Source of the DNA: Xanthobacteraceae bacterium
GTDB lineage: Bacteria; Pseudomonadota; Alphaproteobacteria; Rhizobiales; Xanthobacteraceae
Assembly (NCBI GenBank): GCA_030041005.1
Contig: JASHOR010000021.1
Coordinates: forward strand, 1 to 62,446
Direction of reading: 5' to 3'
Length of the DNA stretch: 62,446 nt
Made by a program: the position numbers and the translations under genes. The notes under the pieces are model-generated. The model did not search any database. It had not been told where the DNA came from and saw only the letters and a list, made by a program, of their open reading frames with translations. The stretch's first letter is position 1. The number at the start of each line of letters is the position of its first letter. Shown one piece after another: positions 1 to 62,446 of this stretch.

Positions 1-209
1 ACGCCGGCGCTATTGTACCCGAATTCGCAGCCGCGCAATGGCGAACCTTCGCCGCTGCAGGAAATATCGCGTTGGATTTAGGACAAAGTTAAAGGCTGTT
101 GCAGGCAAGCCACACCGTCTTGCAGGCAAAGCCGGCTGAACGGTTCAAAATCGCCGCTGGACGGCGAGCGGAGTGTCCGGCGGGCGGCCCGGCCGACCCG
201 CGCCAGGGG
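1..209. other. no gene seen at left edge
   Basis: Short open frames exist here but none has recognisable protein features. The stretch probably holds the downstream flank of the HIG1-type gene and of whatever lies left of the window. Confidence 0.4.
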
Positions 210-404
210 TCAACGGCCCATGATCCAGACCGCAAGCATGATGATGACGATGGCGATGAACTGCAGCATCACGCGCAGCCGCATCAGCTTCTGCGACGTC
301 CAGGGTGAACCGCCACGCATCGTATTGAGAAGGCCGAGGAGCAGCACCACCGCCACGGCGCCGACGGCGATCGGAACGGCCACATGCGACATGAAGTATG
401 ACAT
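210..404 (-). CDS. HIG1-domain twin-TM membrane protein
   Basis: A 64-residue protein with two hydrophobic helices (about residues 7-26 and 46-62) joined by a short loop reading RGGSPWTSQKLMRLRV. That loop and the helix after it are the signature of the HIG1/hypoxia-induced family. In alphaproteobacteria such 60-70 residue proteins are inner-membrane proteins thought to associate with respiratory complexes. The whole family length is present. It stands alone, divergent from the amidohydrolase at 612. The family call is fairly sure; the cellular role is inference. Confidence 0.8.
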   Translation of the reverse strand: MSYFMSHVAVPIAVGAVAVVLLLGLLNTMRGGSPWTSQKLMRLRVMLQFIAIVIIMLAVWIMGR

Positions 405-611
405 GGGCCCAATGTAGCCCGGCCTGGGCGCCGGCGAAACCCTGGGATGGGGGGACCCTTACGGGACTCCGCGAACGGCCGGCGGTCAATTATCGTTGGC
501 GTCCGGCCGAGACTGGCCCCGGCTTTTCGGTTTGCACTCGGCTGCGAATGGCGGCTATGGAGGGCGGCGCCGAGCAGGCGCGGCAGGCAAACAAGGCAAG
601 GAAAGCCATCC

Positions 612-1592
612 GTGATCGTCGACTTTCAGCATCATTTCACGCCGCGCGAGTTGATCCGTGAGGACCCGGGCGACCGGCTCGTGCTCAATTACGATGAGCT
701 CGGCGCCCCGAGCTACACCGTTCATTCGCTGCTCTACGACCTTGACGAGCACGTGCGCATGATGGACGAAGCCGGCATCGACGCGGCTTGGCTGACCAGC
801 GCAGCGGGCATGTGCGCCGATTTGCAGACGTCGCGGTTCGTCAACGATCGGGCGAAGAAGGCCGAGCGCGACTACCCCGGCCGCTTCATCGGCGCCGCTC
901 ACGCTCATCCGCTTGGCGGTGCGGCCTCGTTCAAAGAGCTCGCCCGCTGCCGCCATGAACTCGGCTTCCAGGGCGTTACCATCACCTCGGAATTCGACGG
1001 CAAATGGATCGACACGCCGGAGATGGAGCCGTTTTGGAACGAAGTCGACAAACTCGGGCTGTTCGTGTTCGTGCATCCGGCGCTGAAACTCAACCAAGCG
1101 CAGCAGTTCGATGCCTATGATACTGCGCGCGCCGTCGGGCGCGAGTTCTCGTTGATCATGGCGACGATTCGACTGATCAATTCCGGCGTGTTCGACCGTC
1201 ACCCGGCACTCACCGTGCACATGGCGCACCTGTCCGGCGGCATCAGCGGCATGCTGGCGCGCATCCGCTCGTTTCAGGACAAGGAGTTTTGGGGAACCGC
1301 CGGCAATCCGCGCCACGGCGTCAAGGCCAAGCGCGATCTCGATTATTACATCCGGAACAATCTCGTATTCGACACGGCCGGATTCGCCGGCGGAATTGGC
1401 GCAGTGAAGGCCGGCTTGTGCGAAATTCCCGCGTCGCGTGTGGTGTTTGCGACCGATTATCCACAGGAAATCCGCAAACGCGACATCGTGCGCGACTTTG
1501 TCCGCGCGATTCGCGCGCTTGGCGCCGACGGCGAGCGCATTCTCTCGGGCAATGTCAGGCTTCTGTTGAAGGAGCCTGTCGCCGCGGGATAG
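612..1592 (+). CDS. amidohydrolase-2 family metal-dependent hydrolase/decarboxylase
   Basis: A 326-residue TIM-barrel protein of the amidohydrolase-2 (ACMSD-like) family, whose members hydrolyse or decarboxylate small, often aromatic-derived acids. I chose the GTG at 612 because the family begins directly with the strand-1 metal motif, here VIVDFQHHFTPRE; the open frame extends upstream to 447 without recognisable protein. Other family landmarks are FVHPA (about residue 155), the histidine pair in VHMAHLSGG and the distal aspartate in FATDYP. In most relatives strand 1 reads HxH; here it reads QHH, so one metal ligand may be replaced. It has no operon partner. The substrate is unknown. Confidence 0.75.
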   Translation: MIVDFQHHFTPRELIREDPGDRLVLNYDELGAPSYTVHSLLYDLDEHVRMMDEAGIDAAWLTSAAGMCADLQTSRFVNDRAKKAERDYPGRFIGAAHAHPLGGAASFKELARCRHELGFQGVTITSEFDGKWIDTPEMEPFWNEVDKLGLFVFVHPALKLNQAQQFDAYDTARAVGREFSLIMATIRLINSGVFDRHPALTVHMAHLSGGISGMLARIRSFQDKEFWGTAGNPRHGVKAKRDLDYYIRNNLVFDTAGFAGGIGAVKAGLCEIPASRVVFATDYPQEIRKRDIVRDFVRAIRALGADGERILSGNVRLLLKEPVAAG

Positions 1593-1807
1593 CGGACAAC
1601 GGCCCAACCGATGAGATGACGCTCAAGGAGGCCTCGTACCGCGGAAAGGGCGACCGGTCAGCTTCCGCGCTTCGTCGTCGGCTTCAGAGTTCCTTTGGGC
1701 GTCATCGGCTGCTACGGGACGTTCGCGTGCGCATTGTCCGCTCCACTCCGGCAGAGCGATTCGCGCACTGCACGCAAAGCCTATTTCAGCCTGGCGCCCG
1801 CGTTCCG

Positions 1808-3484
1808 TCAGTTCGATCCATCCAGCAGCCGTCGCGCGATCACCTGCGCCTGGATTTCGGCGGCGCCTTCAAAAATATTGAGAATGCGGGCATCGCAGAG
1901 CAACCGCGACACCGGAAATTCGACAGCAAAGCCGTTGCCGCCGTGGATCTGGACGGCGTTGTCGGCCGCAGCCCAGGCGACCCGGGCGGCCAGGAGTTTC
2001 GCCATGCCAGCTTCGAGGTCGCAACGGCGCCCGGAATCCTTCTGCCGCGCGGCATGATAGGTGAGTTGGCGCGCGATCATTATCTCGACCGCCATCATGG
2101 CGAGCTTGTCGGCGACACGAGGAAAATTGGCGATCGGCTCGCCGAACTGCAGGCGCGTGGCGGCATAGGCGAGCCCCTGTTCCATGGCGGCCTGAGCCAC
2201 GCCGACAGCGCGCGCCGCCGTCTGGATGCGTGCCGCCTCGAAGGTCGCCATCAACTGCTTGAAGCCCAGCCCCTCCACATCGCCCAGCAGATTCTCCCTT
2301 TTGACCTCAAAGCCGTCGAAGGCGATCTCGTATTCCTTCATGCCGCGATAGCCGAGCACCTCGATCTCGCTGCCGGACATGCCGGCGACGGGAAACGCCT
2401 GCTCGTCGCTGCCGCGCGGCTTTTCGGCGAGCAGCATCGAAAGGCCACGATAGCCGCTTTCGCTCGGATTCGTGCGAACGAGCAGCGTCATCAGATCGGC
2501 GCGTACCGGATGCGTGATCCAGGTCTTGCTGCCATAAACCTTGTAGGTGTCGCCCTGGCGCACGGCGCGCGTCTTCAACGAGGCGAGATCGGAGCCGGTA
2601 TTGGGTTCGGTGAACACTGCGGTCGGCAGCACTTCGCCGGAGGCTATTTTCGGCAGCCACTTGCGCTTTTGTTCCTGGGTGCCGCTGCCGAGAATAAGCT
2701 CGGCAGCGATCTCGGAACGGGTACCGAGACTGCCGACCCCGATATAGCCGCGCGAAAGCTCCTCGGAGACGACGCACATGGACTCCTTGCCCAAGCCCAT
2801 GCCGCCGTAATCTTCGGGGATGGTGAGGCTGAAGACGCCGAGTTCGGCCATGTGCGCAATGACATCGAGCGGAATGTAGGCGTTGCGCAGATGCCAAGCC
2901 TGGGCATGCGGCACCACTCTTTCGTCGGCGAAGCTGCGCATCTCTTCGCGGATCGCATTTAGCATATCGTCGAGGGCGCAACTCCCAACTGTAGTATCGG
3001 ATTGCTCGCGCATGAGCGCGACGAGCCGCGCGCGGCGCGCGGCCGTGTTTCCCGAGGCGATGAGATGCTCCACGGCTGGCGTCATCCGCGCGGCCAGTGC
3101 AGCAGCGTTCAGGCCGATGTCACTCAAGCGCACGATCTCGCCTTGGCTCATGGGGATGCCGCCCACAATCTGAGCCAGATATTCGCCGGCACCGATGCGT
3201 ACGAGCAGGTCTTCCATCTCGCCGAAATTGCCGGTCGCGGCCAAGCGCTGGGCATAGGCGGCGACCTGCCGTAGCGCCTCCACATAGGTGGCAAGCCACG
3301 CAAGGCCGTGAGTGGCGCGCTGTTCGCGATCGAGTGCGCGCGGCACTGGGCGGCCATCGACGGCCACGCGCGCCGCAACCGCGCGACGCGCGTCCTCCAG
3401 CAGCGCCTGCGCAGCCGCAACGCCTTGGCGAAGCGTCGCAATCAGTTCCAGGCCGGTGGGCATGGCGGGCGCGGCGAGCGGCAT
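1808..3484 (-). CDS. mcd: acyl-CoA dehydrogenase, probably (2S)-methylsuccinyl-CoA dehydrogenase
   Basis: A 558-residue flavoprotein of the acyl-CoA dehydrogenase family. It has a helical N-terminal extension of about 150 residues (motif HGLAWLATYVEALRQ) before the standard domain. That extension and the length match methylsuccinyl-CoA dehydrogenase of the ethylmalonyl-CoA pathway (acetyl-CoA assimilation without glyoxylate shunt), from memory of the family. The standard domain shows FTEPNTGSDL, the FAD/substrate region KTWITHP, and near the end NIFEGAAEIQ with the glutamate at the usual catalytic-base position. The start is uncertain: ATG 3484 gives the family length, ATG 3463 and GTG 3580 are alternatives, and no strong ribosome-binding site decides. 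No other ethylmalonyl-CoA pathway gene is in the window. Confidence 0.72.
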   Translation of the reverse strand: MPLAAPAMPTGLELIATLRQGVAAAQALLEDARRAVAARVAVDGRPVPRALDREQRATHGLAWLATYVEALRQVAAYAQRLAATGNFGEMEDLLVRIGAGEYLAQIVGGIPMSQGEIVRLSDIGLNAAALAARMTPAVEHLIASGNTAARRARLVALMREQSDTTVGSCALDDMLNAIREEMRSFADERVVPHAQAWHLRNAYIPLDVIAHMAELGVFSLTIPEDYGGMGLGKESMCVVSEELSRGYIGVGSLGTRSEIAAELILGSGTQEQKRKWLPKIASGEVLPTAVFTEPNTGSDLASLKTRAVRQGDTYKVYGSKTWITHPVRADLMTLLVRTNPSESGYRGLSMLLAEKPRGSDEQAFPVAGMSGSEIEVLGYRGMKEYEIAFDGFEVKRENLLGDVEGLGFKQLMATFEAARIQTAARAVGVAQAAMEQGLAYAATRLQFGEPIANFPRVADKLAMMAVEIMIARQLTYHAARQKDSGRRCDLEAGMAKLLAARVAWAAADNAVQIHGGNGFAVEFPVSRLLCDARILNIFEGAAEIQAQVIARRLLDGSN

Positions 3485-3688
3485 GACGGCTCTGACATCG
3501 AGGGGGATTATGCAATGAACCAGCCGGCGCGCGAAAGCCTGCTCGTGCACTGCACAAAAGCCGATGGCGTCCCCCCACACGCCTCCCCAATGACGGCGAC
3601 TTCCGCAGGCTAATTCTTAACCATTTTCCGTTTTGCTGCGGCGAGGCATCGCGGCGCGAGGCCGCGCAATTCACACCCGGGCTTTCGG

Positions 3689-5677
3689 ATGTCCATAACC
3701 CAGGCTTTTTCCAGCTTGTCGGTTCGCGCGCGTGTCATCACCCTTGGCGTCATCCCGATCGTTGGTTTTGTGCTGTACGGCCTCACTTACATGGCCGGCG
3801 ACATGGAGGTCGGCCGCGCCTTCGAGAGTGTGCACCGCGACACCGCGGTTGAGGCCGCCAGCAGCGATCTGAAGGCCGGCTTGCTCGCCATGCGCGTGGC
3901 AATGACGGCGTTCGTTTCCCATCCTTCAGACCGTGAAGTCGAAAGCTTTGCCGCGGGACAAAAGCTGGCAATGCAATCTCTCGACCGGATCGAGGCAACG
4001 CTCGCCTCCTCGCAGCAAGACGTCATCACGCCATTGCGGATTACGGTCCGCGACCTGAAAACCAGCTTCGACAGCTTGGTAAGCGAGCAGCGGGCGCTTG
4101 GCTTCAATGAAAGCCAAGGCGCGACCGCCGCTCTCATCGCCGCCAGCGGGACAGTCGAGCATATCATCAATCACGACCTGTCGTGGGTCGCGGACCAGGA
4201 TTCCGCGAAGCTGCTGATTTCGCTGCAGACGATGCGCCGCTACGAGCTGGAATACCGGCTCACCCATTCGCCGAGCGCCGAACAGCACTTTCTCGATGAA
4301 GTCAAGCACTTCAACGGCCTGTTCGATTCAGTCGACGGAGCTCCGTCGATGAAGCAGAAACTGGAGAAAGAAGTTCAGCACTTCAGCTACACGTTCGCCG
4401 CGTGGGTGGCGAGTACCGATGAAATCCAGCCGCTGGTAGCGCTGATCAACCACGATACCGAAAGCGTCCTGCCCGAGGCGGACAAGATCATCGCGGCCGC
4501 ACAGGAAAACGCCGCGGCCGCGACGCGCGCACTCGATGCCTCGCGCTCGCGCACCCGACACCTCGTCATGTGGATGAGCGTTGCCTTCGCACTGTTCGGC
4601 GTCGTTTGTAGCTGGCTGATTGGCCGCTCGATCACGGTCCCGCTCGAAGCGCTCGCCGCGGTCATGAAGCGGCTCGCCGGCGGCGACGTCTCGTCGTCCA
4701 TTCCGGCGACTGATTCGCGCAACGAGATTGGCGCCATGGCGCACGCCGTGGTCGTCTTTCGCGACACCATTATCGAGCGTGAGCGACTTTCCGGCCAGGA
4801 GGCGGAAGCGAACGCAGCCCGCGAGCAGCGCGTCGAGGCGGTAGCCGACTTGATCGGGCAGTTCCGCACCTCCGTGGAGCAGGCGCTGGCGCGGCTACGC
4901 GAGTCCGCCGGCCGCCTCGATCATGCATCGAACGGGTTGAACCAGGCTGCCGACGCCGTTAGTGCCGAGGCGCGCGGGGCAGAAACCCGCGTCGGCGCCG
5001 CTTCGGTCAATGTGACTACAGTCGCAAGCTCGATTGAGGAGCTGGCGGCTTCAATAGGCGAGATCGCCACCCAGGCCACCAAATCGACCGACGTCGCGGC
5101 GCGCGCCGTCGCTGAATCCAAGCGGACGGTCAACACCATGTCGGACCTGGGCAACGCCGCCAATCGCATCGGCGAGGTGATCGGGTTGATCCAGGCGATC
5201 GCCGGGCAGACCAACCTGCTCGCGCTCAATGCCACGATCGAGGCGGCGCGAGCCGGCGATGCCGGCCGCGGCTTTGCCGTAGTCGCTTCGGAAGTCAAGT
5301 CGCTCGCGGCGCAGACCGCGCGCGCGACCGAGGAGATTGCCGCCCAGATCGGTTCGATCCAGTCAGCGACCGCGGACGCGGCGCAGGCCATCGAACAGGT
5401 TTCGTCCATCATCGACGACATGTCGACGATCGCCGCCGCCGTCGCCTCGACGGTAGAGGAGCAGAATAACGCCGTGGCCTCCATCGCCGAAGGCGTCAAC
5501 CGCGCCTCGCTGGAAGCGCGCACTGGAGCCGACGCCATGAGCCGTGTCGCCGGCGCGTCCGCCGGAGCCCGTTCCACCGCTGCCGACGTGAAATCTCTCG
5601 CCGACGCGTTGTCGGTCGAGGCGGAGAATCTGCAAGGCGAAGTCCGACGCTTTCTTGCCGACGTTCAGGCGGCTTAG
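3689..5677 (+). CDS. methyl-accepting chemotaxis protein
   Basis: A 662-residue chemoreceptor. Membrane segment 1 lies near residues 15-32, then a mostly helical periplasmic sensor of about 250 residues, then membrane segment 2 (about 290-312, [19 protein letters not shown]). A HAMP domain follows ([20 protein letters not shown]), then a long signalling coiled coil. The hairpin tip that contacts CheA/CheW is clear ([20 protein letters not shown], about 508-527) and is followed by [15 protein letters not shown]. The ligand cannot be told. No che genes lie nearby, so it is an orphan receptor. The upstream 204 bases are AT-richer and probably hold its promoter. Confidence 0.95.
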
Positions 5678-5930
5678 CCGACACGGCGCCGATTTAACAG
5701 AAAATGCTCTACCCGGCTCTTTCCAGGTCCGACCACCCTGGCGACGTGAAAGCCGAAACCGTCGCTGCAGTGTGCTCCATCGGCAGGCCGGTGCATTCCG
5801 CCAGCGCTGCCGGGTCTCCACGACCATTTGTCACAGAACTTCAATAAACAAGACCGACGCGGCGAGGAACATTACGCGTCGCGAGTCATTGACCAGGAGT
5901 CATTGACCCAGAAAATAATGCACAGTCGCC

Positions 5931-6197
5931 ATGAACGCGCCCAACCAAAAACCACCCAACCCATTGATCCAGCAGCTCTTGTGGCATTGTCTGATGGGGA
6001 TAACGCTTGGCATCATTTGCGCTGGGTTACTGCTGCAGATCGGCGCCGGCGACCCAACAGGCCTCATCGCCGGGCCGGTTACGCTGGTTGCCAGGCTGAG
6101 ATTTCTGCTCGAGGCCGCTTTCTTTTTCGGTACCGGAGCGACCTTGACCGGCGCCACGTTTCTGGCGAACGAAAAAGCCGGATCCCGGAACAGATGA
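5931..6197 (+). CDS. small two-helix membrane protein, unknown
   Basis: An 88-residue protein with two hydrophobic stretches (about residues 17-41 and 56-77) separated by a glycine-rich loop. A polar proline/asparagine-rich N-terminus and a short charged tail complete it. I do not recognise a family. It lies alone between the chemoreceptor and the ABC operon. The start ATG has no obvious Shine-Dalgarno, so the gene call rests on the membrane-protein composition and is moderate. Confidence 0.5.
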   Translation: MNAPNQKPPNPLIQQLLWHCLMGITLGIICAGLLLQIGAGDPTGLIAGPVTLVARLRFLLEAAFFFGTGATLTGATFLANEKAGSRNR

Positions 6198-6263
6198 TGT
6201 TCGGGCGACCTGACTAGCGCGGACGTCAGTAGCGGGCTCCACGGCACAGACGAGCCTGCTCCG

Positions 6264-7235
6264 TTATTTCTGAAACTCCTTCGGCACGTTCTTAAGAAAG
6301 CTCTGATCGATCATATCGGCGACATTGACGGTCTTCACCTTGGGATTGGTCGGGGCGAGCCATTCCTTGTCCGATTCAATCTGCGCGACTTCCGGCATTG
6401 CTCCGAGAGAGAAGATGTCGTTGGCGTAAAAGTCGTAGGTGAAGTCGAGTTCACCCTTGTCCTTGATCCCGAGGCGCTTGCTGATTTCCGACTCGGCGAA
6501 GGCGCGGTCCGTCCTCATGCGATGGAGCGTCTCCGCCAGCGCGTCGACCACGTTCTGAACGGTGGCGCGATGCGTGCTTATGTAAGCCGCAGGCGCCCAG
6601 AGGCCGGAGCTCACCGAGGGTATCTTCTTCTTCACGAGATCGACCAGGTTCACGAATCCCGCGCGTTTGAATCGGTAGGTCGCGGGAGGATGAGAGGCGG
6701 CCGCGACGATGCTGCCGGCGATAAGCGAGTTGTTCACGTTGACGATGCCGCCGAGCGGCGTGATCACGACGTCCGAAGTCTTCAGCCCGAGCGCCTTGAG
6801 CGCCAGAAGCGTGGCGGTATAAAGCGAACCTGTCGCGCTCGTAATCCCGACCCGGTTCCCCTTGAGCGCGTTCGCGCTTGCGTATTTCGGGCGCGCCCAG
6901 AACGAAAAGATGTTTATCGGTGAAAAGCTCATCAGGAGCTTGAGCTTCGTGCCCGCGGCCTCTGCGGAGACGGCGTCCGAACCGCCGATGCCGGCAAGCT
7001 GAACCTGGCCAGCCACGAGAGCGGGAATGCCTTCCTGAGCCGGAAGATAGCGCACATTTGCGTCGATGCCGTGCTGCTTGAAGTAACCGCCATCGACAGC
7101 GGCGTCCAACGGCAGAAAATCAACATTTTTCTGGCTGAAGGACATGTCGACTTGCTGCAGCGGCGCCGCCGCGCTCACGCCGGGCGAGGCGCCGAGCGCG
7201 ATCAATGATGAGGCCAGGACGAGCTGAAGGCGCAT
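6264..7235 (-). CDS. ABC transporter substrate-binding protein, NMT1/SsuA type
   Basis: A 323-residue periplasmic binding protein of the NMT1/THI5-like (nitrate/sulfonate/thiamine precursor) class. The chosen ATG at 7235 gives an ideal signal peptide (MRLQLVLASSLIALGASPGV, then SAAA cleavage region); the open frame continues upstream with non-secretory sequence. Mature landmarks are FLPLDAAVDGGYFKQHGID, where family members read the substrate mouth, and GNRVGITSATGSLYTATL. It is the last gene of a four-gene minus-strand operon and is the second binding protein in it. Ligand unknown. Confidence 0.88.
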   Translation of the reverse strand: MRLQLVLASSLIALGASPGVSAAAPLQQVDMSFSQKNVDFLPLDAAVDGGYFKQHGIDANVRYLPAQEGIPALVAGQVQLAGIGGSDAVSAEAAGTKLKLLMSFSPINIFSFWARPKYASANALKGNRVGITSATGSLYTATLLALKALGLKTSDVVITPLGGIVNVNNSLIAGSIVAAASHPPATYRFKRAGFVNLVDLVKKKIPSVSSGLWAPAAYISTHRATVQNVVDALAETLHRMRTDRAFAESEISKRLGIKDKGELDFTYDFYANDIFSLGAMPEVAQIESDKEWLAPTNPKVKTVNVADMIDQSFLKNVPKEFQK

Positions 7236-7390
7236 CGCGCGCCTTGATGAAATGCGATGTGTCAAGCGGACCTCCACTTCGTTTTGGGGCAAGCTGTCCG
7301 AGCATGGCGGTTGCCGCAAAATATACAAGGCCGCCTGCCGAGAACCGCCGGTGCAACATTCATCTGCCGTCTCCCGTCATCCATGGGTTC

Positions 7391-8293
7391 CTACATCGTC
7401 GCCCGGGTCAAATCCGCCGCTTTGATGAGCGCCGACGGCATGAAGAGATGTTGCGACCATTCGACCAGATAATAAAGAATGACGCCGATGACGGTAAGCA
7501 ACACCAGCGCACCGAATACGCCCGGCGAATCGAGTTGGCCGTTAGCGTAAAGCAAATAATAGCCAAGACCGCGGTCGGCGGCGACGAATTCGGCGACGAT
7601 GGCGCCGACTACTGCGAGCGTCATGCCGATCTTCATCCCGGCAAAGATGTTCGGCAGTGCGGCTGGCAGACGCAGCTTGATGAAAGTCGTCGTGCTGCCG
7701 GCCCCCATTGACATGAAGAGCCTGACCATGTCGGCCTCGATAACCTGGAGGCCTACCATCGTCGAGATCATGATCGGGAAGAAGGCGATCAGGAAAGCGA
7801 TCAAGACCTTCGACTCCAGACCGGTTCCGAACCAAATGACGAAAACCGGCGCGATCGCCACCTTGGGGATCAATTGCGAGGAAATCAGCATTGGATAAAA
7901 AGTCGTGCGGGCGAAGCTGCTGAACGATACGAGAATGCCAAGCATGATGCCGGCGACGGCGGCGACGAGAAAACCGAGCACGATCTCGATCGTGGTCGGC
8001 ACGGTGAATGCGAGGTAGAGTGAACGCCGCTCCCAGATGGTGGCGAAGATGACGCTAGGCGCCGGCAGGATCAGGGCCGGCACCGCGAACAACCTCACGC
8101 CGCCCTCCCAGATGAGAAAGACAATGATCGTTGCAATGATCGAGTAGAAGTGCCTGAATCCTCTGCCCGCGCTGCGGTTTGGTGCGCGATGGCGAAGGGT
8201 AATAGCGCGCGTTTCCGCGTCATTTGACGATTGCGTCATGATCGGTCGCATTTTGCCGATGCCGTCGTTGTCTGTGCCGGGCGTGGACATCAC
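7391..8293 (-). CDS. ABC transporter permease, SsuC/TauC type
   Basis: A 300-residue inner-membrane permease with about six helices and the cytoplasmic coupling (EAA-type) loop near APVFVIWFGTGLESKV and KLRLPAALPNIFAGMKIG. It fits the nitrate/sulfonate/taurine permease family. It overlaps the ATPase gene upstream by 4 nt (ATGA), which indicates translational coupling. The first about 45 residues are polar and probably cytoplasmic. Confidence 0.92.
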   Translation of the reverse strand: MMSTPGTDNDGIGKMRPIMTQSSNDAETRAITLRHRAPNRSAGRGFRHFYSIIATIIVFLIWEGGVRLFAVPALILPAPSVIFATIWERRSLYLAFTVPTTIEIVLGFLVAAVAGIMLGILVSFSSFARTTFYPMLISSQLIPKVAIAPVFVIWFGTGLESKVLIAFLIAFFPIMISTMVGLQVIEADMVRLFMSMGAGSTTTFIKLRLPAALPNIFAGMKIGMTLAVVGAIVAEFVAADRGLGYYLLYANGQLDSPGVFGALVLLTVIGVILYYLVEWSQHLFMPSALIKAADLTRATM

Positions 8294-9129
8294 TCCGCCT
8301 TGAGGATGCCGGTCTCGATGAAGATGTCGTGAATCCGTCTAGTGTAGCGGGCAAAATCGGGAGTGTCGCGGACAGCCAGATTGCGCGGGCGCGCCAGGTC
8401 GATCGCAAGAATCTCGGCGATGCTCCCAGGGCGGGGCGTCATGACGATCACCCGGTCGCCGAGGAACACGGCTTCGATCAGATTGTGGGTGATGAAGACG
8501 ACGGTGCGGCGGTCACGCTGCCAGAAGCGCTGGAAGTCGAGGGTCAACTGATCGCGGGTGATGGCGTCGAGCGCCGCAAACGGCTCGTCCATGAGGAGTA
8601 GCGGCGGGTTATGCAGCAATGCCCGGCAGATGGCGACACGCTGGCGCATCCCGCCCGAGAGCTCATGCGGGAGGAATTCCTCAAATCCGGACAATCCGAC
8701 GAGGTTCAGCAGTTCCCCCGCGCGCGCGGCCATCCTGCGCCGGTCCAAGCCTCGGACCTCCGCCTGGATCAGGACATTGTCCAGAATCGTCCGCCATGCC
8801 AGGAGCAGGTCCTTCTGGAACACGATGCCGAGGTCGGTGTAGGGGCCGACGACCGGCCGGCCCCCGATATCGATCTCGCCCGTCGTAGGGGGCAACAGGC
8901 CGGCGATCAGCGACAGCAAGGTCGACTTCCCGCAGCCCGACGGTCCCACGATCGTGACGAACTCGCCGGTTGCGATGTCCAAATCCAAGGGCTTGAGCGC
9001 CTCAACATCGGCGCCGTGGCGGCGCAAACTGCCGTAGACTTTGCTTACATCGCGCAGGCGCACCATCGGCTCGCCGGCTGCGCCCTCGGTCGCCGTGGCG
9101 GCGAGCGAGGACGGCCGTCGATCATCCAT
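8290..9129 (-). CDS. ABC transporter ATP-binding protein, SsuB/TauB type
   Basis: A 279-residue ATPase energising the importer. It shows Walker A GPSGCGKST, the Q-loop at VFQKDLLLAWRT, the signature LSGGMRQRV, Walker B LLLMDEPFAALD and the switch histidine in VVFITHN. These are all intact, so it should be active. The short gap to the upstream binding protein (24 nt) and the 4-nt overlap with the permease place it in one transcript with both binding proteins. Confidence 0.95.
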   Translation of the reverse strand: MDDRRPSSLAATATEGAAGEPMVRLRDVSKVYGSLRRHGADVEALKPLDLDIATGEFVTIVGPSGCGKSTLLSLIAGLLPPTTGEIDIGGRPVVGPYTDLGIVFQKDLLLAWRTILDNVLIQAEVRGLDRRRMAARAGELLNLVGLSGFEEFLPHELSGGMRQRVAICRALLHNPPLLLMDEPFAALDAITRDQLTLDFQRFWQRDRRTVVFITHNLIEAVFLGDRVIVMTPRPGSIAEILAIDLARPRNLAVRDTPDFARYTRRIHDIFIETGILKAE

Positions 9130-9153
9130 CGCGTGTTGCCCCTCAACAGGCTG

Positions 9154-10194
9154 TCAGGTTCTCTGGTTCGGAAGCTGAGCCGGAAGTGCCGCACTGGTGT
9201 AATAGGCTGTCACCGGCTTCGCGATCGACTGGCCCAGCAGGTTAACCACGGCGTTGTATGTTCGCTGCATCTTGCCCGGATCGATATAACCGAGGCCGTG
9301 CCGCTGCAGGCAGCTTTTGGCCATCAGCTTCTCCTCCTCAATCCCCGTCTCGCGATTGACCTCCGGGTGGTATTTTCGCAATGCATCCACCGCGGCCGCC
9401 GGGTCGGCGAAGGCGTCCTTGCACCCATCGAGGCTGCCGGCAACAAAGGCTTTCGCCGTGGCCTTGCCGTCATCCTTGTCCCAATAGTCCTTTCGGGTGA
9501 TCAGACCGTCGCCATAAATGTCGACGCCATATTCGCCAAACATGAAATATCCGATCTCCTGCCCCGGCTTGAGATGGGCCTCCAGGCTGGCCAGACCCGG
9601 CAGATAGGTCGCGACGGCATCGGCCTTTCCTTGGAGCATCATGGCCGATTTGTTGGTCGCGGCGGTGAACAGCCAATTCACCTTCTTTGGGTCGATCCCG
9701 TTCTTCTCGGCGAACAGCTTGAAGATGAAAGGAGTGGTGGAGCCGGGCGAATCGACGATCGTCTTTCCCTCAAGATCTTTGGGATGAACGATTCCGCGGC
9801 CCTTCAGGAAGAACAGGGAGAGCGCAAGCTTGTCGGCGATGTCGGCCACCAACAGCAGTTGCGGCTTGGGCGACTTGCCCTGCAGTTGCAGCATCTGGAC
9901 AATATCGGCATGAGCGAAGGCAGCCTTATCGTCGGATAGCGTCTGAAAGGCCAGCGCGTTGCCGAGGACGTGTTTGATGGTTACATCGAGTCCGCGCTTG
10001 GCGTAATAGCCGCGATCGAGCGCCAAGTAATACTCCGCATAATCACCGCGCGCGAAATACTGAATGACGAATGTAACCTTCTTCAGGGGCGCTGCCCTCA
10101 GCAGGTTTGGGGCCGCCAAGGTCGTGGCGGCGGTGACGACCGCGCCCGATGCTCTCAGGAAACCGCGCCGTGTTTGGTCTGGCCCCGTTACCAT
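9154..10194 (-). CDS. ABC transporter substrate-binding protein with Tat signal
   Basis: A 346-residue NMT1/SsuA-like binding protein and the first gene of the operon. The N-terminus carries a twin-arginine motif (TRRGFLRASG) followed by an alanine-rich stretch, suggesting export by the Tat system, unlike the Sec-type second binding protein of the same operon. A strong ribosome-binding site (GGGAGG, six bases before ATG) fixes the start. The mature part begins KKVTFVIQYFARGDYAEYYLALDRG in two pieces typical of the class. Ligand unknown. Confidence 0.9.
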   Translation of the reverse strand: MVTGPDQTRRGFLRASGAVVTAATTLAAPNLLRAAPLKKVTFVIQYFARGDYAEYYLALDRGYYAKRGLDVTIKHVLGNALAFQTLSDDKAAFAHADIVQMLQLQGKSPKPQLLLVADIADKLALSLFFLKGRGIVHPKDLEGKTIVDSPGSTTPFIFKLFAEKNGIDPKKVNWLFTAATNKSAMMLQGKADAVATYLPGLASLEAHLKPGQEIGYFMFGEYGVDIYGDGLITRKDYWDKDDGKATAKAFVAGSLDGCKDAFADPAAAVDALRKYHPEVNRETGIEEEKLMAKSCLQRHGLGYIDPGKMQRTYNAVVNLLGQSIAKPVTAYYTSAALPAQLPNQRT

Positions 10195-10252
10195 AACGTC
10201 CTCCCGGTCTTCTGCAGTTTGTTCTGATGCAGAGTTTCATGGACCGGGAAAA

Positions 10253-10269
10253 TTGTCGAGTCGCGACAA
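10253..10269. promoter_or_regulatory. short near-palindrome upstream of the ABC operon
   Basis: The sequence TTGTCGAGTCGCGACAA is almost self-complementary and lies 59 bases upstream of the first gene of the ABC operon. It could be an operator for a dimeric repressor. Nothing else in the 358-base gap between 10195 and 10552 was recognised. Confidence 0.3.
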
Positions 10270-10552
10270 CGGTCAGGATGTCGCGCCGGCGATCAAGGAT
10301 GTCCTGCGACATACGACGGTCGAGATATCCCGCGGCGTCAACAGAGTGCTGGTCGGCGAGGATGCCCGCCGCGTCCCTCATACGGACCAGCCGTGCCGCA
10401 GGCTGGAAGAAGTGACGAAAATGGAAGTGCGGACTTCGCGGCGCCGCTATCGTCAATCGGCGTGGGGTTTGGACGCCGATCGACAGGGCTGAATTATCGA
10501 GAATCCAGAGATTGGAGGGTCGAAATTCGACGCCTGTTCACAGACATGCAAA

Positions 10553-10628
10553 TGGTGCCGCGGAAGGGATTCGAACCCCCGACCCACGCATTACGAATGC
10601 GTTGCTCTACCGGCTGAGCTACCGCGGC
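10553..10628 (-). tRNA. tRNA-Thr (anticodon CGT)
   Basis: A complete 76-nt cloverleaf with the CCA end encoded. The acceptor stem GCCGCGG pairs with CCGCGGC, the D arm reads GCTCAGCCGGTAGAGC, the anticodon stem ACGCA/TGCGT encloses the loop TTCGTAA, and the T arm carries GGTTCGAATCC. Anticodon CGT reads the ACG threonine codon. It stands alone between the ABC operon and the CoA ligase gene. Confidence 0.97.
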
Positions 10629-10807
10629 ACCGGTCGGTGTGCAGGCAATGCGTCCAAGTAATACCCGGCGGCTATTAAGGCAAGTGGCGTTGCAATCGGC
10701 GGCGCCGCCGACGGCTGCATGGCGGACCGGGATTCGCGGCGAGACCAGGTTCATGCCGATCACGGACCGCGCGGCGCATCGATCGCGGATCGACGCTGCA
10801 GCGCTTC

Positions 10808-10839
10808 GCTGGGCTTGGCTGGGCTTGGCTTGGCTTGGC
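10808..10839. repeat. short tandem repeat of GGGCTTGGCT-like units
   Basis: A 10-base unit (GGGCTTGGCT) is followed by an exact second copy and then shorter TTGGC steps. It lies in the gap between the tRNA and the end of the CoA ligase gene and is a possible slippage site. Confidence 0.6.
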
Positions 10840-10868
10840 GCGCCGGACCATATCTGCACACCGAGGCG

Positions 10869-12464
10869 CTACTTCGTCTCCGCCTCCGCTCTCAGCTTGA
10901 ACCGCTGGATCTTGCCCGTTGCCGTCTTCGGCAGTTCGGCACGGAATTCGACCCAGCGCGGATATTTGTAGGGAGCAAGCTTTTGCCGGCAGTGCTGCTG
11001 CAGTTCCAGCGCCAATCCGTCATTCGCCCTTTCCGGCGATTTGAGCACCACGAACGCTTTCGGCTTGATCAGCTTGGCCTCGTCCGGCCACGCCACCACT
11101 GCAGCCTCGAGCACCTCGGGGTGGCTCTGCAGCGCGCCTTCGACCTCGAACGGCGAGACGTACATGCCCGAGACCTTCAACATGTCGTCGCGGCGCCCGC
11201 AATAAGCGAAATATCCTTCCTCATCCTCGATGTATTTGTCGCCGGAGCGCGTCCACTCGCCGAGAAACGTCGTGCGCGATTGCTCGCGATTGTTCCAGTA
11301 CATGACCGCGCTGGTCGGACCGCGCACCTGCAGCTCGCCCATCTCACCGCGCGACGTGATCACAACACCGTCGTCGTCGACCAGACGAATGTCATAGCCG
11401 GGCACCGGCTTCCCTGTGGTGCCGTATTTGACCTCGCCGGTGCGGTTGGAAAGGAAGATGTGCAACATCTCGGTCGAGCCGATACCGTCGAGGATATCGG
11501 TGCCGTAGCGTTCGCTCCAGCGCCGCCCAACGTCCGGTGGCAGCGCTTCGCCGGCCGAGATACAGCGCCGCAGTCTCAGCGCGGCGCGCTGCGGAGCAGA
11601 CGGGCTCGCCAGGAATGCGGCATAGAATGTCGGCACGGCGTAGAACACCGAGACCTCATGCTTCTGCAGAAGATCGGCCACGACGTCCGGGGTCGGCCGA
11701 GACGACAGCAGAACGGTGGTCGCGCCGGCCGACATCGAAAAGGTAAGCGCATTGCCCAAACCGTAAGCGAAGAACAGCTTGGCCACCGAATAGCAAACAT
11801 CGCTCTCGGTGATGCCGAGAATCTGTTGCGCATAGAGATCGTCGGTCAGCTTGAGATCGGCATGCGTATGCACGGCGCCCTTGGGTCGGCCGGTCGAGCC
11901 CGACGTGTAGAGCCAGAAACACATATCGTCGCGCGTGGTCGGCGCGGTGGCGAATTCGACCTTCGCGCCGACCAGCACATCGTCGAAGCGCAGGTGACCA
12001 TGGGCATTGGCCCCCGAAACGACCACGTGAGCGAGATGCCTGGAAGCGCCGACCGCGCCAGCGAACCTGGGATAAAGATCCTCGGACACGACCAGGAGCC
12101 GCGCCCGGCTGTCGTCAAGCATGAACCGATAGTCGGATTCGGTCAGCAGCGTGTTGACCGGCACGGCGACCGCTCCCGCCTTGATGGCGCCGAGAAAAGC
12201 CGTGGGCCAATCAATGGTATCGGAGAGGCAGATAAGAATGCGCTCCTCGGGATGAATGCCGAGGTCATGCAACGCGTGGGCAAACCGCGCGACGCGTTCG
12301 GCGAGATCGCCGTAGCTATAGCTGCCGCGATGGTCGATGTAGGCGATCTTGCCCGCCCGGCCGGCATCAAGATTGCGCTTGAGGATGTCGGCCGCGAAAT
12401 TGTAGTCACGCGGGATTGAGTCAATGGATTTGCCGGGCGCCAGGTTCGGCGGAGCGACGTTCAT
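10869..12464 (-). CDS. benzoate-CoA ligase family AMP-forming acyl-CoA synthetase
   Basis: A 531-residue adenylate-forming enzyme that should activate a carboxylic acid with ATP to the CoA thioester. The A3 motif YTSGSTGRPKGAVHTH, the A5 region DGIGSTEMLHIF, A7 WTRSGDKY and the C-terminal lysine motif PKTATGKIQRF are all present. Overall spacing and motifs such as YNFAADILKRNLDAGRAGK resemble benzoate and hydroxybenzoate CoA ligases rather than acetyl- or long-chain ligases. ATG 12464 has a clear ribosome-binding site (GGGAGG) eight bases upstream. It is divergent from the MetE-like/GST pair. The true acid is unknown. Confidence 0.85.
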   Translation of the reverse strand: MNVAPPNLAPGKSIDSIPRDYNFAADILKRNLDAGRAGKIAYIDHRGSYSYGDLAERVARFAHALHDLGIHPEERILICLSDTIDWPTAFLGAIKAGAVAVPVNTLLTESDYRFMLDDSRARLLVVSEDLYPRFAGAVGASRHLAHVVVSGANAHGHLRFDDVLVGAKVEFATAPTTRDDMCFWLYTSGSTGRPKGAVHTHADLKLTDDLYAQQILGITESDVCYSVAKLFFAYGLGNALTFSMSAGATTVLLSSRPTPDVVADLLQKHEVSVFYAVPTFYAAFLASPSAPQRAALRLRRCISAGEALPPDVGRRWSERYGTDILDGIGSTEMLHIFLSNRTGEVKYGTTGKPVPGYDIRLVDDDGVVITSRGEMGELQVRGPTSAVMYWNNREQSRTTFLGEWTRSGDKYIEDEEGYFAYCGRRDDMLKVSGMYVSPFEVEGALQSHPEVLEAAVVAWPDEAKLIKPKAFVVLKSPERANDGLALELQQHCRQKLAPYKYPRWVEFRAELPKTATGKIQRFKLRAEAETK

Positions 12465-12537
12465 TGTATTTCCTCCCGGAGCAATTATGCGCGAATCCCA
12501 TCTCCCTACAAGCGAAGCGAAGTGGCGGGGAGGCATA

Positions 12538-12591
12538 GGCGTCCTTCGGACGCCGTCCTTTGGAGCAAAAACGCCGATGCGAAGCATCGGC
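12538..12591. repeat. two stem-loops in a divergent intergenic region
   Basis: Two tight hairpins sit 19 bases apart: GGCGTCC-TTC-GGACGCC (12538-12554) and GCCGATGC-GAA-GCATCGGC (12573-12591). They lie between the divergent CoA ligase and MetE-like genes. They look like a copy of a dispersed intergenic palindromic repeat rather than terminators, because both genes are transcribed away from them and no T-tract follows. Confidence 0.6.
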
Positions 12592-12751
12592 TATGGCATA
12601 AAGCGCGTCGGGGCGGGAAGCTCTGCTGCCCATCCCCCCACCCCCGATCCCCCGATCCCTCCCACCCACCGCAAGCGTTCGCGGCTCGCCACCTTGCATC
12701 GCTTCGCCCGATGTGGTGAGGCAACACTGCAATCCTCGCCTGGGGTTCGTC

Positions 12752-13924
12752 ATGATCTGCAGCCGCGACCGCATCGTCACCACCCACGTCGGCAGCCTGC
12801 CGCGCAATGAGACGCTGAGTGAGCTTTTGATTGAGCAGGAGGAGGGCAAGGTCGACGACCCGAAGGTGCTCGCCGCTGAGATGGACAAGGCGGTCCGGCA
12901 CGTCGTCGAACAGCAGGTCGAAGCTGGGATCGATATCGGCAATGACGGCGAGCAACGGCGGATCGGATTCCAGACCTACGTGCCGCAGCGCATGTCGGGA
13001 TTCGCTGGCGTCTCCAAGCGCCGCCGCGGGCGCGAGTTCGAGGAGTTTCCGGCGCTTACAAGTTACCTGATGCGGCGTTTTCCCAATCCGCCCAAGAGCC
13101 AGCACGGCGCGCCCGAGGCGCAGGCCGACATCAAATATCGCGATCTCACCCAGATCGCGGAGGAAACCGAGGGCTTCAACCGTGTTGCCGACGAACTGCA
13201 GGCGTTTTCCGAGCGGTTCATGACGGCCGCGTCGCCCGGCATCATTTCCACGACGATGTTGAACGCCTATTACCCGTCGCACGATGCTTATCTCGACGCC
13301 ATAGCGCGCGAGATGAGCAACGAATATCGGGCAATCAACAAGGCTGGGCTCATTCTGCAGATCGATGCCCCTGATCTCGCCATGGACCGCACCATGATGT
13401 ACCGCGACCTGTCAGACGCCGAGTTCGTCAAGCGCTGCGAACGCCATGTGGCCGCCATCAACAAGGGCATCGAGGGCATTCCGCGCGACCGCGTGCGGCT
13501 GCATGTGTGTTACGGGAATTGGGAAGGGCCGCACATCTACGATATCGCGCTGGAGAAAATCCTTCCTGCCCTTTACCAGGCGAAAGTAGGCGCGCTGTCG
13601 ATCGAGTTTTCCAATCCGCGCCACGCCCACGAATTTTCCGCGCTCAAGCGCGTGCCGTTTTCGAAAGACATGATTCTCATTCCCGGCGTGGTGGAAACCA
13701 CCAGCAATTTCGTCGAGCATCCGGAAGTGGTCGCGCGGCGCATCGAGGAAGCGGTGACGGCGGTCGGCGACCGAGAGCGCGTCATCGCCTCGACCGATTG
13801 CGGCTTCGGCACCTTCACCCGGCGCGAATGGGTGATCGAACCAGTGGTGTGGCTTAAGCTTGCGGCCGTTCGCCAAGGCGCCGACATCGCCTCGGCGCGG
13901 CTGTGGGGGAGGAATGCCGCATGA
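12752..13924 (+). CDS. MetE-like cobalamin-independent zinc methyltransferase
   Basis: A 390-residue protein related to the C-terminal half of cobalamin-independent methionine synthase. These are zinc enzymes that move alkyl groups to thiols, and this size class often has no proven substrate. It begins with the family's TTHVGSLPR motif. It keeps the zinc pair HxC in LHVCYGNWEG (about residue 250) and the distal cysteine in STDCGFGTF (about 349), so it should bind zinc. The stop codon overlaps the start of the following GST (ATGA), implying co-translation. An alternative start lies at 12713. Confidence 0.82.
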   Translation: MICSRDRIVTTHVGSLPRNETLSELLIEQEEGKVDDPKVLAAEMDKAVRHVVEQQVEAGIDIGNDGEQRRIGFQTYVPQRMSGFAGVSKRRRGREFEEFPALTSYLMRRFPNPPKSQHGAPEAQADIKYRDLTQIAEETEGFNRVADELQAFSERFMTAASPGIISTTMLNAYYPSHDAYLDAIAREMSNEYRAINKAGLILQIDAPDLAMDRTMMYRDLSDAEFVKRCERHVAAINKGIEGIPRDRVRLHVCYGNWEGPHIYDIALEKILPALYQAKVGALSIEFSNPRHAHEFSALKRVPFSKDMILIPGVVETTSNFVEHPEVVARRIEEAVTAVGDRERVIASTDCGFGTFTRREWVIEPVVWLKLAAVRQGADIASARLWGRNAA

Positions 13925-14742
13925 GCGAGCTGGTCCTGTACGATTTTGGCAACTCTGTCTGTTGTCAAAAGGTGCGCATCACGCTCTGCGCCAAAGGTCT
14001 TGAGTGGAGAGCGATCCCAGTCAATCTGTTTACGGCCGAGCAATACGATCCGAAATATCTCAAGCTCAATCCCAAGGGCGTGGTACCGACGCTCGTTCAC
14101 GATGGTAAGCCAGTAATCGAATCGACGCTGATTTGCGAATATATCGACCAGACATTTCCGCAGCCGCCGAAACTCATTCCATCCGATCCATGGCAGCAAA
14201 GCAAAATGCGGCTATGGAGCAAATTCGTCGACGAAGGCCTGTTCGACGGCGCCACCGAACTCAGCTTCTCGGCCATGTTCCGCGAGCGCATGAGAACCAT
14301 GCCCGAGGAAATTCGGCGGAAACGTTTTCGCAATGTTGGCGATCCGCGCCGCACCGACCGTTTCAAGTCGACCTACGAGCTCGGCGTGGAGTCGCCGTTC
14401 GTCGTCCACGCCGTTGCCGCCTACGAACGTGCGTTCAAGCACCTTGAGGAGGCTCTGGGCGAGAGCGGCGGGCCGTGGATTCTCGGCACCGATCCGTCGC
14501 TTGCCGATATCAATCTGATGCCGTTCGCGGCGCGGCTCGACTATCTCGGCTTGCTTGATCTATGGACCGGCAGCCGCCCGAACGTGCAAAGGTGGTGGGC
14601 GCAAGCTCAGGCGTGGCCGAGCTTCAAGACAGGACTCTACGACCTCATCACTGAGCACGAGTTATGCGAAATGCGCACACACGGCCCAAAAATCCGCGAC
14701 GGCATCTCCACGCATCTCGCCGCGCTGCGTAGCGCGAACTAG
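13921..14742 (+). CDS. glutathione S-transferase, LigF (beta-etherase)-like
   Basis: A 273-residue GST with an N-terminal thioredoxin-fold domain (LYDFGNSVCCQKVRITL, then the cis-proline motif GVVPTLVHDGKPVIESTLIC, the glutathione-gamma-Glu site ES) and a helical C-terminal domain. The stretches ESTLICEYIDQTFP and SDPWQQSKMRLWSKFVDE resemble LigF, the Sphingobium glutathione-dependent beta-aryl etherase, from memory of that sequence. This suggests, but does not prove, cleavage of an ether or thioether of an aromatic substrate. It is translationally coupled to the MetE-like gene, so the two proteins probably act together. Confidence 0.8.
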   Translation: MSELVLYDFGNSVCCQKVRITLCAKGLEWRAIPVNLFTAEQYDPKYLKLNPKGVVPTLVHDGKPVIESTLICEYIDQTFPQPPKLIPSDPWQQSKMRLWSKFVDEGLFDGATELSFSAMFRERMRTMPEEIRRKRFRNVGDPRRTDRFKSTYELGVESPFVVHAVAAYERAFKHLEEALGESGGPWILGTDPSLADINLMPFAARLDYLGLLDLWTGSRPNVQRWWAQAQAWPSFKTGLYDLITEHELCEMRTHGPKIRDGISTHLAALRSAN

Positions 14743-14782
14743 ACCATACGCCCCGCCCACCAGCCAGCACAGGACCAAAACC

Positions 14783-15415
14783 GTGATCGACCTTTACACC
14801 TGGACGACGCCGAACGGCCGCAAGGCTTCCATTGCGCTTGAGGAACTCGGCCTGCCCTATACGGTGCATCCCGTCGACATCTCAAAAGACGAGCAGTTCA
14901 AGCCGGAGTTTTTGAAGATCAGCCCCAACAACCGCATCCCCGCGATCGTCGATCGCGACAACGGCATGAGTTTGATGGAATCGGGCGCCATCCTCATCTA
15001 TCTCGCCGACAAGACCGGCAAGCTGTTGCCGAAATCGGGCGAGGCGCGCTACCGCACCATCGAATGGCTGATGTGGCAGATGGGCGGGCCGGGACCGATG
15101 TTCGGCCAGGTGCATCACTTCGTGAAATACAACAAGGGCAAGGCGCCGTACGCCGAGGAGCGCTACCTGAAAGAGACGCATCGCCTCTATGGGGTGCTCG
15201 ACCGGCGGCTCGCCAACCATGAATACGTTGCCGACAATTACTCGATCGCCGACATCGCCATCTGGCCGTGGGTGTCGCGCTACGAATGGCAGACGATCGA
15301 TCTCAACCAATATCCCAATGTGAAGCGCTGGTATGTGGCGATCGCCAAGCGCCCGGCAACACAAAAGGGCTATAAGGTACCGAAGGACGTTGGCGACGTG
15401 CCGATCCCGCAATAG
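14783..15415 (+). CDS. glutathione S-transferase, YghU/YfcG (Nu-class) type
   Basis: A 210-residue GST starting at GTG 14783. The open frame runs further upstream, but the thioredoxin fold begins here with IDLYTWTTPNGRK, where the TTPN turn is the usual mark of the YfcG/YghU group with disulfide-bond reductase activity. Further signs are NNRIPAIVDRDNG (cis-Pro), MESGAILIYLA, and the C-terminal YSIADIAIWPWV. It follows the LigF-like GST by 40 bases and probably shares its transcript. Confidence 0.88.
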   Translation: MIDLYTWTTPNGRKASIALEELGLPYTVHPVDISKDEQFKPEFLKISPNNRIPAIVDRDNGMSLMESGAILIYLADKTGKLLPKSGEARYRTIEWLMWQMGGPGPMFGQVHHFVKYNKGKAPYAEERYLKETHRLYGVLDRRLANHEYVADNYSIADIAIWPWVSRYEWQTIDLNQYPNVKRWYVAIAKRPATQKGYKVPKDVGDVPIPQ

Positions 15416-15477
15416 CAGTTTGGAACCGTCGTCCCGAGGCGCTCACGCGATGACGGAACATAAGAAAGGAGCTCGCC

Positions 15478-16782
15478 ATGGACGAGATCAACCGAGAACC
15501 GACGACGATCCGCGCCGAGGATATCAACCCGCGCTACAATTGGGGCCGGGCGCTGCCGGCCCTCGGCACCATGGGGGTCGATTTCGAGGAGCGGGTCGAT
15601 TACCGGCGGCTGCATCGCTACCGGCTCGGCCGCGTGCGCGAGGCTTTGGAGAAATCGGAACTCGGTGCGCTCCTTGTCTTTGACGTCAACAACATCCGCT
15701 ACGTCACCTCGACCAAAATCGGCGAATGGGAGCGCGATAAGCTCTGCCGCTGGGCATTGCTCACCCGCGACAGCCCGGATCCGATCCTATGGGACTTCGG
15801 CTCCGCGGCCGTGCACCACAAGCTCTATACGCCCTGGCTCAAGCCGGAGAACTGCAAGGCAGGCCTGATCGGGCTGCGCGGCACCGTCAATCCGGCGTTC
15901 GGCCTGATGGAGCGCCACGCCAAGGAGATTTTCTCGCTGATCAAGGACGCCGGCTGCGAGAAAATGCCGGTCGGAGTCGACATCATCGAGCCGCCGATGA
16001 TGTTCGAGCTGCAGAAAGCCGGCCTGAAAATCGAGGATGGCCAGCAGGTCATGCTCGAGGCGCGCGAAGTGAAGAATATCGACGAGATCGCGCTCTTGAA
16101 CCGCGCCGCCGCGATGGTCGACGGCGCCTATCATATGATCAACGAGGAGCTGAAACCCGGAGTGCGCGAGAACGACATCGTCGCCAAGGTCAACGAGTTC
16201 CTGTATCGCCACGGTTCCGACGACGTCGAAGCGGTCAACGCCATCTCCGGCGAGCGCTGCAATCCGCACCCGCACAATTTCACCGACCGCATGCTGCGTC
16301 CCGGCGACCAGGCGTTCTTCGACATCTTGCAGGCGTTCATGGGCTACCGCACCTGCTACTATCGCACCTTCAACGTCGGGCGCGCCACGCCGGTGCAGCA
16401 CGACGCCTACAAGACCTGCCGCGAATGGCTCGATCGCGCCATCGATCTGATCAAGCCGGGCGTCACCACCGACAAGGTTTGCAGCGTATGGCCGAAGGCG
16501 CAGGACTTCGGCTTCCCCGACGAGATGGCGGCGTTCGGCCTGCAATTCGGCCACGGCCTTGGGCTTGCCCTGCACGAGCGGCCGATCATCTCGCGGGTGG
16601 TGTCGCTGTCGCACCCCACCGAGATCAAGGAAGGCATGGTGTTTGCGCTGGAGACTTACTGCCCGGCCAAGGACGGCTATTCGGCCGCGCGCATCGAGGA
16701 GGAGGTTGTCGTCACCGACAAGGGGCACCGCATCATCACCCTATTCCCGGCCGAGGAATTGCCAATCGCCAACAAGTACTGA
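15478..16782 (+). CDS. M24 (pita-bread) metallopeptidase-family protein, DddP-like
   Basis: A 434-residue protein with a creatinase/prolidase N-terminal domain (RYRLGRVREALEKSELGALL, then FDVNNIRYVTS) and an M24 catalytic domain from about residue 200. Layout resembles the DMSP lyase DddP and Xaa-Pro peptidases. Metal-site residues: Asp282 (FFDILQ), His359 (FGHGLGL), Glu392 (ALETYC) and Glu407 (RIEEEV) are present, but the second aspartate of the usual pair, eleven residues after Asp282, is Cys293. The enzyme may therefore bind one metal or none, as creatinase does. ATG 15478 has AAGGAG nearby. It follows the two GST genes. Confidence 0.8.
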   Translation: MDEINREPTTIRAEDINPRYNWGRALPALGTMGVDFEERVDYRRLHRYRLGRVREALEKSELGALLVFDVNNIRYVTSTKIGEWERDKLCRWALLTRDSPDPILWDFGSAAVHHKLYTPWLKPENCKAGLIGLRGTVNPAFGLMERHAKEIFSLIKDAGCEKMPVGVDIIEPPMMFELQKAGLKIEDGQQVMLEAREVKNIDEIALLNRAAAMVDGAYHMINEELKPGVRENDIVAKVNEFLYRHGSDDVEAVNAISGERCNPHPHNFTDRMLRPGDQAFFDILQAFMGYRTCYYRTFNVGRATPVQHDAYKTCREWLDRAIDLIKPGVTTDKVCSVWPKAQDFGFPDEMAAFGLQFGHGLGLALHERPIISRVVSLSHPTEIKEGMVFALETYCPAKDGYSAARIEEEVVVTDKGHRIITLFPAEELPIANKY

Positions 16783-16797
16783 CCGTTGCGAAACCCG

Positions 16798-17310
16798 ATG
16801 TGGCGGCCAAGCACACAACCGATCAAGGCGGTGGTTTTCCTCAGCCGGTGGCTGGTCGCACCGCTGCTGATCGGCCTTGCGTGCTGTCTTCTCCTCATCA
16901 TCTACCGCTTTTTCGCCGACCTGTTTGTGCTGTTCGCTGACGTTGCGAGCATGTCCTGGCACGACCTGGTTGTCGGCGTGCTCAATCTCGTCGATCTTGC
17001 GTTGACTGCGAATCTGGTCGTCATCGTTATTTTCTCCACGTTCGAGAATTATATTCAAAAAATCGATCCTGATGAGCATCGCGACTGGCCGGCGGGCCTG
17101 ATGGAGATCGACTTTGCCGTTCTCAAACAGAGGCTTCTCGGCTCGATCGCCGGCATTGCCGCTGTCGACGCGCTGGCCTGGTATCTCGATCTTGAGACGT
17201 ATACCGACACTTCAAAGCTCGGCTGGGCGCTGGCATTCCCGCTGATGTTCGTGGTCGCCATGGTGATGGTCGCCATCGCCGATTGGCTGGGGCGTCCCTC
17301 GGGCAAATGA
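16798..17310 (+). CDS. YqhA/UPF0114 family membrane protein
   Basis: A 170-residue protein (174 if TTG 16786 is used) with four hydrophobic segments, about residues 12-37, 50-75, 100-120 and 145-165. Features such as FLSRWLVAPLLIGL near the N-terminus and VDLALTANLVVIVIFSTFENYIQK in mid-protein are those of the UPF0114/YqhA family of unknown function. It starts just after the M24 gene and is followed closely by the MmgE/PrpD gene. Confidence 0.85.
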   Translation: MWRPSTQPIKAVVFLSRWLVAPLLIGLACCLLLIIYRFFADLFVLFADVASMSWHDLVVGVLNLVDLALTANLVVIVIFSTFENYIQKIDPDEHRDWPAGLMEIDFAVLKQRLLGSIAGIAAVDALAWYLDLETYTDTSKLGWALAFPLMFVVAMVMVAIADWLGRPSGK

Positions 17311-17356
17311 TAAAACCGCTGGGCGGCGAAGCCGTCGGCTCGCGGCGCAAAGACAA

Positions 17357-18733
17357 ATGGCATCATACGAACTCCCGGAAACGGCCGTCGCTGAAGTCCT
17401 GGCGCAGAAAATTTGCGCGCTCGAGCCCGCGCGCTTACCGGATGCAGTGCGGCGCAAGTGCCGGGATCTGCTGCTCGACGTCGTCGGCCTGGCGCTGACC
17501 GCGCGCAACGAAGACTATGTCAAAATCACGCTCGCGGCCTGCGAGGATGCCGGCCCCTGCACGGCCATCGGACACGCCCGCACGCTGACGGCGCCCGATG
17601 CGGCGCTGGTCAACGGCACAGCGGTCCACGGCGAGGATTTCGACGACACATTCGAAGGCGGACCGGTGCATGCCGGCGCGGTGATCGTGCCGGCGGTGCT
17701 GGCCATGTGCGAGCGGCACAAGCTCGACGGCCGGGCCGCGCTGCTCGGCATTGCCGTCGGCGTCGAAACGATGTGCCGGCTTTCCACCATAGCGCCCACC
17801 CTGACCCACAAAGCCGGATTTCATCCGACTGCCGTATTCGGCGCCCTGGGCGCGTCGGCCGGAGTCGGCGCCGCGTTGGGCCTGGCGCCGCGCCAACTGG
17901 TCGACGCGCTCGGCACTGCCGCCTCGATGGCGTCCGGCATTATCGAATATTTGGCCGAGGGCGCGGGGACCAAACGCCTGCACGCCGGCTGGGCGGCCCA
18001 ATCGGGCCTCAAGGCGGCCCTACTCGGCCGCGCCGGATTTTCCGGCCCGCGCACGGTGTTGGAAGGCGCGCATGGTTTCTTTTACGCCTTCGCGCGCACG
18101 ACCCAGGGCGATTATGACGCGCTCACCGGCGACTTCGGCAGTCGCTGGGTAACCGAGACCCTGGCCTTCAAGCCCTATCCGTGCGGAACGATGACCCATC
18201 CCTATATCGACTGCGCGCGGCGGCTGGCCGCGCGCGGCATCAAGGCGGACGATATCGCCGAGATGGTCTGCGAGGTCGGCGAAGGCACGGTGCACCGGTT
18301 GTGGGAGCCGCTCGCCGCCAAACAGCATCCGGCGAACGGTTACGCCGGGAAATTCTCCACGCCTTACTGCATCGCCGCGGGTTACGTGCGCGGCAATGTC
18401 GGCTTAAGCGACTTCACGGATGCGGCGGTGCGCGATCCGAAAGTCGTCGCGCTCGCCGGCAAGGTGCGTTATCGGATCGACCCGCAGAATCCCTATCCGA
18501 AGAATTTTACCGGCCACATTCGCGCTACGCTGCGAGACGGCTCGATCGTGGAAGAGCGTCAGCCCTACATGCGTGGCGGCGCGCAAGAGCCGCTGTCGCG
18601 CGCCGATATTGAGCAGAAATTCTTGCTCAACGCCCGGCACGGCGGCTGGAGCGACGCGCGGGCAGCCGCGGTGCTGACGACACTGGGCGCGACGTTCGAT
18701 GGACCGGTAGCGCTTGTGGCGCTGCGCGGCTGA
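17357..18733 (+). CDS. MmgE/PrpD family protein
   Basis: A 458-residue protein of the MmgE/PrpD fold (2-methylcitrate dehydratase, cis-aconitate decarboxylase and relatives). Landmarks are LVNGTAVHGEDFDDTFEG (about 85-102), HAGAVIVPAVLA, the glycine/alanine helix GALGASAGVGAALGL, and FKPYPCGTMTHPYID (about 272-286). Many family members act on small carboxylic acids in catabolic clusters, which fits its neighbours, but residues alone do not tell the reaction. Confidence 0.87.
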   Translation: MASYELPETAVAEVLAQKICALEPARLPDAVRRKCRDLLLDVVGLALTARNEDYVKITLAACEDAGPCTAIGHARTLTAPDAALVNGTAVHGEDFDDTFEGGPVHAGAVIVPAVLAMCERHKLDGRAALLGIAVGVETMCRLSTIAPTLTHKAGFHPTAVFGALGASAGVGAALGLAPRQLVDALGTAASMASGIIEYLAEGAGTKRLHAGWAAQSGLKAALLGRAGFSGPRTVLEGAHGFFYAFARTTQGDYDALTGDFGSRWVTETLAFKPYPCGTMTHPYIDCARRLAARGIKADDIAEMVCEVGEGTVHRLWEPLAAKQHPANGYAGKFSTPYCIAAGYVRGNVGLSDFTDAAVRDPKVVALAGKVRYRIDPQNPYPKNFTGHIRATLRDGSIVEERQPYMRGGAQEPLSRADIEQKFLLNARHGGWSDARAAAVLTTLGATFDGPVALVALRG

Positions 18734-18753
18734 GCGCGCGTGCGCCTCTCCGC

Positions 18754-18866
18754 TCGTCATTGCCGGGCCTGACCCGGCAATCCATGCTGACGAGAGGTAA
18801 TCGAGGCAATCCCGCAAGGGTGCCGTCATTCAGCATGGATATGCGGGTCAAGCCCGCGTATGACGA
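18754..18866. repeat. palindromic intergenic repeat
   Basis: Left arm TCGTCATTGCCGGGCC... ends in ATCCATGCTGA, and the right arm begins TCAGCATGGAT and ends TGACGA, so the outer and inner parts are inverted copies. Each arm folds on itself as well (CCGGGcctgaCCCGG and GCGGGtcaaGCCCGC). This is the layout of the dispersed palindromic repeats common in Bradyrhizobium-type genomes. It lies between the MmgE/PrpD and dehydrogenase genes and probably attenuates or ends transcription. Confidence 0.8.
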
Positions 18867-18882
18867 ACGCGGAGAAAACACG

Positions 18883-20049
18883 ATGGCCACGATGATCGCG
18901 GCGCGGCTCCATGCTTACGGAAAGCCGATGACGCTCGACCGCATCGCGGCGCCCGAACCGCGGCCGACCGACGTGGTGGTCGAGGTGAAGGCCTGCGGCG
19001 TGGTGCCGAACCTGGCGCGCGTAATCAGCAATTTCTTCGGCACGCTCACGCCTGACAACAAGATGATGCCGCCGCTGCCGGCGATCTTCGGCCTCGATCC
19101 GGCCGGCGTGGTCGCCAAGGTCGGCGAGCAGGTTTTCTCGGTTCGTCCGGGCGAGCGCGTCTATGTCAATCCGGCGCGCTCCTGTGGATCGTGCAAGATG
19201 TGCCGCAGCGGCCGGGCGGAGGATTGTCCGAGCTGGACGCTGCAGGGATATTTTGGCCGCTCGCAGGAGATCATGCGGGCGTATCCCTACGGCGGGCTGG
19301 CGCAGTTCATCACCGCGCCCGCCGCCGCTTTGGTCAAGCTTCCGGACAACGTGAGCTTCGAAGCCGCCGCGCGCTTTGGCTATCTCGGAACCGCCTATGC
19401 GGCGATGAAGAAAATCGGTGCGGGTCCGGGCCAGTCGCTTTTGATCAACGGCATCAGCGGCCAACTTGGGCTCAACGCTGCATCGCTCGCACTTGCCATG
19501 GGCGCAACCAAGATCCTCGGTACCGGCCGCAATCAATCATTACTCGATCGCGTCAAGGCGCTGGCACCGGAGCGGATCGCAGTTTTCTCGGTCACGGACG
19601 CGCCATCTCAGCCCTCCTCCGTAAGCGCAGGTGGAACGCGTGGCGGAGCGGACCCGCTGGTCTCGTGGGCGAAAACGGCAACCGACGGCCACGGTGTCGA
19701 CGGCATGATCGATTGCCTGCCGCCGGGCGCGCCGGCGAGCGCCATGATGCGCGCGCTGTTCTGCCTGCGCCGCGGCGGCCGTGCGGTCAATGTCGGTGCG
19801 GTCATGGAGGCGCTGCCGATCAACGCATTCTGGATGATGACAAACCGCATCGGCCTGCAAGGTTCGGTATGGTTCACCACCGCCGAGGGTGAGGATATGG
19901 CGGCGATGGCCGCAGCGGGAACGCTCGACCTTTCCATTCTGGAGCACCGCGTTTCGCCCTTATCCGAGGTCAACGAAGTGCTTGCCGGCACGGACGATCG
20001 CAACGGCGGCTTCACCAATTTCGTCATTGACCCGACGCGCGTCGAGTGA
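18883..20049 (+). CDS. zinc-type alcohol dehydrogenase (MDR superfamily)
   Basis: A 388-residue medium-chain dehydrogenase. The ATG at 18883 has GGAGA ten bases upstream; the open frame upstream of it is the palindromic repeat. The structural-zinc lobe is intact (CGSCKMCRSGRAEDC, about residues 104-118), and a Rossmann motif reads GISGQLGLNAASLA. The catalytic-zinc site is odd: ACGVVPNLARV keeps the cysteine, but the usual GHE histidine/glutamate motif is replaced by FGLDPAGVV. There is also a serine/glycine-rich insertion near residues 242-260. It probably acts with the aldehyde dehydrogenase downstream. Confidence 0.8.
   Translation: MATMIAARLHAYGKPMTLDRIAAPEPRPTDVVVEVKACGVVPNLARVISNFFGTLTPDNKMMPPLPAIFGLDPAGVVAKVGEQVFSVRPGERVYVNPARSCGSCKMCRSGRAEDCPSWTLQGYFGRSQEIMRAYPYGGLAQFITAPAAALVKLPDNVSFEAAARFGYLGTAYAAMKKIGAGPGQSLLINGISGQLGLNAASLALAMGATKILGTGRNQSLLDRVKALAPERIAVFSVTDAPSQPSSVSAGGTRGGADPLVSWAKTATDGHGVDGMIDCLPPGAPASAMMRALFCLRRGGRAVNVGAVMEALPINAFWMMTNRIGLQGSVWFTTAEGEDMAAMAAAGTLDLSILEHRVSPLSEVNEVLAGTDDRNGGFTNFVIDPTRVE
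19609..19660. repeat. possible palindromic insertion inside the dehydrogenase gene
   Basis: The stretch encodes a low-complexity loop (PSQPSSVSAGGTRGG) and its DNA carries inverted arms (CTCCG ... CGGAG, with GCG ... CGC inside). It keeps the frame. It may be a small palindromic element that settled in a surface loop. Confidence 0.35.
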
Positions 20050-20058
20050 ATGCCCCCT

Positions 20059-20184
20059 CGATCGTCATTGGGGCACGCCCAGGAAATCTTCGCAGGCGAA
20101 CTGTAGAACAAGCACTGCCGGAACAAGTTGCCGGCACGGAATTCACCACGGATGCCTGGGTCAAGCCCGTGCATGACGCGATCG
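20059..20184. repeat. second palindromic intergenic repeat, partly decayed
   Basis: It starts CGATCGTCATTGGGGCACGC and ends GTGCATGACGCGATCG, with outer arms inverted and an inner GGGTCAAGCCCGTGC as in the repeat before the dehydrogenase gene. The left arm is degraded. It fills most of the 185-base gap between the dehydrogenase and the aldehyde dehydrogenase. Confidence 0.65.
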
Positions 20185-20234
20185 AGGAAACATGCTAATT
20201 CCTTTGTCAAAGAATTAGCTCCAGCGAGGACGTC

Positions 20235-21662
20235 ATGTACGGCAATCTCGAACTTTTCATCGACGGCAAGTGGCTCGGCAGCGACGGCCGCAAGGGCGAG
20301 GATGTGCTCAATCCGGCGACCGAGAAGCCGCTCGCGCATCTGCCGCATGCAAGCAAGGCCGATCTCGATGCGGCACTGGAAGCGGCCAAGAAGGGTCTTG
20401 CGGTTTGGCGCGCCACCGCCGCCTACGATCGCGCCAAGATCATGCGCAAGGCCGCCGATCTGATGCGCGAACGCTATGACGCGATTTCGAAAATCATGGT
20501 GCTGGAACAGGGCAAGGTCTATCCGGAAGCCCGCGCCGAGGTGATCACCTCCGCCGACATCATCGACTGGTATGCGGAAGAGGGCCGCCGCAGCTACGGC
20601 CGCATCGTGCCGGGCCGCTTCAAGGGAACCCGCCAGCTCGTCGTACAGGAGCCGATCGGGGTGGTCGCCGCGTTCACGCCGTGGAATTTCCCGGTACTTA
20701 CCCCGGCACGCAAGATCGGCGGCGCGCTGGCGGCCGGCTGCTCGCTTATCCTCAAGGCATCGGAGGAAACGCCCGGGGCCTGTGTCGAGATGGTGCGCTG
20801 CTTCGCCGACGCCGGCCTGCCGCCGGGCGTGCTCAACCTCGTGTTCGGCGTGCCCGCTGAAATCTCCGAGTACCTCTTGTCCAAGGATGCGATCCGCAAG
20901 ATTTCCTTCACCGGCTCAATTCCGGTGGGCAAGCACCTCGCCGCGCTTGCGGCCAAGGGCATGAAACGCACCACCATGGAACTCGGCGGCCATTCGCCGG
21001 TGGTAGTGTTCGCCGACGCCGATCCGGAAAAGACCGCCGACACGATTGCCGCATTCAAATATCGCAACGCCGGGCAGGTCTGCATCTCGCCGACCCGGTT
21101 TTACGTGCAAGAGGACGTCTATCCGCGCTTCCTCAAGCGTTTCACCGAGTACGCCAACGGCATCAAGGTCGGCGACGGCTTGGAGCGGGGCATGACCATG
21201 GGCCCGATGGCCAATTCCCGGCGCATCGACGCCATGGAAAGCTTTGTCAACGACGCCAAGAACCGGGGCGGGAAGATTCAGACCGGCGGCAAGCGGCGCG
21301 GCAACCAGGGCTACTTCTACGAGCCGACCGTGATCACCGACATTCCCGACGACTCCAAGGTCATGACGCAGGAGCCCTTCGGGCCGTTGGCGCCGGTCGT
21401 TACATTCAAGACTTTCGACGAAGTGGTCGAACGCGCCAATTCTCTGGAATACGGCCTTGCCGCCTATGCCTTCACGACGTCGAATACGACCGCTGCCGCG
21501 ATCGGGGACGCGCTCGAATCCGGCATGGTCGGTGTGAACTCGGTGATGATCTCGACACCGGAAACGCCGTTCGGCGGCGTCAAGGAGAGCGGTCACGGCA
21601 GCGAGGGCGGCACCGAAGGTTTGGGTGCCTATCTGATCACCAAGTTCATTTCGCAGGCCTGA
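20235..21662 (+). CDS. NAD(P)-dependent aldehyde dehydrogenase, succinate-semialdehyde type
   Basis: A 475-residue aldehyde dehydrogenase of the full family length. The catalytic cysteine is Cys283 (GQVCISP) and the general-base glutamate Glu249 (MELGGHSP). The cofactor motif FTGSIPVGK and the substrate-channel motif TPWNFPVL are in place. The overall pattern (LGAYLITKFISQ at the end, NAGQVCISPTRFYV) is that of the SSADH/GabD-like group. It follows the zinc-type dehydrogenase, so an alcohol-to-acid oxidation pair is likely. Confidence 0.92.
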   Translation: MYGNLELFIDGKWLGSDGRKGEDVLNPATEKPLAHLPHASKADLDAALEAAKKGLAVWRATAAYDRAKIMRKAADLMRERYDAISKIMVLEQGKVYPEARAEVITSADIIDWYAEEGRRSYGRIVPGRFKGTRQLVVQEPIGVVAAFTPWNFPVLTPARKIGGALAAGCSLILKASEETPGACVEMVRCFADAGLPPGVLNLVFGVPAEISEYLLSKDAIRKISFTGSIPVGKHLAALAAKGMKRTTMELGGHSPVVVFADADPEKTADTIAAFKYRNAGQVCISPTRFYVQEDVYPRFLKRFTEYANGIKVGDGLERGMTMGPMANSRRIDAMESFVNDAKNRGGKIQTGGKRRGNQGYFYEPTVITDIPDDSKVMTQEPFGPLAPVVTFKTFDEVVERANSLEYGLAAYAFTTSNTTAAAIGDALESGMVGVNSVMISTPETPFGGVKESGHGSEGGTEGLGAYLITKFISQA

Positions 21663-21742
21663 GGCGCTTCGATCTCCTCAGTCCGCTCGACCGCTGACAT
21701 GCCGCCGGAGCAGCCGGGCCGGCGAGATGCGGAGTTCGCGAC

Positions 21743-24700
21743 GTGGATTTCGCCCCTGCCTTGTTTGACGTCGTTCTCCTTGCGGTCGTCCTCGCATTGA
21801 TATTCCGCAAGCGACTGCGTGCATGGCTGTCGAGCAGGTTCAGGCGGACGGCGAAGAAGACCGGGCATCCGGTTATTGGCGTGCCAGACGCGCTCGATCC
21901 GGCGACGCTGACGACGCGATTGCACGATCTGGATAAGGTCTTCAGTGTTTTCGGCAATGAAGCCGCGCACCCGAGCGCCCTCTACGCGCATACCGACTTC
22001 ATGCAGGCCGTGGCGCTACTGTCCTCGCCGAGCGTGCCGCTGCCGACCATCCTCCAGTATGTCGAGGGCAATCGATGGGGATTGTCATGCGCGGCGCTGG
22101 CAGCGCTGCGCAGCCGTCCCGATCGCGATGCCGCGGTGGATCGGGTGCTCAGCCAGTGCGCGCATTATTATCCATGGCCGATGCATTTTGCGCTGGAGTT
22201 GCTGTTCGACGCCCAGCCGAGAACGCCGGTCGGCGCGCCGCTGCTGCGCGCCAAGGAGTGGTGGATCGACAATCGGTGGATGCCGAATGTCATTCGCGAA
22301 TATTTCGAACGCTGCGCCGCGCGCGGCGATCCGCCTGCGTTCGGTCCGAGTCTGAAGACGCAAAGCGCGTCGCTGCAGCAGATGATCCGCCGTTTCCTGG
22401 AACATGTCGAGCATCCGACGAGCGACGCGCTGATCGCGGAGCTTGACAAGCAGCAGACGGCAACGCTGGAGCTTCCGGTGGAATCGCTGGGCGTGTTGAA
22501 CACGGTGGGGCGGTTCTGGAAGAAGGACATCGATCTTGGCCTCGTGGCACCGGACGCCTGGAGCGAGGCGTTGGAGATTGCCTCGGCCACGCTGCGGCAA
22601 AATCCACCGCGCGCGCTATTGGTTTGCGGCGAACCGCTGGTGGGAAAAACCTCGTTCCTGGAGCTGCTCGCCGCGCGGCTTGCCGCGGATGGATGGAGCG
22701 TGTTCGAGGCCAGCGGCGTCGATCTTCAGGCCGATCAGGTCTACATCGGCCAACTCGAGGGGCGGATCCGCAACGTCATCGACGAATTGGGCAAGGGTCA
22801 CAAATTCATCTGGTACATTCCCGATATCGTGCAGCTCGCGCTCAGTGGCCGGCATCACGGACAGACCGCGACCATGCTGGACCAGATCGCGCCGGCGATC
22901 GCCGCCGGCCGATTGGTGGTGTGGTGCGAGGCGACCCCGAAGGGGGCGGCGCGGTTGTTGCAGGCCAAGCCATCGCTGCGCGGTCTGTTCGAGACTGTGG
23001 TCATCGATCCGCTGTCCTCGGCCGAGACCCTGTCGCTGGCGCGCGCCGTGATCGCGCATCTGGACAAAAATTCCTCGATCCATTTTCAATCCGATTGCGC
23101 CCAGGTGGCACTCGATACCGCCAGCCAATACCTCGGCACGGTCGGGCGGCCGGGCGCGGCGCTGTACCTCCTCAAGCTCACCGCGGTGCGCGCCGAAGCA
23201 AGCCGGGAAAAGGAGATCGCACCGCGGCGCGTGCTCGAAACGCTTTCGCAGCTTTCCGGGCTGCCGGTCTCGATACTCGACACCAAGGAACAGCTCGATC
23301 TCAAATCGGTGCGCGATTTCTTCGCCGTACGCGTACTCGGCCAGGATGAGGCGGTCGCCGCCGTCGTAGATCGCATCGCCATGCTGAAGGCCGGACTGAA
23401 CGATCCCGGCAAGCCAATCGGCGTCTTTTTGTTTGCCGGCCCGACCGGCACCGGCAAGACCGAACTCGCGAAGGCGGTATCCGAATTTCTGTTCGGTTCG
23501 GTCGAACGCATGATTCGTCTCGATATGAGCGAATTCCAGACTCACGAATCGATCGGCAAGATTCTCGGGCAGAGCAACGCGTCGGCCGTGGAAGCCGATT
23601 CCCTGATCAGCCGCGTGCGCAAGCAGCCGTTCTCGGTGCTGCTGCTGGACGAGTTCGAAAAATCCCATCCGATGATCTGGGACTTGTTCCTGCAGGCGTT
23701 CGACGAGGGGCGGCTGACCGACGCAATGGGCCAGGTCGCCGACCTGCGCCATTGCCTGATCATTCTGACGTCGAATCTCGGAGCGACCGCGCATCGCACC
23801 CTCGGGCTAGGCTTCGCGCCGCAGGCAGACGAGTTCAGCAAGGAGCAAGTGCTGCGCGCGATCAGCCAGACCTACCGGCCCGAATTCCAGAATCGGCTCG
23901 ACAAGGTCATTGTCTTTCATCCGCTGAGCCGCGAACTGATGCGCGGCATCCTCAAGAAGGAGCTGGCTGCGCTGCTGGAGCGGCGCGGCCTCAAGGACCG
24001 CGCCTGGGCGATCGAGTGGGAATCCTCCGCACTTGAATTTCTGCTTGAGCGAGGGTTCTCGCCGGAAATGGGCGCGCGACCGTTGAAACGGGCCATCGAC
24101 CAATACGTCGTGGCGCCGCTTGCCGGGATGATCGTCGAAAAGCGATTTCCCGAAGGCGAGCAGTTTCTTTTTGTCCGCAGTGACGGCATCCACATCCAGG
24201 TAGAGTTTGTCGATCCGGACGCGGAGATCGCGCCTGCGCAAGGTGCTGTCGCGCCGCCCGCCGGCTCGGGGGCCCGGGCCGCCCTCGCGTCCGTCATCCT
24301 CGCGCCGAACGGAACGCGCGCCGAGTTTCAGATGTTGGAAGCCGAATATGACGACATCGAGCAGGCCCTGAAATCGGAGGAGTGGAACAGCCTCAAGGAC
24401 AGGCTTGCGGAGGAAATGTCGTCGCCGGATTTCTGGCAGCGAGCCGACCGATTCGATACTCTCGCCCGCTATGCCCTCATGGACCGGGTCAAGGCTGCGG
24501 TCGAAACGGCCGGTTTGTTGCGCCGACGGCTGGAGAGATACAATCCTTCGCCGGTGCGTTATTCGGCGCAACTGAGCGGCCGTCTGGCCCTGCAACTGCG
24601 CCTGATCCGAGAGGGCATCAGGGATGCGTTCGAAAACGCGCCGGTCGAACTGGCGCTGGCGATTGAGCCGGTATTCGATGCCGCCGGCGAGCGGCAGGCG

Positions 24701-25132
24701 ACGCTCGCATGGTGCGATCGATTGCGGTCGATGTATCGCGCCTGGGCGAGCCGGCGCCGCATGCAGATCACCGAAGTTCCGGGCAGCGGGACCGACAAGA
24801 ATCGCCCGATCCTGACGGTCGGCGGCTTTGGCGCCCATCGCATCCTGACGCCCGAAGCCGGGCTGCACATCTTCGAGCCGTGCGAGGGCGGTCCGGGCCG
24901 AGTGATCGCGCGCGTTCAGCTCGCCGCCGTCCCGCTCGGCGATGTGCCGGTCGCCAAGGAGCACAAGCTGACCGTCGAGGCGATCGAGCAAGCGCCGAGG
25001 GCCAGTGCGGTGGTGCGGCGCTACCGCGAACAGCCTCCGCTGGTTCGTGACGGCTCCGGCAAGTGGCGTACCGGCCGTCTCGATCTGGTGCTTGGCGGAG
25101 ATTTCGATCTGCTTCAGGCCGGGGAGCGATAA
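21743..25132 (+). CDS. membrane-anchored Clp-like double AAA+ ATPase with C-terminal RF2-like domain
   Basis: 1129 residues. GTG start with GCGGAG upstream. Residues 5-21 form one membrane helix followed by RKRLRAW, so the bulk should be cytoplasmic. Residues 40-290 are unrecognised. AAA+ domain 1: Walker A GEPLVGKT (296-303, Lys302), pore loop VYIGQLEGR (Tyr334), but a degraded Walker B (IWYIPDI, 356-362). AAA+ domain 2 is Clp D2-like: VLGQDEAV, Walker A GPTGTGKT (566-573), Walker B LLLDEFEKSH (633-642), YRPEFQNRLD and sensor-2 GARPLKR; the aromatic pore motif GYVGY is missing. Residues about 865-1129 resemble peptide chain release factor 2: AEEMSSPDFW (PCRF helix), SMYRAWASRRRMQITEV, EAGLHIFEP, then VVRRYREQPPLVRD and TGRLDLVLGGDFD, like the RF2 C-terminus. 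The stop-codon SPF motif and the GGQ domain are absent. Its 3' end overlaps hpnG tail to tail by 19 nt. Confidence 0.85.
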   Translation: MDFAPALFDVVLLAVVLALIFRKRLRAWLSSRFRRTAKKTGHPVIGVPDALDPATLTTRLHDLDKVFSVFGNEAAHPSALYAHTDFMQAVALLSSPSVPLPTILQYVEGNRWGLSCAALAALRSRPDRDAAVDRVLSQCAHYYPWPMHFALELLFDAQPRTPVGAPLLRAKEWWIDNRWMPNVIREYFERCAARGDPPAFGPSLKTQSASLQQMIRRFLEHVEHPTSDALIAELDKQQTATLELPVESLGVLNTVGRFWKKDIDLGLVAPDAWSEALEIASATLRQNPPRALLVCGEPLVGKTSFLELLAARLAADGWSVFEASGVDLQADQVYIGQLEGRIRNVIDELGKGHKFIWYIPDIVQLALSGRHHGQTATMLDQIAPAIAAGRLVVWCEATPKGAARLLQAKPSLRGLFETVVIDPLSSAETLSLARAVIAHLDKNSSIHFQSDCAQVALDTASQYLGTVGRPGAALYLLKLTAVRAEASREKEIAPRRVLETLSQLSGLPVSILDTKEQLDLKSVRDFFAVRVLGQDEAVAAVVDRIAMLKAGLNDPGKPIGVFLFAGPTGTGKTELAKAVSEFLFGSVERMIRLDMSEFQTHESIGKILGQSNASAVEADSLISRVRKQPFSVLLLDEFEKSHPMIWDLFLQAFDEGRLTDAMGQVADLRHCLIILTSNLGATAHRTLGLGFAPQADEFSKEQVLRAISQTYRPEFQNRLDKVIVFHPLSRELMRGILKKELAALLERRGLKDRAWAIEWESSALEFLLERGFSPEMGARPLKRAIDQYVVAPLAGMIVEKRFPEGEQFLFVRSDGIHIQVEFVDPDAEIAPAQGAVAPPAGSGARAALASVILAPNGTRAEFQMLEAEYDDIEQALKSEEWNSLKDRLAEEMSSPDFWQRADRFDTLARYALMDRVKAAVETAGLLRRRLERYNPSPVRYSAQLSGRLALQLRLIREGIRDAFENAPVELALAIEPVFDAAGERQATLAWCDRLRSMYRAWASRRRMQITEVPGSGTDKNRPILTVGGFGAHRILTPEAGLHIFEPCEGGPGRVIARVQLAAVPLGDVPVAKEHKLTVEAIEQAPRASAVVRRYREQPPLVRDGSGKWRTGRLDLVLGGDFDLLQAGER

Positions 25133-25983
25133 GTCGCGACGGCACTCGGTTGCGCCAAATCCGAGTCTGCCAACGCGCCGGTTGCCAAGGCGCCCGGCGG
25201 CGGCCCGGAGCCGGCCAGACTGGTCAGCCCGAATCCTGCGCCAAGCAACTGCCGCACACGCTCCATTTCGCAGCAGGCTATGTAGGCATCGAGCGAGACG
25301 CGGAGGAGTCCGGACAATTGCGACGGCCGAGCGATGAGGTCGCGCAAAACTGCCACTCCATCAGCGCGAGCCCCGCCGTGCAGGCCCTTTAGTGCCGCGG
25401 ACGGTATGGTGCGGTGAGCAGGATCGACGATGACGCGGAGTGCGGCGAAGGCCAAGCCATGGGCGGCGGCAATCTTGGAAGCGACGTGGGATTCCATGTC
25501 AACCGCGGCGGCGCCGGTCGCTCGGTGCAGTTCGCGCTTGTGTGCCGGCTCGGCAATCGGGCTATCCACACCGACGATCGGCACGTGGCGCGCGTCGCCG
25601 CCGAGCGCGTCGAGGAGCTTGCCGGACCATCCTCTGTCCGTCGAATGCGCTACGCCGGATTCGAAGATAGCGGATGCGACCACCCAGTCGCCTGCACGCA
25701 GATCCGCCGCAAGGCCTCCGGCGACGCCAAAGCTGATGATGCCGCGATAACCGAGGCGGGATGCGCTTTTTGCGGCCGCCTCCAATTCTCGCCGGCTGTC
25801 GCGGGTAAAAACCAAGACTCCGGGTCCAGCGGCAATCCGGGCCTCAAACGTCATGCCGACAAAGGCGATGACCGTTCGCGGGATGTCTTGGAGCGCCGTA
25901 TCCGAAGCTTGACCAGTGGGTTCGCCTCCGCCCAGCAAGCTCTCTGCCAGACCGGTGTCGACAAACTGCGCTTCGGTTGTCAT
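25114..25983 (-). CDS. hpnG: hopanoid-associated nucleosidase/phosphorylase HpnG
   Basis: A 289-residue protein of the nucleoside phosphorylase/MTAN fold. It shows GIISFGVAGGLAADLRAGDWVV and the family glutamate in AAVDMESHVAS. HpnG removes adenine from adenosylhopane to give ribosylhopane in bacteriohopanetetrol synthesis. Its place beside hpnA and the hpnB-hpnI-hpnJ operon supports this over general purine salvage. It is divergent from hpnA across 259 bases that should hold both promoters. The last 19 bases overlap the AAA+ gene on the other strand. Confidence 0.85.
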   Translation of the reverse strand: MTTEAQFVDTGLAESLLGGGEPTGQASDTALQDIPRTVIAFVGMTFEARIAAGPGVLVFTRDSRRELEAAAKSASRLGYRGIISFGVAGGLAADLRAGDWVVASAIFESGVAHSTDRGWSGKLLDALGGDARHVPIVGVDSPIAEPAHKRELHRATGAAAVDMESHVASKIAAAHGLAFAALRVIVDPAHRTIPSAALKGLHGGARADGVAVLRDLIARPSQLSGLLRVSLDAYIACCEMERVRQLLGAGFGLTSLAGSGPPPGALATGALADSDLAQPSAVATYRSPA

Positions 25984-26242
25984 GTTTTGTCAGGCCCCCG
26001 CTCCAGCGATCAGCCGGCCCTCAACAAAAAGCGCGACGTCAGTCGGTTATGCAGTCCCAGGTCAAAATCCGAGCGCGGTCAATTTCTTGGTACAACTGTA
26101 TAGGAAAGTGCGGCTTGCCCCATTTCGTTCCCGCACCGGATCCCGACCAAACCCGGTTTGCAGCTTGCTGTCAGATCATGGTGGTTTCATGAAACGGCAC
26201 AACCACAAAGTAATTTTTTTAACATAATCCGAACCCGCTGTC

Positions 26243-27250
26243 ATGGTTTGCACTGCACAAACGTTACTTACAGGCGCCAGCGGATTTGTCGGCTCCGCCG
26301 TGGCGCGAATGTTGCTTGACGCCGGATTTAGCGTGCGGGCGTTGGTGCGCCCGAGCAGTCCACGCTTCCACCTCGACGGAATCGATCTTGAATTCGTCGA
26401 AGGCGACCTTCGCGATGCGGGATCGGTCCGCCAAGCGATGACCGGTGTCCGTTATGTTTTCCACGTCGCAGCGGATTATCGACTCTGGGCGCACGATCCC
26501 GGCGAGATCATCAACACCAATGTCGAGGGCACGCGCAACGTCATGCGGGAGGCCCTTCGCGCCGGTGTTGAGCGTGTCGTGTATACCAGCAGCGTTGCGA
26601 CATTGGGGCTACGACCGGATGGCAGCGCGGCAGATGAATCAGTACCACTGAGCGAATTCCAGGGCATTGGCGCCTACAAGCGCAGCAAAATCGCTGCCGA
26701 GCGGCTGGTCGAGGCGATGGTTGCCGCGGAGCGGCTTCCGGCGGTGATCGTGAATCCATCGACCCCGATCGGGCCGCGCGACGTCAAGCCGACACCCACC
26801 GGCCGCATCATTGTCGAGGCGGCGCGTGGCCGCATCCCCGGATTTGTCGATACCGGTCTCAATCTCGTGCACGTCGATGACGTGGCCGCCGGGCATCTCG
26901 CGGCGCTCAGGCGGGGCACCGTTGGCGAACGATACATTCTCGCCGGCGCCAACGTTCGTTTCGCCGACATGCTCGCGGACATCGCGCGCTTGGTCGGCCG
27001 CAACCCACCGCTCCTGCGTGTCCCGCGCGCCGCCGCGATCCCGGTCGCCTATGCGGCGCAAGCGATGGCCCGGTTGACCGGACGCGAGCCGTTCGCCACG
27101 GTGGACGGCGTTCGCATGGCCAAATACCGCATGTTCTTCAGCGCTGCCAAGGCCGAACGCGATCTCGGATTTCGCCCGCGACCCTATCTGTTCGGTCTTG
27201 AAGACGCGATCCGCTGGTTCCGACAAGCGGGCTACCTGGATCGCAGGTGA
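26243..27250 (+). CDS. hpnA: hopanoid-associated NAD-dependent epimerase/dehydratase HpnA
   Basis: A 335-residue extended SDR. The Rossmann glycine motif is TGASGFVG near the N-terminus. The serine-tyrosine-lysine triad is in TSSVATLG and YKRSK. The middle reads FHVAADYRLWAHDP and NTNVEGTRNVM, typical of HpnA. It is a putative sugar/ribosyl oxidoreductase of hopanoid side-chain processing. It converges on hpnJ with 13 bases between stop codons. Confidence 0.88.
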   Translation: MVCTAQTLLTGASGFVGSAVARMLLDAGFSVRALVRPSSPRFHLDGIDLEFVEGDLRDAGSVRQAMTGVRYVFHVAADYRLWAHDPGEIINTNVEGTRNVMREALRAGVERVVYTSSVATLGLRPDGSAADESVPLSEFQGIGAYKRSKIAAERLVEAMVAAERLPAVIVNPSTPIGPRDVKPTPTGRIIVEAARGRIPGFVDTGLNLVHVDDVAAGHLAALRRGTVGERYILAGANVRFADMLADIARLVGRNPPLLRVPRAAAIPVAYAAQAMARLTGREPFATVDGVRMAKYRMFFSAAKAERDLGFRPRPYLFGLEDAIRWFRQAGYLDRR

Positions 27251-27263
27251 CGCGGCCTGCGCG

Positions 27264-28694
27264 TCAATGCACCAGTTGTCGCCGTTCGCGCAGGAAGGAG
27301 AAGAATTCTACGCCTTCGCGCAGCCGGCGCACCATCATGTCCGGACTGCGCACCATTTCCGAGACGATCGAGGCGATCTTGGGGGCTCGGAAGTAGAAGC
27401 GCCGATAGAAATCTTCCAGCGACTGGAAAATCTCGGTATGGCTCAGATGCGGATAATGCAGTGGGGCTATCTGGACGCCGCTGGCGTCCACCAATTGTGC
27501 GTGCTCCTCGTCGAGCCAGCCGTGCTCGAGAGCCTCGTGGTACAGTTCGGTCCCCGGATACGGCGCCGCAATCGAGACCTGGATCGTGTGCGGATTGATT
27601 TCCGTTGCAAACCGTATGGTCTCCTCGATGGTCTCTTGCGTCTCCCCGGGCAGCCCGAGGATGAAGGTGCCGTGAATGGTGATGCCCAGTTCATGGCAAT
27701 CGCGGGTGAAGCGGCGCGCTACGTCGATGCGCATGCCCTTCCTGATGTTGTGGAGGATCTGCTGATTGCCGCTCTCGTAGCCGACAAGCAGGAGCCGCAG
27801 CCCGTTGTCACGCATGACTTTCAGGGTATCCCGCGGCACATTGGCCTTGGCGTTGCATGACCAGGTGACGCCGAGCTTGCCCAGCTCGCGCGCAATAGCT
27901 TCGGTGCGCGGCCGATCGTCGGTGAAAGTATCGTCGTCGAAGAAGAATTCCTTGACTTGCGGAAACGCTGCTTTCGCCCAGCGAATCTCGTCGATCACGT
28001 GGCCGACACTGCGGGTGCGGTAGCGATGGCCGCCGACTGTTTGCGGCCAAAGGCAGAAGGTGCAGCGCGATTTGCAGCCGCGCCCGGTGTAAAGCGAGAG
28101 GTAGGGATGCTTTAAATAGCCGATGAAGTAATTCTCGACGGTCAGGTCGCGCTTGTAGACCGGCGTGACGAAGGGCAATTCGTCCATGTTCTGCAAAATG
28201 GCCCGTGGCGGATTGTGCCGGATGCTGCCGTCGGTGTCGCGGTAGGACAGGCCGGAAATGGCGCTCCAGTCGCGACCGTCGGCTATCTCCTTGATGGTGA
28301 AATCGAATTCGTTGCCAGCAACGAAATCGATGGCCGCCGAGCTTGTCAGGCTCGTCGACGGCTCGACCGCGACTTTGGCCCCGACAAAGCCCGCCTTGAG
28401 GCCCGGATTGGCGGACTTGAGAGCCTCAACGACCCGCACGTCGGAGGAAAACGACGGGGTCGAAGTGTGCAGAACCGCAAGATCATAATCACCAGCGAGA
28501 CCAACGATGTCGGATAGAGGTACGCCGTTGGGAACGGCATCGATGAGCTTGCTGTCCGGAACGACGGCCGCCACCTGGGCGAGCCACGTTGGATACCAGT
28601 AAGAGCGGATCTCGCGCCGCGCTTGATAGCGCGATCCGGCTCCCCCGTCGAAGCCGTCAAACGAGGGAGCTTGCAGACACAATGTTCGCATCAT
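27264..28694 (-). CDS. hpnJ: radical SAM hopanoid cyclitol-ether synthase HpnJ
   Basis: A 476-residue B12-binding-domain radical SAM enzyme. The cobalamin-type domain covers about residues 1-170, and the [4Fe-4S] motif is CKSRCTFC within YTGRGCKSRCTFCLW. Downstream motifs DDDTFTDDRP and GTFILGLPGETQET fit the class. HpnJ is the enzyme proposed to contract the glucosamine ring into the cyclitol ether head group of bacteriohopanetetrol. The ATG at 28694 overlaps the hpnI stop (ATGA), although the open frame extends upstream through hpnI. Confidence 0.9.
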   Translation of the reverse strand: MMRTLCLQAPSFDGFDGGAGSRYQARREIRSYWYPTWLAQVAAVVPDSKLIDAVPNGVPLSDIVGLAGDYDLAVLHTSTPSFSSDVRVVEALKSANPGLKAGFVGAKVAVEPSTSLTSSAAIDFVAGNEFDFTIKEIADGRDWSAISGLSYRDTDGSIRHNPPRAILQNMDELPFVTPVYKRDLTVENYFIGYLKHPYLSLYTGRGCKSRCTFCLWPQTVGGHRYRTRSVGHVIDEIRWAKAAFPQVKEFFFDDDTFTDDRPRTEAIARELGKLGVTWSCNAKANVPRDTLKVMRDNGLRLLLVGYESGNQQILHNIRKGMRIDVARRFTRDCHELGITIHGTFILGLPGETQETIEETIRFATEINPHTIQVSIAAPYPGTELYHEALEHGWLDEEHAQLVDASGVQIAPLHYPHLSHTEIFQSLEDFYRRFYFRAPKIASIVSEMVRSPDMMVRRLREGVEFFSFLRERRQLVH

Positions 28695-29869
28695 GAGCGC
28701 CTCAGGTCTTCCTCGACGAGGGTCCCATCCGCGGTCACGCGATAATTGGCCCCTCGCCAGTGAACCGTCGCCCCGAAAAAACTCGTCACATAGACGGCGA
28801 ATGCAATGAGATCGTGCACCGGAATAAGCCAATAGCCCTCCCGGGGCAATCCGAAATGGCGCTCGACGCAGCGGCACAGTGCGATTCGCGAGGCGAGCGC
28901 CGCGATCGCGACCAGCACCGCGGCGGTGCTTCCGGAAAGCATGCCAATAAGAGCGAGCGGCCACGGATGGGTGATGATGGTGCCCGCATAACCGATCGGA
29001 TCGATGCTCTTGATGGTTCTGGCCACACGCAATTCGTGACGGAGGAGTTGGCGCAAGCTGACCTCGAAGCACCGGTGGCCGACTACAAACGGCGCGGTAA
29101 CGACATCATAGCCGGCGGCCCGCACGGCGACACCGATCGCATAGTCGTCGGCGAGTTCGTCGGCAAAACGGCCAAAACTGCCGATCCTTTCAAGAGTGGA
29201 ACGCCGCATGGCGATCGTCGCGCCGAAGCACGGCTTTGTGATCCTCATACTAACGCCCGTGATTGCCTGCGGCAGAAAGTGCGAATTGATGGCGAGCGCG
29301 GAGAGCCGGGACCACAGGCCGGTGCCGCCGATGCCGTGATAAAGGCAGGTCACGGCGCCGACCCGCGGTCGGGCCAACAATCGAGCGATGGTGCGCAGAT
29401 AGCCGGGTCCTACCACGATATCGCTGTCGGAAACCGCTATCGTGTCGTGGCGCACGCGCGGCAGCATATTGATCAGATTCGACACCTTGTGATTGCTGCC
29501 GTGGCGGCGCGGATCCACATGAAGCTCGATAGGGTCGTCGGGACGCCGGCGTTGCAGGGCGCGGATAGCCGGCACGGCCGGCGAAGTGGAATCCCCGGTG
29601 CCGCAAAGAATTTGAATGGCGCCACCGTAGTTCTGCCGACAAAATGCATGAAGACGATCGGCGAGGCCGGGCTCCGACTCGTGCAGCGGCTTCAAGATCG
29701 TGACCGGCGGCTCCGCGCCACCTGCGACTGGTCCTTCCTCGCGAAAAGCCAATACGCAGCCGGCCTCGAACAGCATCAGCAGGCAGCCGACGAATGCACC
29801 GGCAAGGCAAATATCGCACAGCGACATCACAAAAGATGTCGCGTCCGGAATAGCGTGAAAAATACTCAT
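28691..29869 (-). CDS. hpnI: hopanoid glycosyltransferase HpnI
   Basis: A 392-residue membrane-bound family-2 glycosyltransferase related to ceramide glucosyltransferase. An N-terminal helix (about 13-40) precedes the GT-A domain with ILKPLHESEPGL, the DxD-like SDSDIVV, and the acceptor motif ADDYAIGVAVRAAG. C-terminal helices follow (about 300-320 and 350-370). HpnI transfers N-acetylglucosamine to bacteriohopanetetrol. It is coupled on both sides by 4-nt overlaps: with the YkoP-like gene before it and hpnJ after it. Confidence 0.9.
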   Translation of the reverse strand: MSIFHAIPDATSFVMSLCDICLAGAFVGCLLMLFEAGCVLAFREEGPVAGGAEPPVTILKPLHESEPGLADRLHAFCRQNYGGAIQILCGTGDSTSPAVPAIRALQRRRPDDPIELHVDPRRHGSNHKVSNLINMLPRVRHDTIAVSDSDIVVGPGYLRTIARLLARPRVGAVTCLYHGIGGTGLWSRLSALAINSHFLPQAITGVSMRITKPCFGATIAMRRSTLERIGSFGRFADELADDYAIGVAVRAAGYDVVTAPFVVGHRCFEVSLRQLLRHELRVARTIKSIDPIGYAGTIITHPWPLALIGMLSGSTAAVLVAIAALASRIALCRCVERHFGLPREGYWLIPVHDLIAFAVYVTSFFGATVHWRGANYRVTADGTLVEEDLRRS

Positions 29870-30708
29870 GACGCCTCCACGGCTGTCCCCGCCGCTTTGC
29901 CTTTGAAGCCAAATCTCCGCTGAAGAGTCCGACGTGACAAGTAGATCGGCACCCGTACCCGGCGAAGCGTATCGCTCCGGACGCTGTCGGGGTTCTGCAC
30001 GAACACCATCAGCGAGATCAGAATGTTCTCGCCGAAGCGGGTCAGTCGCTCGAACGGCGGCGCTGGTTTGGGATCGTAGATCGTTTCAAAACCGAAATTC
30101 TGCATAATATGAGTAATCTGCCTGATTTGCTCCTGCACGGCCGAAGGTACGTCCGCACAAACGACCTGGACATCCGCCAACTCGGGCCGCGCAGCCAGAT
30201 ATTCGGCAAGTTCGGTCAAAGATAAGGCTATGCGATGATAAAATTCGTGCGCCCAACTCAGCTTGCTCTGGTAGCGCCGAAGGGCAGGCAAATGCTCGTT
30301 CCAGTAGTGCAATCTGGCGACCCTTTCCCCCCCACTTAAGCGCGTTCCGTCGCCCAGCACGAGATTGCGACTTGTGGGACAGAACTGGACACGAAAGATG
30401 CACGCCGGGTTGTTGGAATATTCGAGTACGGCAAAGCGCCGCCGCAATAGCCTGTCAAACGCAAATACCAGCCCGGCAAGCCAAGGATGGCTGTGGGGCG
30501 ATTGCGCGCCGTCGTCAGTCTGCCAAACGGCCATTCCGGACCTCGGTATTTCGAATTCCGGTCGGCAACGGTCGGCGGCCCAAAAAGTTGCCGATCGCGC
30601 GCTGCAGTATAGCGCAATTCGGCGGCCGGGCGCGAGACCTCGGGCGCGGGCGGCACCGCCTCGCACAATCATGGCGGCATGCTCGGGGCTAGTCGGCCTG
30701 CTCGCCAT
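29866..30708 (-). CDS. YkoP-like domain protein in the hopanoid operon, function unknown
   Basis: 280 residues (268 if ATG 30672 is used, which avoids overlapping the gene before it). No signal peptide or membrane helix is obvious. The middle part GERVARLHYWNEHLPAL and the region AEYLAARPELADVQVVCADVP look like a YkoP-type domain, known from secreted or polysaccharide-deacetylase-associated proteins. I am not certain of that match. It lies between the PerM-type gene and hpnI and overlaps hpnI by 4 nt, so it is very probably co-expressed with hopanoid genes. Catalytic residues cannot be named. Confidence 0.55.
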   Translation of the reverse strand: MASRPTSPEHAAMIVRGGAARARGLAPGRRIALYCSARSATFWAADRCRPEFEIPRSGMAVWQTDDGAQSPHSHPWLAGLVFAFDRLLRRRFAVLEYSNNPACIFRVQFCPTSRNLVLGDGTRLSGGERVARLHYWNEHLPALRRYQSKLSWAHEFYHRIALSLTELAEYLAARPELADVQVVCADVPSAVQEQIRQITHIMQNFGFETIYDPKPAPPFERLTRFGENILISLMVFVQNPDSVRSDTLRRVRVPIYLSRRTLQRRFGFKGKAAGTAVEAS

Positions 30709-31777
30709 AAAGCGTCGCCAAAGTACTCTTGATCAACAAGGCCACCGGTACGGCCAGAATAATGCCGGGAATGCCGAACACGATTCCGCCGGCCAGAAAG
30801 CAGAAGATGATCAGCACCGGATGCACGTGCGAAGCGGTGCCGAGCACGATTGGACCGAGGAGTTGATCGATGGACAGGCGCAGCGCGGTGGCATAGAGCG
30901 CATAGTCCACAATGTTCATGATGTTGGTCGCCGTTTGCAGAGAAACCAAACCGGCGATGATCGCTGCAGAGGTAGGCCCGACGACCGGTACGGTTTCGAG
31001 GATGCCGGTCAGGAGCGCCAACAACACTGCGTGGTGGATCTTGAGAAAAATGCCCAAGCCTATGTAGGACGCCACGGTCGCATAGATCACGATCGCCACC
31101 ATGCCGACGAAATAGCGCGTCAGCACCGGGTCGAGCCGGGCCCAGATTCGCTTGACCAGCTCACGCCGGTGCGGCGGCGCGATCCACAGCAATCCGCGAC
31201 CGATGCGCGGTCCGCTGACCAGGAAATAGAACAGCAGCACCACCGACAGAAATGTGCCCATGATCGTCGCCAGACCATACCCGGCAAACAGCGCCAATTG
31301 ATCGGTCTGCCCAATCCAGTTGCCGATCCGATCGAGCACCGACTGCACGATCTGATGCGCATCGAAGGTGCGACCGAACAGTTGAACATGGTTGCTGCCG
31401 ATGGCTTGGCTGACGAATTCCTGCAGCAAGCCGTCTATATCCGTTGCCAACCCTGTCGCCTGGGCGACAATGCGCGTCGCCGCGAATGCTGCAAACAGCC
31501 CCACTACAAGCATGATGACCAGGAAGAAAATGATCGCAAACAGCGGGCGCGGCCATCGCGTGCGCTTGGCGAGCCAGTCCAGTGCCGGCGTGCAGATATA
31601 GGCGATGATGGCCGGGATCACGAACGGCAGTAATATGAGCTTGATGAAATAGAGAAAGATCGCGAGCGCGGCAGCGGTAAGTATGACAGCACGAGTCTCG
31701 TCGGCGTCGAGCGGGCTGACGACGCGCCGACGCTCGACGGGCCGCTCGTCGTCATGTCGCTTCCTCAGCGCCTTCAT
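30689..31777 (-). CDS. AI-2E/PerM family membrane transporter
   Basis: A 362-residue polytopic membrane protein of the AI-2E transporter (PerM/TqsA) family. About seven to eight helices are visible, with family features FVIPAIIAYICTPALDWL near the N-terminus and PVVGPTSAAIIAGLVSL plus LGPIVLGTASHVHP near the C-terminus. The ATG at 31777 overlaps the hpnB stop by 4 nt. Sitting inside a hopanoid operon, it could move a hopanoid or its precursor, but this is inference; family members are broad exporters of unknown cargo. Confidence 0.85.
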   Translation of the reverse strand: MKALRKRHDDERPVERRRVVSPLDADETRAVILTAAALAIFLYFIKLILLPFVIPAIIAYICTPALDWLAKRTRWPRPLFAIIFFLVIMLVVGLFAAFAATRIVAQATGLATDIDGLLQEFVSQAIGSNHVQLFGRTFDAHQIVQSVLDRIGNWIGQTDQLALFAGYGLATIMGTFLSVVLLFYFLVSGPRIGRGLLWIAPPHRRELVKRIWARLDPVLTRYFVGMVAIVIYATVASYIGLGIFLKIHHAVLLALLTGILETVPVVGPTSAAIIAGLVSLQTATNIMNIVDYALYATALRLSIDQLLGPIVLGTASHVHPVLIIFCFLAGGIVFGIPGIILAVPVALLIKSTLATLYGEQAD

Positions 31778-32928
31778 GAATACATTCGACCTTTCCAGCT
31801 CACGCGGCCCGTCAGCCGCCGGCGCACGCTGTCGACCGCCATCAGCGCACCGACGGTATAGCCAAGCGGGGATAGAAGTCCGTAGTAGAATGGGATGCCG
31901 AAGTAGAACGTCGCCGCGATGTGAAATCCAAACGCCGCGGCGGAGGCCAACAGCGCGATCGCCAACGCGACCCATGCACCGGGCGCGCCGGAGGCGACGC
32001 CCGCAAGGTCGAGCAAGGGGATAAGCACTGCAGCCCAGGCCAATATCAGGACGACCGGCGTCAACGTCAACGCTGCCCGGCATCCGCCCATCGTGTCAAC
32101 GAGGTTCTTGGCAAATCCCGGCCAAAGCGTACGCCAGCCGGTGTACATGCGGGTGGATATCATCCCCTCCCCGTCCATCATAAGCACTGCTCTTCCGCTT
32201 CGCTTGACGCGCCGGGCCAGCTCCAGGTCTTCGCAAATGACACCGCGTATCGCGGCATGCCCGCCCGCCGCCTCGTAGGCTTCGCGGCGTATCAGCATGA
32301 ATTGTCCGGTGGCCGTGACATCCGAACCGCCGGGCGCCTGGACCTTGCGCAGGTCCTGGATCAAGGACAGCAGGATAAGACCGCACGGCATCATGAGCCG
32401 CTCGGCAAAGCTCTTGAGTTCTTGATGCGGCGCCAGCGACAGTAGATCGAGCTTACGCGCCGCGGCAGCATGCACCGCGCTCGACAACAGCGTGGATGCT
32501 CCACGAACATCCGCATCGACAAAGCATAGCCATTCATCGGCGTCTGCCGCCTCGCGGGCGCCAATCCAACAGGCGTGCGATTTTCCAACCCAGCCGGGCG
32601 GTAGACGCGGACTGCCGATAAGCGTGAGCGCAGGATGGCTGCTGGCGAGGCGCCGAACGATTGCGGCGGTGTCGTCAGTCGAATGGTCGTCAACGACGAT
32701 AAGAGCCAGGCGGTCCGTCGGGTAATCCTGCGCCAACAACGACTGCAGGCAAAGCCCGATATTGGCGGCCTCATCCCTTGCGGGGACAATAACTGCGACG
32801 CGAGGAGCCTCGTTGTTGGCAGGCAGGCGCGCAACCGTGAGCGGAGGCAACAGGCCGCGCTGATTGAAGGCCCGCAGGATCAACCAGGCTACGACTCCGA
32901 GCCATGCGCAGGAGATAAAGAAAGCCAC
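31774..32928 (-). CDS. hpnB: hopanoid-associated glycosyltransferase HpnB
   Basis: A 384-residue membrane GT2. An N-terminal hydrophobic anchor (about 3-20) precedes the GT-A domain: VAVIVPARDEAANIGLC (about 46-62), LIVVDDHSTDDTA, CFVDADVRG as the DxD, and later EDLELARRVKRSG. C-terminal helices end the protein. It is the first gene of the hpnB - PerM - YkoP-like - hpnI - hpnJ operon. The acceptor and sugar are not known with certainty for HpnB. Confidence 0.85.
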   Translation of the reverse strand: MAFFISCAWLGVVAWLILRAFNQRGLLPPLTVARLPANNEAPRVAVIVPARDEAANIGLCLQSLLAQDYPTDRLALIVVDDHSTDDTAAIVRRLASSHPALTLIGSPRLPPGWVGKSHACWIGAREAADADEWLCFVDADVRGASTLLSSAVHAAAARKLDLLSLAPHQELKSFAERLMMPCGLILLSLIQDLRKVQAPGGSDVTATGQFMLIRREAYEAAGGHAAIRGVICEDLELARRVKRSGRAVLMMDGEGMISTRMYTGWRTLWPGFAKNLVDTMGGCRAALTLTPVVLILAWAAVLIPLLDLAGVASGAPGAWVALAIALLASAAAFGFHIAATFYFGIPFYYGLLSPLGYTVGALMAVDSVRRRLTGRVSWKGRMYS

Positions 32929-33075
32929 CGTATTTCTGCCGCCGCCGCCCAGTCACCCAAAATAGACGGCTGCCTAATTCGATCAACCATTAGTGAATGC
33001 CCCAGTTCCGGGCAGTCCGCCGTCCCAGGGAGCGCCGTTGCCGGACAGCGGAAACAGCCGTCTGCGCGCCGAGGC

Positions 33076-33324
33076 TTAAGCGTACGATCGAACCAGATAG
33101 GCAACCGCATCGTCGGCCAAACGTGCGGGTTCGCGCTCGCCGCTCTGCGCCATCTCGATAATTCGCTTCGCGACCACTTCCTGCGCGGCTCGCCGATAAC
33201 GCGGCGATGCGAAGGCGCTGCCCGACCGCTCCACTTGGCGCCAAGCGTCCTCATAGGCGGAGACCAGGGTCTCGATAAGCTCCGGGTCGAAAGCCGACTG
33301 TGTCAGCAGCGGAACTATTGACAT
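33076..33324 (-). CDS. small conserved alphaproteobacterial protein, unknown function
   Basis: An 82-residue soluble helical protein starting MSIVPLLTQSAFDPE. Its helix-rich body (AYEDAWRQVERSG, then AAQEVVAKRIIEMAQSGERE) matches a small family I remember as frequent in Bradyrhizobium genomes without known role. The internal ATG at 33324 is preferred over the upstream ATG at 33384 because relatives begin at this point. Confidence 0.7.
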   Translation of the reverse strand: MSIVPLLTQSAFDPELIETLVSAYEDAWRQVERSGSAFASPRYRRAAQEVVAKRIIEMAQSGEREPARLADDAVAYLVRSYA

Positions 33325-33510
33325 CCGTGCTCTCCCTTTGCGGCCGGGAGCCTGACCACTCTCACTATCTGGCGCGTTATCCACTTTCGATTTCGCCGAA
33401 AATATGCGCCGTACGTTCCGATTTTGTCATGCCTTCCGCTGACAAGGCTGCGATTCAAATCGTCAGCCAGAGGGCTGATGCCCTGCCGCGGCGATAGTCG
33501 TATCGCACTG

Positions 33511-33723
33511 TCATGAGCCGATCGTCCGCGTGCTGAAAGCCGCACTTCGAGATTCGAGCTTTGTCACGATCGACGTTTTGGCCGCGACACCATAGCAACG
33601 ATAGTCGCAGTAGACGAGGCGGCTGCCGAATTCCCGAACGTAGCCGTCGGCGATCTTCTTGCCGCAATGGGCGCACACCGCCTCGGCTTTCAGTTGGGCT
33701 CCATTTACGACGATGCAACGCAT
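33511..33723 (-). CDS. small zinc-ribbon-like protein, unknown
   Basis: A 70-residue protein whose ATG at 33723 has a good ribosome-binding site (GGAGA, six bases upstream). It has two cysteine pairs, CAHCGKK and CDYRCYG, spaced as in a small treble-clef or zinc-ribbon fold. The tail is serine/threonine-rich. I do not recognise a family. Confidence 0.6.
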   Translation of the reverse strand: MRCIVVNGAQLKAEAVCAHCGKKIADGYVREFGSRLVYCDYRCYGVAAKTSIVTKLESRSAAFSTRTIGS

Positions 33724-33904
33724 CACAAATCTCCCTGCACTCCGGTAGCAGCAAGAAAATAAACGCGATCGCACCCAAAGTGATCGTACTGCTCGACGAC
33801 ACCGACTTTTGTGGAAGAAGAGGTCTGTAGCAGAAGTCGAGAATCAGTCTGCTCGGATATCGCGCCGACCGCTACGTCTAGCCGGGCGTTGCTCACCGCA
33901 CACT

Positions 33905-33928
33905 CCAAAGGGCCTCCGCCCCTTTGGA
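33905..33928. terminator. stem-loop downstream of hisS
   Basis: CCAAAGGG, a loop, then CCCTTTGG forms an eight-base-pair hairpin about 60 bases past the hisS stop. A T-tract on the minus-strand side is not convincing, so termination is possible rather than shown. The rest of the 33724-33988 gap shows nothing recognisable. Confidence 0.4.
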
Positions 33929-33988
33929 TAGAATAACGCCGGATTGCGTGCGAAGGTTCCCTGGCAACGAAGACGTTGCCCGGGGTCT

Positions 33989-35488
33989 TCAGGGGCGGCG
34001 TCGCGTAAGGATTTCATGTACCCGGCGCGTCAATTCCTCGCGCTTGATTGAAACCTGCGAAGCGCTCCCTTTGGCCCATTCGGCGCGGCTTTTTATCTCG
34101 CTGGACAGCTCCGCACCGAGCGCCATGTCCTTGAGCGTCACTTCTCCTTTGGCGCGTTCGTCCCCCCCCTCGATGACGACGATCGGCGCTGCTCGCTTGT
34201 CGGCATACTTGAGCTGGGCTCGCATTCCGCCTTGGCCAAGGTAAAGCTCGGCGCGAATTCCACCGGCGCGTAATTCTCCGACCATGGCCTGGTAGTGGGG
34301 CAGCCGATCGCGATCAAGCACAAGGACAACCACCGGACCGACGTGAGCCACGTCAGATAGCAGACCGCGCAGCTCCAGGGCAGCCGCCAAACGAGACACG
34401 CCGATCGAGACGCCGGTCGCCGGCACTTTCCTGCCGAGGAAACGTTCGACCAGATTATCGTACCGACCGCCGCCGCCGACCGAGCCGAAACGGATCGGCC
34501 GTCCATCCTCGCCCTTGGTCTCGAAGGTCAGCTCGGCCTCGAACACCGGACCGGTGTAATAGGCCAGGCCACGAACAATGGCCGGATCGATGCGTGCCCG
34601 GTCCTGACCGAAACCGGCCGCGGACAGCCCTGCATCGATTTCCAGAAGCTCAACGGTGCCTTGCTCGCCGATCTCGCTGCCTTTGACCAGGTCCGCCAAC
34701 GCGGCGCAGACCGCGCCACGATCGGCACCGCCCGCGTGAAGAAATCCGAGGACGCGATCGATGTCCTTGCTGGCCAGGCCGGCGCCCTTGGTGAAGTCGC
34801 CGGATTCGTCCTTGCGACCGGCGCCGAGAAGCTGGGCCACTCCCCCAACGCCCAGCCGTTCGAGCTTGTCCATCGCCCGCAGCACGGCAAGACGCAGCGC
34901 ATCGCCGGCAGCGCCCTCCGGCACCCCGATCAGTTCGAGCACGCCGTTGAGTACCTTTCGATTGTTTATTTTCACGAGATAATCGCCGCGAGCGAGACCA
35001 AGCGCCTCCAGGCTATCGGCGGCCAGCATGCAAAACTCGGCATCCGCCGCCATCGATGCCGTGCCGACGGTGTCGGCGTCGAACTGCACGAACTCGCGGT
35101 AGCGGCCCGGGCCAGGTTTCTCGTCGCGAAACACCAGGCCGGTCTGAAAGCGGCGGTACGGAAACGGCAGCGTGTCGTAATGTTCGGCCACGTAGCGGGC
35201 CAGCGGTGCGGTCAGATCGTAGCGCAGCACCAGCCATTGACCGTCGTCGTCCTGAAACGAGAACACGCCCTCATGCGGGCGATCCAGATCGGGCAGGAAT
35301 TTTCCGAGCGCATCCGCAAACTCGATGCTCGGTGTCGTCAGCCACTCGAAGCCATAGGAAGAGTACACTTCCGCCAGCTTGCCAACGAGCTGCTCCTGGA
35401 TTGCCAGCATTTTGCCGGCGGAATCCTGGAAGCCGCGCGGCAAACGCGCCTTGGGTCGGTCGAGGGGACGGGAGGCTTGATCATTCAT
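33989..35488 (-). CDS. hisS: histidine-tRNA ligase
   Basis: A 499-residue class II synthetase charging tRNA-His. Motif 1 region ends LTTPSIEFADAL, motif 2 is in RRFQTGLVFRDEKPG, and the histidine-binding signature is VRGLAYYTGPVFE with GGGGRYDNL before motif 3 (ATGVSIGVSRLAAAL). The C-terminal anticodon-binding domain is present. The form is that of alphaproteobacterial HisRS, which works with tRNA-His lacking the extra G-1 (known for the group). ATG 35488 has GAGAGGAAA upstream. It lies downstream of hisZ-hisG, 128 bases away. Confidence 0.93.
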   Translation of the reverse strand: MNDQASRPLDRPKARLPRGFQDSAGKMLAIQEQLVGKLAEVYSSYGFEWLTTPSIEFADALGKFLPDLDRPHEGVFSFQDDDGQWLVLRYDLTAPLARYVAEHYDTLPFPYRRFQTGLVFRDEKPGPGRYREFVQFDADTVGTASMAADAEFCMLAADSLEALGLARGDYLVKINNRKVLNGVLELIGVPEGAAGDALRLAVLRAMDKLERLGVGGVAQLLGAGRKDESGDFTKGAGLASKDIDRVLGFLHAGGADRGAVCAALADLVKGSEIGEQGTVELLEIDAGLSAAGFGQDRARIDPAIVRGLAYYTGPVFEAELTFETKGEDGRPIRFGSVGGGGRYDNLVERFLGRKVPATGVSIGVSRLAAALELRGLLSDVAHVGPVVVLVLDRDRLPHYQAMVGELRAGGIRAELYLGQGGMRAQLKYADKRAAPIVVIEGGDERAKGEVTLKDMALGAELSSEIKSRAEWAKGSASQVSIKREELTRRVHEILTRRRP

Positions 35489-35616
35489 CGCCGAATTTCC
35501 TCTCGGAGCTTCCGCTCGGAAGCCTTCACGCAAAGTGGCTATGGGCAGCGCGTTGCGTCAGTAGCGAGAGCCGGCAAATATGGTCGGGACTGCCGGATAT
35601 GCACGCCGCTCCCATG

Positions 35617-36666
35617 CTAGCGATCGGCAACAGCCTTGACACGTGCCGCCGGCGGCTCCTTTAGCATCTTCTTGAAGGATTCGAAGGCCGGCGACTTTCC
35701 AGCGAAGATGAACTCGCCGCGATCAACGATGATTCCCGCTGCGCCGGATGATTTCAAATATTTCACGACGCTGTAAAGCTTTGCGCGTTGGCAATAGGCG
35801 ACTACGAAGCTGCGAGCCTCGCGCGCGGCGGTATCCGCGCTTTCGTTCCATGAGCTGAGAGTGCAGCCGAATTTTTCGCCGAGCTGCTGCTTTCTCTCCG
35901 CTGCATTCTTGAGCGGAATGGAAAAGCGCAGGACGAGCTGGGACGTGGCGCGAATGCGCGCTTCGATCTGCTCGACGAGATGCTCCAGGGTCCGAACGGC
36001 GCCGACGCTCCACGGTGCAGCGCGCAACGAGGCGATCAGGCAGGCCTCCGTCTGCAGAACGGTGCCTCCGACTATTTCTTTGAGATGATTTTCGGTCAAC
36101 GTGGTTCCCGTCGATGTGAGATCGACGACGAAATCAGCGATCCCGGCGGCGGGGGCGCCTTCCGTCGCGCCGGAGGACTCGACGAGCGAATACTCGACGA
36201 TGCCGTTTTCCGCGAAAAACGATCGCGTCAAGCGGGAGAACTTGGTCGCGACACGCAGGCTACGGCCGTGCCGCTGGTGAAACAGCATCGCGGCTTCGTC
36301 GAGATCGCCAACGGTCGAGACGTCGAGCCAGGATTGCGGGACGGCAACGACCAGGCGCGCACCGCCAAACCCGAGCTTGGGCATCAATAACGAGGAGATC
36401 GGCTGCCCCTCGCCAAATTCGCGGTAGAGATCTTCGCCGGTGATCCCGGCATGCGCATCGCCTTGTTCGACCCGGCCCGGGATTTCTTCCGGGCGGAAGT
36501 AGATGACGTCGACGTCGTCCATGCCCACAAGGCTCGACGCGTATTCGCGGCCGTTGCCGACGCGGCGAACGTCGAAGCCGCAGCCGCTCAGGAAACTTGT
36601 GCATTGCTCCTGAAGTCGACCCTTGCTCGGCAAGGCGACGACGAGTCTTTGCGCTCTCGCATTCAC
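35617..36666 (-). CDS. hisG: ATP phosphoribosyltransferase catalytic subunit
   Basis: A 349-residue enzyme for the first step of histidine synthesis (ATP + PRPP). It has the HisG start VVALPSKGRLQEQ, the PRPP-site region GITGEDLYREFG, and the phosphate loop DLTSTGTTLTEN (about 180-191). A C-terminal domain (SVVKYLKSSGAAGIIVDRGEFIF) is attached, as in the roughly 325-residue alphaproteobacterial form. Its start overlaps the hisZ stop by 4 nt, so HisZ and HisG are made together. Confidence 0.92.
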   Translation of the reverse strand: MNARAQRLVVALPSKGRLQEQCTSFLSGCGFDVRRVGNGREYASSLVGMDDVDVIYFRPEEIPGRVEQGDAHAGITGEDLYREFGEGQPISSLLMPKLGFGGARLVVAVPQSWLDVSTVGDLDEAAMLFHQRHGRSLRVATKFSRLTRSFFAENGIVEYSLVESSGATEGAPAAGIADFVVDLTSTGTTLTENHLKEIVGGTVLQTEACLIASLRAAPWSVGAVRTLEHLVEQIEARIRATSQLVLRFSIPLKNAAERKQQLGEKFGCTLSSWNESADTAAREARSFVVAYCQRAKLYSVVKYLKSSGAAGIIVDRGEFIFAGKSPAFESFKKMLKEPPAARVKAVADR

Positions 36667-38222
36667 GGCTTTTTGCTCCGCGTGGCGGAGTCGTAGGCAC
36701 TCACGGCCAAGGTCGCCAGAGCCTCGGCTTCGATCAGTCGGTCGGCACGATCGCTCAGGCGCCGCACGCGCACTTGGCCTTTCTTCGATTTATCGGCGCC
36801 GGCGAAGACGACATAAGGAATCTGGTGTGTAGCCGCGTAATTCAGCGCGTTTTGCGCGTCGCGCTGCGAGGAGTCGAGTTCGACCGACCACCCGGCCTCG
36901 CGCAGGATGGCAGCGGCGCGAATGGCTTCCTCGTGTCGGTTCTTTTCACCGACGACGAGCGCTCGCTGCGCGGACATCGCGATCCGACTAGCCGCATGCC
37001 CCGACTGCAGTGCGAGCAGAAGCCGGTCGAGCCCGATTCCGAAGCCCACTGCCGGAATTGACGCGCCGGCACCGAGGCCCTCCAGCAGGTTGTCATAGCG
37101 GCCGCCGCCACAGACGTGCCCGATCTGCGTCGAGCCGCTGGCAAAGATCTCGAACAAAAAGCCAGTGTAATATTCCAGGCCCCGGCGCAAGCCGACGTTG
37201 AATTGCAGGACGACCGGGCGTTGCCTGTACGCTTCCACGTAGCGCAGGCGCGTAGCGCAGCGCTCCAGCACCGGTTCGACGGAAGCGATGCGAAAGCTGC
37301 GGAAATGTTCGCGGATGGCCTTGAAGGCGGCCTCCGGCGGGGCGCGGATGTTCAAAAGCGCAATAACGCCTTCTATCAGTTCGGCGGAAATCGGCTCCGC
37401 CTGTTGCGCAGTGCGGGTCGCCAGTCGTTCGACGATTTCTTCCGGCATTCTTCCGCCGACATGGCGGACGTCGGCGAGCGCGAGCACTTCTCGGATTAAC
37501 AGCTCTGCTTTGCCGGGCTCCACCGTCGACAGCAGTGAGGCCAGTTCGCCGTACTCGTTGGCCGCCTCTGGAACGGCTGCCCGCGGCGGAAAGGCCGTGG
37601 CGACGGCGCGGAAGCCCTTGTGTTGGCGCAGCGTGATGCGGCGTATTCGCGTCCTCGAGCGCTCGCTGATCGGGAGCTGATCGATAAATGCGTTCCGGAC
37701 CTCGACGTCGCCGATTTCGACCTGCTTGTCGGTGAGGCCGGTGGCATCCAAGGTGTCGAGCGCCGCCGCGAGAATCTCGGCATCCGCCGCTTCCGCGCTT
37801 CGGGCCCCGATGAATTCTGCTCCGGCCTGATAGAACTGCCGGTATCCGCCGACCGTGGCCGATTCATAGGTGAACGCCGGCCCGAAATAGGATAGACGCG
37901 CCTCCTGTTTCGCCGCCGCGTCACCCCTCTCCCCGGCGGTTTGCAACTGCCGCAGATAGGCGCGACAAACCGGGATTGTCAGCTCGGGCCGCAGACAGAC
38001 TTCCCGTCCCCCAGGGTCGGGAAAGATATACATCCGGCGCCGGATTTCCTCGCCCGAGCGGTTGAGGAAGGGCGATGAATCTTCCAGAATCGGCGGGTCG
38101 ATCGCCGCGTACCCGTAGCGTCTGAGCGTCGCCTCGATCGCGTCGCGAGCCGCCTGCAATGCGACAGCGTCTTCTCCAGCGTAATCGCGCGTGCCGGCAA
38201 TATTCGCTTGTGGCGCCTGCAT
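36663..38222 (-). CDS. hisZ: ATP phosphoribosyltransferase regulatory subunit HisZ, with HisRS-like anticodon domain
   Basis: 519 residues from ATG 38222 (ATG 38255 is an alternative). The body is a HisRS catalytic-core paralogue: CLRPELTIPVCRAYL (motif 2 area), LRRGLEYYTGFLFE, CGGGRYDNLLEG and VGFGIGLDRLLLAL (motif 3). HisZ proteins are usually about 380-390 residues. This one continues with an anticodon-binding-like domain (RALVVGEKNRHEEAIRAAAI, then YVVFAGADKSKKGQVRVRRL). It retains more HisRS-like features than typical HisZ. It is upstream of and overlaps hisG, which supports the HisZ role over a second synthetase. Confidence 0.82.
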   Translation of the reverse strand: MQAPQANIAGTRDYAGEDAVALQAARDAIEATLRRYGYAAIDPPILEDSSPFLNRSGEEIRRRMYIFPDPGGREVCLRPELTIPVCRAYLRQLQTAGERGDAAAKQEARLSYFGPAFTYESATVGGYRQFYQAGAEFIGARSAEAADAEILAAALDTLDATGLTDKQVEIGDVEVRNAFIDQLPISERSRTRIRRITLRQHKGFRAVATAFPPRAAVPEAANEYGELASLLSTVEPGKAELLIREVLALADVRHVGGRMPEEIVERLATRTAQQAEPISAELIEGVIALLNIRAPPEAAFKAIREHFRSFRIASVEPVLERCATRLRYVEAYRQRPVVLQFNVGLRRGLEYYTGFLFEIFASGSTQIGHVCGGGRYDNLLEGLGAGASIPAVGFGIGLDRLLLALQSGHAASRIAMSAQRALVVGEKNRHEEAIRAAAILREAGWSVELDSSQRDAQNALNYAATHQIPYVVFAGADKSKKGQVRVRRLSDRADRLIEAEALATLAVSAYDSATRSKKP

Positions 38223-38582
38223 AACCTGAACCTGTAGCGCTGTAGCCGCTTCCATACACGGAGCCGACGGTCGGCTTTGGCGTCTGCATATACCTAATAT
38301 CCCCGCCAAATCCAGCGGCGGCGGCGTTCAACAGCCACTTTCCTCGGTCATCGATAATGCCTCGTACCTTCCGTTCGGGCTGGCGCCGGGCCCGCTGCGT
38401 TGCGTGGCACGGCAAAGGCGACTGGATGATGACAGCCGGCTGGAGCCCCGCCCTCCGCACTCGCCCCGGAGAGAGCCCCGGCATGCTCACAAGGCGTTGA
38501 TGGTCGCACGACGAACAGACCGGAGCGAAGTTGAAGCGTCGGTTGCCCGCACGCCACGATCGGTGCGTGAGAAGGACCTTCG
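38223..38582. promoter_or_regulatory. divergent intergenic region hisZ / DUF1275 gene
   Basis: A 360-base stretch without a convincing gene. It must hold the promoters of the his operon (left) and of the DUF1275 gene (right). I see no clear operator, T-box or leader peptide. Confidence 0.4.
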
Positions 38583-39230
38583 ATGAACGCCGCAATCAAT
38601 CTCGGACGAACCGTGTTGCTGTGCCTGATCGGCGGCTCGGCCGACGCAATCGCCTACGTGCGATATGGCACGTTCGTGGGAGCAATGAGCGGCAACACCG
38701 TATTGCTCGGCGTTAGCCTCATTCAGGAGCGGTACGACAGCACATTCTATCACGCATGCATCATCGCCGTCTTCCTCGTTGCCGTGATCGTGACGCGATT
38801 AGCGCTGGATTACCGCGTCCCGGTCCTTGTTCCTCTGTTTCTCACCGCTGCTTTGCTGGGCGGCAGCGAATTGTTCCCGGACAAGTGGACCGCGGTCTTG
38901 AGCGCAGGCGCGCTCGGCATGGAGAATGCCGCTGTGTGGAAAATCGGCGGCATCGCGGTCTATACCGTCTTCATCACCGGCGATCTGTTCCGGCTGGGCT
39001 CCGCCATTCCGGAGCCCCGGCAACCGGAACAGAAAATTCAGCTAAAACTCCTCACCACGGCCTGGATCGCCTATGCAGGGGGCGCGGTTCTTGGCGCGGC
39101 CATGCTGTACCTGATCAGTCATCCGATGACAGTCCCGGCCGCTCTCGCCGTTGTTGCCGCGATCGTGGAAAGCGCCGTCCACCGACGGCGCCCGGCACAG
39201 AGCCAAGGTGCAGCCAAACGGGAACGGTGA
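38583..39230 (+). CDS. DUF1275 (YoaK) family membrane protein
   Basis: A 215-residue polytopic protein of about six helices. The N-terminal hallmark is LCLIGGSADAIAYVRYGTFV followed by GAMSGNTVLLGV, and in the middle GALGMENAAVWKIGG and a TVFITGDLFRLG loop, all typical of DUF1275. Function unknown. AAGGACC precedes ATG 38583. It is divergent from the his operon. Confidence 0.9.
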   Translation: MNAAINLGRTVLLCLIGGSADAIAYVRYGTFVGAMSGNTVLLGVSLIQERYDSTFYHACIIAVFLVAVIVTRLALDYRVPVLVPLFLTAALLGGSELFPDKWTAVLSAGALGMENAAVWKIGGIAVYTVFITGDLFRLGSAIPEPRQPEQKIQLKLLTTAWIAYAGGAVLGAAMLYLISHPMTVPAALAVVAAIVESAVHRRRPAQSQGAAKRER

Positions 39231-39383
39231 TGGCAACCAACCCAGGCCGGCTGTCAAATGCCGTCGGGCAAGCGCCCCCCAAAGTTGCCGTTCGCCGGGT
39301 TTTTCCAACCGGAATAGAGGTCTAAACTGCATCATCCGATCCCGGTCGGAATCCGGGCCGACCAACAAGCGAAGGGCGCCGTC

Positions 39384-39767
39384 ATGGCCGACGCAGAAAA
39401 AAAAGAGCGAACTTATAACGACGAAGAAATTCAACAGCGCCTCAAGCGCGAGTTGCCGCACTGGTCTCTCGATAACGGTTCGATACGGCGCAAGTATCGC
39501 ACCCACGGCTGGAAGGGGACGCTGATGGTCATCAACGCCGTCGGCCATTTAGCCGAGGCGGCATGGCACCATCCGGACATCGCCGCGTCTTACGCGTGGG
39601 TCGAGGTGCGGTTGCAGAACCACGCCGCGAAAGGCATTACCGACAAGGATTTCCAGTTGGCAAAGAAGATCGAAGAGGTGGTGCACTGGCAGCCGGCGAA
39701 GGAAGGCGGCGCGCTCGAAGGCCCTCCGGCCAACGATGAGCGTTTCGCCTACATCAAATACGATTGA
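39384..39767 (+). CDS. phhB: pterin-4a-carbinolamine dehydratase
   Basis: A 127-residue PCD/DCoH protein, slightly longer than the usual 95-110. The first 20 residues are polar. The signature is EAAWHHPDIAASYAWVEVRL followed by NHAAKGITDKDF, with the HH pair and downstream His and Asp of the active site. It regenerates tetrahydrobiopterin after aromatic amino acid hydroxylation, yet no hydroxylase is in the window. Confidence 0.9.
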   Translation: MADAEKKERTYNDEEIQQRLKRELPHWSLDNGSIRRKYRTHGWKGTLMVINAVGHLAEAAWHHPDIAASYAWVEVRLQNHAAKGITDKDFQLAKKIEEVVHWQPAKEGGALEGPPANDERFAYIKYD

Positions 39768-39809
39768 GTTGCGGCTGGACCGGCCGCGGCCTGCAGGTGG
39801 TCCCGCGGT

Positions 39810-40157
39810 TTATCGCAGCCGATAAAGTGCGTGCCGGCGGTTGCGGGTGAATGGACGCACGTGCGTCGGCCAGCGACCCACCTCCACCGCCTTCGCCCAT
39901 TCCCGACTCACCAGCACCTCCGGCCGGTCGATCTCATAGAGCGCGCTGTAGCGCGGGCCGTCGTGCTGGACACGCCTTACCTCGCCGCCGATCGAGACGG
40001 CGAACGGCTCACCCTCGACGCGCGAGACCGCCTGCACGCCCGGCACCTTGAGCAGATTGGGCACGTGCTCCTTGTCGTAGACCTCGTTGAACAAAGCCTC
40101 CTTGTCGGGGTCGACGTCCATGGAGACGACGAACAGATATTTGGCTGTGATCGGCAT
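39810..40157 (-). CDS. small ferredoxin-like-fold protein, EthD/Dabb type
   Basis: A 115-residue protein. The opening KYLFVVSMDVDPDKEALFNE and YDKEHVPNLLKVPGVQAVSR read as the first beta-strand, helix and strand of an alpha/beta-barrel dimer (EthD-like). The upstream part of the open frame to 40520 is arginine-rich and not protein-like, so I start at ATG 40157. It stops 42 bases after the dehydratase gene on the other strand. Role unknown. Confidence 0.7.
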   Translation of the reverse strand: MPITAKYLFVVSMDVDPDKEALFNEVYDKEHVPNLLKVPGVQAVSRVEGEPFAVSIGGEVRRVQHDGPRYSALYEIDRPEVLVSREWAKAVEVGRWPTHVRPFTRNRRHALYRLR

Positions 40158-40368
40158 CGCGCCCTCATCGCTGCAGTCCCGCGGCCGGCATCGACGGTGT
40201 TCAACCGGCCGGCAGCTCCAATATCCTGCGAAAATACACGACCCACTCCGTTTCGGAAAAGACCCACATCCGCTGCGGCGCCTGCAAAAACGCGCAGCGC
40301 CCGCGGGGTCTGACCGGCACTTTTGTGGTTTTCTCTGCGCTCGAACCGCGCTGCGCGCCGCAGACACG

Positions 40369-41433
40369 TCAGTCGATACGCGCCACCACCGCGAGCCGCG
40401 TGATCTCGTGATCCTCGTAGGCCTCAAGGAACTTCTTATAGTCCTTGAACGAGACACAGCCGTTCGACTGTCCGTTAGGGCCGAGCATGTAGGTATGGGC
40501 GAGCAGTCCCCTGCGCCCAAATACCTTTGACTCGTCCTCAGGCAGCAGCCGCAACGCCTGGACGCCGTGGAACAGCCCCTGCCGCAGCGCCAGATCGTAG
40601 ATGTCCGGCGGCGTCACGCCGCGATCCCTTACCGCGGCGCTGCTCGGATCATCGAGCCGCGAGCCGAGGCCCGAATGCGCTTCGAGCGTAGTGCCATCCG
40701 GCAGATAGACCGTGTGCGAGGAAATGTCGTAAACGGCGGTCTGCCGGTCGTAGAGCGGAGCGGCGACGTTGGCGCCGTCGTTGGCGACGCCGCCGTCTGT
40801 CGTCGCATAAGCAAGCGCGACCTTGGCTGGCGAAGGCCCATACAGCATTTCGAAGATCGAAGCCCGAGACCTGCCGAAGATGCGCTCGAACAGGCTCGGC
40901 TGCTCGCTCGGCCGGTCGGCCGACGCCGCCTGCAACTCGAGGTCGGGTGGGGGGCGCACTCCTAGGCGGCGCGACCGCCACGGCAAAATACGAAGCGCAG
41001 CTCCAGGCTCTCTGCGCGCAAGCTGGCGGCCCAGCGGCACCGACGCGAGCTGCGGCGCGGCGACCGATGGAGACGTCGTCTGCTCTTCCGCCGCGAACGA
41101 ATCATCCCCCAGGAATGCTCCCGGCGGGAACGCGGCGGCAAAGCGTGAATCAAAGGAAACGGCCGCGATCGCGGAATCAGTCAGCGCCGGCGGCTGAGCG
41201 GTCTCGAGCCTGTCCGCTCGACCAGCGGGAAAATCGAGCTTGTCGCCGCGATCGGCCAGCGCGAACTCGACCGCTGCGGTCCCGCCGGGGTTGGCGCAAA
41301 AAGTGTAAGCGCACGAGGCAACAACGCATGCCAGCGCGACGCCGGCGAAAAGCCGCTGCGGGCGTACATCCGGCGGCAGACGCACTTCATCGTATGCCGC
41401 TGAGTCATAAGGCCACGCGGTGCCGACCGTCAT
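40369..41433 (-). CDS. DUF2778 (Tlde1-like L,D-transpeptidase) protein, paralogue 1
   Basis: 354 residues. A membrane helix near residues 30-47 (LFAGVALACVVASCAYTFC) is followed by a variable alanine/proline-rich linker, so the rest should be periplasmic. The C-terminal 120 residues are DUF2778: TVYLPDGTTLEAHSGLG, GLFHGVQALRLLP and AHTYMLGPNGQSNGCVSF. The last carries the His ... GC pattern of L,D-transpeptidases. Tlde1 effectors of this family act on peptidoglycan tetrapeptides. No secretion-system gene is near, so a housekeeping cell-wall role is likelier. A close paralogue lies at 59350. Confidence 0.82.
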   Translation of the reverse strand: MTVGTAWPYDSAAYDEVRLPPDVRPQRLFAGVALACVVASCAYTFCANPGGTAAVEFALADRGDKLDFPAGRADRLETAQPPALTDSAIAAVSFDSRFAAAFPPGAFLGDDSFAAEEQTTSPSVAAPQLASVPLGRQLARREPGAALRILPWRSRRLGVRPPPDLELQAASADRPSEQPSLFERIFGRSRASIFEMLYGPSPAKVALAYATTDGGVANDGANVAAPLYDRQTAVYDISSHTVYLPDGTTLEAHSGLGSRLDDPSSAAVRDRGVTPPDIYDLALRQGLFHGVQALRLLPEDESKVFGRRGLLAHTYMLGPNGQSNGCVSFKDYKKFLEAYEDHEITRLAVVARID

Positions 41434-41858
41434 TCCCCCGCCATCCACGCTGATGCCACTTGCTTCCCACAAACAAAGGCAACGCCCCCACGTTGGTGGC
41501 CGTAGTCCCGAAAAAGGTGTGGCGCGTCCCCGATCCCCCGAAGGATCGTCTTAGTGGTGACGAACCATTGCGGCAGCTTTTTGATCAATTTGTTAACCAT
41601 AGGCGTTAGGATTTCGTTAAAGGTCCGATGAAGGCACGGGGCGGGACCGACCGGGTGCATGCGCAAGCCCGCCCCTGCTACGGCCTCTTTTTCCCTGAAA
41701 TTGCTCAGTTTTCCGCGATTTGTCGCACTGCAGCAAAATCGGCGAAAAGGGGGTAACAGCCGTCAGGGCGTTGGCCAGGCGTATCCTGGCCGCCCGCAGC
41801 CGGACGGCACCATTCGTTAACGGAACGGCTCGGCCCGCGGCGCTGAGGCCAGCCCCTG
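41434..41858. other. 425-base intergenic stretch with one hairpin
   Basis: No convincing gene. Around 41570-41620 it is AT-richer (GTTAACCATAGGCGTTAGG, then TTTCGTTAAAGG) and probably includes the promoter of the DUF2778 gene. A perfect hairpin GGCCAGG-CGTAT-CCTGGCC sits at 41773-41791, just past the end of the iron-sulfur gene, and may end that operon. Confidence 0.45.
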
Positions 41859-42194
41859 CTAGCGACCGAAACGTTCGCTCGGCGGCGCGATCTCCGTCAC
41901 CAGATCGCGCACAATCGGTTTGTTGGGTAGCGGGGTCAGGGTCATTTCACGCTCTTCCAGACGAGCGGTGCAGGCATAGACGGTCTCGCCGTCGAGCTGG
42001 ATCATGCACTCTTTGCAAGCATTGGCGTTGATGCAGGAAAATCGGACGGCGAGTGTTGGATCCTTGTGGATGCGCACCCAGCGCAACCCGTCAAGTACCG
42101 ATTGGCCCTTTTCGAACGGCACGTCAAAGTTCTCCCACCAACCGGTATTTCGCGCTGCGCCGCGCCAGACTTTCAGATTAGCAATCCTGCTCAT
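41859..42194 (-). CDS. FrdB/SdhB-like [2Fe-2S] subunit, N-terminal domain only
   Basis: A 111-residue ferredoxin-type protein matching just the first domain of succinate dehydrogenase/fumarate reductase iron-sulfur subunits. The cluster cysteines are in SCINANACKEC and TVYACTA; the spacing is Cx5Cx2Cx11C instead of the usual Cx4Cx2Cx11C. The second domain with the [4Fe-4S] and [3Fe-4S] clusters is absent. ATG 42194 overlaps the stop of the flavoprotein gene by 4 nt, so the two form a short oxidoreductase that lacks a membrane anchor gene. Confidence 0.82.
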   Translation of the reverse strand: MSRIANLKVWRGAARNTGWWENFDVPFEKGQSVLDGLRWVRIHKDPTLAVRFSCINANACKECMIQLDGETVYACTARLEEREMTLTPLPNKPIVRDLVTEIAPPSERFGR

Positions 42195-43891
42195 GACCTC
42201 GAAGACTCGGTTGGGGACCCTGATATTCGCAACTCTCCCTCGTCCAGCCCGATCCGCTGATGCCGCTGCCATTCCAGACGCGCCTGTGGAAAATCTTCGC
42301 GCTGATGCGCGCCGCGGCTCTCGCGGCGATCGAGCGCCGCTTGCGCGATCGCGCGCGCAACGACGAGCATGTTGCGCAGATCGAACCATTCAAGGCGCTG
42401 CGAATCGAACGCTGTTGCCCCCGGCCCGGGCGGCAATTCGCCAAGCTCAGCCTGGAGCGCGCCGATGTCATCGAGTGCGCGACTGAGTCTGGCGCCGGTG
42501 CGGATCGGCCCGACATTGTCGGACATTGTTGTTTGCAGACGCGAAATCATTGCCGCGGTGTTGACCGGTTTGCGGCTGTCGCCGCTCGCGCTCACCAGAC
42601 CGGTCGCCGCACGGGTGATGCGGGCGGAAAGCTGCGGACGGGGCGTACGCCGGCAACGCGCGGCGACGCTCCCGCCGGCGCGGCGGCCGAACACGAAGGC
42701 TTCGGTCAACGCATTGCCAGACAAGCGGTTGGCACCGTTGGCGCCGCCGACCATTTCGCCAGCGACATAAAGGCCGGCCACACCCGTGCCCATGGTGGCA
42801 TCGGCCTTCACTCCACCCATGTGATAATGCGCGATCGGCGCGACTTCGACCGGCATGCGGGTGAGGTCGATATCGTTGGCGGCAAGCCTATCGATGACCG
42901 GCCCGAACGCAGCGCGCAAGTCCGCAGCACTGCAATGCTGGAACGACAGATAGGCGCCGCCGTGCGGCGAGCCACGCCCCGCCTCGACTTCCTTGAGGAT
43001 CGCGTAGGTCGCGAGGTCGCGCGTGAGCACGTATTTGCCGTCCTCGTCCGAGCCATAGGCCGAGGTGAACTCCTCCATCCGGCCGTTGAGCAGCCGACCG
43101 CCCAGTTTGTAACGGAACGGATCCCACATGATCGGATCCATCCCGATCAGCCGCGGCGCCAGGTGCCCGATGGGAAAGAACTGCACGAATTCCATGTCGA
43201 TCAGAGAAGCGCCGGCGCGAAGCGCCAGCGCATAACCGTCGCCGCCCATGTTGGCCGAAGCGCTGTTGCGTCGGTACAGCCGCGTCAGCCCCCCGCTCGC
43301 GAGCACCGTCGCTTTGGCGGTGATCGTGACCGGCGCGGCGGAGGGCACATGATAGCCGACGGCACCGCTTGCTTCGCCATCATCGACGATCAAATCGACG
43401 ATGCAGAGGTCGCCAGCCTTGCGGATATTTCTCTGGTGACGCGCGATTTCGCCGCGCAGCGTCTTCGAGACCGCGGGCCCGGTATTGATGAAATCGACGT
43501 AGACGCAGCGCGGCCGGTCGTGGCCGGGCGCGGTTGTCGCGGTGATATGACCATCCTTGCGCGCCCAGCCGACGCCCCAACGGTCAAGCTCGCGGATGCA
43601 TTCAGGCGCGTCCTCGCAAAGCAGACGGGCCAGCGTCTCTTCGCACAACCCGCGGCCGGCGGCGACGGTGTCTTCGTAATGGTGGCGAGGATCGTCCGGC
43701 ACCTCTTCGTCGAGCGCAGCGGCGACCGTCATCTGTGCCATCACCGTGGCGCCGCCTCGGCCAATCAGGCTGCGATCCACCAGCATCACCTGCGCCCCGC
43801 CGCGCGCCGCCTCGATGGCCGCGTACATGCCGGCAGCGCCGGAGCCGATGACCAGCACGTCGGTCTGTATCGTTGCCGGTTCAGGGATCAT
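42191..43891 (-). CDS. FAD-dependent oxidoreductase, FrdA/SdhA type
   Basis: A 566-residue flavoprotein. FAD motif VLVIGSGAAGMYAAIEAARG (about 12-31), then DRSLIGRGGATVMAQ; the capping domain carries EFVQFFPIGHL; the C-terminal FAD site is GLYVAGEMVGGANGANRL. The layout matches succinate dehydrogenase, fumarate reductase, aspartate oxidase and adenylylsulfate reductase alpha subunits. Together with the small [2Fe-2S] protein it should oxidise or reduce a small acid. The MFS transporter upstream may bring in that substrate. Confidence 0.87.
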   Translation of the reverse strand: MIPEPATIQTDVLVIGSGAAGMYAAIEAARGGAQVMLVDRSLIGRGGATVMAQMTVAAALDEEVPDDPRHHYEDTVAAGRGLCEETLARLLCEDAPECIRELDRWGVGWARKDGHITATTAPGHDRPRCVYVDFINTGPAVSKTLRGEIARHQRNIRKAGDLCIVDLIVDDGEASGAVGYHVPSAAPVTITAKATVLASGGLTRLYRRNSASANMGGDGYALALRAGASLIDMEFVQFFPIGHLAPRLIGMDPIMWDPFRYKLGGRLLNGRMEEFTSAYGSDEDGKYVLTRDLATYAILKEVEAGRGSPHGGAYLSFQHCSAADLRAAFGPVIDRLAANDIDLTRMPVEVAPIAHYHMGGVKADATMGTGVAGLYVAGEMVGGANGANRLSGNALTEAFVFGRRAGGSVAARCRRTPRPQLSARITRAATGLVSASGDSRKPVNTAAMISRLQTTMSDNVGPIRTGARLSRALDDIGALQAELGELPPGPGATAFDSQRLEWFDLRNMLVVARAIAQAALDRRESRGAHQREDFPQARLEWQRHQRIGLDEGELRISGSPTESSRS

Positions 43892-44005
43892 GATCGGAAA
43901 ATAGAGGGCCGCCCGTCTGCGCGAAAGCACGGACTTGCTGGAACGGGATCGCGCCCGACTGCGTCGACCGGTTTTCCGCATGCACTGGGTAGAGAGCTTT
44001 CCACG

Positions 44006-45358
44006 CTAAGCGGGCAGCGGCAGCCCCTTGGTCTCGGGCAGGAACGGGGCGACCACGAAGCCCAGAATATAGATAAGGGCAAAGATCATCGCAGTGCGGC
44101 TGAAGCCGCCGAACTGCACGATCAACGCGCCAGCGAACAGCGGCCCGAGAAATGCGACGAAGCGCGGCGCGTTGAACGCAAAGGCGGTGCCCGTCGCACG
44201 CGAGCGGGTCGGATAGAGTTCCGGTAGCCAGACCGGCATCCAGGAATAGATGCCGAGCGTGAAGAAGCCGTTCACCAGTGCGACGAAAAGCAATAGGGTC
44301 AGATCCTGCGTCCACAGATAGAGCACCGGCGTCATCACGAACGCCGCGGCAAAATAGACCATGACGGTCGGCTTGCGGCCGAAGCTATCGGCAAAAAAGC
44401 CGAGCGCAACGTAGCCCAGAATGCCGCCGAGATTGTAGGCCATGCCGGCGTAGCTCACCCATTGCTGAGCCGGCAGGTGCGCCTTGGCGGCAAGCCCGGC
44501 GATATAGGGCGAGACCCAAGACGAGATGCCCCACCAGGCAAGCGTGGTCGAAAACGACAGCAGAAAAACCAGGATCGTGCGCCGACGGATTTCCGGATCG
44601 GCGAACAGATCTGAGACGGTGAAGCGGGTCAGCGCCTGTTCGTCGGCCGAGAGCGTGGCGCCGCTGCGCTTGCGCGTTTGCGCTTCCTGGCGCCGCGCGG
44701 CGCTCTGCCGCCATGCCTCCGGTTCGTCGATCGATACCCTGATCCACAACACCAGAAACGCGGGCAGAATGCCGACGAGGAACATGTAACGCCAAGCGTG
44801 CGGCCCTAAATCGCTGATGAACAGCCACAGGAAGGAGGCGAGGAAGAAGCCAATGCCAAACCCGGATTGCATCAGGCTTGCGCCCCTGCCGCGCGCGTCC
44901 TTGGGCCAAAGCTCGGCCATCATTGAGGAACCGGTCGCCCACTCCGAACCGATCGCGATGCCAACCAAAAAGCGCAGCAGCGCAAACGACAGCCAGTTGA
45001 ACGACAGCGCGGTCAATCCGGTCAGCAATGCATAGGCGAGGATGGCGTAGACCATCGTCCGCTTGCGGCCGATGTAATCGGCGAGAATGCCACCGCACAA
45101 TCCGCCGAGACCCCAGCCAAGGAGCGTGATTGCCACCACCGTTCCGATATAGGCCGGGATGTGCGAATATTGGGACGGCACCAGCAGTTGGTGCATGGCC
45201 GGGCCAACAGTGAGGAACAGCGCGTAGGTTTCGAACCCGTCGAAGAGCCAGCCGAGATTGGCCGCAATCAGGGTGCGCCACTGGCTCGACGTGAGTGCGC
45301 GGTACCAAGGCAATGCGCTTGCGGCAATGTCTGTCACTTTATCCCCCCTCGCCGCCAT
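44006..45358 (-). CDS. MFS transporter, metabolite:H+ symporter type
   Basis: A 450-residue transporter of twelve predicted helices. The N-terminal half reads FDGFETYALFL, LGGLCGGILADYIGRKRTM (the MFS loop 2-3 motif) and FLVGIAIGSEWATGSSMMAE. A long cytoplasmic loop follows helix 6 (about 205-250), rich in arginine and alanine. The overall signature suits organic-acid or aromatic-acid symporters. Upstream of the flavoprotein pair by 114 bases and on the same strand. Confidence 0.88.
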   Translation of the reverse strand: MAARGDKVTDIAASALPWYRALTSSQWRTLIAANLGWLFDGFETYALFLTVGPAMHQLLVPSQYSHIPAYIGTVVAITLLGWGLGGLCGGILADYIGRKRTMVYAILAYALLTGLTALSFNWLSFALLRFLVGIAIGSEWATGSSMMAELWPKDARGRGASLMQSGFGIGFFLASFLWLFISDLGPHAWRYMFLVGILPAFLVLWIRVSIDEPEAWRQSAARRQEAQTRKRSGATLSADEQALTRFTVSDLFADPEIRRRTILVFLLSFSTTLAWWGISSWVSPYIAGLAAKAHLPAQQWVSYAGMAYNLGGILGYVALGFFADSFGRKPTVMVYFAAAFVMTPVLYLWTQDLTLLLFVALVNGFFTLGIYSWMPVWLPELYPTRSRATGTAFAFNAPRFVAFLGPLFAGALIVQFGGFSRTAMIFALIYILGFVVAPFLPETKGLPLPA

Positions 45359-45459
45359 GCCAAAACATGCAGCGTCTTTAATTTCACGGATGGTCGCATC
45401 TTACGGACGCCGGGGCCCGGCGTCTTTTTTCAACGTTCTAGCGGAAGCGGGGCGTCCCG

Positions 45460-45921
45460 TCATGCCGCGGGCCCAGCGGGCGCGGCAAAGGCGGCGGCGA
45501 GCCGCGCGGCGAATTGTCGTTCCATCTCCTTGGCCTTGGCGCGCAGGACCGGCTGGCCGAGACCGCCGAGCTTTCCGGTCAAGGCGGCGTCGACATCGTA
45601 ATCGATCCTGGTCTCCTCCCCCAGTTCGGTGAGCCGCGTCAACGACGTCGCTGTTAGTCGTCCGACGATGCCGAGCGGCGTGCCTTCGACCTTGGCTTCG
45701 ATCTCGCGCGGCGCTTCAGCGCGCACGACCTGGACCGTAACCTTGAACTTGAAATTCATGTAGGCGACCTTGGTCGCGAACACCGCTGAAAAGGTGTCGG
45801 GTGCGATCTCCTGCAGATCCTGTACGCCATCGACGCAGGAGGCAAAGAAGCGCGCATCACGCACCGCCCCGTAGACGCGCTCGCGCGGCGCCTTCACAGT
45901 CAGTTCTCCGGCAAACTTCAT
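45460..45921 (-). CDS. CoxG-like SRPBCC family protein
   Basis: A 153-residue protein of the CoxG (CO dehydrogenase accessory G) type of the START/SRPBCC fold. It begins MKFAGELTVKAPRERVYGAV, has DARFFASCVDGVQDL, and ends with a helix KEMERQFAARLAAAFA. Family members bind lipids or help assemble or anchor molybdenum hydroxylases. No coxSML genes are here. ATG 45921 fits the family start better than ATG 45936. Confidence 0.85.
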   Translation of the reverse strand: MKFAGELTVKAPRERVYGAVRDARFFASCVDGVQDLQEIAPDTFSAVFATKVAYMNFKFKVTVQVVRAEAPREIEAKVEGTPLGIVGRLTATSLTRLTELGEETRIDYDVDAALTGKLGGLGQPVLRAKAKEMERQFAARLAAAFAAPAGPAA

Positions 45922-46022
45922 CGCAGCGATTTCCAAGCCTCAGCGCCGGGCGGGCCGGCGATTCATGAAAGCTAGAGGCCTTATGAGGAGCCAGGTCAAT
46001 CCTGCCATGAGGATCGCTCGCC

Positions 46023-47258
46023 TCACGCATTCGCTTTCAGCAAGGCCGCAAGCGGGCGATTGGAATCGGCGATCGCCGCCGGGTCGACCGGAATGCGCCG
46101 TTCGATCAGCCGACGCGCGGCGGCGAGATCGCGCTGCGCGTTGATTCCCATAGCATAGACCAAAATTTCGTCGGCGATCTCGAACAGCAACAGGCTCTTG
46201 CCGGCAAGCGGTCGGCGGATGCGCCGCGTCGGTTGCAACGGCGGGAAGCCCACGCCCTGGATGTAGAGGTCGTACTGCTCCGACCAGAACGACGGTATGG
46301 CGCGATAGACCTCGTTCGCGCCGGCCGCATTGCGGCCCGCCACCGCGCCCTGGTCCTGCGCGTGGCGCCAGTTCTCCAGCCGGATGAGACCGCGCGGCGT
46401 CGGAAAACGAACCGCGTCGCCGGCGGCGAAGATTGCCGGATCCGACGTGCGGCAGTGCTCGTCAACGACTATGCCGCGGTCGGTGGTCAGCCCGGCTGCG
46501 GCGGCGAGTTCGTCGTTCGGCTCCACGCCCGTGCCGACCACGACGGCCTCGGCTGTCAGGATCGCGCCCGCACTGGTCTCGATCTCGACGGCGTCGGCGG
46601 TGTTGCGCACGCCGACGATGGCCGTCGCGGTGCGCAGATCGACGCCGCGGCGGCGGTGTTCTGCGGCGATGAAGGCGCCGGTTTCCTCGTCGCACACGCG
46701 CCCCAGGATGCGAGGCGCTACTTCCAGCACGGTCACTCGGATGCCGAGTTCCGTCGCCGATGCGGCGGTTTCCAATCCGATCAGCCCGCCGCCGACCACG
46801 ACGAGACGGTTGCAGCCACCCAACGCCGCGGCAAGTGCGCGGGCGTCGGCCTCGGTGCGCAGGTAATGCACGCGAGCCATGCCCAGCGGCAGTTGCGCGA
46901 GCTCGCGCACCAGCGATCCGGTCGTCAGCACAACCGCATCGTAGCGGAAGCGTTTGCCATCAGCGGCGATGACCTCACGTGCCGCGCGGTCGAGCGCGGT
47001 AACCAGCGTCGCCCGCTCCAGTACGACGTCATGCGCGGCCGTGCCTTTTGGACCGGCGATGGGTGCGTGCTCGGGCCGCGCCTTGCCCGTGAGCACGGCC
47101 TTGGACAATGGCGGCTTTTCGTATGGCTCGCAGCCTTCATCGCTGATGAGAACGACATGCGCGGTGGGATCGGTACGCTTGGCCTCGATCGCCGCGAACA
47201 CGCCGGCCGGACCGCCGCCGACCACGACGATGCGCCTGGCTGCCTGCACCGCGGTCAT
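46023..47258 (-). CDS. FAD/NAD(P)-binding ferredoxin reductase-like protein
   Basis: A 411-residue two-dinucleotide-binding oxidoreductase. The FAD motif is VVVGGGPAGVFAAIEAKR at the N-terminus, the NAD(P) motif VVVGGGLIGLETAASATELG (about 152-171), and the C-terminal FAD site PAIFAAGDAVRFP. It resembles reductases that feed Rieske oxygenases and cytochromes P450. The Rieske ferredoxin gene nearby at 47920, on the opposite strand, is an obvious candidate partner. Confidence 0.87.
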   Translation of the reverse strand: MTAVQAARRIVVVGGGPAGVFAAIEAKRTDPTAHVVLISDEGCEPYEKPPLSKAVLTGKARPEHAPIAGPKGTAAHDVVLERATLVTALDRAAREVIAADGKRFRYDAVVLTTGSLVRELAQLPLGMARVHYLRTEADARALAAALGGCNRLVVVGGGLIGLETAASATELGIRVTVLEVAPRILGRVCDEETGAFIAAEHRRRGVDLRTATAIVGVRNTADAVEIETSAGAILTAEAVVVGTGVEPNDELAAAAGLTTDRGIVVDEHCRTSDPAIFAAGDAVRFPTPRGLIRLENWRHAQDQGAVAGRNAAGANEVYRAIPSFWSEQYDLYIQGVGFPPLQPTRRIRRPLAGKSLLLFEIADEILVYAMGINAQRDLAAARRLIERRIPVDPAAIADSNRPLAALLKANA

Positions 47259-47267
47259 GGCACCGCC

Positions 47268-47780
47268 TCAGGCACGCAAGGCCGTGAGCATGTCGTTGAT
47301 GTATTCGTCGGCGCTCGAAATCACCAGCATCATGGCGTGCGGGCGCAGTTGCGCCAGCATTTTCGACAGCGTCTCGTCGCTCGACTTGGCGCCGCCGAGG
47401 ACGAGCGCCGTGGTCATGACGCGCTTGACGGCGCAGGCTTCTCCGATCAGCGCCGCCGCCGCGGCGTTCTCGCCCGCGGTTGCCACCATCACCACGAGAT
47501 CGGCCGAGCTGACCTCGTTGACCAAATCCTTGGTGCGGCCGGCGAGGTCGTTAAGCCAGCCGCCCATCGAGAAGGGTCCGCCGCGGCGTGGCGCGCCCGA
47601 AAATGTTGACGCTGTGAGAAAGCTCGCCCGCTGCCAGGACTGCAACGCCAATTGCTTGACCACGCGCTCGCTGGGAGGATCAAGCGCGATCACCTTGACG
47701 GCGCGCGGCTGCGAGTTGGGCCTGTCGATACGGAATTTGGCCTCCGCCGCCGAACTCATCCGCGCCGATTCACTCTGCAT
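47268..47780 (-). CDS. conserved hypothetical protein, Rossmann-like
   Basis: A 170-residue protein not recognised. ATG 47780 has AGGAGAT at the right distance, preferred to 47828. The C-terminal half alternates hydrophobic strands and helices (ADLVVMVATAGENAAAAALI, then RVMTTALVLGGAKSSDE), suggesting a nucleotide- or cofactor-binding alpha/beta fold. It ends nine bases before the start of the flavoprotein gene at 47258, so the two are one operon. Confidence 0.6.
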   Translation of the reverse strand: MQSESARMSSAAEAKFRIDRPNSQPRAVKVIALDPPSERVVKQLALQSWQRASFLTASTFSGAPRRGGPFSMGGWLNDLAGRTKDLVNEVSSADLVVMVATAGENAAAAALIGEACAVKRVMTTALVLGGAKSSDETLSKMLAQLRPHAMMLVISSADEYINDMLTALRA

Positions 47781-47919
47781 GCTCCGATCTCCTTGCCGGT
47801 CGCCTGGATATAGCGGATCCAAAGACATATTTCATTATGCGCGGCGTTCTGTATAACAGCGCACATTCACACGGACGATTCCCGCCCTCCCCGCCCCAAG
47901 CCAAGTATCGCCCCGAGCC

Positions 47920-48240
47920 TTGGACATGTCCGGCACCAAACGCGTAGAGCTGTGTTCCGCCGACGAGATCCAGCCCGGCACGGCGCTCAAGGTTGAGACC
48001 GAGGGCTTGACACTCGCGGTGTTCAACGTCGGCGGCGAGTTCTTCGTCACCGACGACCAGTGCACCCACGGACCAGGATCGCTGTCGGAAGGCTATCTCG
48101 AAGACGAAGTCATCGAGTGCAATTTTCATAACGGCCAGTTCAACGTCCGTACCGGCGAGGTGGTCGCGCCGCCCTGCATGGTGCCGATCAAGACCTATCC
48201 GGCGATGGTAGTGGACGGAAAGGTGACGATCGAGTTGTGA
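47920..48240 (+). CDS. Rieske [2Fe-2S] ferredoxin
   Basis: A 106-residue Rieske ferredoxin like those of ring-hydroxylating dioxygenases. The cluster ligands are in CTHGPGSL and CNFHNGQF (Cys-x-His and Cys-x2-His), followed by TGEVVAPPCMVPIKTYP. It would pass electrons from a reductase to an oxygenase. No oxygenase alpha subunit is in the window. Divergent from the hypothetical/ferredoxin-reductase-like pair. Confidence 0.9.
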   Translation: MDMSGTKRVELCSADEIQPGTALKVETEGLTLAVFNVGGEFFVTDDQCTHGPGSLSEGYLEDEVIECNFHNGQFNVRTGEVVAPPCMVPIKTYPAMVVDGKVTIEL

Positions 48241-48522
48241 GACCGCGTTCGGATGCTGCGGCTCGGATTGAAGCCGGCAGCCTGCTGGAAGCTCGACTGC
48301 TGGCACCTCTCGTTCATTCGGCCTTGACTTCGGGATTTGCCAGCGGACGCTGCCTTTTTTGACCGAAATTGACGTGCGATCAGTTTAGCCTGTTCGAATA
48401 ACGAAGAAGCGAGATCATTGGGCTCTAGCCCATCCGCACGGCGAGATAGCAGCAGCGTGGCGGTTGACGAAATCCGCTGGCCCGGCTTGTTAGCGATCCA
48501 AGAAATTCGAGGAGAAACGCCC

Positions 48523-49629
48523 ATGACCAGAAACAAACCCCCGTTCCGGGCCGACGTGGTTGGCAGCCTGTTGCGGACCGTACCGCTCAAAGAGGCGCGG
48601 GCAAAGCGCGAGAAGGGCGAGATCAGCGCCGCGCAACTGCAGGAGGTCGAAGACTGCGAGATCGAGAAGATCATCCGGAAGCAGGAGGAGGTCGGGCTCA
48701 AGGTCGCCACCGACGGCGAATTCCGCCGCTCGTGGTGGCACTTCGACTTCTACGGCCTGCTCGACGGAATGGAGCGTTACACGCTCGATCACGGCATCCA
48801 GTTCCACGGGATCCAGAGCCGGATGGAGAGTATCCGCGTCACCGGCAAGCTCGGCTTCTCCGCCAGCCATCCGATGCTGGAGCACTTCAAGTTTCTCAAG
48901 GCGCACACGCGCGTAACGTCGAAAATGTGCATTCCCAGCCCTGCGACGCTGCATTTTCGCCTTGAGCCGAGATCCGTCGACGCCAGATTCTACGCCGATC
49001 GCGACGCCATCTTCGACGATCTGGCCAAGACCTATCGCCAGGCCGTGCGCGCCTTCTACGATGCCGGCTGCCGCTATCTGCAATTCGACGATACCGCATG
49101 GGCCTATCTGTGCTCGCAGGCGGAGCTGAAAAAGGCGCGCGAACGCGGGCTCAATGCCGATCGGCTGCAGCAGGACTATGCCCGCGTCGTCAACGGCGCG
49201 CTCGAAGGCAAGCCGGCGGACATGACAATCACCACCCATGTGTGCCGCGGCAATTTCCGCTCGACCTGGATTTCCGAAGGCGGTTACGAGCCGGTCGCCG
49301 AGACGCTGCTCGGCAGGCTCAACTACGACGGCTATTTCCTCGAATACGACAGCGCCCGCGCCGGCGGCTTCGAGCCGCTGCGCTTTCTGCCGAAGGGCAA
49401 CAAGATCGTGGTCCTCGGCCTCATCACCACCAAATCGGGCACGCTGGAACGGAAGGACGATATCAAACGGCGCATCGAGGAGGCGACCAAATACGTCGCG
49501 CTCGATCAGCTCTGCCTCTCCCCGCAATGCGGCTTCGCCTCGACCGAGGAAGGCAATATCCTGGCCGAGGGCGAGCAGTGGGCCAAGCTGCGCATGGTGG
49601 TGGAGCTGGCCGACGAGGTGTGGCGCTGA
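48523..49629 (+). CDS. MetE-like zinc methyltransferase, YxjG/YxjH type
   Basis: A 368-residue protein of the cobalamin-independent methionine synthase family, in the single-domain YxjG/YxjH-like class. It shows FRADVVGSLLR, DGEFRRSWWHFDF, the zinc HxC in THVCRGNFRS (about residue 240), and the distal cysteine in SPQCGFAS (about 330). GAGGAGAAA lies before ATG 48523. First of three same-strand genes of this fold (with 49643 and 50671). The methyl or alkyl donor is unknown. Confidence 0.85.
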   Translation: MTRNKPPFRADVVGSLLRTVPLKEARAKREKGEISAAQLQEVEDCEIEKIIRKQEEVGLKVATDGEFRRSWWHFDFYGLLDGMERYTLDHGIQFHGIQSRMESIRVTGKLGFSASHPMLEHFKFLKAHTRVTSKMCIPSPATLHFRLEPRSVDARFYADRDAIFDDLAKTYRQAVRAFYDAGCRYLQFDDTAWAYLCSQAELKKARERGLNADRLQQDYARVVNGALEGKPADMTITTHVCRGNFRSTWISEGGYEPVAETLLGRLNYDGYFLEYDSARAGGFEPLRFLPKGNKIVVLGLITTKSGTLERKDDIKRRIEEATKYVALDQLCLSPQCGFASTEEGNILAEGEQWAKLRMVVELADEVWR

Positions 49630-49642
49630 GTCGGAGGCGATC

Positions 49643-50665
49643 GTGAATGTTCATCTGGTCGGCAGCATCGGTCTCGACACGGTCGATGATGTGTTTCGCA
49701 CCGTAGGCGTCATGCTCGGCCCATATCTGCGCCGCATCCCCGACGGCGAAGTCGGCGGCCGGCGGCTGTGGATCAGTTGGCAATATCCGCTGTTGCGCGC
49801 GAGCGTGTTCCTGCAGCCTGATCCGTCCGGCGCAATCCGTCCGACCAACCGTTTTCCGCTGCTGACGCTGGCGGAAGGCGTCGCGCCGCAGGATGTTCAT
49901 TTCGGCGAGCTGGGCTATGCCCGCGAGGCGCGCACGTCCTATCTCGATTTCGTCGCGGCGCGGGACAATGGCGTCCTGCCGAAGGGGATCCGTTTCCAAG
50001 TGTGCCTGCCCACCCCGTTTGCGGTGGTGAGTTCGGTCGTGGTCCCAGCCGTCTTGCCGGCGGTCGAGGCCGCCTACGAGCGCGCCATGGTGGCCGAAGT
50101 CGCCACGTTGTGCCGGCACATCCCGCACCACGATCTTTGCATCCAATGGGATGTGTGCAACGAAATGGTGGTATGGGATGGGCAAAAGAGCGACGCCGTG
50201 CCGTCGAATGTGCCGTGCGAAGCCCTGGTCGAACGCATGCAGCGGCTGTGCGCGACGGTACCCGACGACGTCGAGCTTGGCCTGCACCTCTGCTATGGCG
50301 ATTTCGGCGCCCGGCATTTCGTGGAGCCAAAGGACGCGACCAAGATGGTCGAATTCGCCAATGCGCTGTCGAACTCGATCAAGCACAAGCTCGCCTACAT
50401 TCACATGCCGGTGCCGATCTCGCGCAGCGACGACGCGTTTCACCGACCGTTACGTGACCTCAAGCTTGCCGATGGCACCGAACTCTATCTTGGCCTCGTT
50501 CATGCCAAGGACGGTGTAGAGGGCGCCCGCGCCCGCATTGCGGCAGCGCGCCGCCACGTGCCCGCTTTCGGGGTCGCCACCGAATGCGGCATGGCGCGCG
50601 CCCGCTCGGAAGCAGCCGTGCGGGGCCTGCTCGAAATCCACGCCGAGGTCTGCGCGGAGGACTGA
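49643..50665 (+). CDS. MetE/UroD-fold protein, tandem paralogue A
   Basis: 340 residues from GTG 49643, with GGAGG just upstream; the open frame reaches further upstream but in the wrong frame of the previous gene. The start VNVHLVGSIGLD resembles the family's VGSLPR strand. Zinc-ligand-like HLC is in LGLHLCYGDF (about 217) and the distal cysteine in VATECGMAR (about 313). It is closely related to the next gene (shared LPDGE-type, LHLCYGD, IHMPVP, ATECG motifs). The 13-base spacing to the previous gene implies an operon. Confidence 0.78.
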   Translation: MNVHLVGSIGLDTVDDVFRTVGVMLGPYLRRIPDGEVGGRRLWISWQYPLLRASVFLQPDPSGAIRPTNRFPLLTLAEGVAPQDVHFGELGYAREARTSYLDFVAARDNGVLPKGIRFQVCLPTPFAVVSSVVVPAVLPAVEAAYERAMVAEVATLCRHIPHHDLCIQWDVCNEMVVWDGQKSDAVPSNVPCEALVERMQRLCATVPDDVELGLHLCYGDFGARHFVEPKDATKMVEFANALSNSIKHKLAYIHMPVPISRSDDAFHRPLRDLKLADGTELYLGLVHAKDGVEGARARIAAARRHVPAFGVATECGMARARSEAAVRGLLEIHAEVCAED

Positions 50666-50670
50666 CCGCT

Positions 50671-51711
50671 ATGACGCGCGCCGTGCACCTCGTCGGCAGC
50701 GTACCGCTGGCCAACGCGCCCGAGGTGTTCGAAACCGTCAGCACCGCACTCGGTCCGCGCATCAGCCGCTTGCCCGACGGCGAGACCGGCGAGCGCGCCG
50801 ACTGGATCACCTGGCTTGAGCCGGTGTTTGCGGAGCATCCGGCCTTCGTGAAATCCGGAGAGTTCTTCCGGGTCCATGCAAGCGGCACAGGACGCGAGCG
50901 CTACACACTCAAGCCCGGCTGGACGCCGGCGCAAGTCCTTTTCGACAACCTGTTCTATGCCGACATCGCGATGAGGTCTTATGCCGACTTCAAGCGACTG
51001 AAGCTGGCAGGCATGATTCCCGCCGACTGCAAGTTCCAGGTCGACCTGGTGCCGGCGCAGTCTGTCATCTGGCTGTTCCTGGTCGAGCGGCTGCATGCGC
51101 CGATCGATCCGCTCTACAACGAGGCGATCAAGCGCGAGATCGACAAGATCGCCGCCGCGATTCCGCATGGCGAACTCGCCATCCAGTTCGACATCGCGTC
51201 GGCGGTCTTTGCGCGGCTCGAACGTAATGAAAAGTCGAGCTACGGCCGTGCCAAGGACGAGACGCTGGAAGCGTTCGGCCGCATCGCGGCCGACCTGGGC
51301 AACCGCGTGCCGCCGGACGTCGACCTGTGCTACCACCTCTGCTACGGCGACTCGAACCACCGTCACGTGGTCGAACCGACCGACATGGCCGACATGGTCG
51401 CGTTCGCGAACTACTTGGCTGGACATGTCGCGCGGCCGATCCAGCTCATTCACATGCCGGTACCGCGCAATCGCGACGATGAGGCGTATTTCGCGCCGCT
51501 GCGGCGGTTGAAGCTGTCGCCTGGAACCACGCTGTGCCTCGGGCTTGTCCACTACACGGACGGTATCGAGGGCGCAAAAAGGCGATTGGCCGCGGCCAAG
51601 ACCTGCGTGAGTGATTTCTCGATCGCGACGGAGTGCGGCTTCGGCCGCCGCGACCCGCGTACCATTCCCGAGCTGCTGCACCTGCACGCCGTGATCGCCG
51701 ATCTGGATTAA
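50671..51711 (+). CDS. MetE/UroD-fold protein, tandem paralogue B
   Basis: 346 residues, five bases after paralogue A. It repeats the same pattern: AVHLVGSVPLAN, ISRLPDGETGER, CYHLCYGDSNHRH (HxC), IHMPVPRNRDDEAYF and ATECGFGRRDP. The two look like a duplication followed by divergence. Both keep the zinc-type Cys/His set, so both may be active alkyltransferases, but their substrates are unknown. Confidence 0.78.
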   Translation: MTRAVHLVGSVPLANAPEVFETVSTALGPRISRLPDGETGERADWITWLEPVFAEHPAFVKSGEFFRVHASGTGRERYTLKPGWTPAQVLFDNLFYADIAMRSYADFKRLKLAGMIPADCKFQVDLVPAQSVIWLFLVERLHAPIDPLYNEAIKREIDKIAAAIPHGELAIQFDIASAVFARLERNEKSSYGRAKDETLEAFGRIAADLGNRVPPDVDLCYHLCYGDSNHRHVVEPTDMADMVAFANYLAGHVARPIQLIHMPVPRNRDDEAYFAPLRRLKLSPGTTLCLGLVHYTDGIEGAKRRLAAAKTCVSDFSIATECGFGRRDPRTIPELLHLHAVIADLD

Positions 51712-51752
51712 CCTCGAGCCGCTGCGCGGCTGCTCGGCGCAAGAAGCACCGA

Positions 51753-52541
51753 TCAATCGCTGCGCCGGTCCTTGCGCAGGGCCGGCAGGCCTATGCCGGT
51801 GGCTTCGAAACCGCCGTCGACCGCAATCGTCTGCCCGGTGATGTAGCTTGAGCGGTCGCTGCACAAAAAGAAGATCATTTCGGCAAGCTCCTGCTCCAAG
51901 CCATAGCGGTTAAGCGGAATCGAGTCGTGATAAGCGGCACGTATCTCGGGCGTATGAACCGCTTTCGCCATCGCAGTATCGACCGGCCCCGGCGCGACCG
52001 CGTTGACCCGGATGCCGAGCGAGGCGAGCTCCACCGCCTGTTGTTCGGTCAGATGCGCCAGTCCGGCCTTGCTCGTTCCATAGGCCGTGCGCAGCGTCGA
52101 AGCGCGCAGCCCCGATATGGATGTGATATTGACGATGGCGCCGCCACCGCCGTCGCGCATCAGCGGCGCCGCCGCCTGCACGCACAGGAACGGACCGGTG
52201 AGATTGACCGCCAGCACGCGCGACCAATCCTCAAAGGTGACCTCAAGGATCGGCTTGAAGATCGCAATGCCGGCATTGTTGACCAGCGCATCGAGCCGGC
52301 CGAATTCTTGTGCAACGCGGATGAGCGCTTCCGCAACTCCCGTGGGATCGGCGACGTCGCAGCAAATGGTGATGGTGGCATCGGGCTGAGACAGCGCGGC
52401 GTGGGTGCGATTGAGCGTCTCGCCGTCGATATCGAGCAGCGCGACGCGCCATCCGTCGGCAAGAAACCGCCTGGTAGTCGCAAGGCCGATGCCGCGCGCG
52501 GCTCCGGTGACCAGTGCAACCTTCTGCGTGCCGTTGCCCAT
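51753..52541 (-). CDS. short-chain dehydrogenase/reductase
   Basis: A 262-residue classical SDR. TGAARGIG forms the cofactor site, LVNNAGIAIFK the core strand, and the catalytic set is Ser in NITSISGL, Tyr and Lys in YGTSKAGLAHL. DIDGET after strand 2 suggests NAD(H) preference. Probably acts with the MetE-fold and ThDP genes that flank it, though on the opposite strand. Confidence 0.9.
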   Translation of the reverse strand: MGNGTQKVALVTGAARGIGLATTRRFLADGWRVALLDIDGETLNRTHAALSQPDATITICCDVADPTGVAEALIRVAQEFGRLDALVNNAGIAIFKPILEVTFEDWSRVLAVNLTGPFLCVQAAAPLMRDGGGGAIVNITSISGLRASTLRTAYGTSKAGLAHLTEQQAVELASLGIRVNAVAPGPVDTAMAKAVHTPEIRAAYHDSIPLNRYGLEQELAEMIFFLCSDRSSYITGQTIAVDGGFEATGIGLPALRKDRRSD

Positions 52542-52693
52542 CGCGTCCCAACCGACCTCTTGTGCCTATGGCTTCGCCGTAGAAGATAGAGCAGAATCCA
52601 TCCACATTGACCCACCATTTGCGGCTCACTCAACCTATTACCCCCACCTTCTGGTCAGGGGGCGTTGAGCCGCCAGCGAAAGCCCGGCGAACG

Positions 52694-54331
52694 ATGAATA
52701 ACACTCTGCGCGGGGCCGACATTGTCGCGCGTTCGCTGGCCCGCCTTGGCTGCCGGCGCGTGTTCACGCTGTCCGGCAATCACATCATGTCGATCTTCGA
52801 TGCGGCGCTCGACGCCGGCATCGACCTCGTCCATGTTCGCCACGAAGCCGCCGCCGTGCACATGGCCGACGCCCACGGGCGGTTGACCGGCGAAGCCGGC
52901 ATCGCGCTCGTCACCGGCGGCCCCGGACACGCCAACGCCGTCGGCGCGCTGTTCACCGCGCTCGCCGCCGAGTCGCCCATGGTATTGTTGTCGGGACACG
53001 TTGCGACCTGGGAACTCGGGCGCGGCGGCTTTCAGGAGTTGCGTCAGGCGGACTTGGCCGCCCCAGTCACGAAAGCGTCGTGGGCGGCCACCGATGTCGC
53101 ATCCCTCGGCCGCGATATCGGCGACGCCATCCACATAGCGCAGTCCGGCCGGTGCGGGCCCGTGCACTTGAGCTTGCCGTCGGATTTGCTCGATGCGCGA
53201 CTGGACGAGAGCGTATTGACGTGGCCCACAGCACAAGCGCCAACGCGCCAACCGCTCGGCGATGTCGATTGTTCGAAAATTCTTGCTTTGCTTGCCGGCG
53301 CCGAGCGCCCGCTTATCGTCGCGGGTCCGCAAATGTCGAACGCGGCCGGGCGCGATCTGCTCAGCGAAGTCGAAACCGCGACCGGCGTGCCGGCGATCAT
53401 CCTGGAGAGTCCGCGTGGGCTGGCGGATGCGACGCTCGGCGCGGTGCGCGATGTCGCCGGACGCGCCGATCTTGTCCTTCTGCTCGGCAAGGCGCTGGAT
53501 TTCACGCTCAAATGGGCGGCCGCGCCGGAGTTCGATCCCGCCGTTCGGCTCATCGCCATCGATCCGGATGCGGCACTGACGGCACGCGCAAAACGCGAAA
53601 AGGGCGATGCGCTGCTCTTAACGACGCTCGCCGATCCGGCTTTGGCCGCCGAAAAGCTGGTCGCCGCTGCGCGCCGAACAGGTCCGCACAATACGGCGTG
53701 GCTGGCCGATGCCCGACACGCGGTGCAGGCGCGGCCGGCGGCATGGCGGACCGTCGTGTCGAACACGGCGTGCCGCTTGCATCCGGCGGAAGTCTTCCGC
53801 GCCTTGCAGCCCTTCGTCGAGCGCGATCGGGACGCCATCCTCATCTGCGATGGGGGAGAATTCGCACAATGGGGGCAGAGCACGCTTGCGGTACGGCGCC
53901 GCCTCATCAACGGCGTCGCCGGCGCGATCGGCGGCTCGCTGTCGTTCGCGCTCGCCGCGCGCCTGATCGAGCCCAAGGCGCCGGTATTCGCCGTGCTCGG
54001 TGACGGCACGATCGGCTTCCACATCAGCGAATTCGAAACCGCCGTCCGGCGCTCGCTGCCGTTCGTCGCCATTCTCGGCAATGACGCGCGCTGGAACGCG
54101 GAAAGCGAAATCCAGCGGCGCATGTACGGAACCAACCGGATGCATGGCTGCGAGCTGTTGCCGGCCCGCTACGATCGGGTCGTGGCGGCGCTTGGCGGTC
54201 ACGGCGAATACGTTGGGCGCGCCGCCGATCTCCCCGGCGCGATAGAGCGCGCGCTTGCAAGCGGCAAGCCGGCCTGCGTGAATGTGATGATCGAGAGCAC
54301 CGCCGCTCCGGTGCTGCGTCTGCCACTCTGA
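52694..54331 (+). CDS. ThDP-dependent enzyme, acetolactate synthase-like
   Basis: A 545-residue thiamine-diphosphate enzyme in three domains (Pyr, central, PP). The catalytic glutamate is in VRHEAAAVHMADAHGRLTG. The ThDP/Mg motif begins GDGTIGFHISEFETAV and ends ILGNDARWN. Sequence and order resemble acetolactate synthase, oxalyl-CoA decarboxylase and benzaldehyde lyase relatives. ATG 52694 is preferred to 52607. No small regulatory subunit is near, so a catabolic role is likelier than valine synthesis. Confidence 0.85.
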   Translation: MNNTLRGADIVARSLARLGCRRVFTLSGNHIMSIFDAALDAGIDLVHVRHEAAAVHMADAHGRLTGEAGIALVTGGPGHANAVGALFTALAAESPMVLLSGHVATWELGRGGFQELRQADLAAPVTKASWAATDVASLGRDIGDAIHIAQSGRCGPVHLSLPSDLLDARLDESVLTWPTAQAPTRQPLGDVDCSKILALLAGAERPLIVAGPQMSNAAGRDLLSEVETATGVPAIILESPRGLADATLGAVRDVAGRADLVLLLGKALDFTLKWAAAPEFDPAVRLIAIDPDAALTARAKREKGDALLLTTLADPALAAEKLVAAARRTGPHNTAWLADARHAVQARPAAWRTVVSNTACRLHPAEVFRALQPFVERDRDAILICDGGEFAQWGQSTLAVRRRLINGVAGAIGGSLSFALAARLIEPKAPVFAVLGDGTIGFHISEFETAVRRSLPFVAILGNDARWNAESEIQRRMYGTNRMHGCELLPARYDRVVAALGGHGEYVGRAADLPGAIERALASGKPACVNVMIESTAAPVLRLPL

Positions 54332-54408
54332 TCGAAGGGCGTCCGTGGCGCGTGGAGCAGAGCGCACTCCGCCGCAGCGAACGACGCCGCGCCGTTTCGA
54401 TTTACAGA

Positions 54409-55638
54409 TTATTCCGCTGCCAGCGCGCCCGCCTTCAGCGGCAGTTTGAGCCGCTGCCAGACGTCGACCAGTGCGTCGGCAAGCGCATCGATCAAGGCAT
54501 CGTCGTGATAAGGGCTCGGCGTGATACGCAGCCGCTCCGTCCCCTTCGGAACGGTCGGATAATTGATCGGCTGAATGTAGATGCCGTGGTCGGCGAGCAG
54601 GAGATCGCTCGCCTCCTTGCATAGTTCAGGATCGCCGACAAAGACGGGCACGATGTGGGTCAGGCTCATCATCACCGGAAGCCGCGCGGCGGCGAGCACC
54701 GATTTGGTGCGCGCGGCGCGATCCTGGTGCCGCTCGCGTTCCCAGTTGGAGGCCTTGAGGTGCCGGATTGCGGCGGTCGCCGCCGCGGCAACCGGCGGCG
54801 GCAGCGCGGTGGTGAAGATGAAGCCCGGCGCGTAGGAACGCAGCGTGTCGATGATGGCGGCGCCGGCGGCGATATAGCCGCCGACGCAGCCGAACGCCTT
54901 GGCGAGCGTGCCCTCGATCACGTCGATGCGGCCCATGGCGCCCTCGCGTTCGGCGATGCCGCCGCCGCGCGCACCATACATGCCGACGGCGTGCACCTCG
55001 TCGATGTAGGTCATGGCACCGTAACGCTGGGCGAGATCGCAGATCCGGTGCACAGGAGCAACGTCGCCATCCATGGAATAGAGGCTCTCGAACACCACGA
55101 GTTTGGGCTGCGCCGGATCGGCGCCGGCCAGCAGCTCCTGCAGATGCGCCATGTCGTTGTGGCGGAAAATCCGCTTCTCGCAATGCGCCTGGCGCACGCC
55201 CTCGATCATGGAATTATGATTCCAGGCGTCGGAGAGAATGAGACAATTTGGCATCAGCCGGGCGAGCGTGGAAATTCCGGTCTCATTCGAGATATAGCCG
55301 GAGGTGAAGACGAGCGCTGCCTCTTTGCGATGCAGGTCGGCGAGTTCGCGTTCAAGCTGGACAAGCGGATGATTGTTGCCGGCAATGTTGCGCGTGCCGC
55401 CGGCGCCGGTGCCCATGCGGGTCGCGGTTTCCACCATGGCGCCGATGACCTTCGGATGCTGCCCCATGCCGAGATAGTCGTTCGAGCACCAGATGATGAC
55501 ATCCCTCGGTCCCTGGGGTGAATGCCAGACGGCGTGCGGGAAACGGCCCGCAATGCGCTCGAGATCGGCGAACACCCGATAGCGGCGCTCCGCATGCAGC
55601 CTGGCCAGCGCATCGGTGAAATAGGCCTGGTAGTTCAT
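54409..55638 (-). CDS. hemA: 5-aminolevulinate synthase
   Basis: A 409-residue PLP enzyme condensing glycine and succinyl-CoA to 5-aminolevulinate (C4 pathway of alphaproteobacteria). It has [25 protein letters not shown] (glycine-rich loop), [13 protein letters not shown], and the PLP lysine Lys247 in [12 protein letters not shown]. The C-terminus keeps the usual [11 protein letters not shown] region. Upstream of it lie two long hairpin repeats. Confidence 0.97.
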
Positions 55639-55878
55639 GAGAAATCCCGCCTCCGGCCGGCATCATTCCTTGCCGCCGTGGAAATCGTTCTAGAAGCCTT
55701 CCAGGGTACCTGTCGAGGCCCCAGAGCGGCAAATTCGCCGCGCGCCGCCGCGCCCAGGTCGGGCGCGGCGGTCGTTGGGAGCGGAGCGGCCGCCTCGGCC
55801 GACCCTGGCGCGACGAAATCATGGCGGGACGCTCCGCGCCGGCTCGCACGGAACAAGCGCAGGTACAGGCCATTAGCC

Positions 55879-55950
55879 TGGTGTCCCGATTCCGAAGTTC
55901 GCATCATTATGCGGCACCCTCGTTTGCAAACTTCGGAATCGAAGGACACT
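55879..55950. repeat. long hairpin repeat 1
   Basis: The left arm (TGGTGTCCCGATTCCGAAGT) is the inverse of the right arm (AACTTCGGAATCGAAGGACA) with few mismatches; the whole is about 72 bases. It lies between hemA and the COG3904-like gene, 16 bases from a second hairpin of similar layout. The outer bases resemble MITE ends. Confidence 0.75.
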
Positions 55951-55963
55951 AGCAACTTATTGA

Positions 55964-56042
55964 TCTAGTGTGGTTTTGGTTCAGAACTCCGCATGACGAG
56001 GTCGCGGCAGGAATGATGCGGACTTCTGAACCACCACACTAG
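55964..56042. repeat. long hairpin repeat 2
   Basis: Arms begin CTAGTGTGGTTTTGGTTCAG and end CTGAACCACCACACTAG, almost perfect inverted repeats of about 29 bases with a middle of about 20 bases. The inner parts (ACTCCGCATGA / ATGATGCGGACTT) parallel those of hairpin 1. No coding sequence inside, so it is probably a non-autonomous palindromic element. Confidence 0.8.
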
Positions 56043-56137
56043 CGGCAAGGCTAATTCATCGAAAACATTGCAGTCGCATTTTCGCCCCAGCGCGGCCTTG
56101 CGGGAGTGGGACCGTGGCCGTGTAAGCGTGCCGTAGC

Positions 56138-56992
56138 ATGGGTGTGCGCATGCGAGCCGTACAGCGCCGCCAAATGACCCGGCTGGTCATAGCGTTTGGC
56201 GTCGGCATCCTCGTCGGCAAGATTACGACGGCTCGACCCTCCGGCGACAATCATCGCCATTCGAATGCGCATCGGGTGACAGTGTCGGAACGCGGCCACG
56301 CGCACCGTCAGCTCGCTGGCAAAAGCGAGGATGGCGCGCTGGAATGGCCGGCCAGCACCCGGTCGCTCAAAGGCAATCTCCTGCTGCCCCCTCACCCAGC
56401 GGACAACGGAGCGCCGCAGGTCGCCGCAATAACGACCGCGAACGGTGCTGTGCGGCCTCGGGACCTAGGACCGGCCGACGAAATCAGGCATGACGCGGAT
56501 GCATCGGCCATTGAGGATAGGCCGGCGGCAACGCGGATCGCGCTGGCCGAGATTGCGCAGCCGGACGACTCGAAGCGGAGTCTGACGACACGGCAGCGCG
56601 AGGCCGATGCCCCGCCACCGATCATCATCGGTCACAGCCGCGAGGATCACGAAGGTGGAGTGGTCGAAGCGTTTGCGGCCAAGTACGAGAAGATCAAGGA
56701 GTCAGGACAAAAAGTTGAGATCGATGGACCTTGTGTTTCCGCATGCACCATTGTCGCATCCTTGCCCAAGGATCAGGTTTGCGTGACTGCGAGGGCATCA
56801 CTGGGAGTGCACCTGGCGAGCGACTCCGACGAAGAGGTCGACGTGCAATACACCGATTGGGCCGTCAAAAAGTATTATCCGAAGACGCTACAGGACTGGA
56901 TCAGGCAACACGGCGGCTTGCAGGAAGCGCCGAAATTCGTCAGGGGCAAGGATTTGCTGACGATTTTCAATGCCTGCAAGAACAATACGTAA
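56138..56992 (+). CDS. COG3904-like secreted/anchored protein with SACT motif
   Basis: 284 residues. A hydrophobic segment near residues 14-26 anchors or exports it, followed by a long charged linker. The last 90 residues have IDGPCVSACTIVASLPKDQV and CVTARASLGVH, the layout of a small periplasmic ClpP/crotonase-fold protein (COG3904), where the SAC serine is the presumed nucleophile. The start is uncertain (ATG 56138, 56150 or 56174). Unknown role. Confidence 0.62.
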   Translation: MGVRMRAVQRRQMTRLVIAFGVGILVGKITTARPSGDNHRHSNAHRVTVSERGHAHRQLAGKSEDGALEWPASTRSLKGNLLLPPHPADNGAPQVAAITTANGAVRPRDLGPADEIRHDADASAIEDRPAATRIALAEIAQPDDSKRSLTTRQREADAPPPIIIGHSREDHEGGVVEAFAAKYEKIKESGQKVEIDGPCVSACTIVASLPKDQVCVTARASLGVHLASDSDEEVDVQYTDWAVKKYYPKTLQDWIRQHGGLQEAPKFVRGKDLLTIFNACKNNT

Positions 56993-57160
56993 GCGCCACA
57001 CAATAGACAGCGTCATTCTTTTCGATCACGATCGATTTGGACGGCCCGCCAACGCCAGAACACGAATCAACGCCGCAACATATTTGACACGAATCAAGTT
57101 GGTCGGCACGCGCGACATGGATATTAAAATTGTTCGCGCGGTCTTCCCGCCGCCCCTGCC

Positions 57161-58276
57161 TCATCCGTTCGCCCGCACGCCGGCGCGTTGCAGCCGCGGC
57201 AGCACCTCGTCGCAGAAGTACGGTACCTCGTCGAGGTAGTTGACGAACGAAACGCCGATGCCACGCACGCCGGCCTGACTGATGATCGATAATTCTTCCG
57301 CGATCTTGTCGGGTGTGCCGACAAATGGGTATCCGCCGATCGCATTGGAAGCGAAATAGCGGCGCTTGGCATCATATTCGCCGGGCGGGATCGTCTGCGG
57401 GGTGATGCTTTTGTTGGCCAGCATGCCATCGATGGCGCCCCAGTCGGCGTGGTCGATGATGGCATGGCGGTAATACTCGTCGGCCTCCTGCTGCGTCGGC
57501 CGGCAAATCACCTGGCCGACGGTGAACACCTCGATCGCACGGCCGAGCTCGTGCGCTTGCGCCTTGATCTGCGCCATCTTCGCGGCATTGCCGGCAAGCG
57601 ACGTGCGCGAGCCCGCCGTGGCGACGAAGAACGCATCGCAATTGCGCAACGCAAACGCCTGCCCGGCCGCGGAGGAGCCGGCATTCATCATCAGCGGGCG
57701 CGTGCCGCCGTACGGCTTCGGGAAGGCACGCGCGGCTTTGATCTGCAAGAACCTGCCATCGAAATCGAAGGTGCGGTCACGCGTCCACGCCTGCTTGACG
57801 ACATCGACCCATTCCTGGGCGTATTCGTAGCGCTCGTCGTGCTCGCGCTGGCGGACGCCGAACATGTCGAACTCGCCTTCGTTCCAGCCGCAGACGATAT
57901 TCATCCCCATGCGGCCCTGGCCGATATGATCGGCGGTGACGAACCCCTTGGCTGCAATCAAGGGATGGAACAGCGGCGCGTGCACGGTGCCGAACACCGT
58001 CAAGCGTTTGGTGGCAGAGAGGAGCCCGACCGCCCAGGTGATCGTTTCCAGCGTGACGCCGTGAAAATCGGTCTCGCCCCCGTAGCCCTTCCAGCGCGCG
58101 ATCGGCAGCATGAAGTCGAGCCCGGCGTCATCGGCGAGCCGTGCCAGTGCGAGACAATCCTCCCAGCTCCCCGACCAGCGCTCCGGCACCGTGGTCGCGG
58201 CACGGCCGGACGAGCAGTTGGCGCCGAACAAGCCGATTTTCAGCGCATTGCCGTTGTACATGGCGATACGGTCGGC
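57161..58276 (-). CDS. LLM-class flavin-dependent monooxygenase
   Basis: 371 residues from ATG 58276 (upstream frame to 58300 also possible). Luciferase-like barrel: KIGLFGANCSSGRAAT, FMLPIARWKGYGGETDFHG, GRMGMNIVCGWNEGEFDMFG and PLMMNAGSSAAGQAFAL, the last at the FMN phosphate. The GWNEGEF area is as in alkanesulfonate, dimethylsulfone and pyrimidine (RutA) monooxygenases. FMNH2 would come from a separate reductase, which is not in the window. Confidence 0.87.
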   Translation of the reverse strand, partial: ADRIAMYNGNALKIGLFGANCSSGRAATTVPERWSGSWEDCLALARLADDAGLDFMLPIARWKGYGGETDFHGVTLETITWAVGLLSATKRLTVFGTVHAPLFHPLIAAKGFVTADHIGQGRMGMNIVCGWNEGEFDMFGVRQREHDERYEYAQEWVDVVKQAWTRDRTFDFDGRFLQIKAARAFPKPYGGTRPLMMNAGSSAAGQAFALRNCDAFFVATAGSRTSLAGNAAKMAQIKAQAHELGRAIEVFTVGQVICRPTQQEADEYYRHAIIDHADWGAIDGMLANKSITPQTIPPGEYDAKRRYFASNAIGGYPFVGTPDKIAEELSIISQAGVRGIGVSFVNYLDEVPYFCDEVLPRLQRAGVRANG

Positions 58277-58638
58277 CATCGATGCGCGGGACGCGAGCAC
58301 GGCAGTTCTCCGTAGTGCGGACAGCCATCGGTATAGAGGAGCGGCGGGGTCGTGGCGAGCGGCCCAGATTGCAGAGCAGGTGCAGTGAGAAAGCGCGCGC
58401 CAGGAGAACCGGCCTTCCGGCCAAAACGGCGTCGGAGCGGGCCTGGTCTTCCATCAAATCGCCATTCCGATCCGTGTTATTTTATGGTGGCGCATGATCC
58501 GTTGCGAAACCCGGTATCCGCCTCTTGAGATCATGCTGTAAACTTGCGCAGGGTCCGAGCGCAGTGCTGATCAATCAGCACCGGCCGCACACTGACCACG
58601 CGCCCCTCGTCCTGTGAACGAACCAGGGAGATGATCCG
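58277..58638. other. 362-base intergenic stretch
   Basis: No convincing gene or structure. It should contain the promoters of the divergent monooxygenase and GlcG-like genes. Confidence 0.35.
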
Positions 58639-59130
58639 ATGTCGCCAATGCTGAGAGCTCTCGCCGGAATCGCGGCCGTCGCCACGCTGTCGTCGCCGGC
58701 CGGCGCGCAGGGCATCGTTACTCATAAGACGCTGTCGCTGGAGCTGGCGCAGGAAGTCGCCAATGCGGCGATCGCGCAATGTCGGAGCATGGGATACAAA
58801 ATTTCGGTCACGGTGCTCGACGACGAGGGATTACCCATCGTCATGCTGCACGATGACGGCGCCGGCCTGAACACGAGGGAAGGCAGCGACCGGAAAGCCT
58901 ATACCGCCGTTGCCTTCCACCAGCCTTCAGCGGCGTTCGTTCAGCGCATGAAAGATCGGCCCGATACCGCGGGGTCGATTCAATACAATCGCGTGCTCGC
59001 CCTGGCCGGAGGGCTACCGATCAAGGTGGGCAACGACGTGGTCGGCGCTGTCGGCGTGTCTGGAACCCCGGGCAAAGACGATGTCTGCTCGCAAGCGGGC
59101 ATCGACAAAGTCGCCAATCAACTGAAATAG
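58639..59130 (+). CDS. GlcG/HbpS family secreted heme-binding-like protein
   Basis: A 163-residue protein with a clear signal peptide (residues 1-23, ending SSPAGAQ). The mature part is the GlcG/HbpS alpha/beta domain: LELAQEVANAAIAQCRSMGY, KISVTVLDDEG, DRKAYTAVAFHQPS, then GGLPIKVGNDVVGAVGVSG. Family members bind heme or cobalamin-like ligands or act as accessory proteins. The start ATG is 12 bases after GGGAGA. Confidence 0.88.
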   Translation: MSPMLRALAGIAAVATLSSPAGAQGIVTHKTLSLELAQEVANAAIAQCRSMGYKISVTVLDDEGLPIVMLHDDGAGLNTREGSDRKAYTAVAFHQPSAAFVQRMKDRPDTAGSIQYNRVLALAGGLPIKVGNDVVGAVGVSGTPGKDDVCSQAGIDKVANQLK

Positions 59131-59349
59131 GCAGGCAGCCGGCACCGGGTAACCGCTCGGCCATGGCCGGCAGGGCGCCCGTTTACAGCCGCTTAAGACT
59201 AACCGTTGCATTGTCATCCCCATCTTTAGTGGTTGTGTGAGGCCGGGGATGAGGACGGGACATTGCGCACTCATTGAGCGATCAACACCGGCCCACGCGC
59301 TGCGGCCGCAGCACCGACCCGCGATCACCCACTGACCAGTCAGTTTCGA

Positions 59350-60756
59350 GTGACGCGTGTCATGAGGTATGCGGCCGCGACTGTTCCGGTCACCCCTCTC
59401 AATACCCGTGCCTTTGGAGCCCGCGATTACCGGCGGACCATTGTCGGCGGCGCTGTTCTGGGCCTTGGCAGCATGTCCGCCGTCGCGGTGATGGCCGGTG
59501 CTGTGACGGTGACCGCCGCGTGGATGGTTTCCGGATCGCTGACGCGCGACCCGCGGCTGCGGTCCGCAGCGCCATTTGCCATCGAGACCGCGGCCTTCCC
59601 TCAGGCGCCGCGGCGGCTGGCGGATCCTTTGGACATGTTCGGTTCGGCGCTGGCTGCGGCCAATCCCGTCTATGCGCCGGGTGAGACACGCGCGGCCAAG
59701 CTTGCCTCTGCGGAGCCGGCGCCCTCGCCGCCCGCCGCGGCGTCGGCGTCTCCGACCAGGCGAACGGCGGAACTGCCTGAAGATGTGCCGTTACCGCTGT
59801 CGCGCCCGGTAGTGGTGGCCGAAATCCCCGTGAAAACGGTCATCTTTCGCCGCCCGACCGTTACAGGGGGCCCGGCTGTCGCACCCCTCTCGACGACACG
59901 CGCCGCAGCAAGCATTGCGTCCTCCCATGCTCACCGCGAGGTAACGGCCGAACGCGAGACACGCGCGCGCGAAATGCCGGCGGACATTCAGGAGGCCCGT
60001 CCGCAGGTGGTAGCGGAAATTCCGGTCAAGACCATCATTTATCACCGCCCCACTGTTGAAGCGGCGCCGGTCATCACGGTCGTTCCGGCCGCACCTGCGG
60101 CACGCACGGCGTCCTCCCCTGCTCGCCGCGAGGCGACAGCCGGACGCGAGACGCACCCGCACGAAATGGTGGCGGACGCAGACATCACCGGCGCTATTCC
60201 GCCGTCGGTCTCGCCCTCTCGTGCTCTGTCGCTGCCGTCCGGCGCACGGGCCGTTCACAGACCCGCGCCGCGGCTCGCCTACAACAATCCGGATACGGTG
60301 CCCGCGGGCGACAGCCGCACCGCGATCTACGACATCGTCGCACATACCGTCTATCTGCCCGACGGCGAGCGGCTCGAGGCGCATTCGGGGCTCGGCCGCA
60401 TGCTGGATGATCCGCACTACGCTTCGGTAAAGGCCCGCGGTCCGACGCCGCCGAACACCTACGACCTGACGCTGCGCCGCGGACTGTTCCACGGCGTGCA
60501 GGCGCTCCGCCTCAATCCGGTGGCGGGCAGCAGGATGTACGGCCGCGACGGCATTCTGGCGCACACCTACATGCTCGGCCCCAGCGGCCAATCATTCGGT
60601 TGCGTGTCGTTCAAGAACTATTCCGAATTCCTTCGCGCCTTCCAGCGTGGCGAAGTCGACCGCATGGTCGTCGTCCCGCATCTTGCATCGCCGCCGCCCT
60701 CGATTGCCCGCGCGGAGCGCAACGACCGCGAGCGCTTCGCGTCGAGCGACTGGTAA
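59350..60756 (+). CDS. DUF2778 (Tlde1-like L,D-transpeptidase) protein, paralogue 2
   Basis: 468 residues (GTG 59350, ATG 59362 possible). Membrane helix near 35-57, long proline/alanine linker, C-terminal DUF2778 domain with TVYLPDGERLEAHSGLG, GLFHGVQALRL and AHTYMLGPSGQSFGCVSF. The linker has a 65-residue direct duplication around VVAEIPVKTVIFRRPTV and VVAEIPVKTIIYHRPTV. The domain closely matches paralogue 1 at 40369. Likely periplasmic peptidoglycan enzyme anchored to the inner membrane. Confidence 0.83.
   Translation: MTRVMRYAAATVPVTPLNTRAFGARDYRRTIVGGAVLGLGSMSAVAVMAGAVTVTAAWMVSGSLTRDPRLRSAAPFAIETAAFPQAPRRLADPLDMFGSALAAANPVYAPGETRAAKLASAEPAPSPPAAASASPTRRTAELPEDVPLPLSRPVVVAEIPVKTVIFRRPTVTGGPAVAPLSTTRAAASIASSHAHREVTAERETRAREMPADIQEARPQVVAEIPVKTIIYHRPTVEAAPVITVVPAAPAARTASSPARREATAGRETHPHEMVADADITGAIPPSVSPSRALSLPSGARAVHRPAPRLAYNNPDTVPAGDSRTAIYDIVAHTVYLPDGERLEAHSGLGRMLDDPHYASVKARGPTPPNTYDLTLRRGLFHGVQALRLNPVAGSRMYGRDGILAHTYMLGPSGQSFGCVSFKNYSEFLRAFQRGEVDRMVVVPHLASPPPSIARAERNDRERFASSDW
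59812..60190 (+). repeat. 65-codon tandem duplication inside the DUF2778 gene
   Basis: Two similar units of 195 bases each start at 59812 (VVAEIPVKTVIFRRPTV) and 60007 (VVAEIPVKTIIYHRPTV), each continuing to a HREVTAERET/RREATAGRET motif. The linker length probably varies by unit number among strains. Confidence 0.75.
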
Positions 60757-61212
60757 AGGAGACGGCAAATCGCGGAAGGGGCCTTGCCGGCAATTCGAAA
60801 GATGAATGCGAATGGTCGAGCGCCCGCAGCGGCTGCGCGAGCGCTCGTGAAACTTTCGGGAATCACCGTGGGAGTGGGCCTCAATCACTCTCACTGACCG
60901 CCGCTTACAAATAAACTATACTGCGTTTCGTCGCCGGCGCGTGCAGATCTTGAATCATTGGTTAAGATCGCGGCGCTGCGGACTGACCTGCTCCAGGGAT
61001 CATCAGCAGCAGCGTGCCAACGCCTGACACCTTGAGGCGACAAACCCCTCCAACCGAAATCGCACGCGCGTATCGGCAACCATTATCGGTATGCAGGCCA
61101 CTTTTTTACTGATCCTTCAGCGCCGACGGCGCTGCCCGACCAATGCGGCGCGCGAGCAAAGCTAGCTCTTATGTTCCCAGTCAAGGGTTAAGAGCATAGA
61201 GAGCCACGCCGC
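60757..61212. other. intergenic stretch before the IS110 element
   Basis: No gene found. The 61080-61212 part lies next to the transposable element and probably contains its right end; the exact boundary cannot be fixed without a second copy. Confidence 0.35.
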
Positions 61213-62446
61213 TCAGCCGGAGGCGAGGCGGAGACGACGGTAGATCAGACTCTTATGCGCGGGTTGGGTACCGCCTTCCGTGTTTTCGTCTCGGGGCTTT
61301 CCTCGGTCTAGAGGGCGGGCATCGGGCCAAGGCTCGGCCACATAACTAGCGACGGGAGTTCCCCTCCGCGGCCTCGCCCCCGGACCTGTGCAGCTGGTTT
61401 GGATTGCTCGTCCTATGCCGGTGCGACCTCGCGGCCGATGGCCCACAAGAAGGCGGCGATCTCGCGCGCGATCGCCGCGACGACGATCGGCGCCTTCTTG
61501 CCCGCAGCACTCAGGTGGCGATAGCGCGCGCACAGTCGGGTCTGCGCCTTCCAGGCAATATCGCGAACGGCTTTGGGCAAACCCTCGAGGCGGGCTCTGA
61601 GAGCATCGCTGACCCTGGCCGGGAAGCGATAGGTCCAAGCGGCCTCGATCAGCACCCGCCGCGCACGGCGATTGCCCGCTAGAGTCAGACTGGTGCGCCG
61701 AACCGTGTCGCCTGTCGAACGCTCGCCTGGCACGAGGCCGAGGAACGCCATGAGCTGTCGCGGCGTGTCGAAGCGACGGACGTCGCCGATCTCCGCCGCG
61801 AAGGTCACGGCGACGAGGAACGATGCGCCGCGCATTGCCTGGTAGGCCTTCACGACCGGTGCCATTGACCAACTCGGCACAATGCTGGCCAGCTGCACGT
61901 CGATGCGGCGCATACGTTGCGCCGCGTCCTCGATGGCATCGATGCCATCCTGGAAGACAATCTGCTGCGCCGCGTGCTCGAAGCTCTGGCGCGCAAGCCA
62001 ACGCCGGTGTGCCTGTGTCCAGTGATCGCGACCGGCCGTATAGATGCGGCCATGGCGCAACAGGAAAGAGAGCAACTGCTGGCGCTTGCGGCGAAGATCA
62101 TCGCCGGCAGCTTCGCGCGCCCGAACCAGATCGCGGATGGCTTCATGCTTGGCGTCCGGTACCCAAACTCCGGCGAGTTCGCCGGCTCGATGCAGCCGCG
62201 CGAGCGTAACCGCATCGCGGCGGTTGGTCTTGACCCGCTCACCTGGCCGCTGCGGGATCAGAGCCGGGGCGACCACCAAGCAGTCATGACCAAGTTCTCG
62301 GATTTGACGATACAGCCCGTAGCCGGTCGGACCAGCCTCGTAACAGACATGTAGTCGACCATATCGACCTGCCAATTTCTTGATGGTCCGCTCGACCGTC
62401 GCCGGCGTGTTTTCGATCTCGCCGACAAATCGCACTTCGCCCGCGC
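61200..62446 (-). mobile_element. IS110-family element, cut by the window edge
   Basis: Holds the IS110-type transposase gene and about 200 non-coding bases on its 3' side. The start of the element lies beyond the right edge. Ends are not marked by inverted repeats, as expected for IS110-type elements. The left boundary given is approximate. Confidence 0.7.
61413..62446 (-). CDS. IS110-family transposase, partial at the 5' end
   Basis: At least 344 residues; the reading frame continues past the window edge, so the first acidic residue of the DEDD catalytic domain is missing from view. Visible are the glutamate in CYEAGPTGYGLYR, the aspartate in KTNRRDAVTLARL, and the C-terminal Tnp_IS116/IS110/IS902 domain with FDTPRQLMAFLGLVPGERST (the serine region) and AGNRRARRVLIEAAW. 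No frameshift seen in this part. Confidence 0.9.
   Translation of the reverse strand, partial: AGEVRFVGEIENTPATVERTIKKLAGRYGRLHVCYEAGPTGYGLYRQIRELGHDCLVVAPALIPQRPGERVKTNRRDAVTLARLHRAGELAGVWVPDAKHEAIRDLVRAREAAGDDLRRKRQQLLSFLLRHGRIYTAGRDHWTQAHRRWLARQSFEHAAQQIVFQDGIDAIEDAAQRMRRIDVQLASIVPSWSMAPVVKAYQAMRGASFLVAVTFAAEIGDVRRFDTPRQLMAFLGLVPGERSTGDTVRRTSLTLAGNRRARRVLIEAAWTYRFPARVSDALRARLEGLPKAVRDIAWKAQTRLCARYRHLSAAGKKAPIVVAAIAREIAAFLWAIGREVAPA

Follow-up and report, generated by a model that had tools for sequence, protein, structure and literature searches.

Sequence evidence for an Hsp100 relative whose permanent C-terminal domain is a release factor 2 without domain 3

Within the window, a 62,446-nucleotide stretch of a Xanthobacteraceae genome, the gene at 21743..25132 (+) encodes what its sequence indicates to be an Hsp100 relative whose permanent C-terminal domain is release factor 2 (RF2) without domain 3. 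The open reading frame begins with GTG, contains no internal stops, and specifies 1129 amino acids (the TAA stop is included in the coordinates), arranged as an N-terminal hydrophobic segment, a helical domain, two AAA+ modules, and about 270 RF2-like residues. The fusion is real, since distantly related bacteria retain it; a full-length relative, L004, is 71% identical to the window protein, and 16 members have open frames of 1101 to 1227 amino acids. RF2, ClpB, and a ClpA-like protein are each encoded by a separate gene in the same genome, and the fusion therefore substitutes for none of them. A first-pass annotation had proposed an RF2-like C-terminal domain lacking SPF and GGQ on a Clp/Hsp100-like AAA+ protein; the peptides it quoted are all found in this frame, and the proposal is borne out by the family profiles and motif survey reported here. 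We read the protein as a membrane-tethered, single-motor remodeller in which the RF2 remnant would serve as a docking domain for a translation-linked partner, and we put the probability of this whole explanation at roughly 0.4.

The hydrophobic segment at residues 3 to 21 (21749..21805, +; Kyte-Doolittle mean, 2.67), which is followed by RKRLRAWLSSRFRR, is a predicted membrane anchor. This peak is the protein's highest in 15 of the 16 full-length members and the second highest in L004, and the weakest (L041) reaches 1.58. The K/R-rich flank of the segment, missing in L037, suggests a cytoplasmic orientation. Next comes the N domain (21896..22552, +), which is helical in a low-confidence model and is apparently specific to the fusion family. 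We searched 398 genomes, scoring four candidates per genome, with a profile of the N domain plus the first AAA+ module, D1 (A9). Among the matches listed, it was matched from its start in three fused proteins only, the others beginning at position 124 at the earliest, and no unfused version of this pair of domains was found.

In the AAA+ part, Pfam matches AAA_2 (E = 2.8e-39) and ClpB_D2-small (E = 1.5e-16), and the NCBIfam models for ClpB (E = 2.7e-90; 303.9 bits against a curated cut-off of 1232.1) and ClpA (E = 1.7e-88; 297.6 bits against 993.15) both match without reaching their cut-offs. We counted motifs in 15 aligned members and in 10 Clp-type references, which include four ClpB and four ClpA-like proteins. 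The Hsp100 features found in all 15 members are Walker A in both AAA+ modules together with Walker B and sensor 2 in the second, D2. In D1, Walker A is GEPLVGKT (22628..22651, +; G(x4)GK[ST] in 15/15) and pore loop 1 is YIG (22742..22750, +; aromatic-x-G in 15/15). The D1 Walker B is degenerate and reads KFIWYIPDI (22802..22828, +) where ClpA and ClpB have hhhhDE; its DE is absent from 15/15 members, whereas all four ClpB and all four ClpA-like references have it. Because of this loss, we class the window protein as an Hsp100 relative that is neither ClpA nor ClpB. D2 (23333..24172, +; AAA_2 and ClpB_D2-small; 67% mean pairwise identity) is the predicted motor, with Walker A AGPTGTGKTE (23435..23464, +; 15/15), Walker B VLLLDEFEK (23636..23662, +; LLDEFEK in 15/15), and sensor-2 GAR (24071..24079, +; GARPL[KR]R in 15/15). 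Its pore loop is missing: KILGQSNASAVEADSL stands at 23558..23605 (+) where ClpB has RLIGAPPGYVGYEEGG, and GYVG is absent from 15/15 members and present in 10/10 references. The losses of Walker B from D1 and of the GYVG pore loop from D2 are observations beyond the first-pass annotation. A D1 with a pore-loop aromatic and no Walker B, set against a D2 with ATPase motifs and no GYVG, is an unusual case, provided by nature, in which AAA+ mechanics can be studied.

The sequence evidence that the C-terminal part is homologous to RF2 over domains 1, 2, and 4 is marginal from the single sequence but decisive once relatives are included. Alone, the sequence of the window protein matches PCRF at E = 0.0014, which falls below Pfam's cut-off; the 280-residue C-terminal piece matches the prfB model TIGR00020 at E = 0.0013 over its residues 15 to 193, likewise marginal, and a single-sequence search of the PDB returned nine RF2 chains at E = 0.008 to 0.034. 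A profile of 17 family members that includes no release factor (A6) matches RF2 in the PDB at E = 8e-15 and RF1 at E = 2e-6, with the first non-release-factor chain only at E = 0.48. Compared by hhalign with an alignment of 17 RF2 proteins, the same profile gives a probability of 98.7% (E = 4e-16) and aligns on both flanks of the missing domain 3, and PCRF matches 17/17 members (best E = 1.4e-10). Through these profiles, the match of the C-terminal piece to PCRF and release factor domains on which the first-pass annotation turned becomes significant. Chance similarity or a decayed gene fusion (a pseudogene) would agree with single-sequence E values of only about 0.001, but the family-profile match to RF2, the PCRF matches in every member, the long open frames of the 16 members, and motifs conserved across a phylum make this reading wildly improbable; chance similarity is rejected on the hhalign, PDB, and PCRF results.

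The C-terminal part follows RF2 in order. A helical part resembling domain 1 (residues 856 to 968; 24308..24646, +) aligns with RF2 by hhalign and keeps the RF2-invariant Trp26 in 17/17 members, and it is followed by a part resembling domain 2 (residues 969 to 1066; 24647..24940, +; hhalign and PDB profile match) without the GG(T/S)E tip or SPF. A short variable linker (24941..25006, +; hhalign gap; 17% mean pairwise identity) then replaces the switch loop and domain 3 with its GGQ, and the protein ends in an Arg-rich tail resembling domain 4 (residues 1089 to 1124; 25007..25114, +; 66% mean pairwise identity). Taken alone, this RF2-like C terminus gives weaker matches: hhalign assigns it 71.6% (E = 3.5e-5), it finds no release factor in the PDB at E ≤ 10, and, across 12 genomes, it reaches RF2-length frames in 6, at E = 0.02 to 0.32, a range that unrelated frames in these genomes also enter (E = 0.027). 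The structure models were built from an alignment of just two rows, the window protein and L004, and are low-confidence for that reason (C-terminal piece: mean pLDDT, 50; TM, about 0.2). A Foldseek search of the PDB with the low-confidence C-terminal model returned not a fold unlike PCRF and release factor domains but RF2, RF1, or mtRF1 entries as all 17 best matches (best E = 2.9e-5), in line with the first-pass annotation.

None of the 16 full-length members has SP[FY] or GG[TS]E in its tail (from residue 821 onward), the switch-loop Trp has no counterpart, and about 95 RF2 residues, the GGQ domain 3 among them, are replaced by the linker. The letters GGQ do occur in 5 of the 16 full-length tails, never in a domain 3 context: they lie at the end of D2 in L062, L070, and L071 and at the start of or inside the domain-1-like part in L037 and L039. 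Across the homologs examined, the fusion and the missing GGQ part, both first noticed in the window protein, are conserved. We then took the 61 aligned positions at which 17 RF2 proteins do not vary and scored them in 17 family members. Twelve are kept in 17/17 (W26, M130, Y131, W134, G164, A167, G176, H178, R303, Y305, G331, and D334) and three in 16/17 (E174, R192, and L329); the other 46, the GGTE tip and SPF included, are not kept in at least 16 of 17 members, and RF2 residues for codon reading and decoding-center contact are among those lost. The kept residues look like the fold core plus one Arg-rich tail. Because the GGTE tip and SPF are changed and the switch-loop Trp is missing, the sequence does not demand docking in the A site. 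At 66% mean pairwise identity, the tail equals the D2 motor (67%) in conservation; the domain-1-like part is only 35% conserved within the family. The first 35 to 36 residues of the tail carry 6 to 9 Arg/Lys, against 3 in the RF2 of the same genome; the net charge is just slightly positive, as the tail also carries 4 to 8 acidic residues (4 in that RF2). Together, these results support the first-pass picture of one polypeptide in which two AAA+ modules stand between a likely membrane anchor and a scaffold derived from RF2 that has lost the decoding and hydrolyzing parts.

The family is scattered, occurring in 9 of 397 genomes of the same order, in one genome of another order, and, outside the class, in 8 of 117 genomes of one taxonomic family. 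Its hits sit in frames of at least 1067 residues, except for two at contig starts (G045 and G1193), which are the sole short frames; no standalone GGQ-less RF2 domain was found among them. In G1231, the frame has 1067 residues and the profile match reaches only position 245. Ten loci were compared for neighbors (the seven later loci L061 to L063 and L070 to L073 fall outside this set). Close neighbors are common to just two groups, the window with L004 and L035 with L037 and L041; weak matches at 26 to 29% identity link three more pairs, and distant members have no gene neighbors in common. A conserved operon partner is rejected on this comparison. An obligate partnership with RF3 is rejected as well: prfC was found in 14 of 17 holders and not in the other three, the window's own genome included, two of the three assemblies being incomplete (84% and 71%).

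We also looked for carriage on mobile elements. The C-terminal part found no tblastn match in the plasmid or phage collection. The whole protein matches 2286 plasmid records, none with one place covering 80% of it, and the family profile A3 finds 12 loci among viral contigs, all within residues 275 to 840, which is the AAA part, while the C-terminal profile finds none; plasmid or phage carriage is therefore rejected. A role as a defense system is rejected, since in a PADLOC scan of three members the models match the AAA core, with the best stretches in the second AAA module and nothing matching beyond the core. Among the titles and abstracts listed from the open PMC literature, none describes a membrane Clp-RF2 fusion; the main text of a review of release factor evolution, as far as available, contains neither "PCRF" nor "Clp."

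We propose that the protein would form hexamers oriented toward the cytoplasm, in which D1 would bind ATP without hydrolysis and still offer its pore-loop aromatics. D2, as the sole ATPase, would power the remodelling although it lacks the usual GYVG grip. The RF2 remnant, performing no release chemistry, would probably act as the docking domain of this membrane-tethered, single-motor remodeller, its conserved tail and folded core bringing the ring to a partner, and at the membrane the ring would take a protein apart or draw it out. As partner we would first choose something linked to translation at the membrane, be it a ribosome, the ribosomal stalk, or a different RNA-containing complex. That the partner is a ribosome or ribonucleoprotein is a tentative choice, given somewhat less than even odds. 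Domain 1 of RF2 touches the L11 stalk in solved complexes, as given in the part of the source available (PMC5378476), and this counts for the whole explanation, as do the RF2 homology and kept RF2 positions, the conserved tail, the hydrophobic segment, the constant D1/D2 motif pattern, the occurrence in fused frames, and the separate RF2, ClpB, and ClpA-like genes. Counting against it are the many altered RF2-invariant positions, the weaker conservation of the domain-1-like part, the slight net charge of the tail, the lack of neighbors shared by distant members in the ten loci, the three holders in which prfC was not found, the low-confidence structure models, and the flank missing in L037. 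Docking on ribosomes, a possibility raised in the first-pass annotation, would be plausible for an RF2 remnant whose decoding surface is eroded.

A different use of the same fold is possible though somewhat doubtful: RF2 may have been recruited purely as a protein-protein scaffold that has lost every tie to ribosomes and RNA and that either binds one particular substrate or adaptor protein, in the membrane or the cytosol, or pads the ring. The loss of decoding and catalytic elements, the resemblance of the kept residues to a fold core, and a scattered distribution without neighbors shared by distant members all agree with such a scaffold, which by itself leaves unexplained an Arg-rich tail as conserved as the motor, although a protein-binding site would explain it. 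That tail also agrees with a remnant that binds mRNA or other RNA while the AAA+ ring remodels an RNA-protein complex, as does the precedent of PrfB3, an RF2 relative without SPF and GGQ that, in the accessible text, binds the petB 3′ UTR (PMC5897788). We consider this improbable: the tie to PrfB3 is one of RF2 descent, and distant members share no neighbors in the ten loci.

Still less probable, to the point of being a slim chance, is a ClpP-linked protease subunit in which D2 docks ClpP and the RF2 domain selects substrates. The ClpP docking tripeptide has the motif [ILMV]G[FL], and in the Hsp100 architecture ClpP would dock on the D2 face. The window protein has LGF (23807..23815, +) at the place of the ClpA xGF tripeptide, and [ILM]GF stands there in the 10 same-class members examined, much as the ClpA-like references carry MGF, IGF, IGF, and, in the window's own genome, FGF. 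In the other lineage, however, 5 of 6 members have PGF or PAF, and the release factor domain comes after D2, which would place it on the very face where ClpP would dock.

Returning to the membrane-tethered remodeller with its RF2 docking domain, a specific form of it would be a one-polypeptide, membrane-tethered bacterial counterpart of eukaryotic release factor/CDC48 ribosome quality control. Here stalled ribosomes at the membrane would be the site where the retired RF2 docks the Hsp100 ring; powered by D2 alone, the ring would pull nascent chains or dismantle the stalled complex. We regard this form as unlikely. The family is in any case a conserved example of an unfoldase joined to a bacterial release factor that no longer has the parts serving either of its functions, and this implies that the RF2 scaffold is used for something besides termination. 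Were the ribosome the target, the protein would physically link translation to an Hsp100 machine at the membrane.

Among known systems, ClpA and ClpB share with the window family the D1-D2 order, the D2 ATPase motifs, the D1 Walker A and pore-loop aromatic, and the ClpB_D2-small domain. Unlike them, the window protein has no Clp N-domain family (Pfam, E ≤ 1), and the family has an N-terminal hydrophobic segment and a C-terminal RF2 remnant and lacks the D1 Walker B and D2 GYVG; there is also no room for the ClpB middle domain, the alignment with the ClpA model pairing 288 to 799 with 209 to 721. DolB (E = 1.2e-31) and PDC-M37B (E = 6e-24), both PADLOC models, match the Clp-type AAA core, but the best match spans only residues 516 to 682 of the window protein. 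With RF2 (prfB), the family shares domains 1, 2, and 4, including W26, MYxxW, G..A, E.GxH, and the RxY...LxGxxD tail; it differs in lacking the GG(T/S)E tip, SPF, the switch-loop Trp, and the GGQ domain and in its fused AAA+ part. PrfB3 of plant chloroplasts is likewise related to RF2, no longer has SPF or GGQ, and fills another role, but it stabilizes petB mRNA, and the available part of its description mentions no AAA+ part or anchor (PMC5897788). Vms1/VLRF-1 with CDC48 in eukaryotes similarly ties a release-factor-like protein to an AAA+ ATPase; as described in the accessible part of the source, however, Vms1/VLRF-1 belongs to the aeRF-1 superfamily, structurally unrelated to bacterial release factors, and is joined to CDC48 by a CDC48-interacting motif, whereas in the window family the two are fused (PMC6514570).

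The fusion gene (21743-25132, + strand) is an intact open reading frame with a GTG start that encodes 1,129 amino acids. The protein carries an AAA_2 domain (residues 557-721; Pfam E 2.8e-39) and a ClpB_D2-small domain (residues 728-807; Pfam E 1.5e-16), and it matches the NCBIfam models for ClpB (E 2.7e-90) and ClpA (E 1.7e-88) at less than one-third of their cut-off scores. Searched alone against Pfam, NCBIfam, and the PDB, the C-terminal 280 residues returned PCRF (E 0.0014, under the Pfam cut-off), prfB TIGR00020 (NCBIfam; E 0.0013), and nine RF2 chains (E 0.008-0.034), and nothing else. The RF2-like C terminus proposed in the first-pass annotation is thus real, though barely visible to single-sequence tools.

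Compared as a profile, as that annotation had suggested, the family's C terminus matches RF2 significantly. Our profile A6 comprises 17 members including the window protein (L042 is cut, and hence its AAA part is not seen). Its matches in the PDB include solved RF2 (E 8e-15) and RF1 (E 2e-6). Release factors make up 39 of the 42 chains with E <= 1; the remaining three (one a proteasome subunit) scored E 0.48-0.53. PCRF is matched by every one of the 17 members, and hhalign aligned A6 with 17 RF2s at 98.7% (E 4e-16), the alignment reaching the C terminus across the absent domain 3. The Arg-rich, domain 4-like tail alone gave a weaker hhalign match to RF2 (71.6%, E 3.5e-5) and found no release factor in the PDB. 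In genomes, the tail profile matched RF2-length frames (357-358 amino acids; E 0.02-0.32) in 6 of 12; these matches share a register, covering model positions 14-46 or 14-48, and two of them coincide with RF2-type matches of the order-sample search described below. Unrelated frames score similarly (best E 0.027), and the organism's own RF2 is absent among the matches listed. The folded C-terminal piece is a low-confidence model (pLDDT 50, two-row alignment) whose helix/strand order suits that of RF2. Its first 17 Foldseek matches in the PDB are RF2, RF1, or mtRF1 entries (best E 2.9e-5), which may be taken as only supportive of an RF2 fold because the TM score is ~0.2.

The family is sparsely distributed. 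A full-length relative, 71% identical, occurs at locus L004 in a Xanthobacteraceae MAG, and within the genus of the window organism (own genome 4.9 Mb in 188 contigs) the gene is present in 2 of 20 genomes, many incomplete. A three-row profile (A1) searched in 397 genomes of the order identified members in nine: eight frames of 1,128-1,175 amino acids and a ninth, in G045, truncated at a contig edge. Another 141 genomes gave weak A1 matches only, with frames mostly of ~345-435 amino acids among the matches listed. Twenty-one weak-hit loci were retrieved and 19 examined overall; 13 pass an automatic test for GGQ and SPF, and six are, on inspection, RF2s carrying SPY and GGQ. With a ten-row profile of family members only (A2), we found the fusion in 2 of 385 genomes of the class sample (the own genome and G784, from another order, 1,150 amino acids) and in 3 of 398 of the phylum sample (own, G929 with a 1,238-amino-acid frame, and G1130 with 1,236). 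A2 also picks up ordinary frames of 352-423 amino acids (E 9e-13 to 6.5e-16) in 13 class-sample genomes; the loci checked, from 11 of these, all carry SP[FY] and GGQ. The bacterial family of G929, outside the class, has the fusion in 8 of 117 genomes; when the 16 full-length members were placed in a tree, the six from this family grouped together with 100/100 support. A profile of the N domain plus D1 (four candidates scored per genome) was matched from its start by fused proteins only, in 3 of 398 genomes among the matches listed, with a score gap from E 4.5e-138 to 3.3e-36.

In the organism's own RF2, SPF lies at 184, GGQ at 229, the switch-loop GWGH at 297, and the tail IRSYV from 302. The losses first noted in the window protein extend to the family: even the S of SPF is retained in just 3 of 17 members, and ~25 variable residues between the strand after the SPF region and the tail replace the ~95 RF2 residues that include the GGQ-bearing part. 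The GG(T/S)E tip of RF2 also reads the codon; each GGTE position is kept in at most two of 17 members. The alignment covers 61 positions that do not vary among 17 RF2s, roughly ten of which fall in a poorly aligned domain 3/linker stretch. Of these 61, W26, M130, Y131, W134, G164, A167, G176, H178, R303, Y305, G331, and D334 are kept in all members and E174, R192, and L329 in 16 of 17. Pairwise identity within the family is 66% in the tail and 67% in AAA D2, versus 35% and 39% in the domain 1-like and domain 2-like parts. Because it is conserved, the tail is the likeliest candidate binding site; it holds 6-9 Arg/Lys (3 in own RF2) and 4-8 acidic residues (4 in own RF2).

We compared the AAA+ modules of 15 members (L039 was left out by a script filter) with ten Clp-type proteins from four genomes that hold the fusion. 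Both modules previously proposed are borne out, with Walker A in D1 and D2 of 15/15. D1 keeps the pore-loop aromatic and has a Walker B without DE, and D2 keeps LLDEFEK and GARPL and is missing the pore-loop GYVG, in all 15. The D2 tripeptide [ILM]GF is present in the 10 same-class members (L039 read separately) and missing in five of six from the family of G929, which makes a link to ClpP doubtful; ClpA-like references have MGF, IGF, and IGF, and the own-genome one FGF. Another Clp-type AAA protein, a 607-amino-acid ORF with GYVG, is encoded in G929 (C12:156083-157093); its first part does not align with Clp D1.

An N-terminal hydrophobic stretch is found in all 16 full-length members, some of whose frames may begin too far upstream; it is the top peak of the protein in 15, and the weakest is 1.58 (L041). 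Positively charged flanks mark the cytoplasmic side (the positive-inside rule), and the seven K/R in the 15 residues after the stretch suggest that the rest of the window protein would face the cytoplasm. L037 has no K/R in this flank.

The neighborhood of the window gene gave no hint of function. A succinate-semialdehyde-type dehydrogenase gene lies upstream on the same strand. Hopanoid genes adjoin the fusion gene on its downstream side (25114-29869): an HpnG-like phosphorylase (25114-25983, -; just under the model cut-off), HpnA (26243-27250, +), HpnJ (27264-28697, -), and HpnI (28691-29869, -). The fusion gene and hpnG converge, overlapping by 19 bases in the window and 4 in L004; gene order is the same in L004 and differs in the other loci compared. 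Three loci of one family (L035, L037, and L041) share a syntenic block of ~6-7 genes, including a 78-97-amino-acid ORF, beside the fusion; the block is absent from the other loci of this comparison. In one genus, a gene downstream of the fusion (L062 3748-4497, L070 11606-12445, L071 8269-9021) has YLRIG(D/E)LAxRSG near its start and, by eye, may encode a MerR-type regulator. The window also encodes a small TIGR00645-family protein (16786-17310; score below cut-off).

The best-supported reading is a remodeller tethered to the membrane, in which D2 would be the motor and the RF2 remnant a docking domain. That the remnant docks on ribosomes is plausible, given its descent from RF2, the retained domain 1, and the conserved, Arg-rich tail. 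RF2 is described as contacting the codon through SPF, the decoding center through the switch-loop Trp, and the L11 stalk through domain 1 (PMC5378476). Against ribosome docking, the decoding surface is eroded and the distant members compared have no shared neighbors. Nor is RF3 needed: prfC is present in 14 of 17 genomes with the fusion, and the own genome (assembly rated 95% complete) has no prfC match at E 1e-80. RF2, ClpB, and a ClpA-like protein are each encoded there separately from the fusion.

The literature matches listed gave no account of this Hsp100-RF2 architecture. Like the RF2 remnant of the fusion, PrfB3 lacks GGQ and SPF, and it illustrates that such an RF2 can adopt an RNA role (PMC5897788). 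Vms1 with CDC48 is an example of an RF-like protein linked to an AAA+ motor (PMC6514570). Hsp100s and RF2 themselves are already known; what is new is the fusion of an Hsp100, with D1 lacking Walker B and D2 lacking GYVG, to an RF2 without domain 3.
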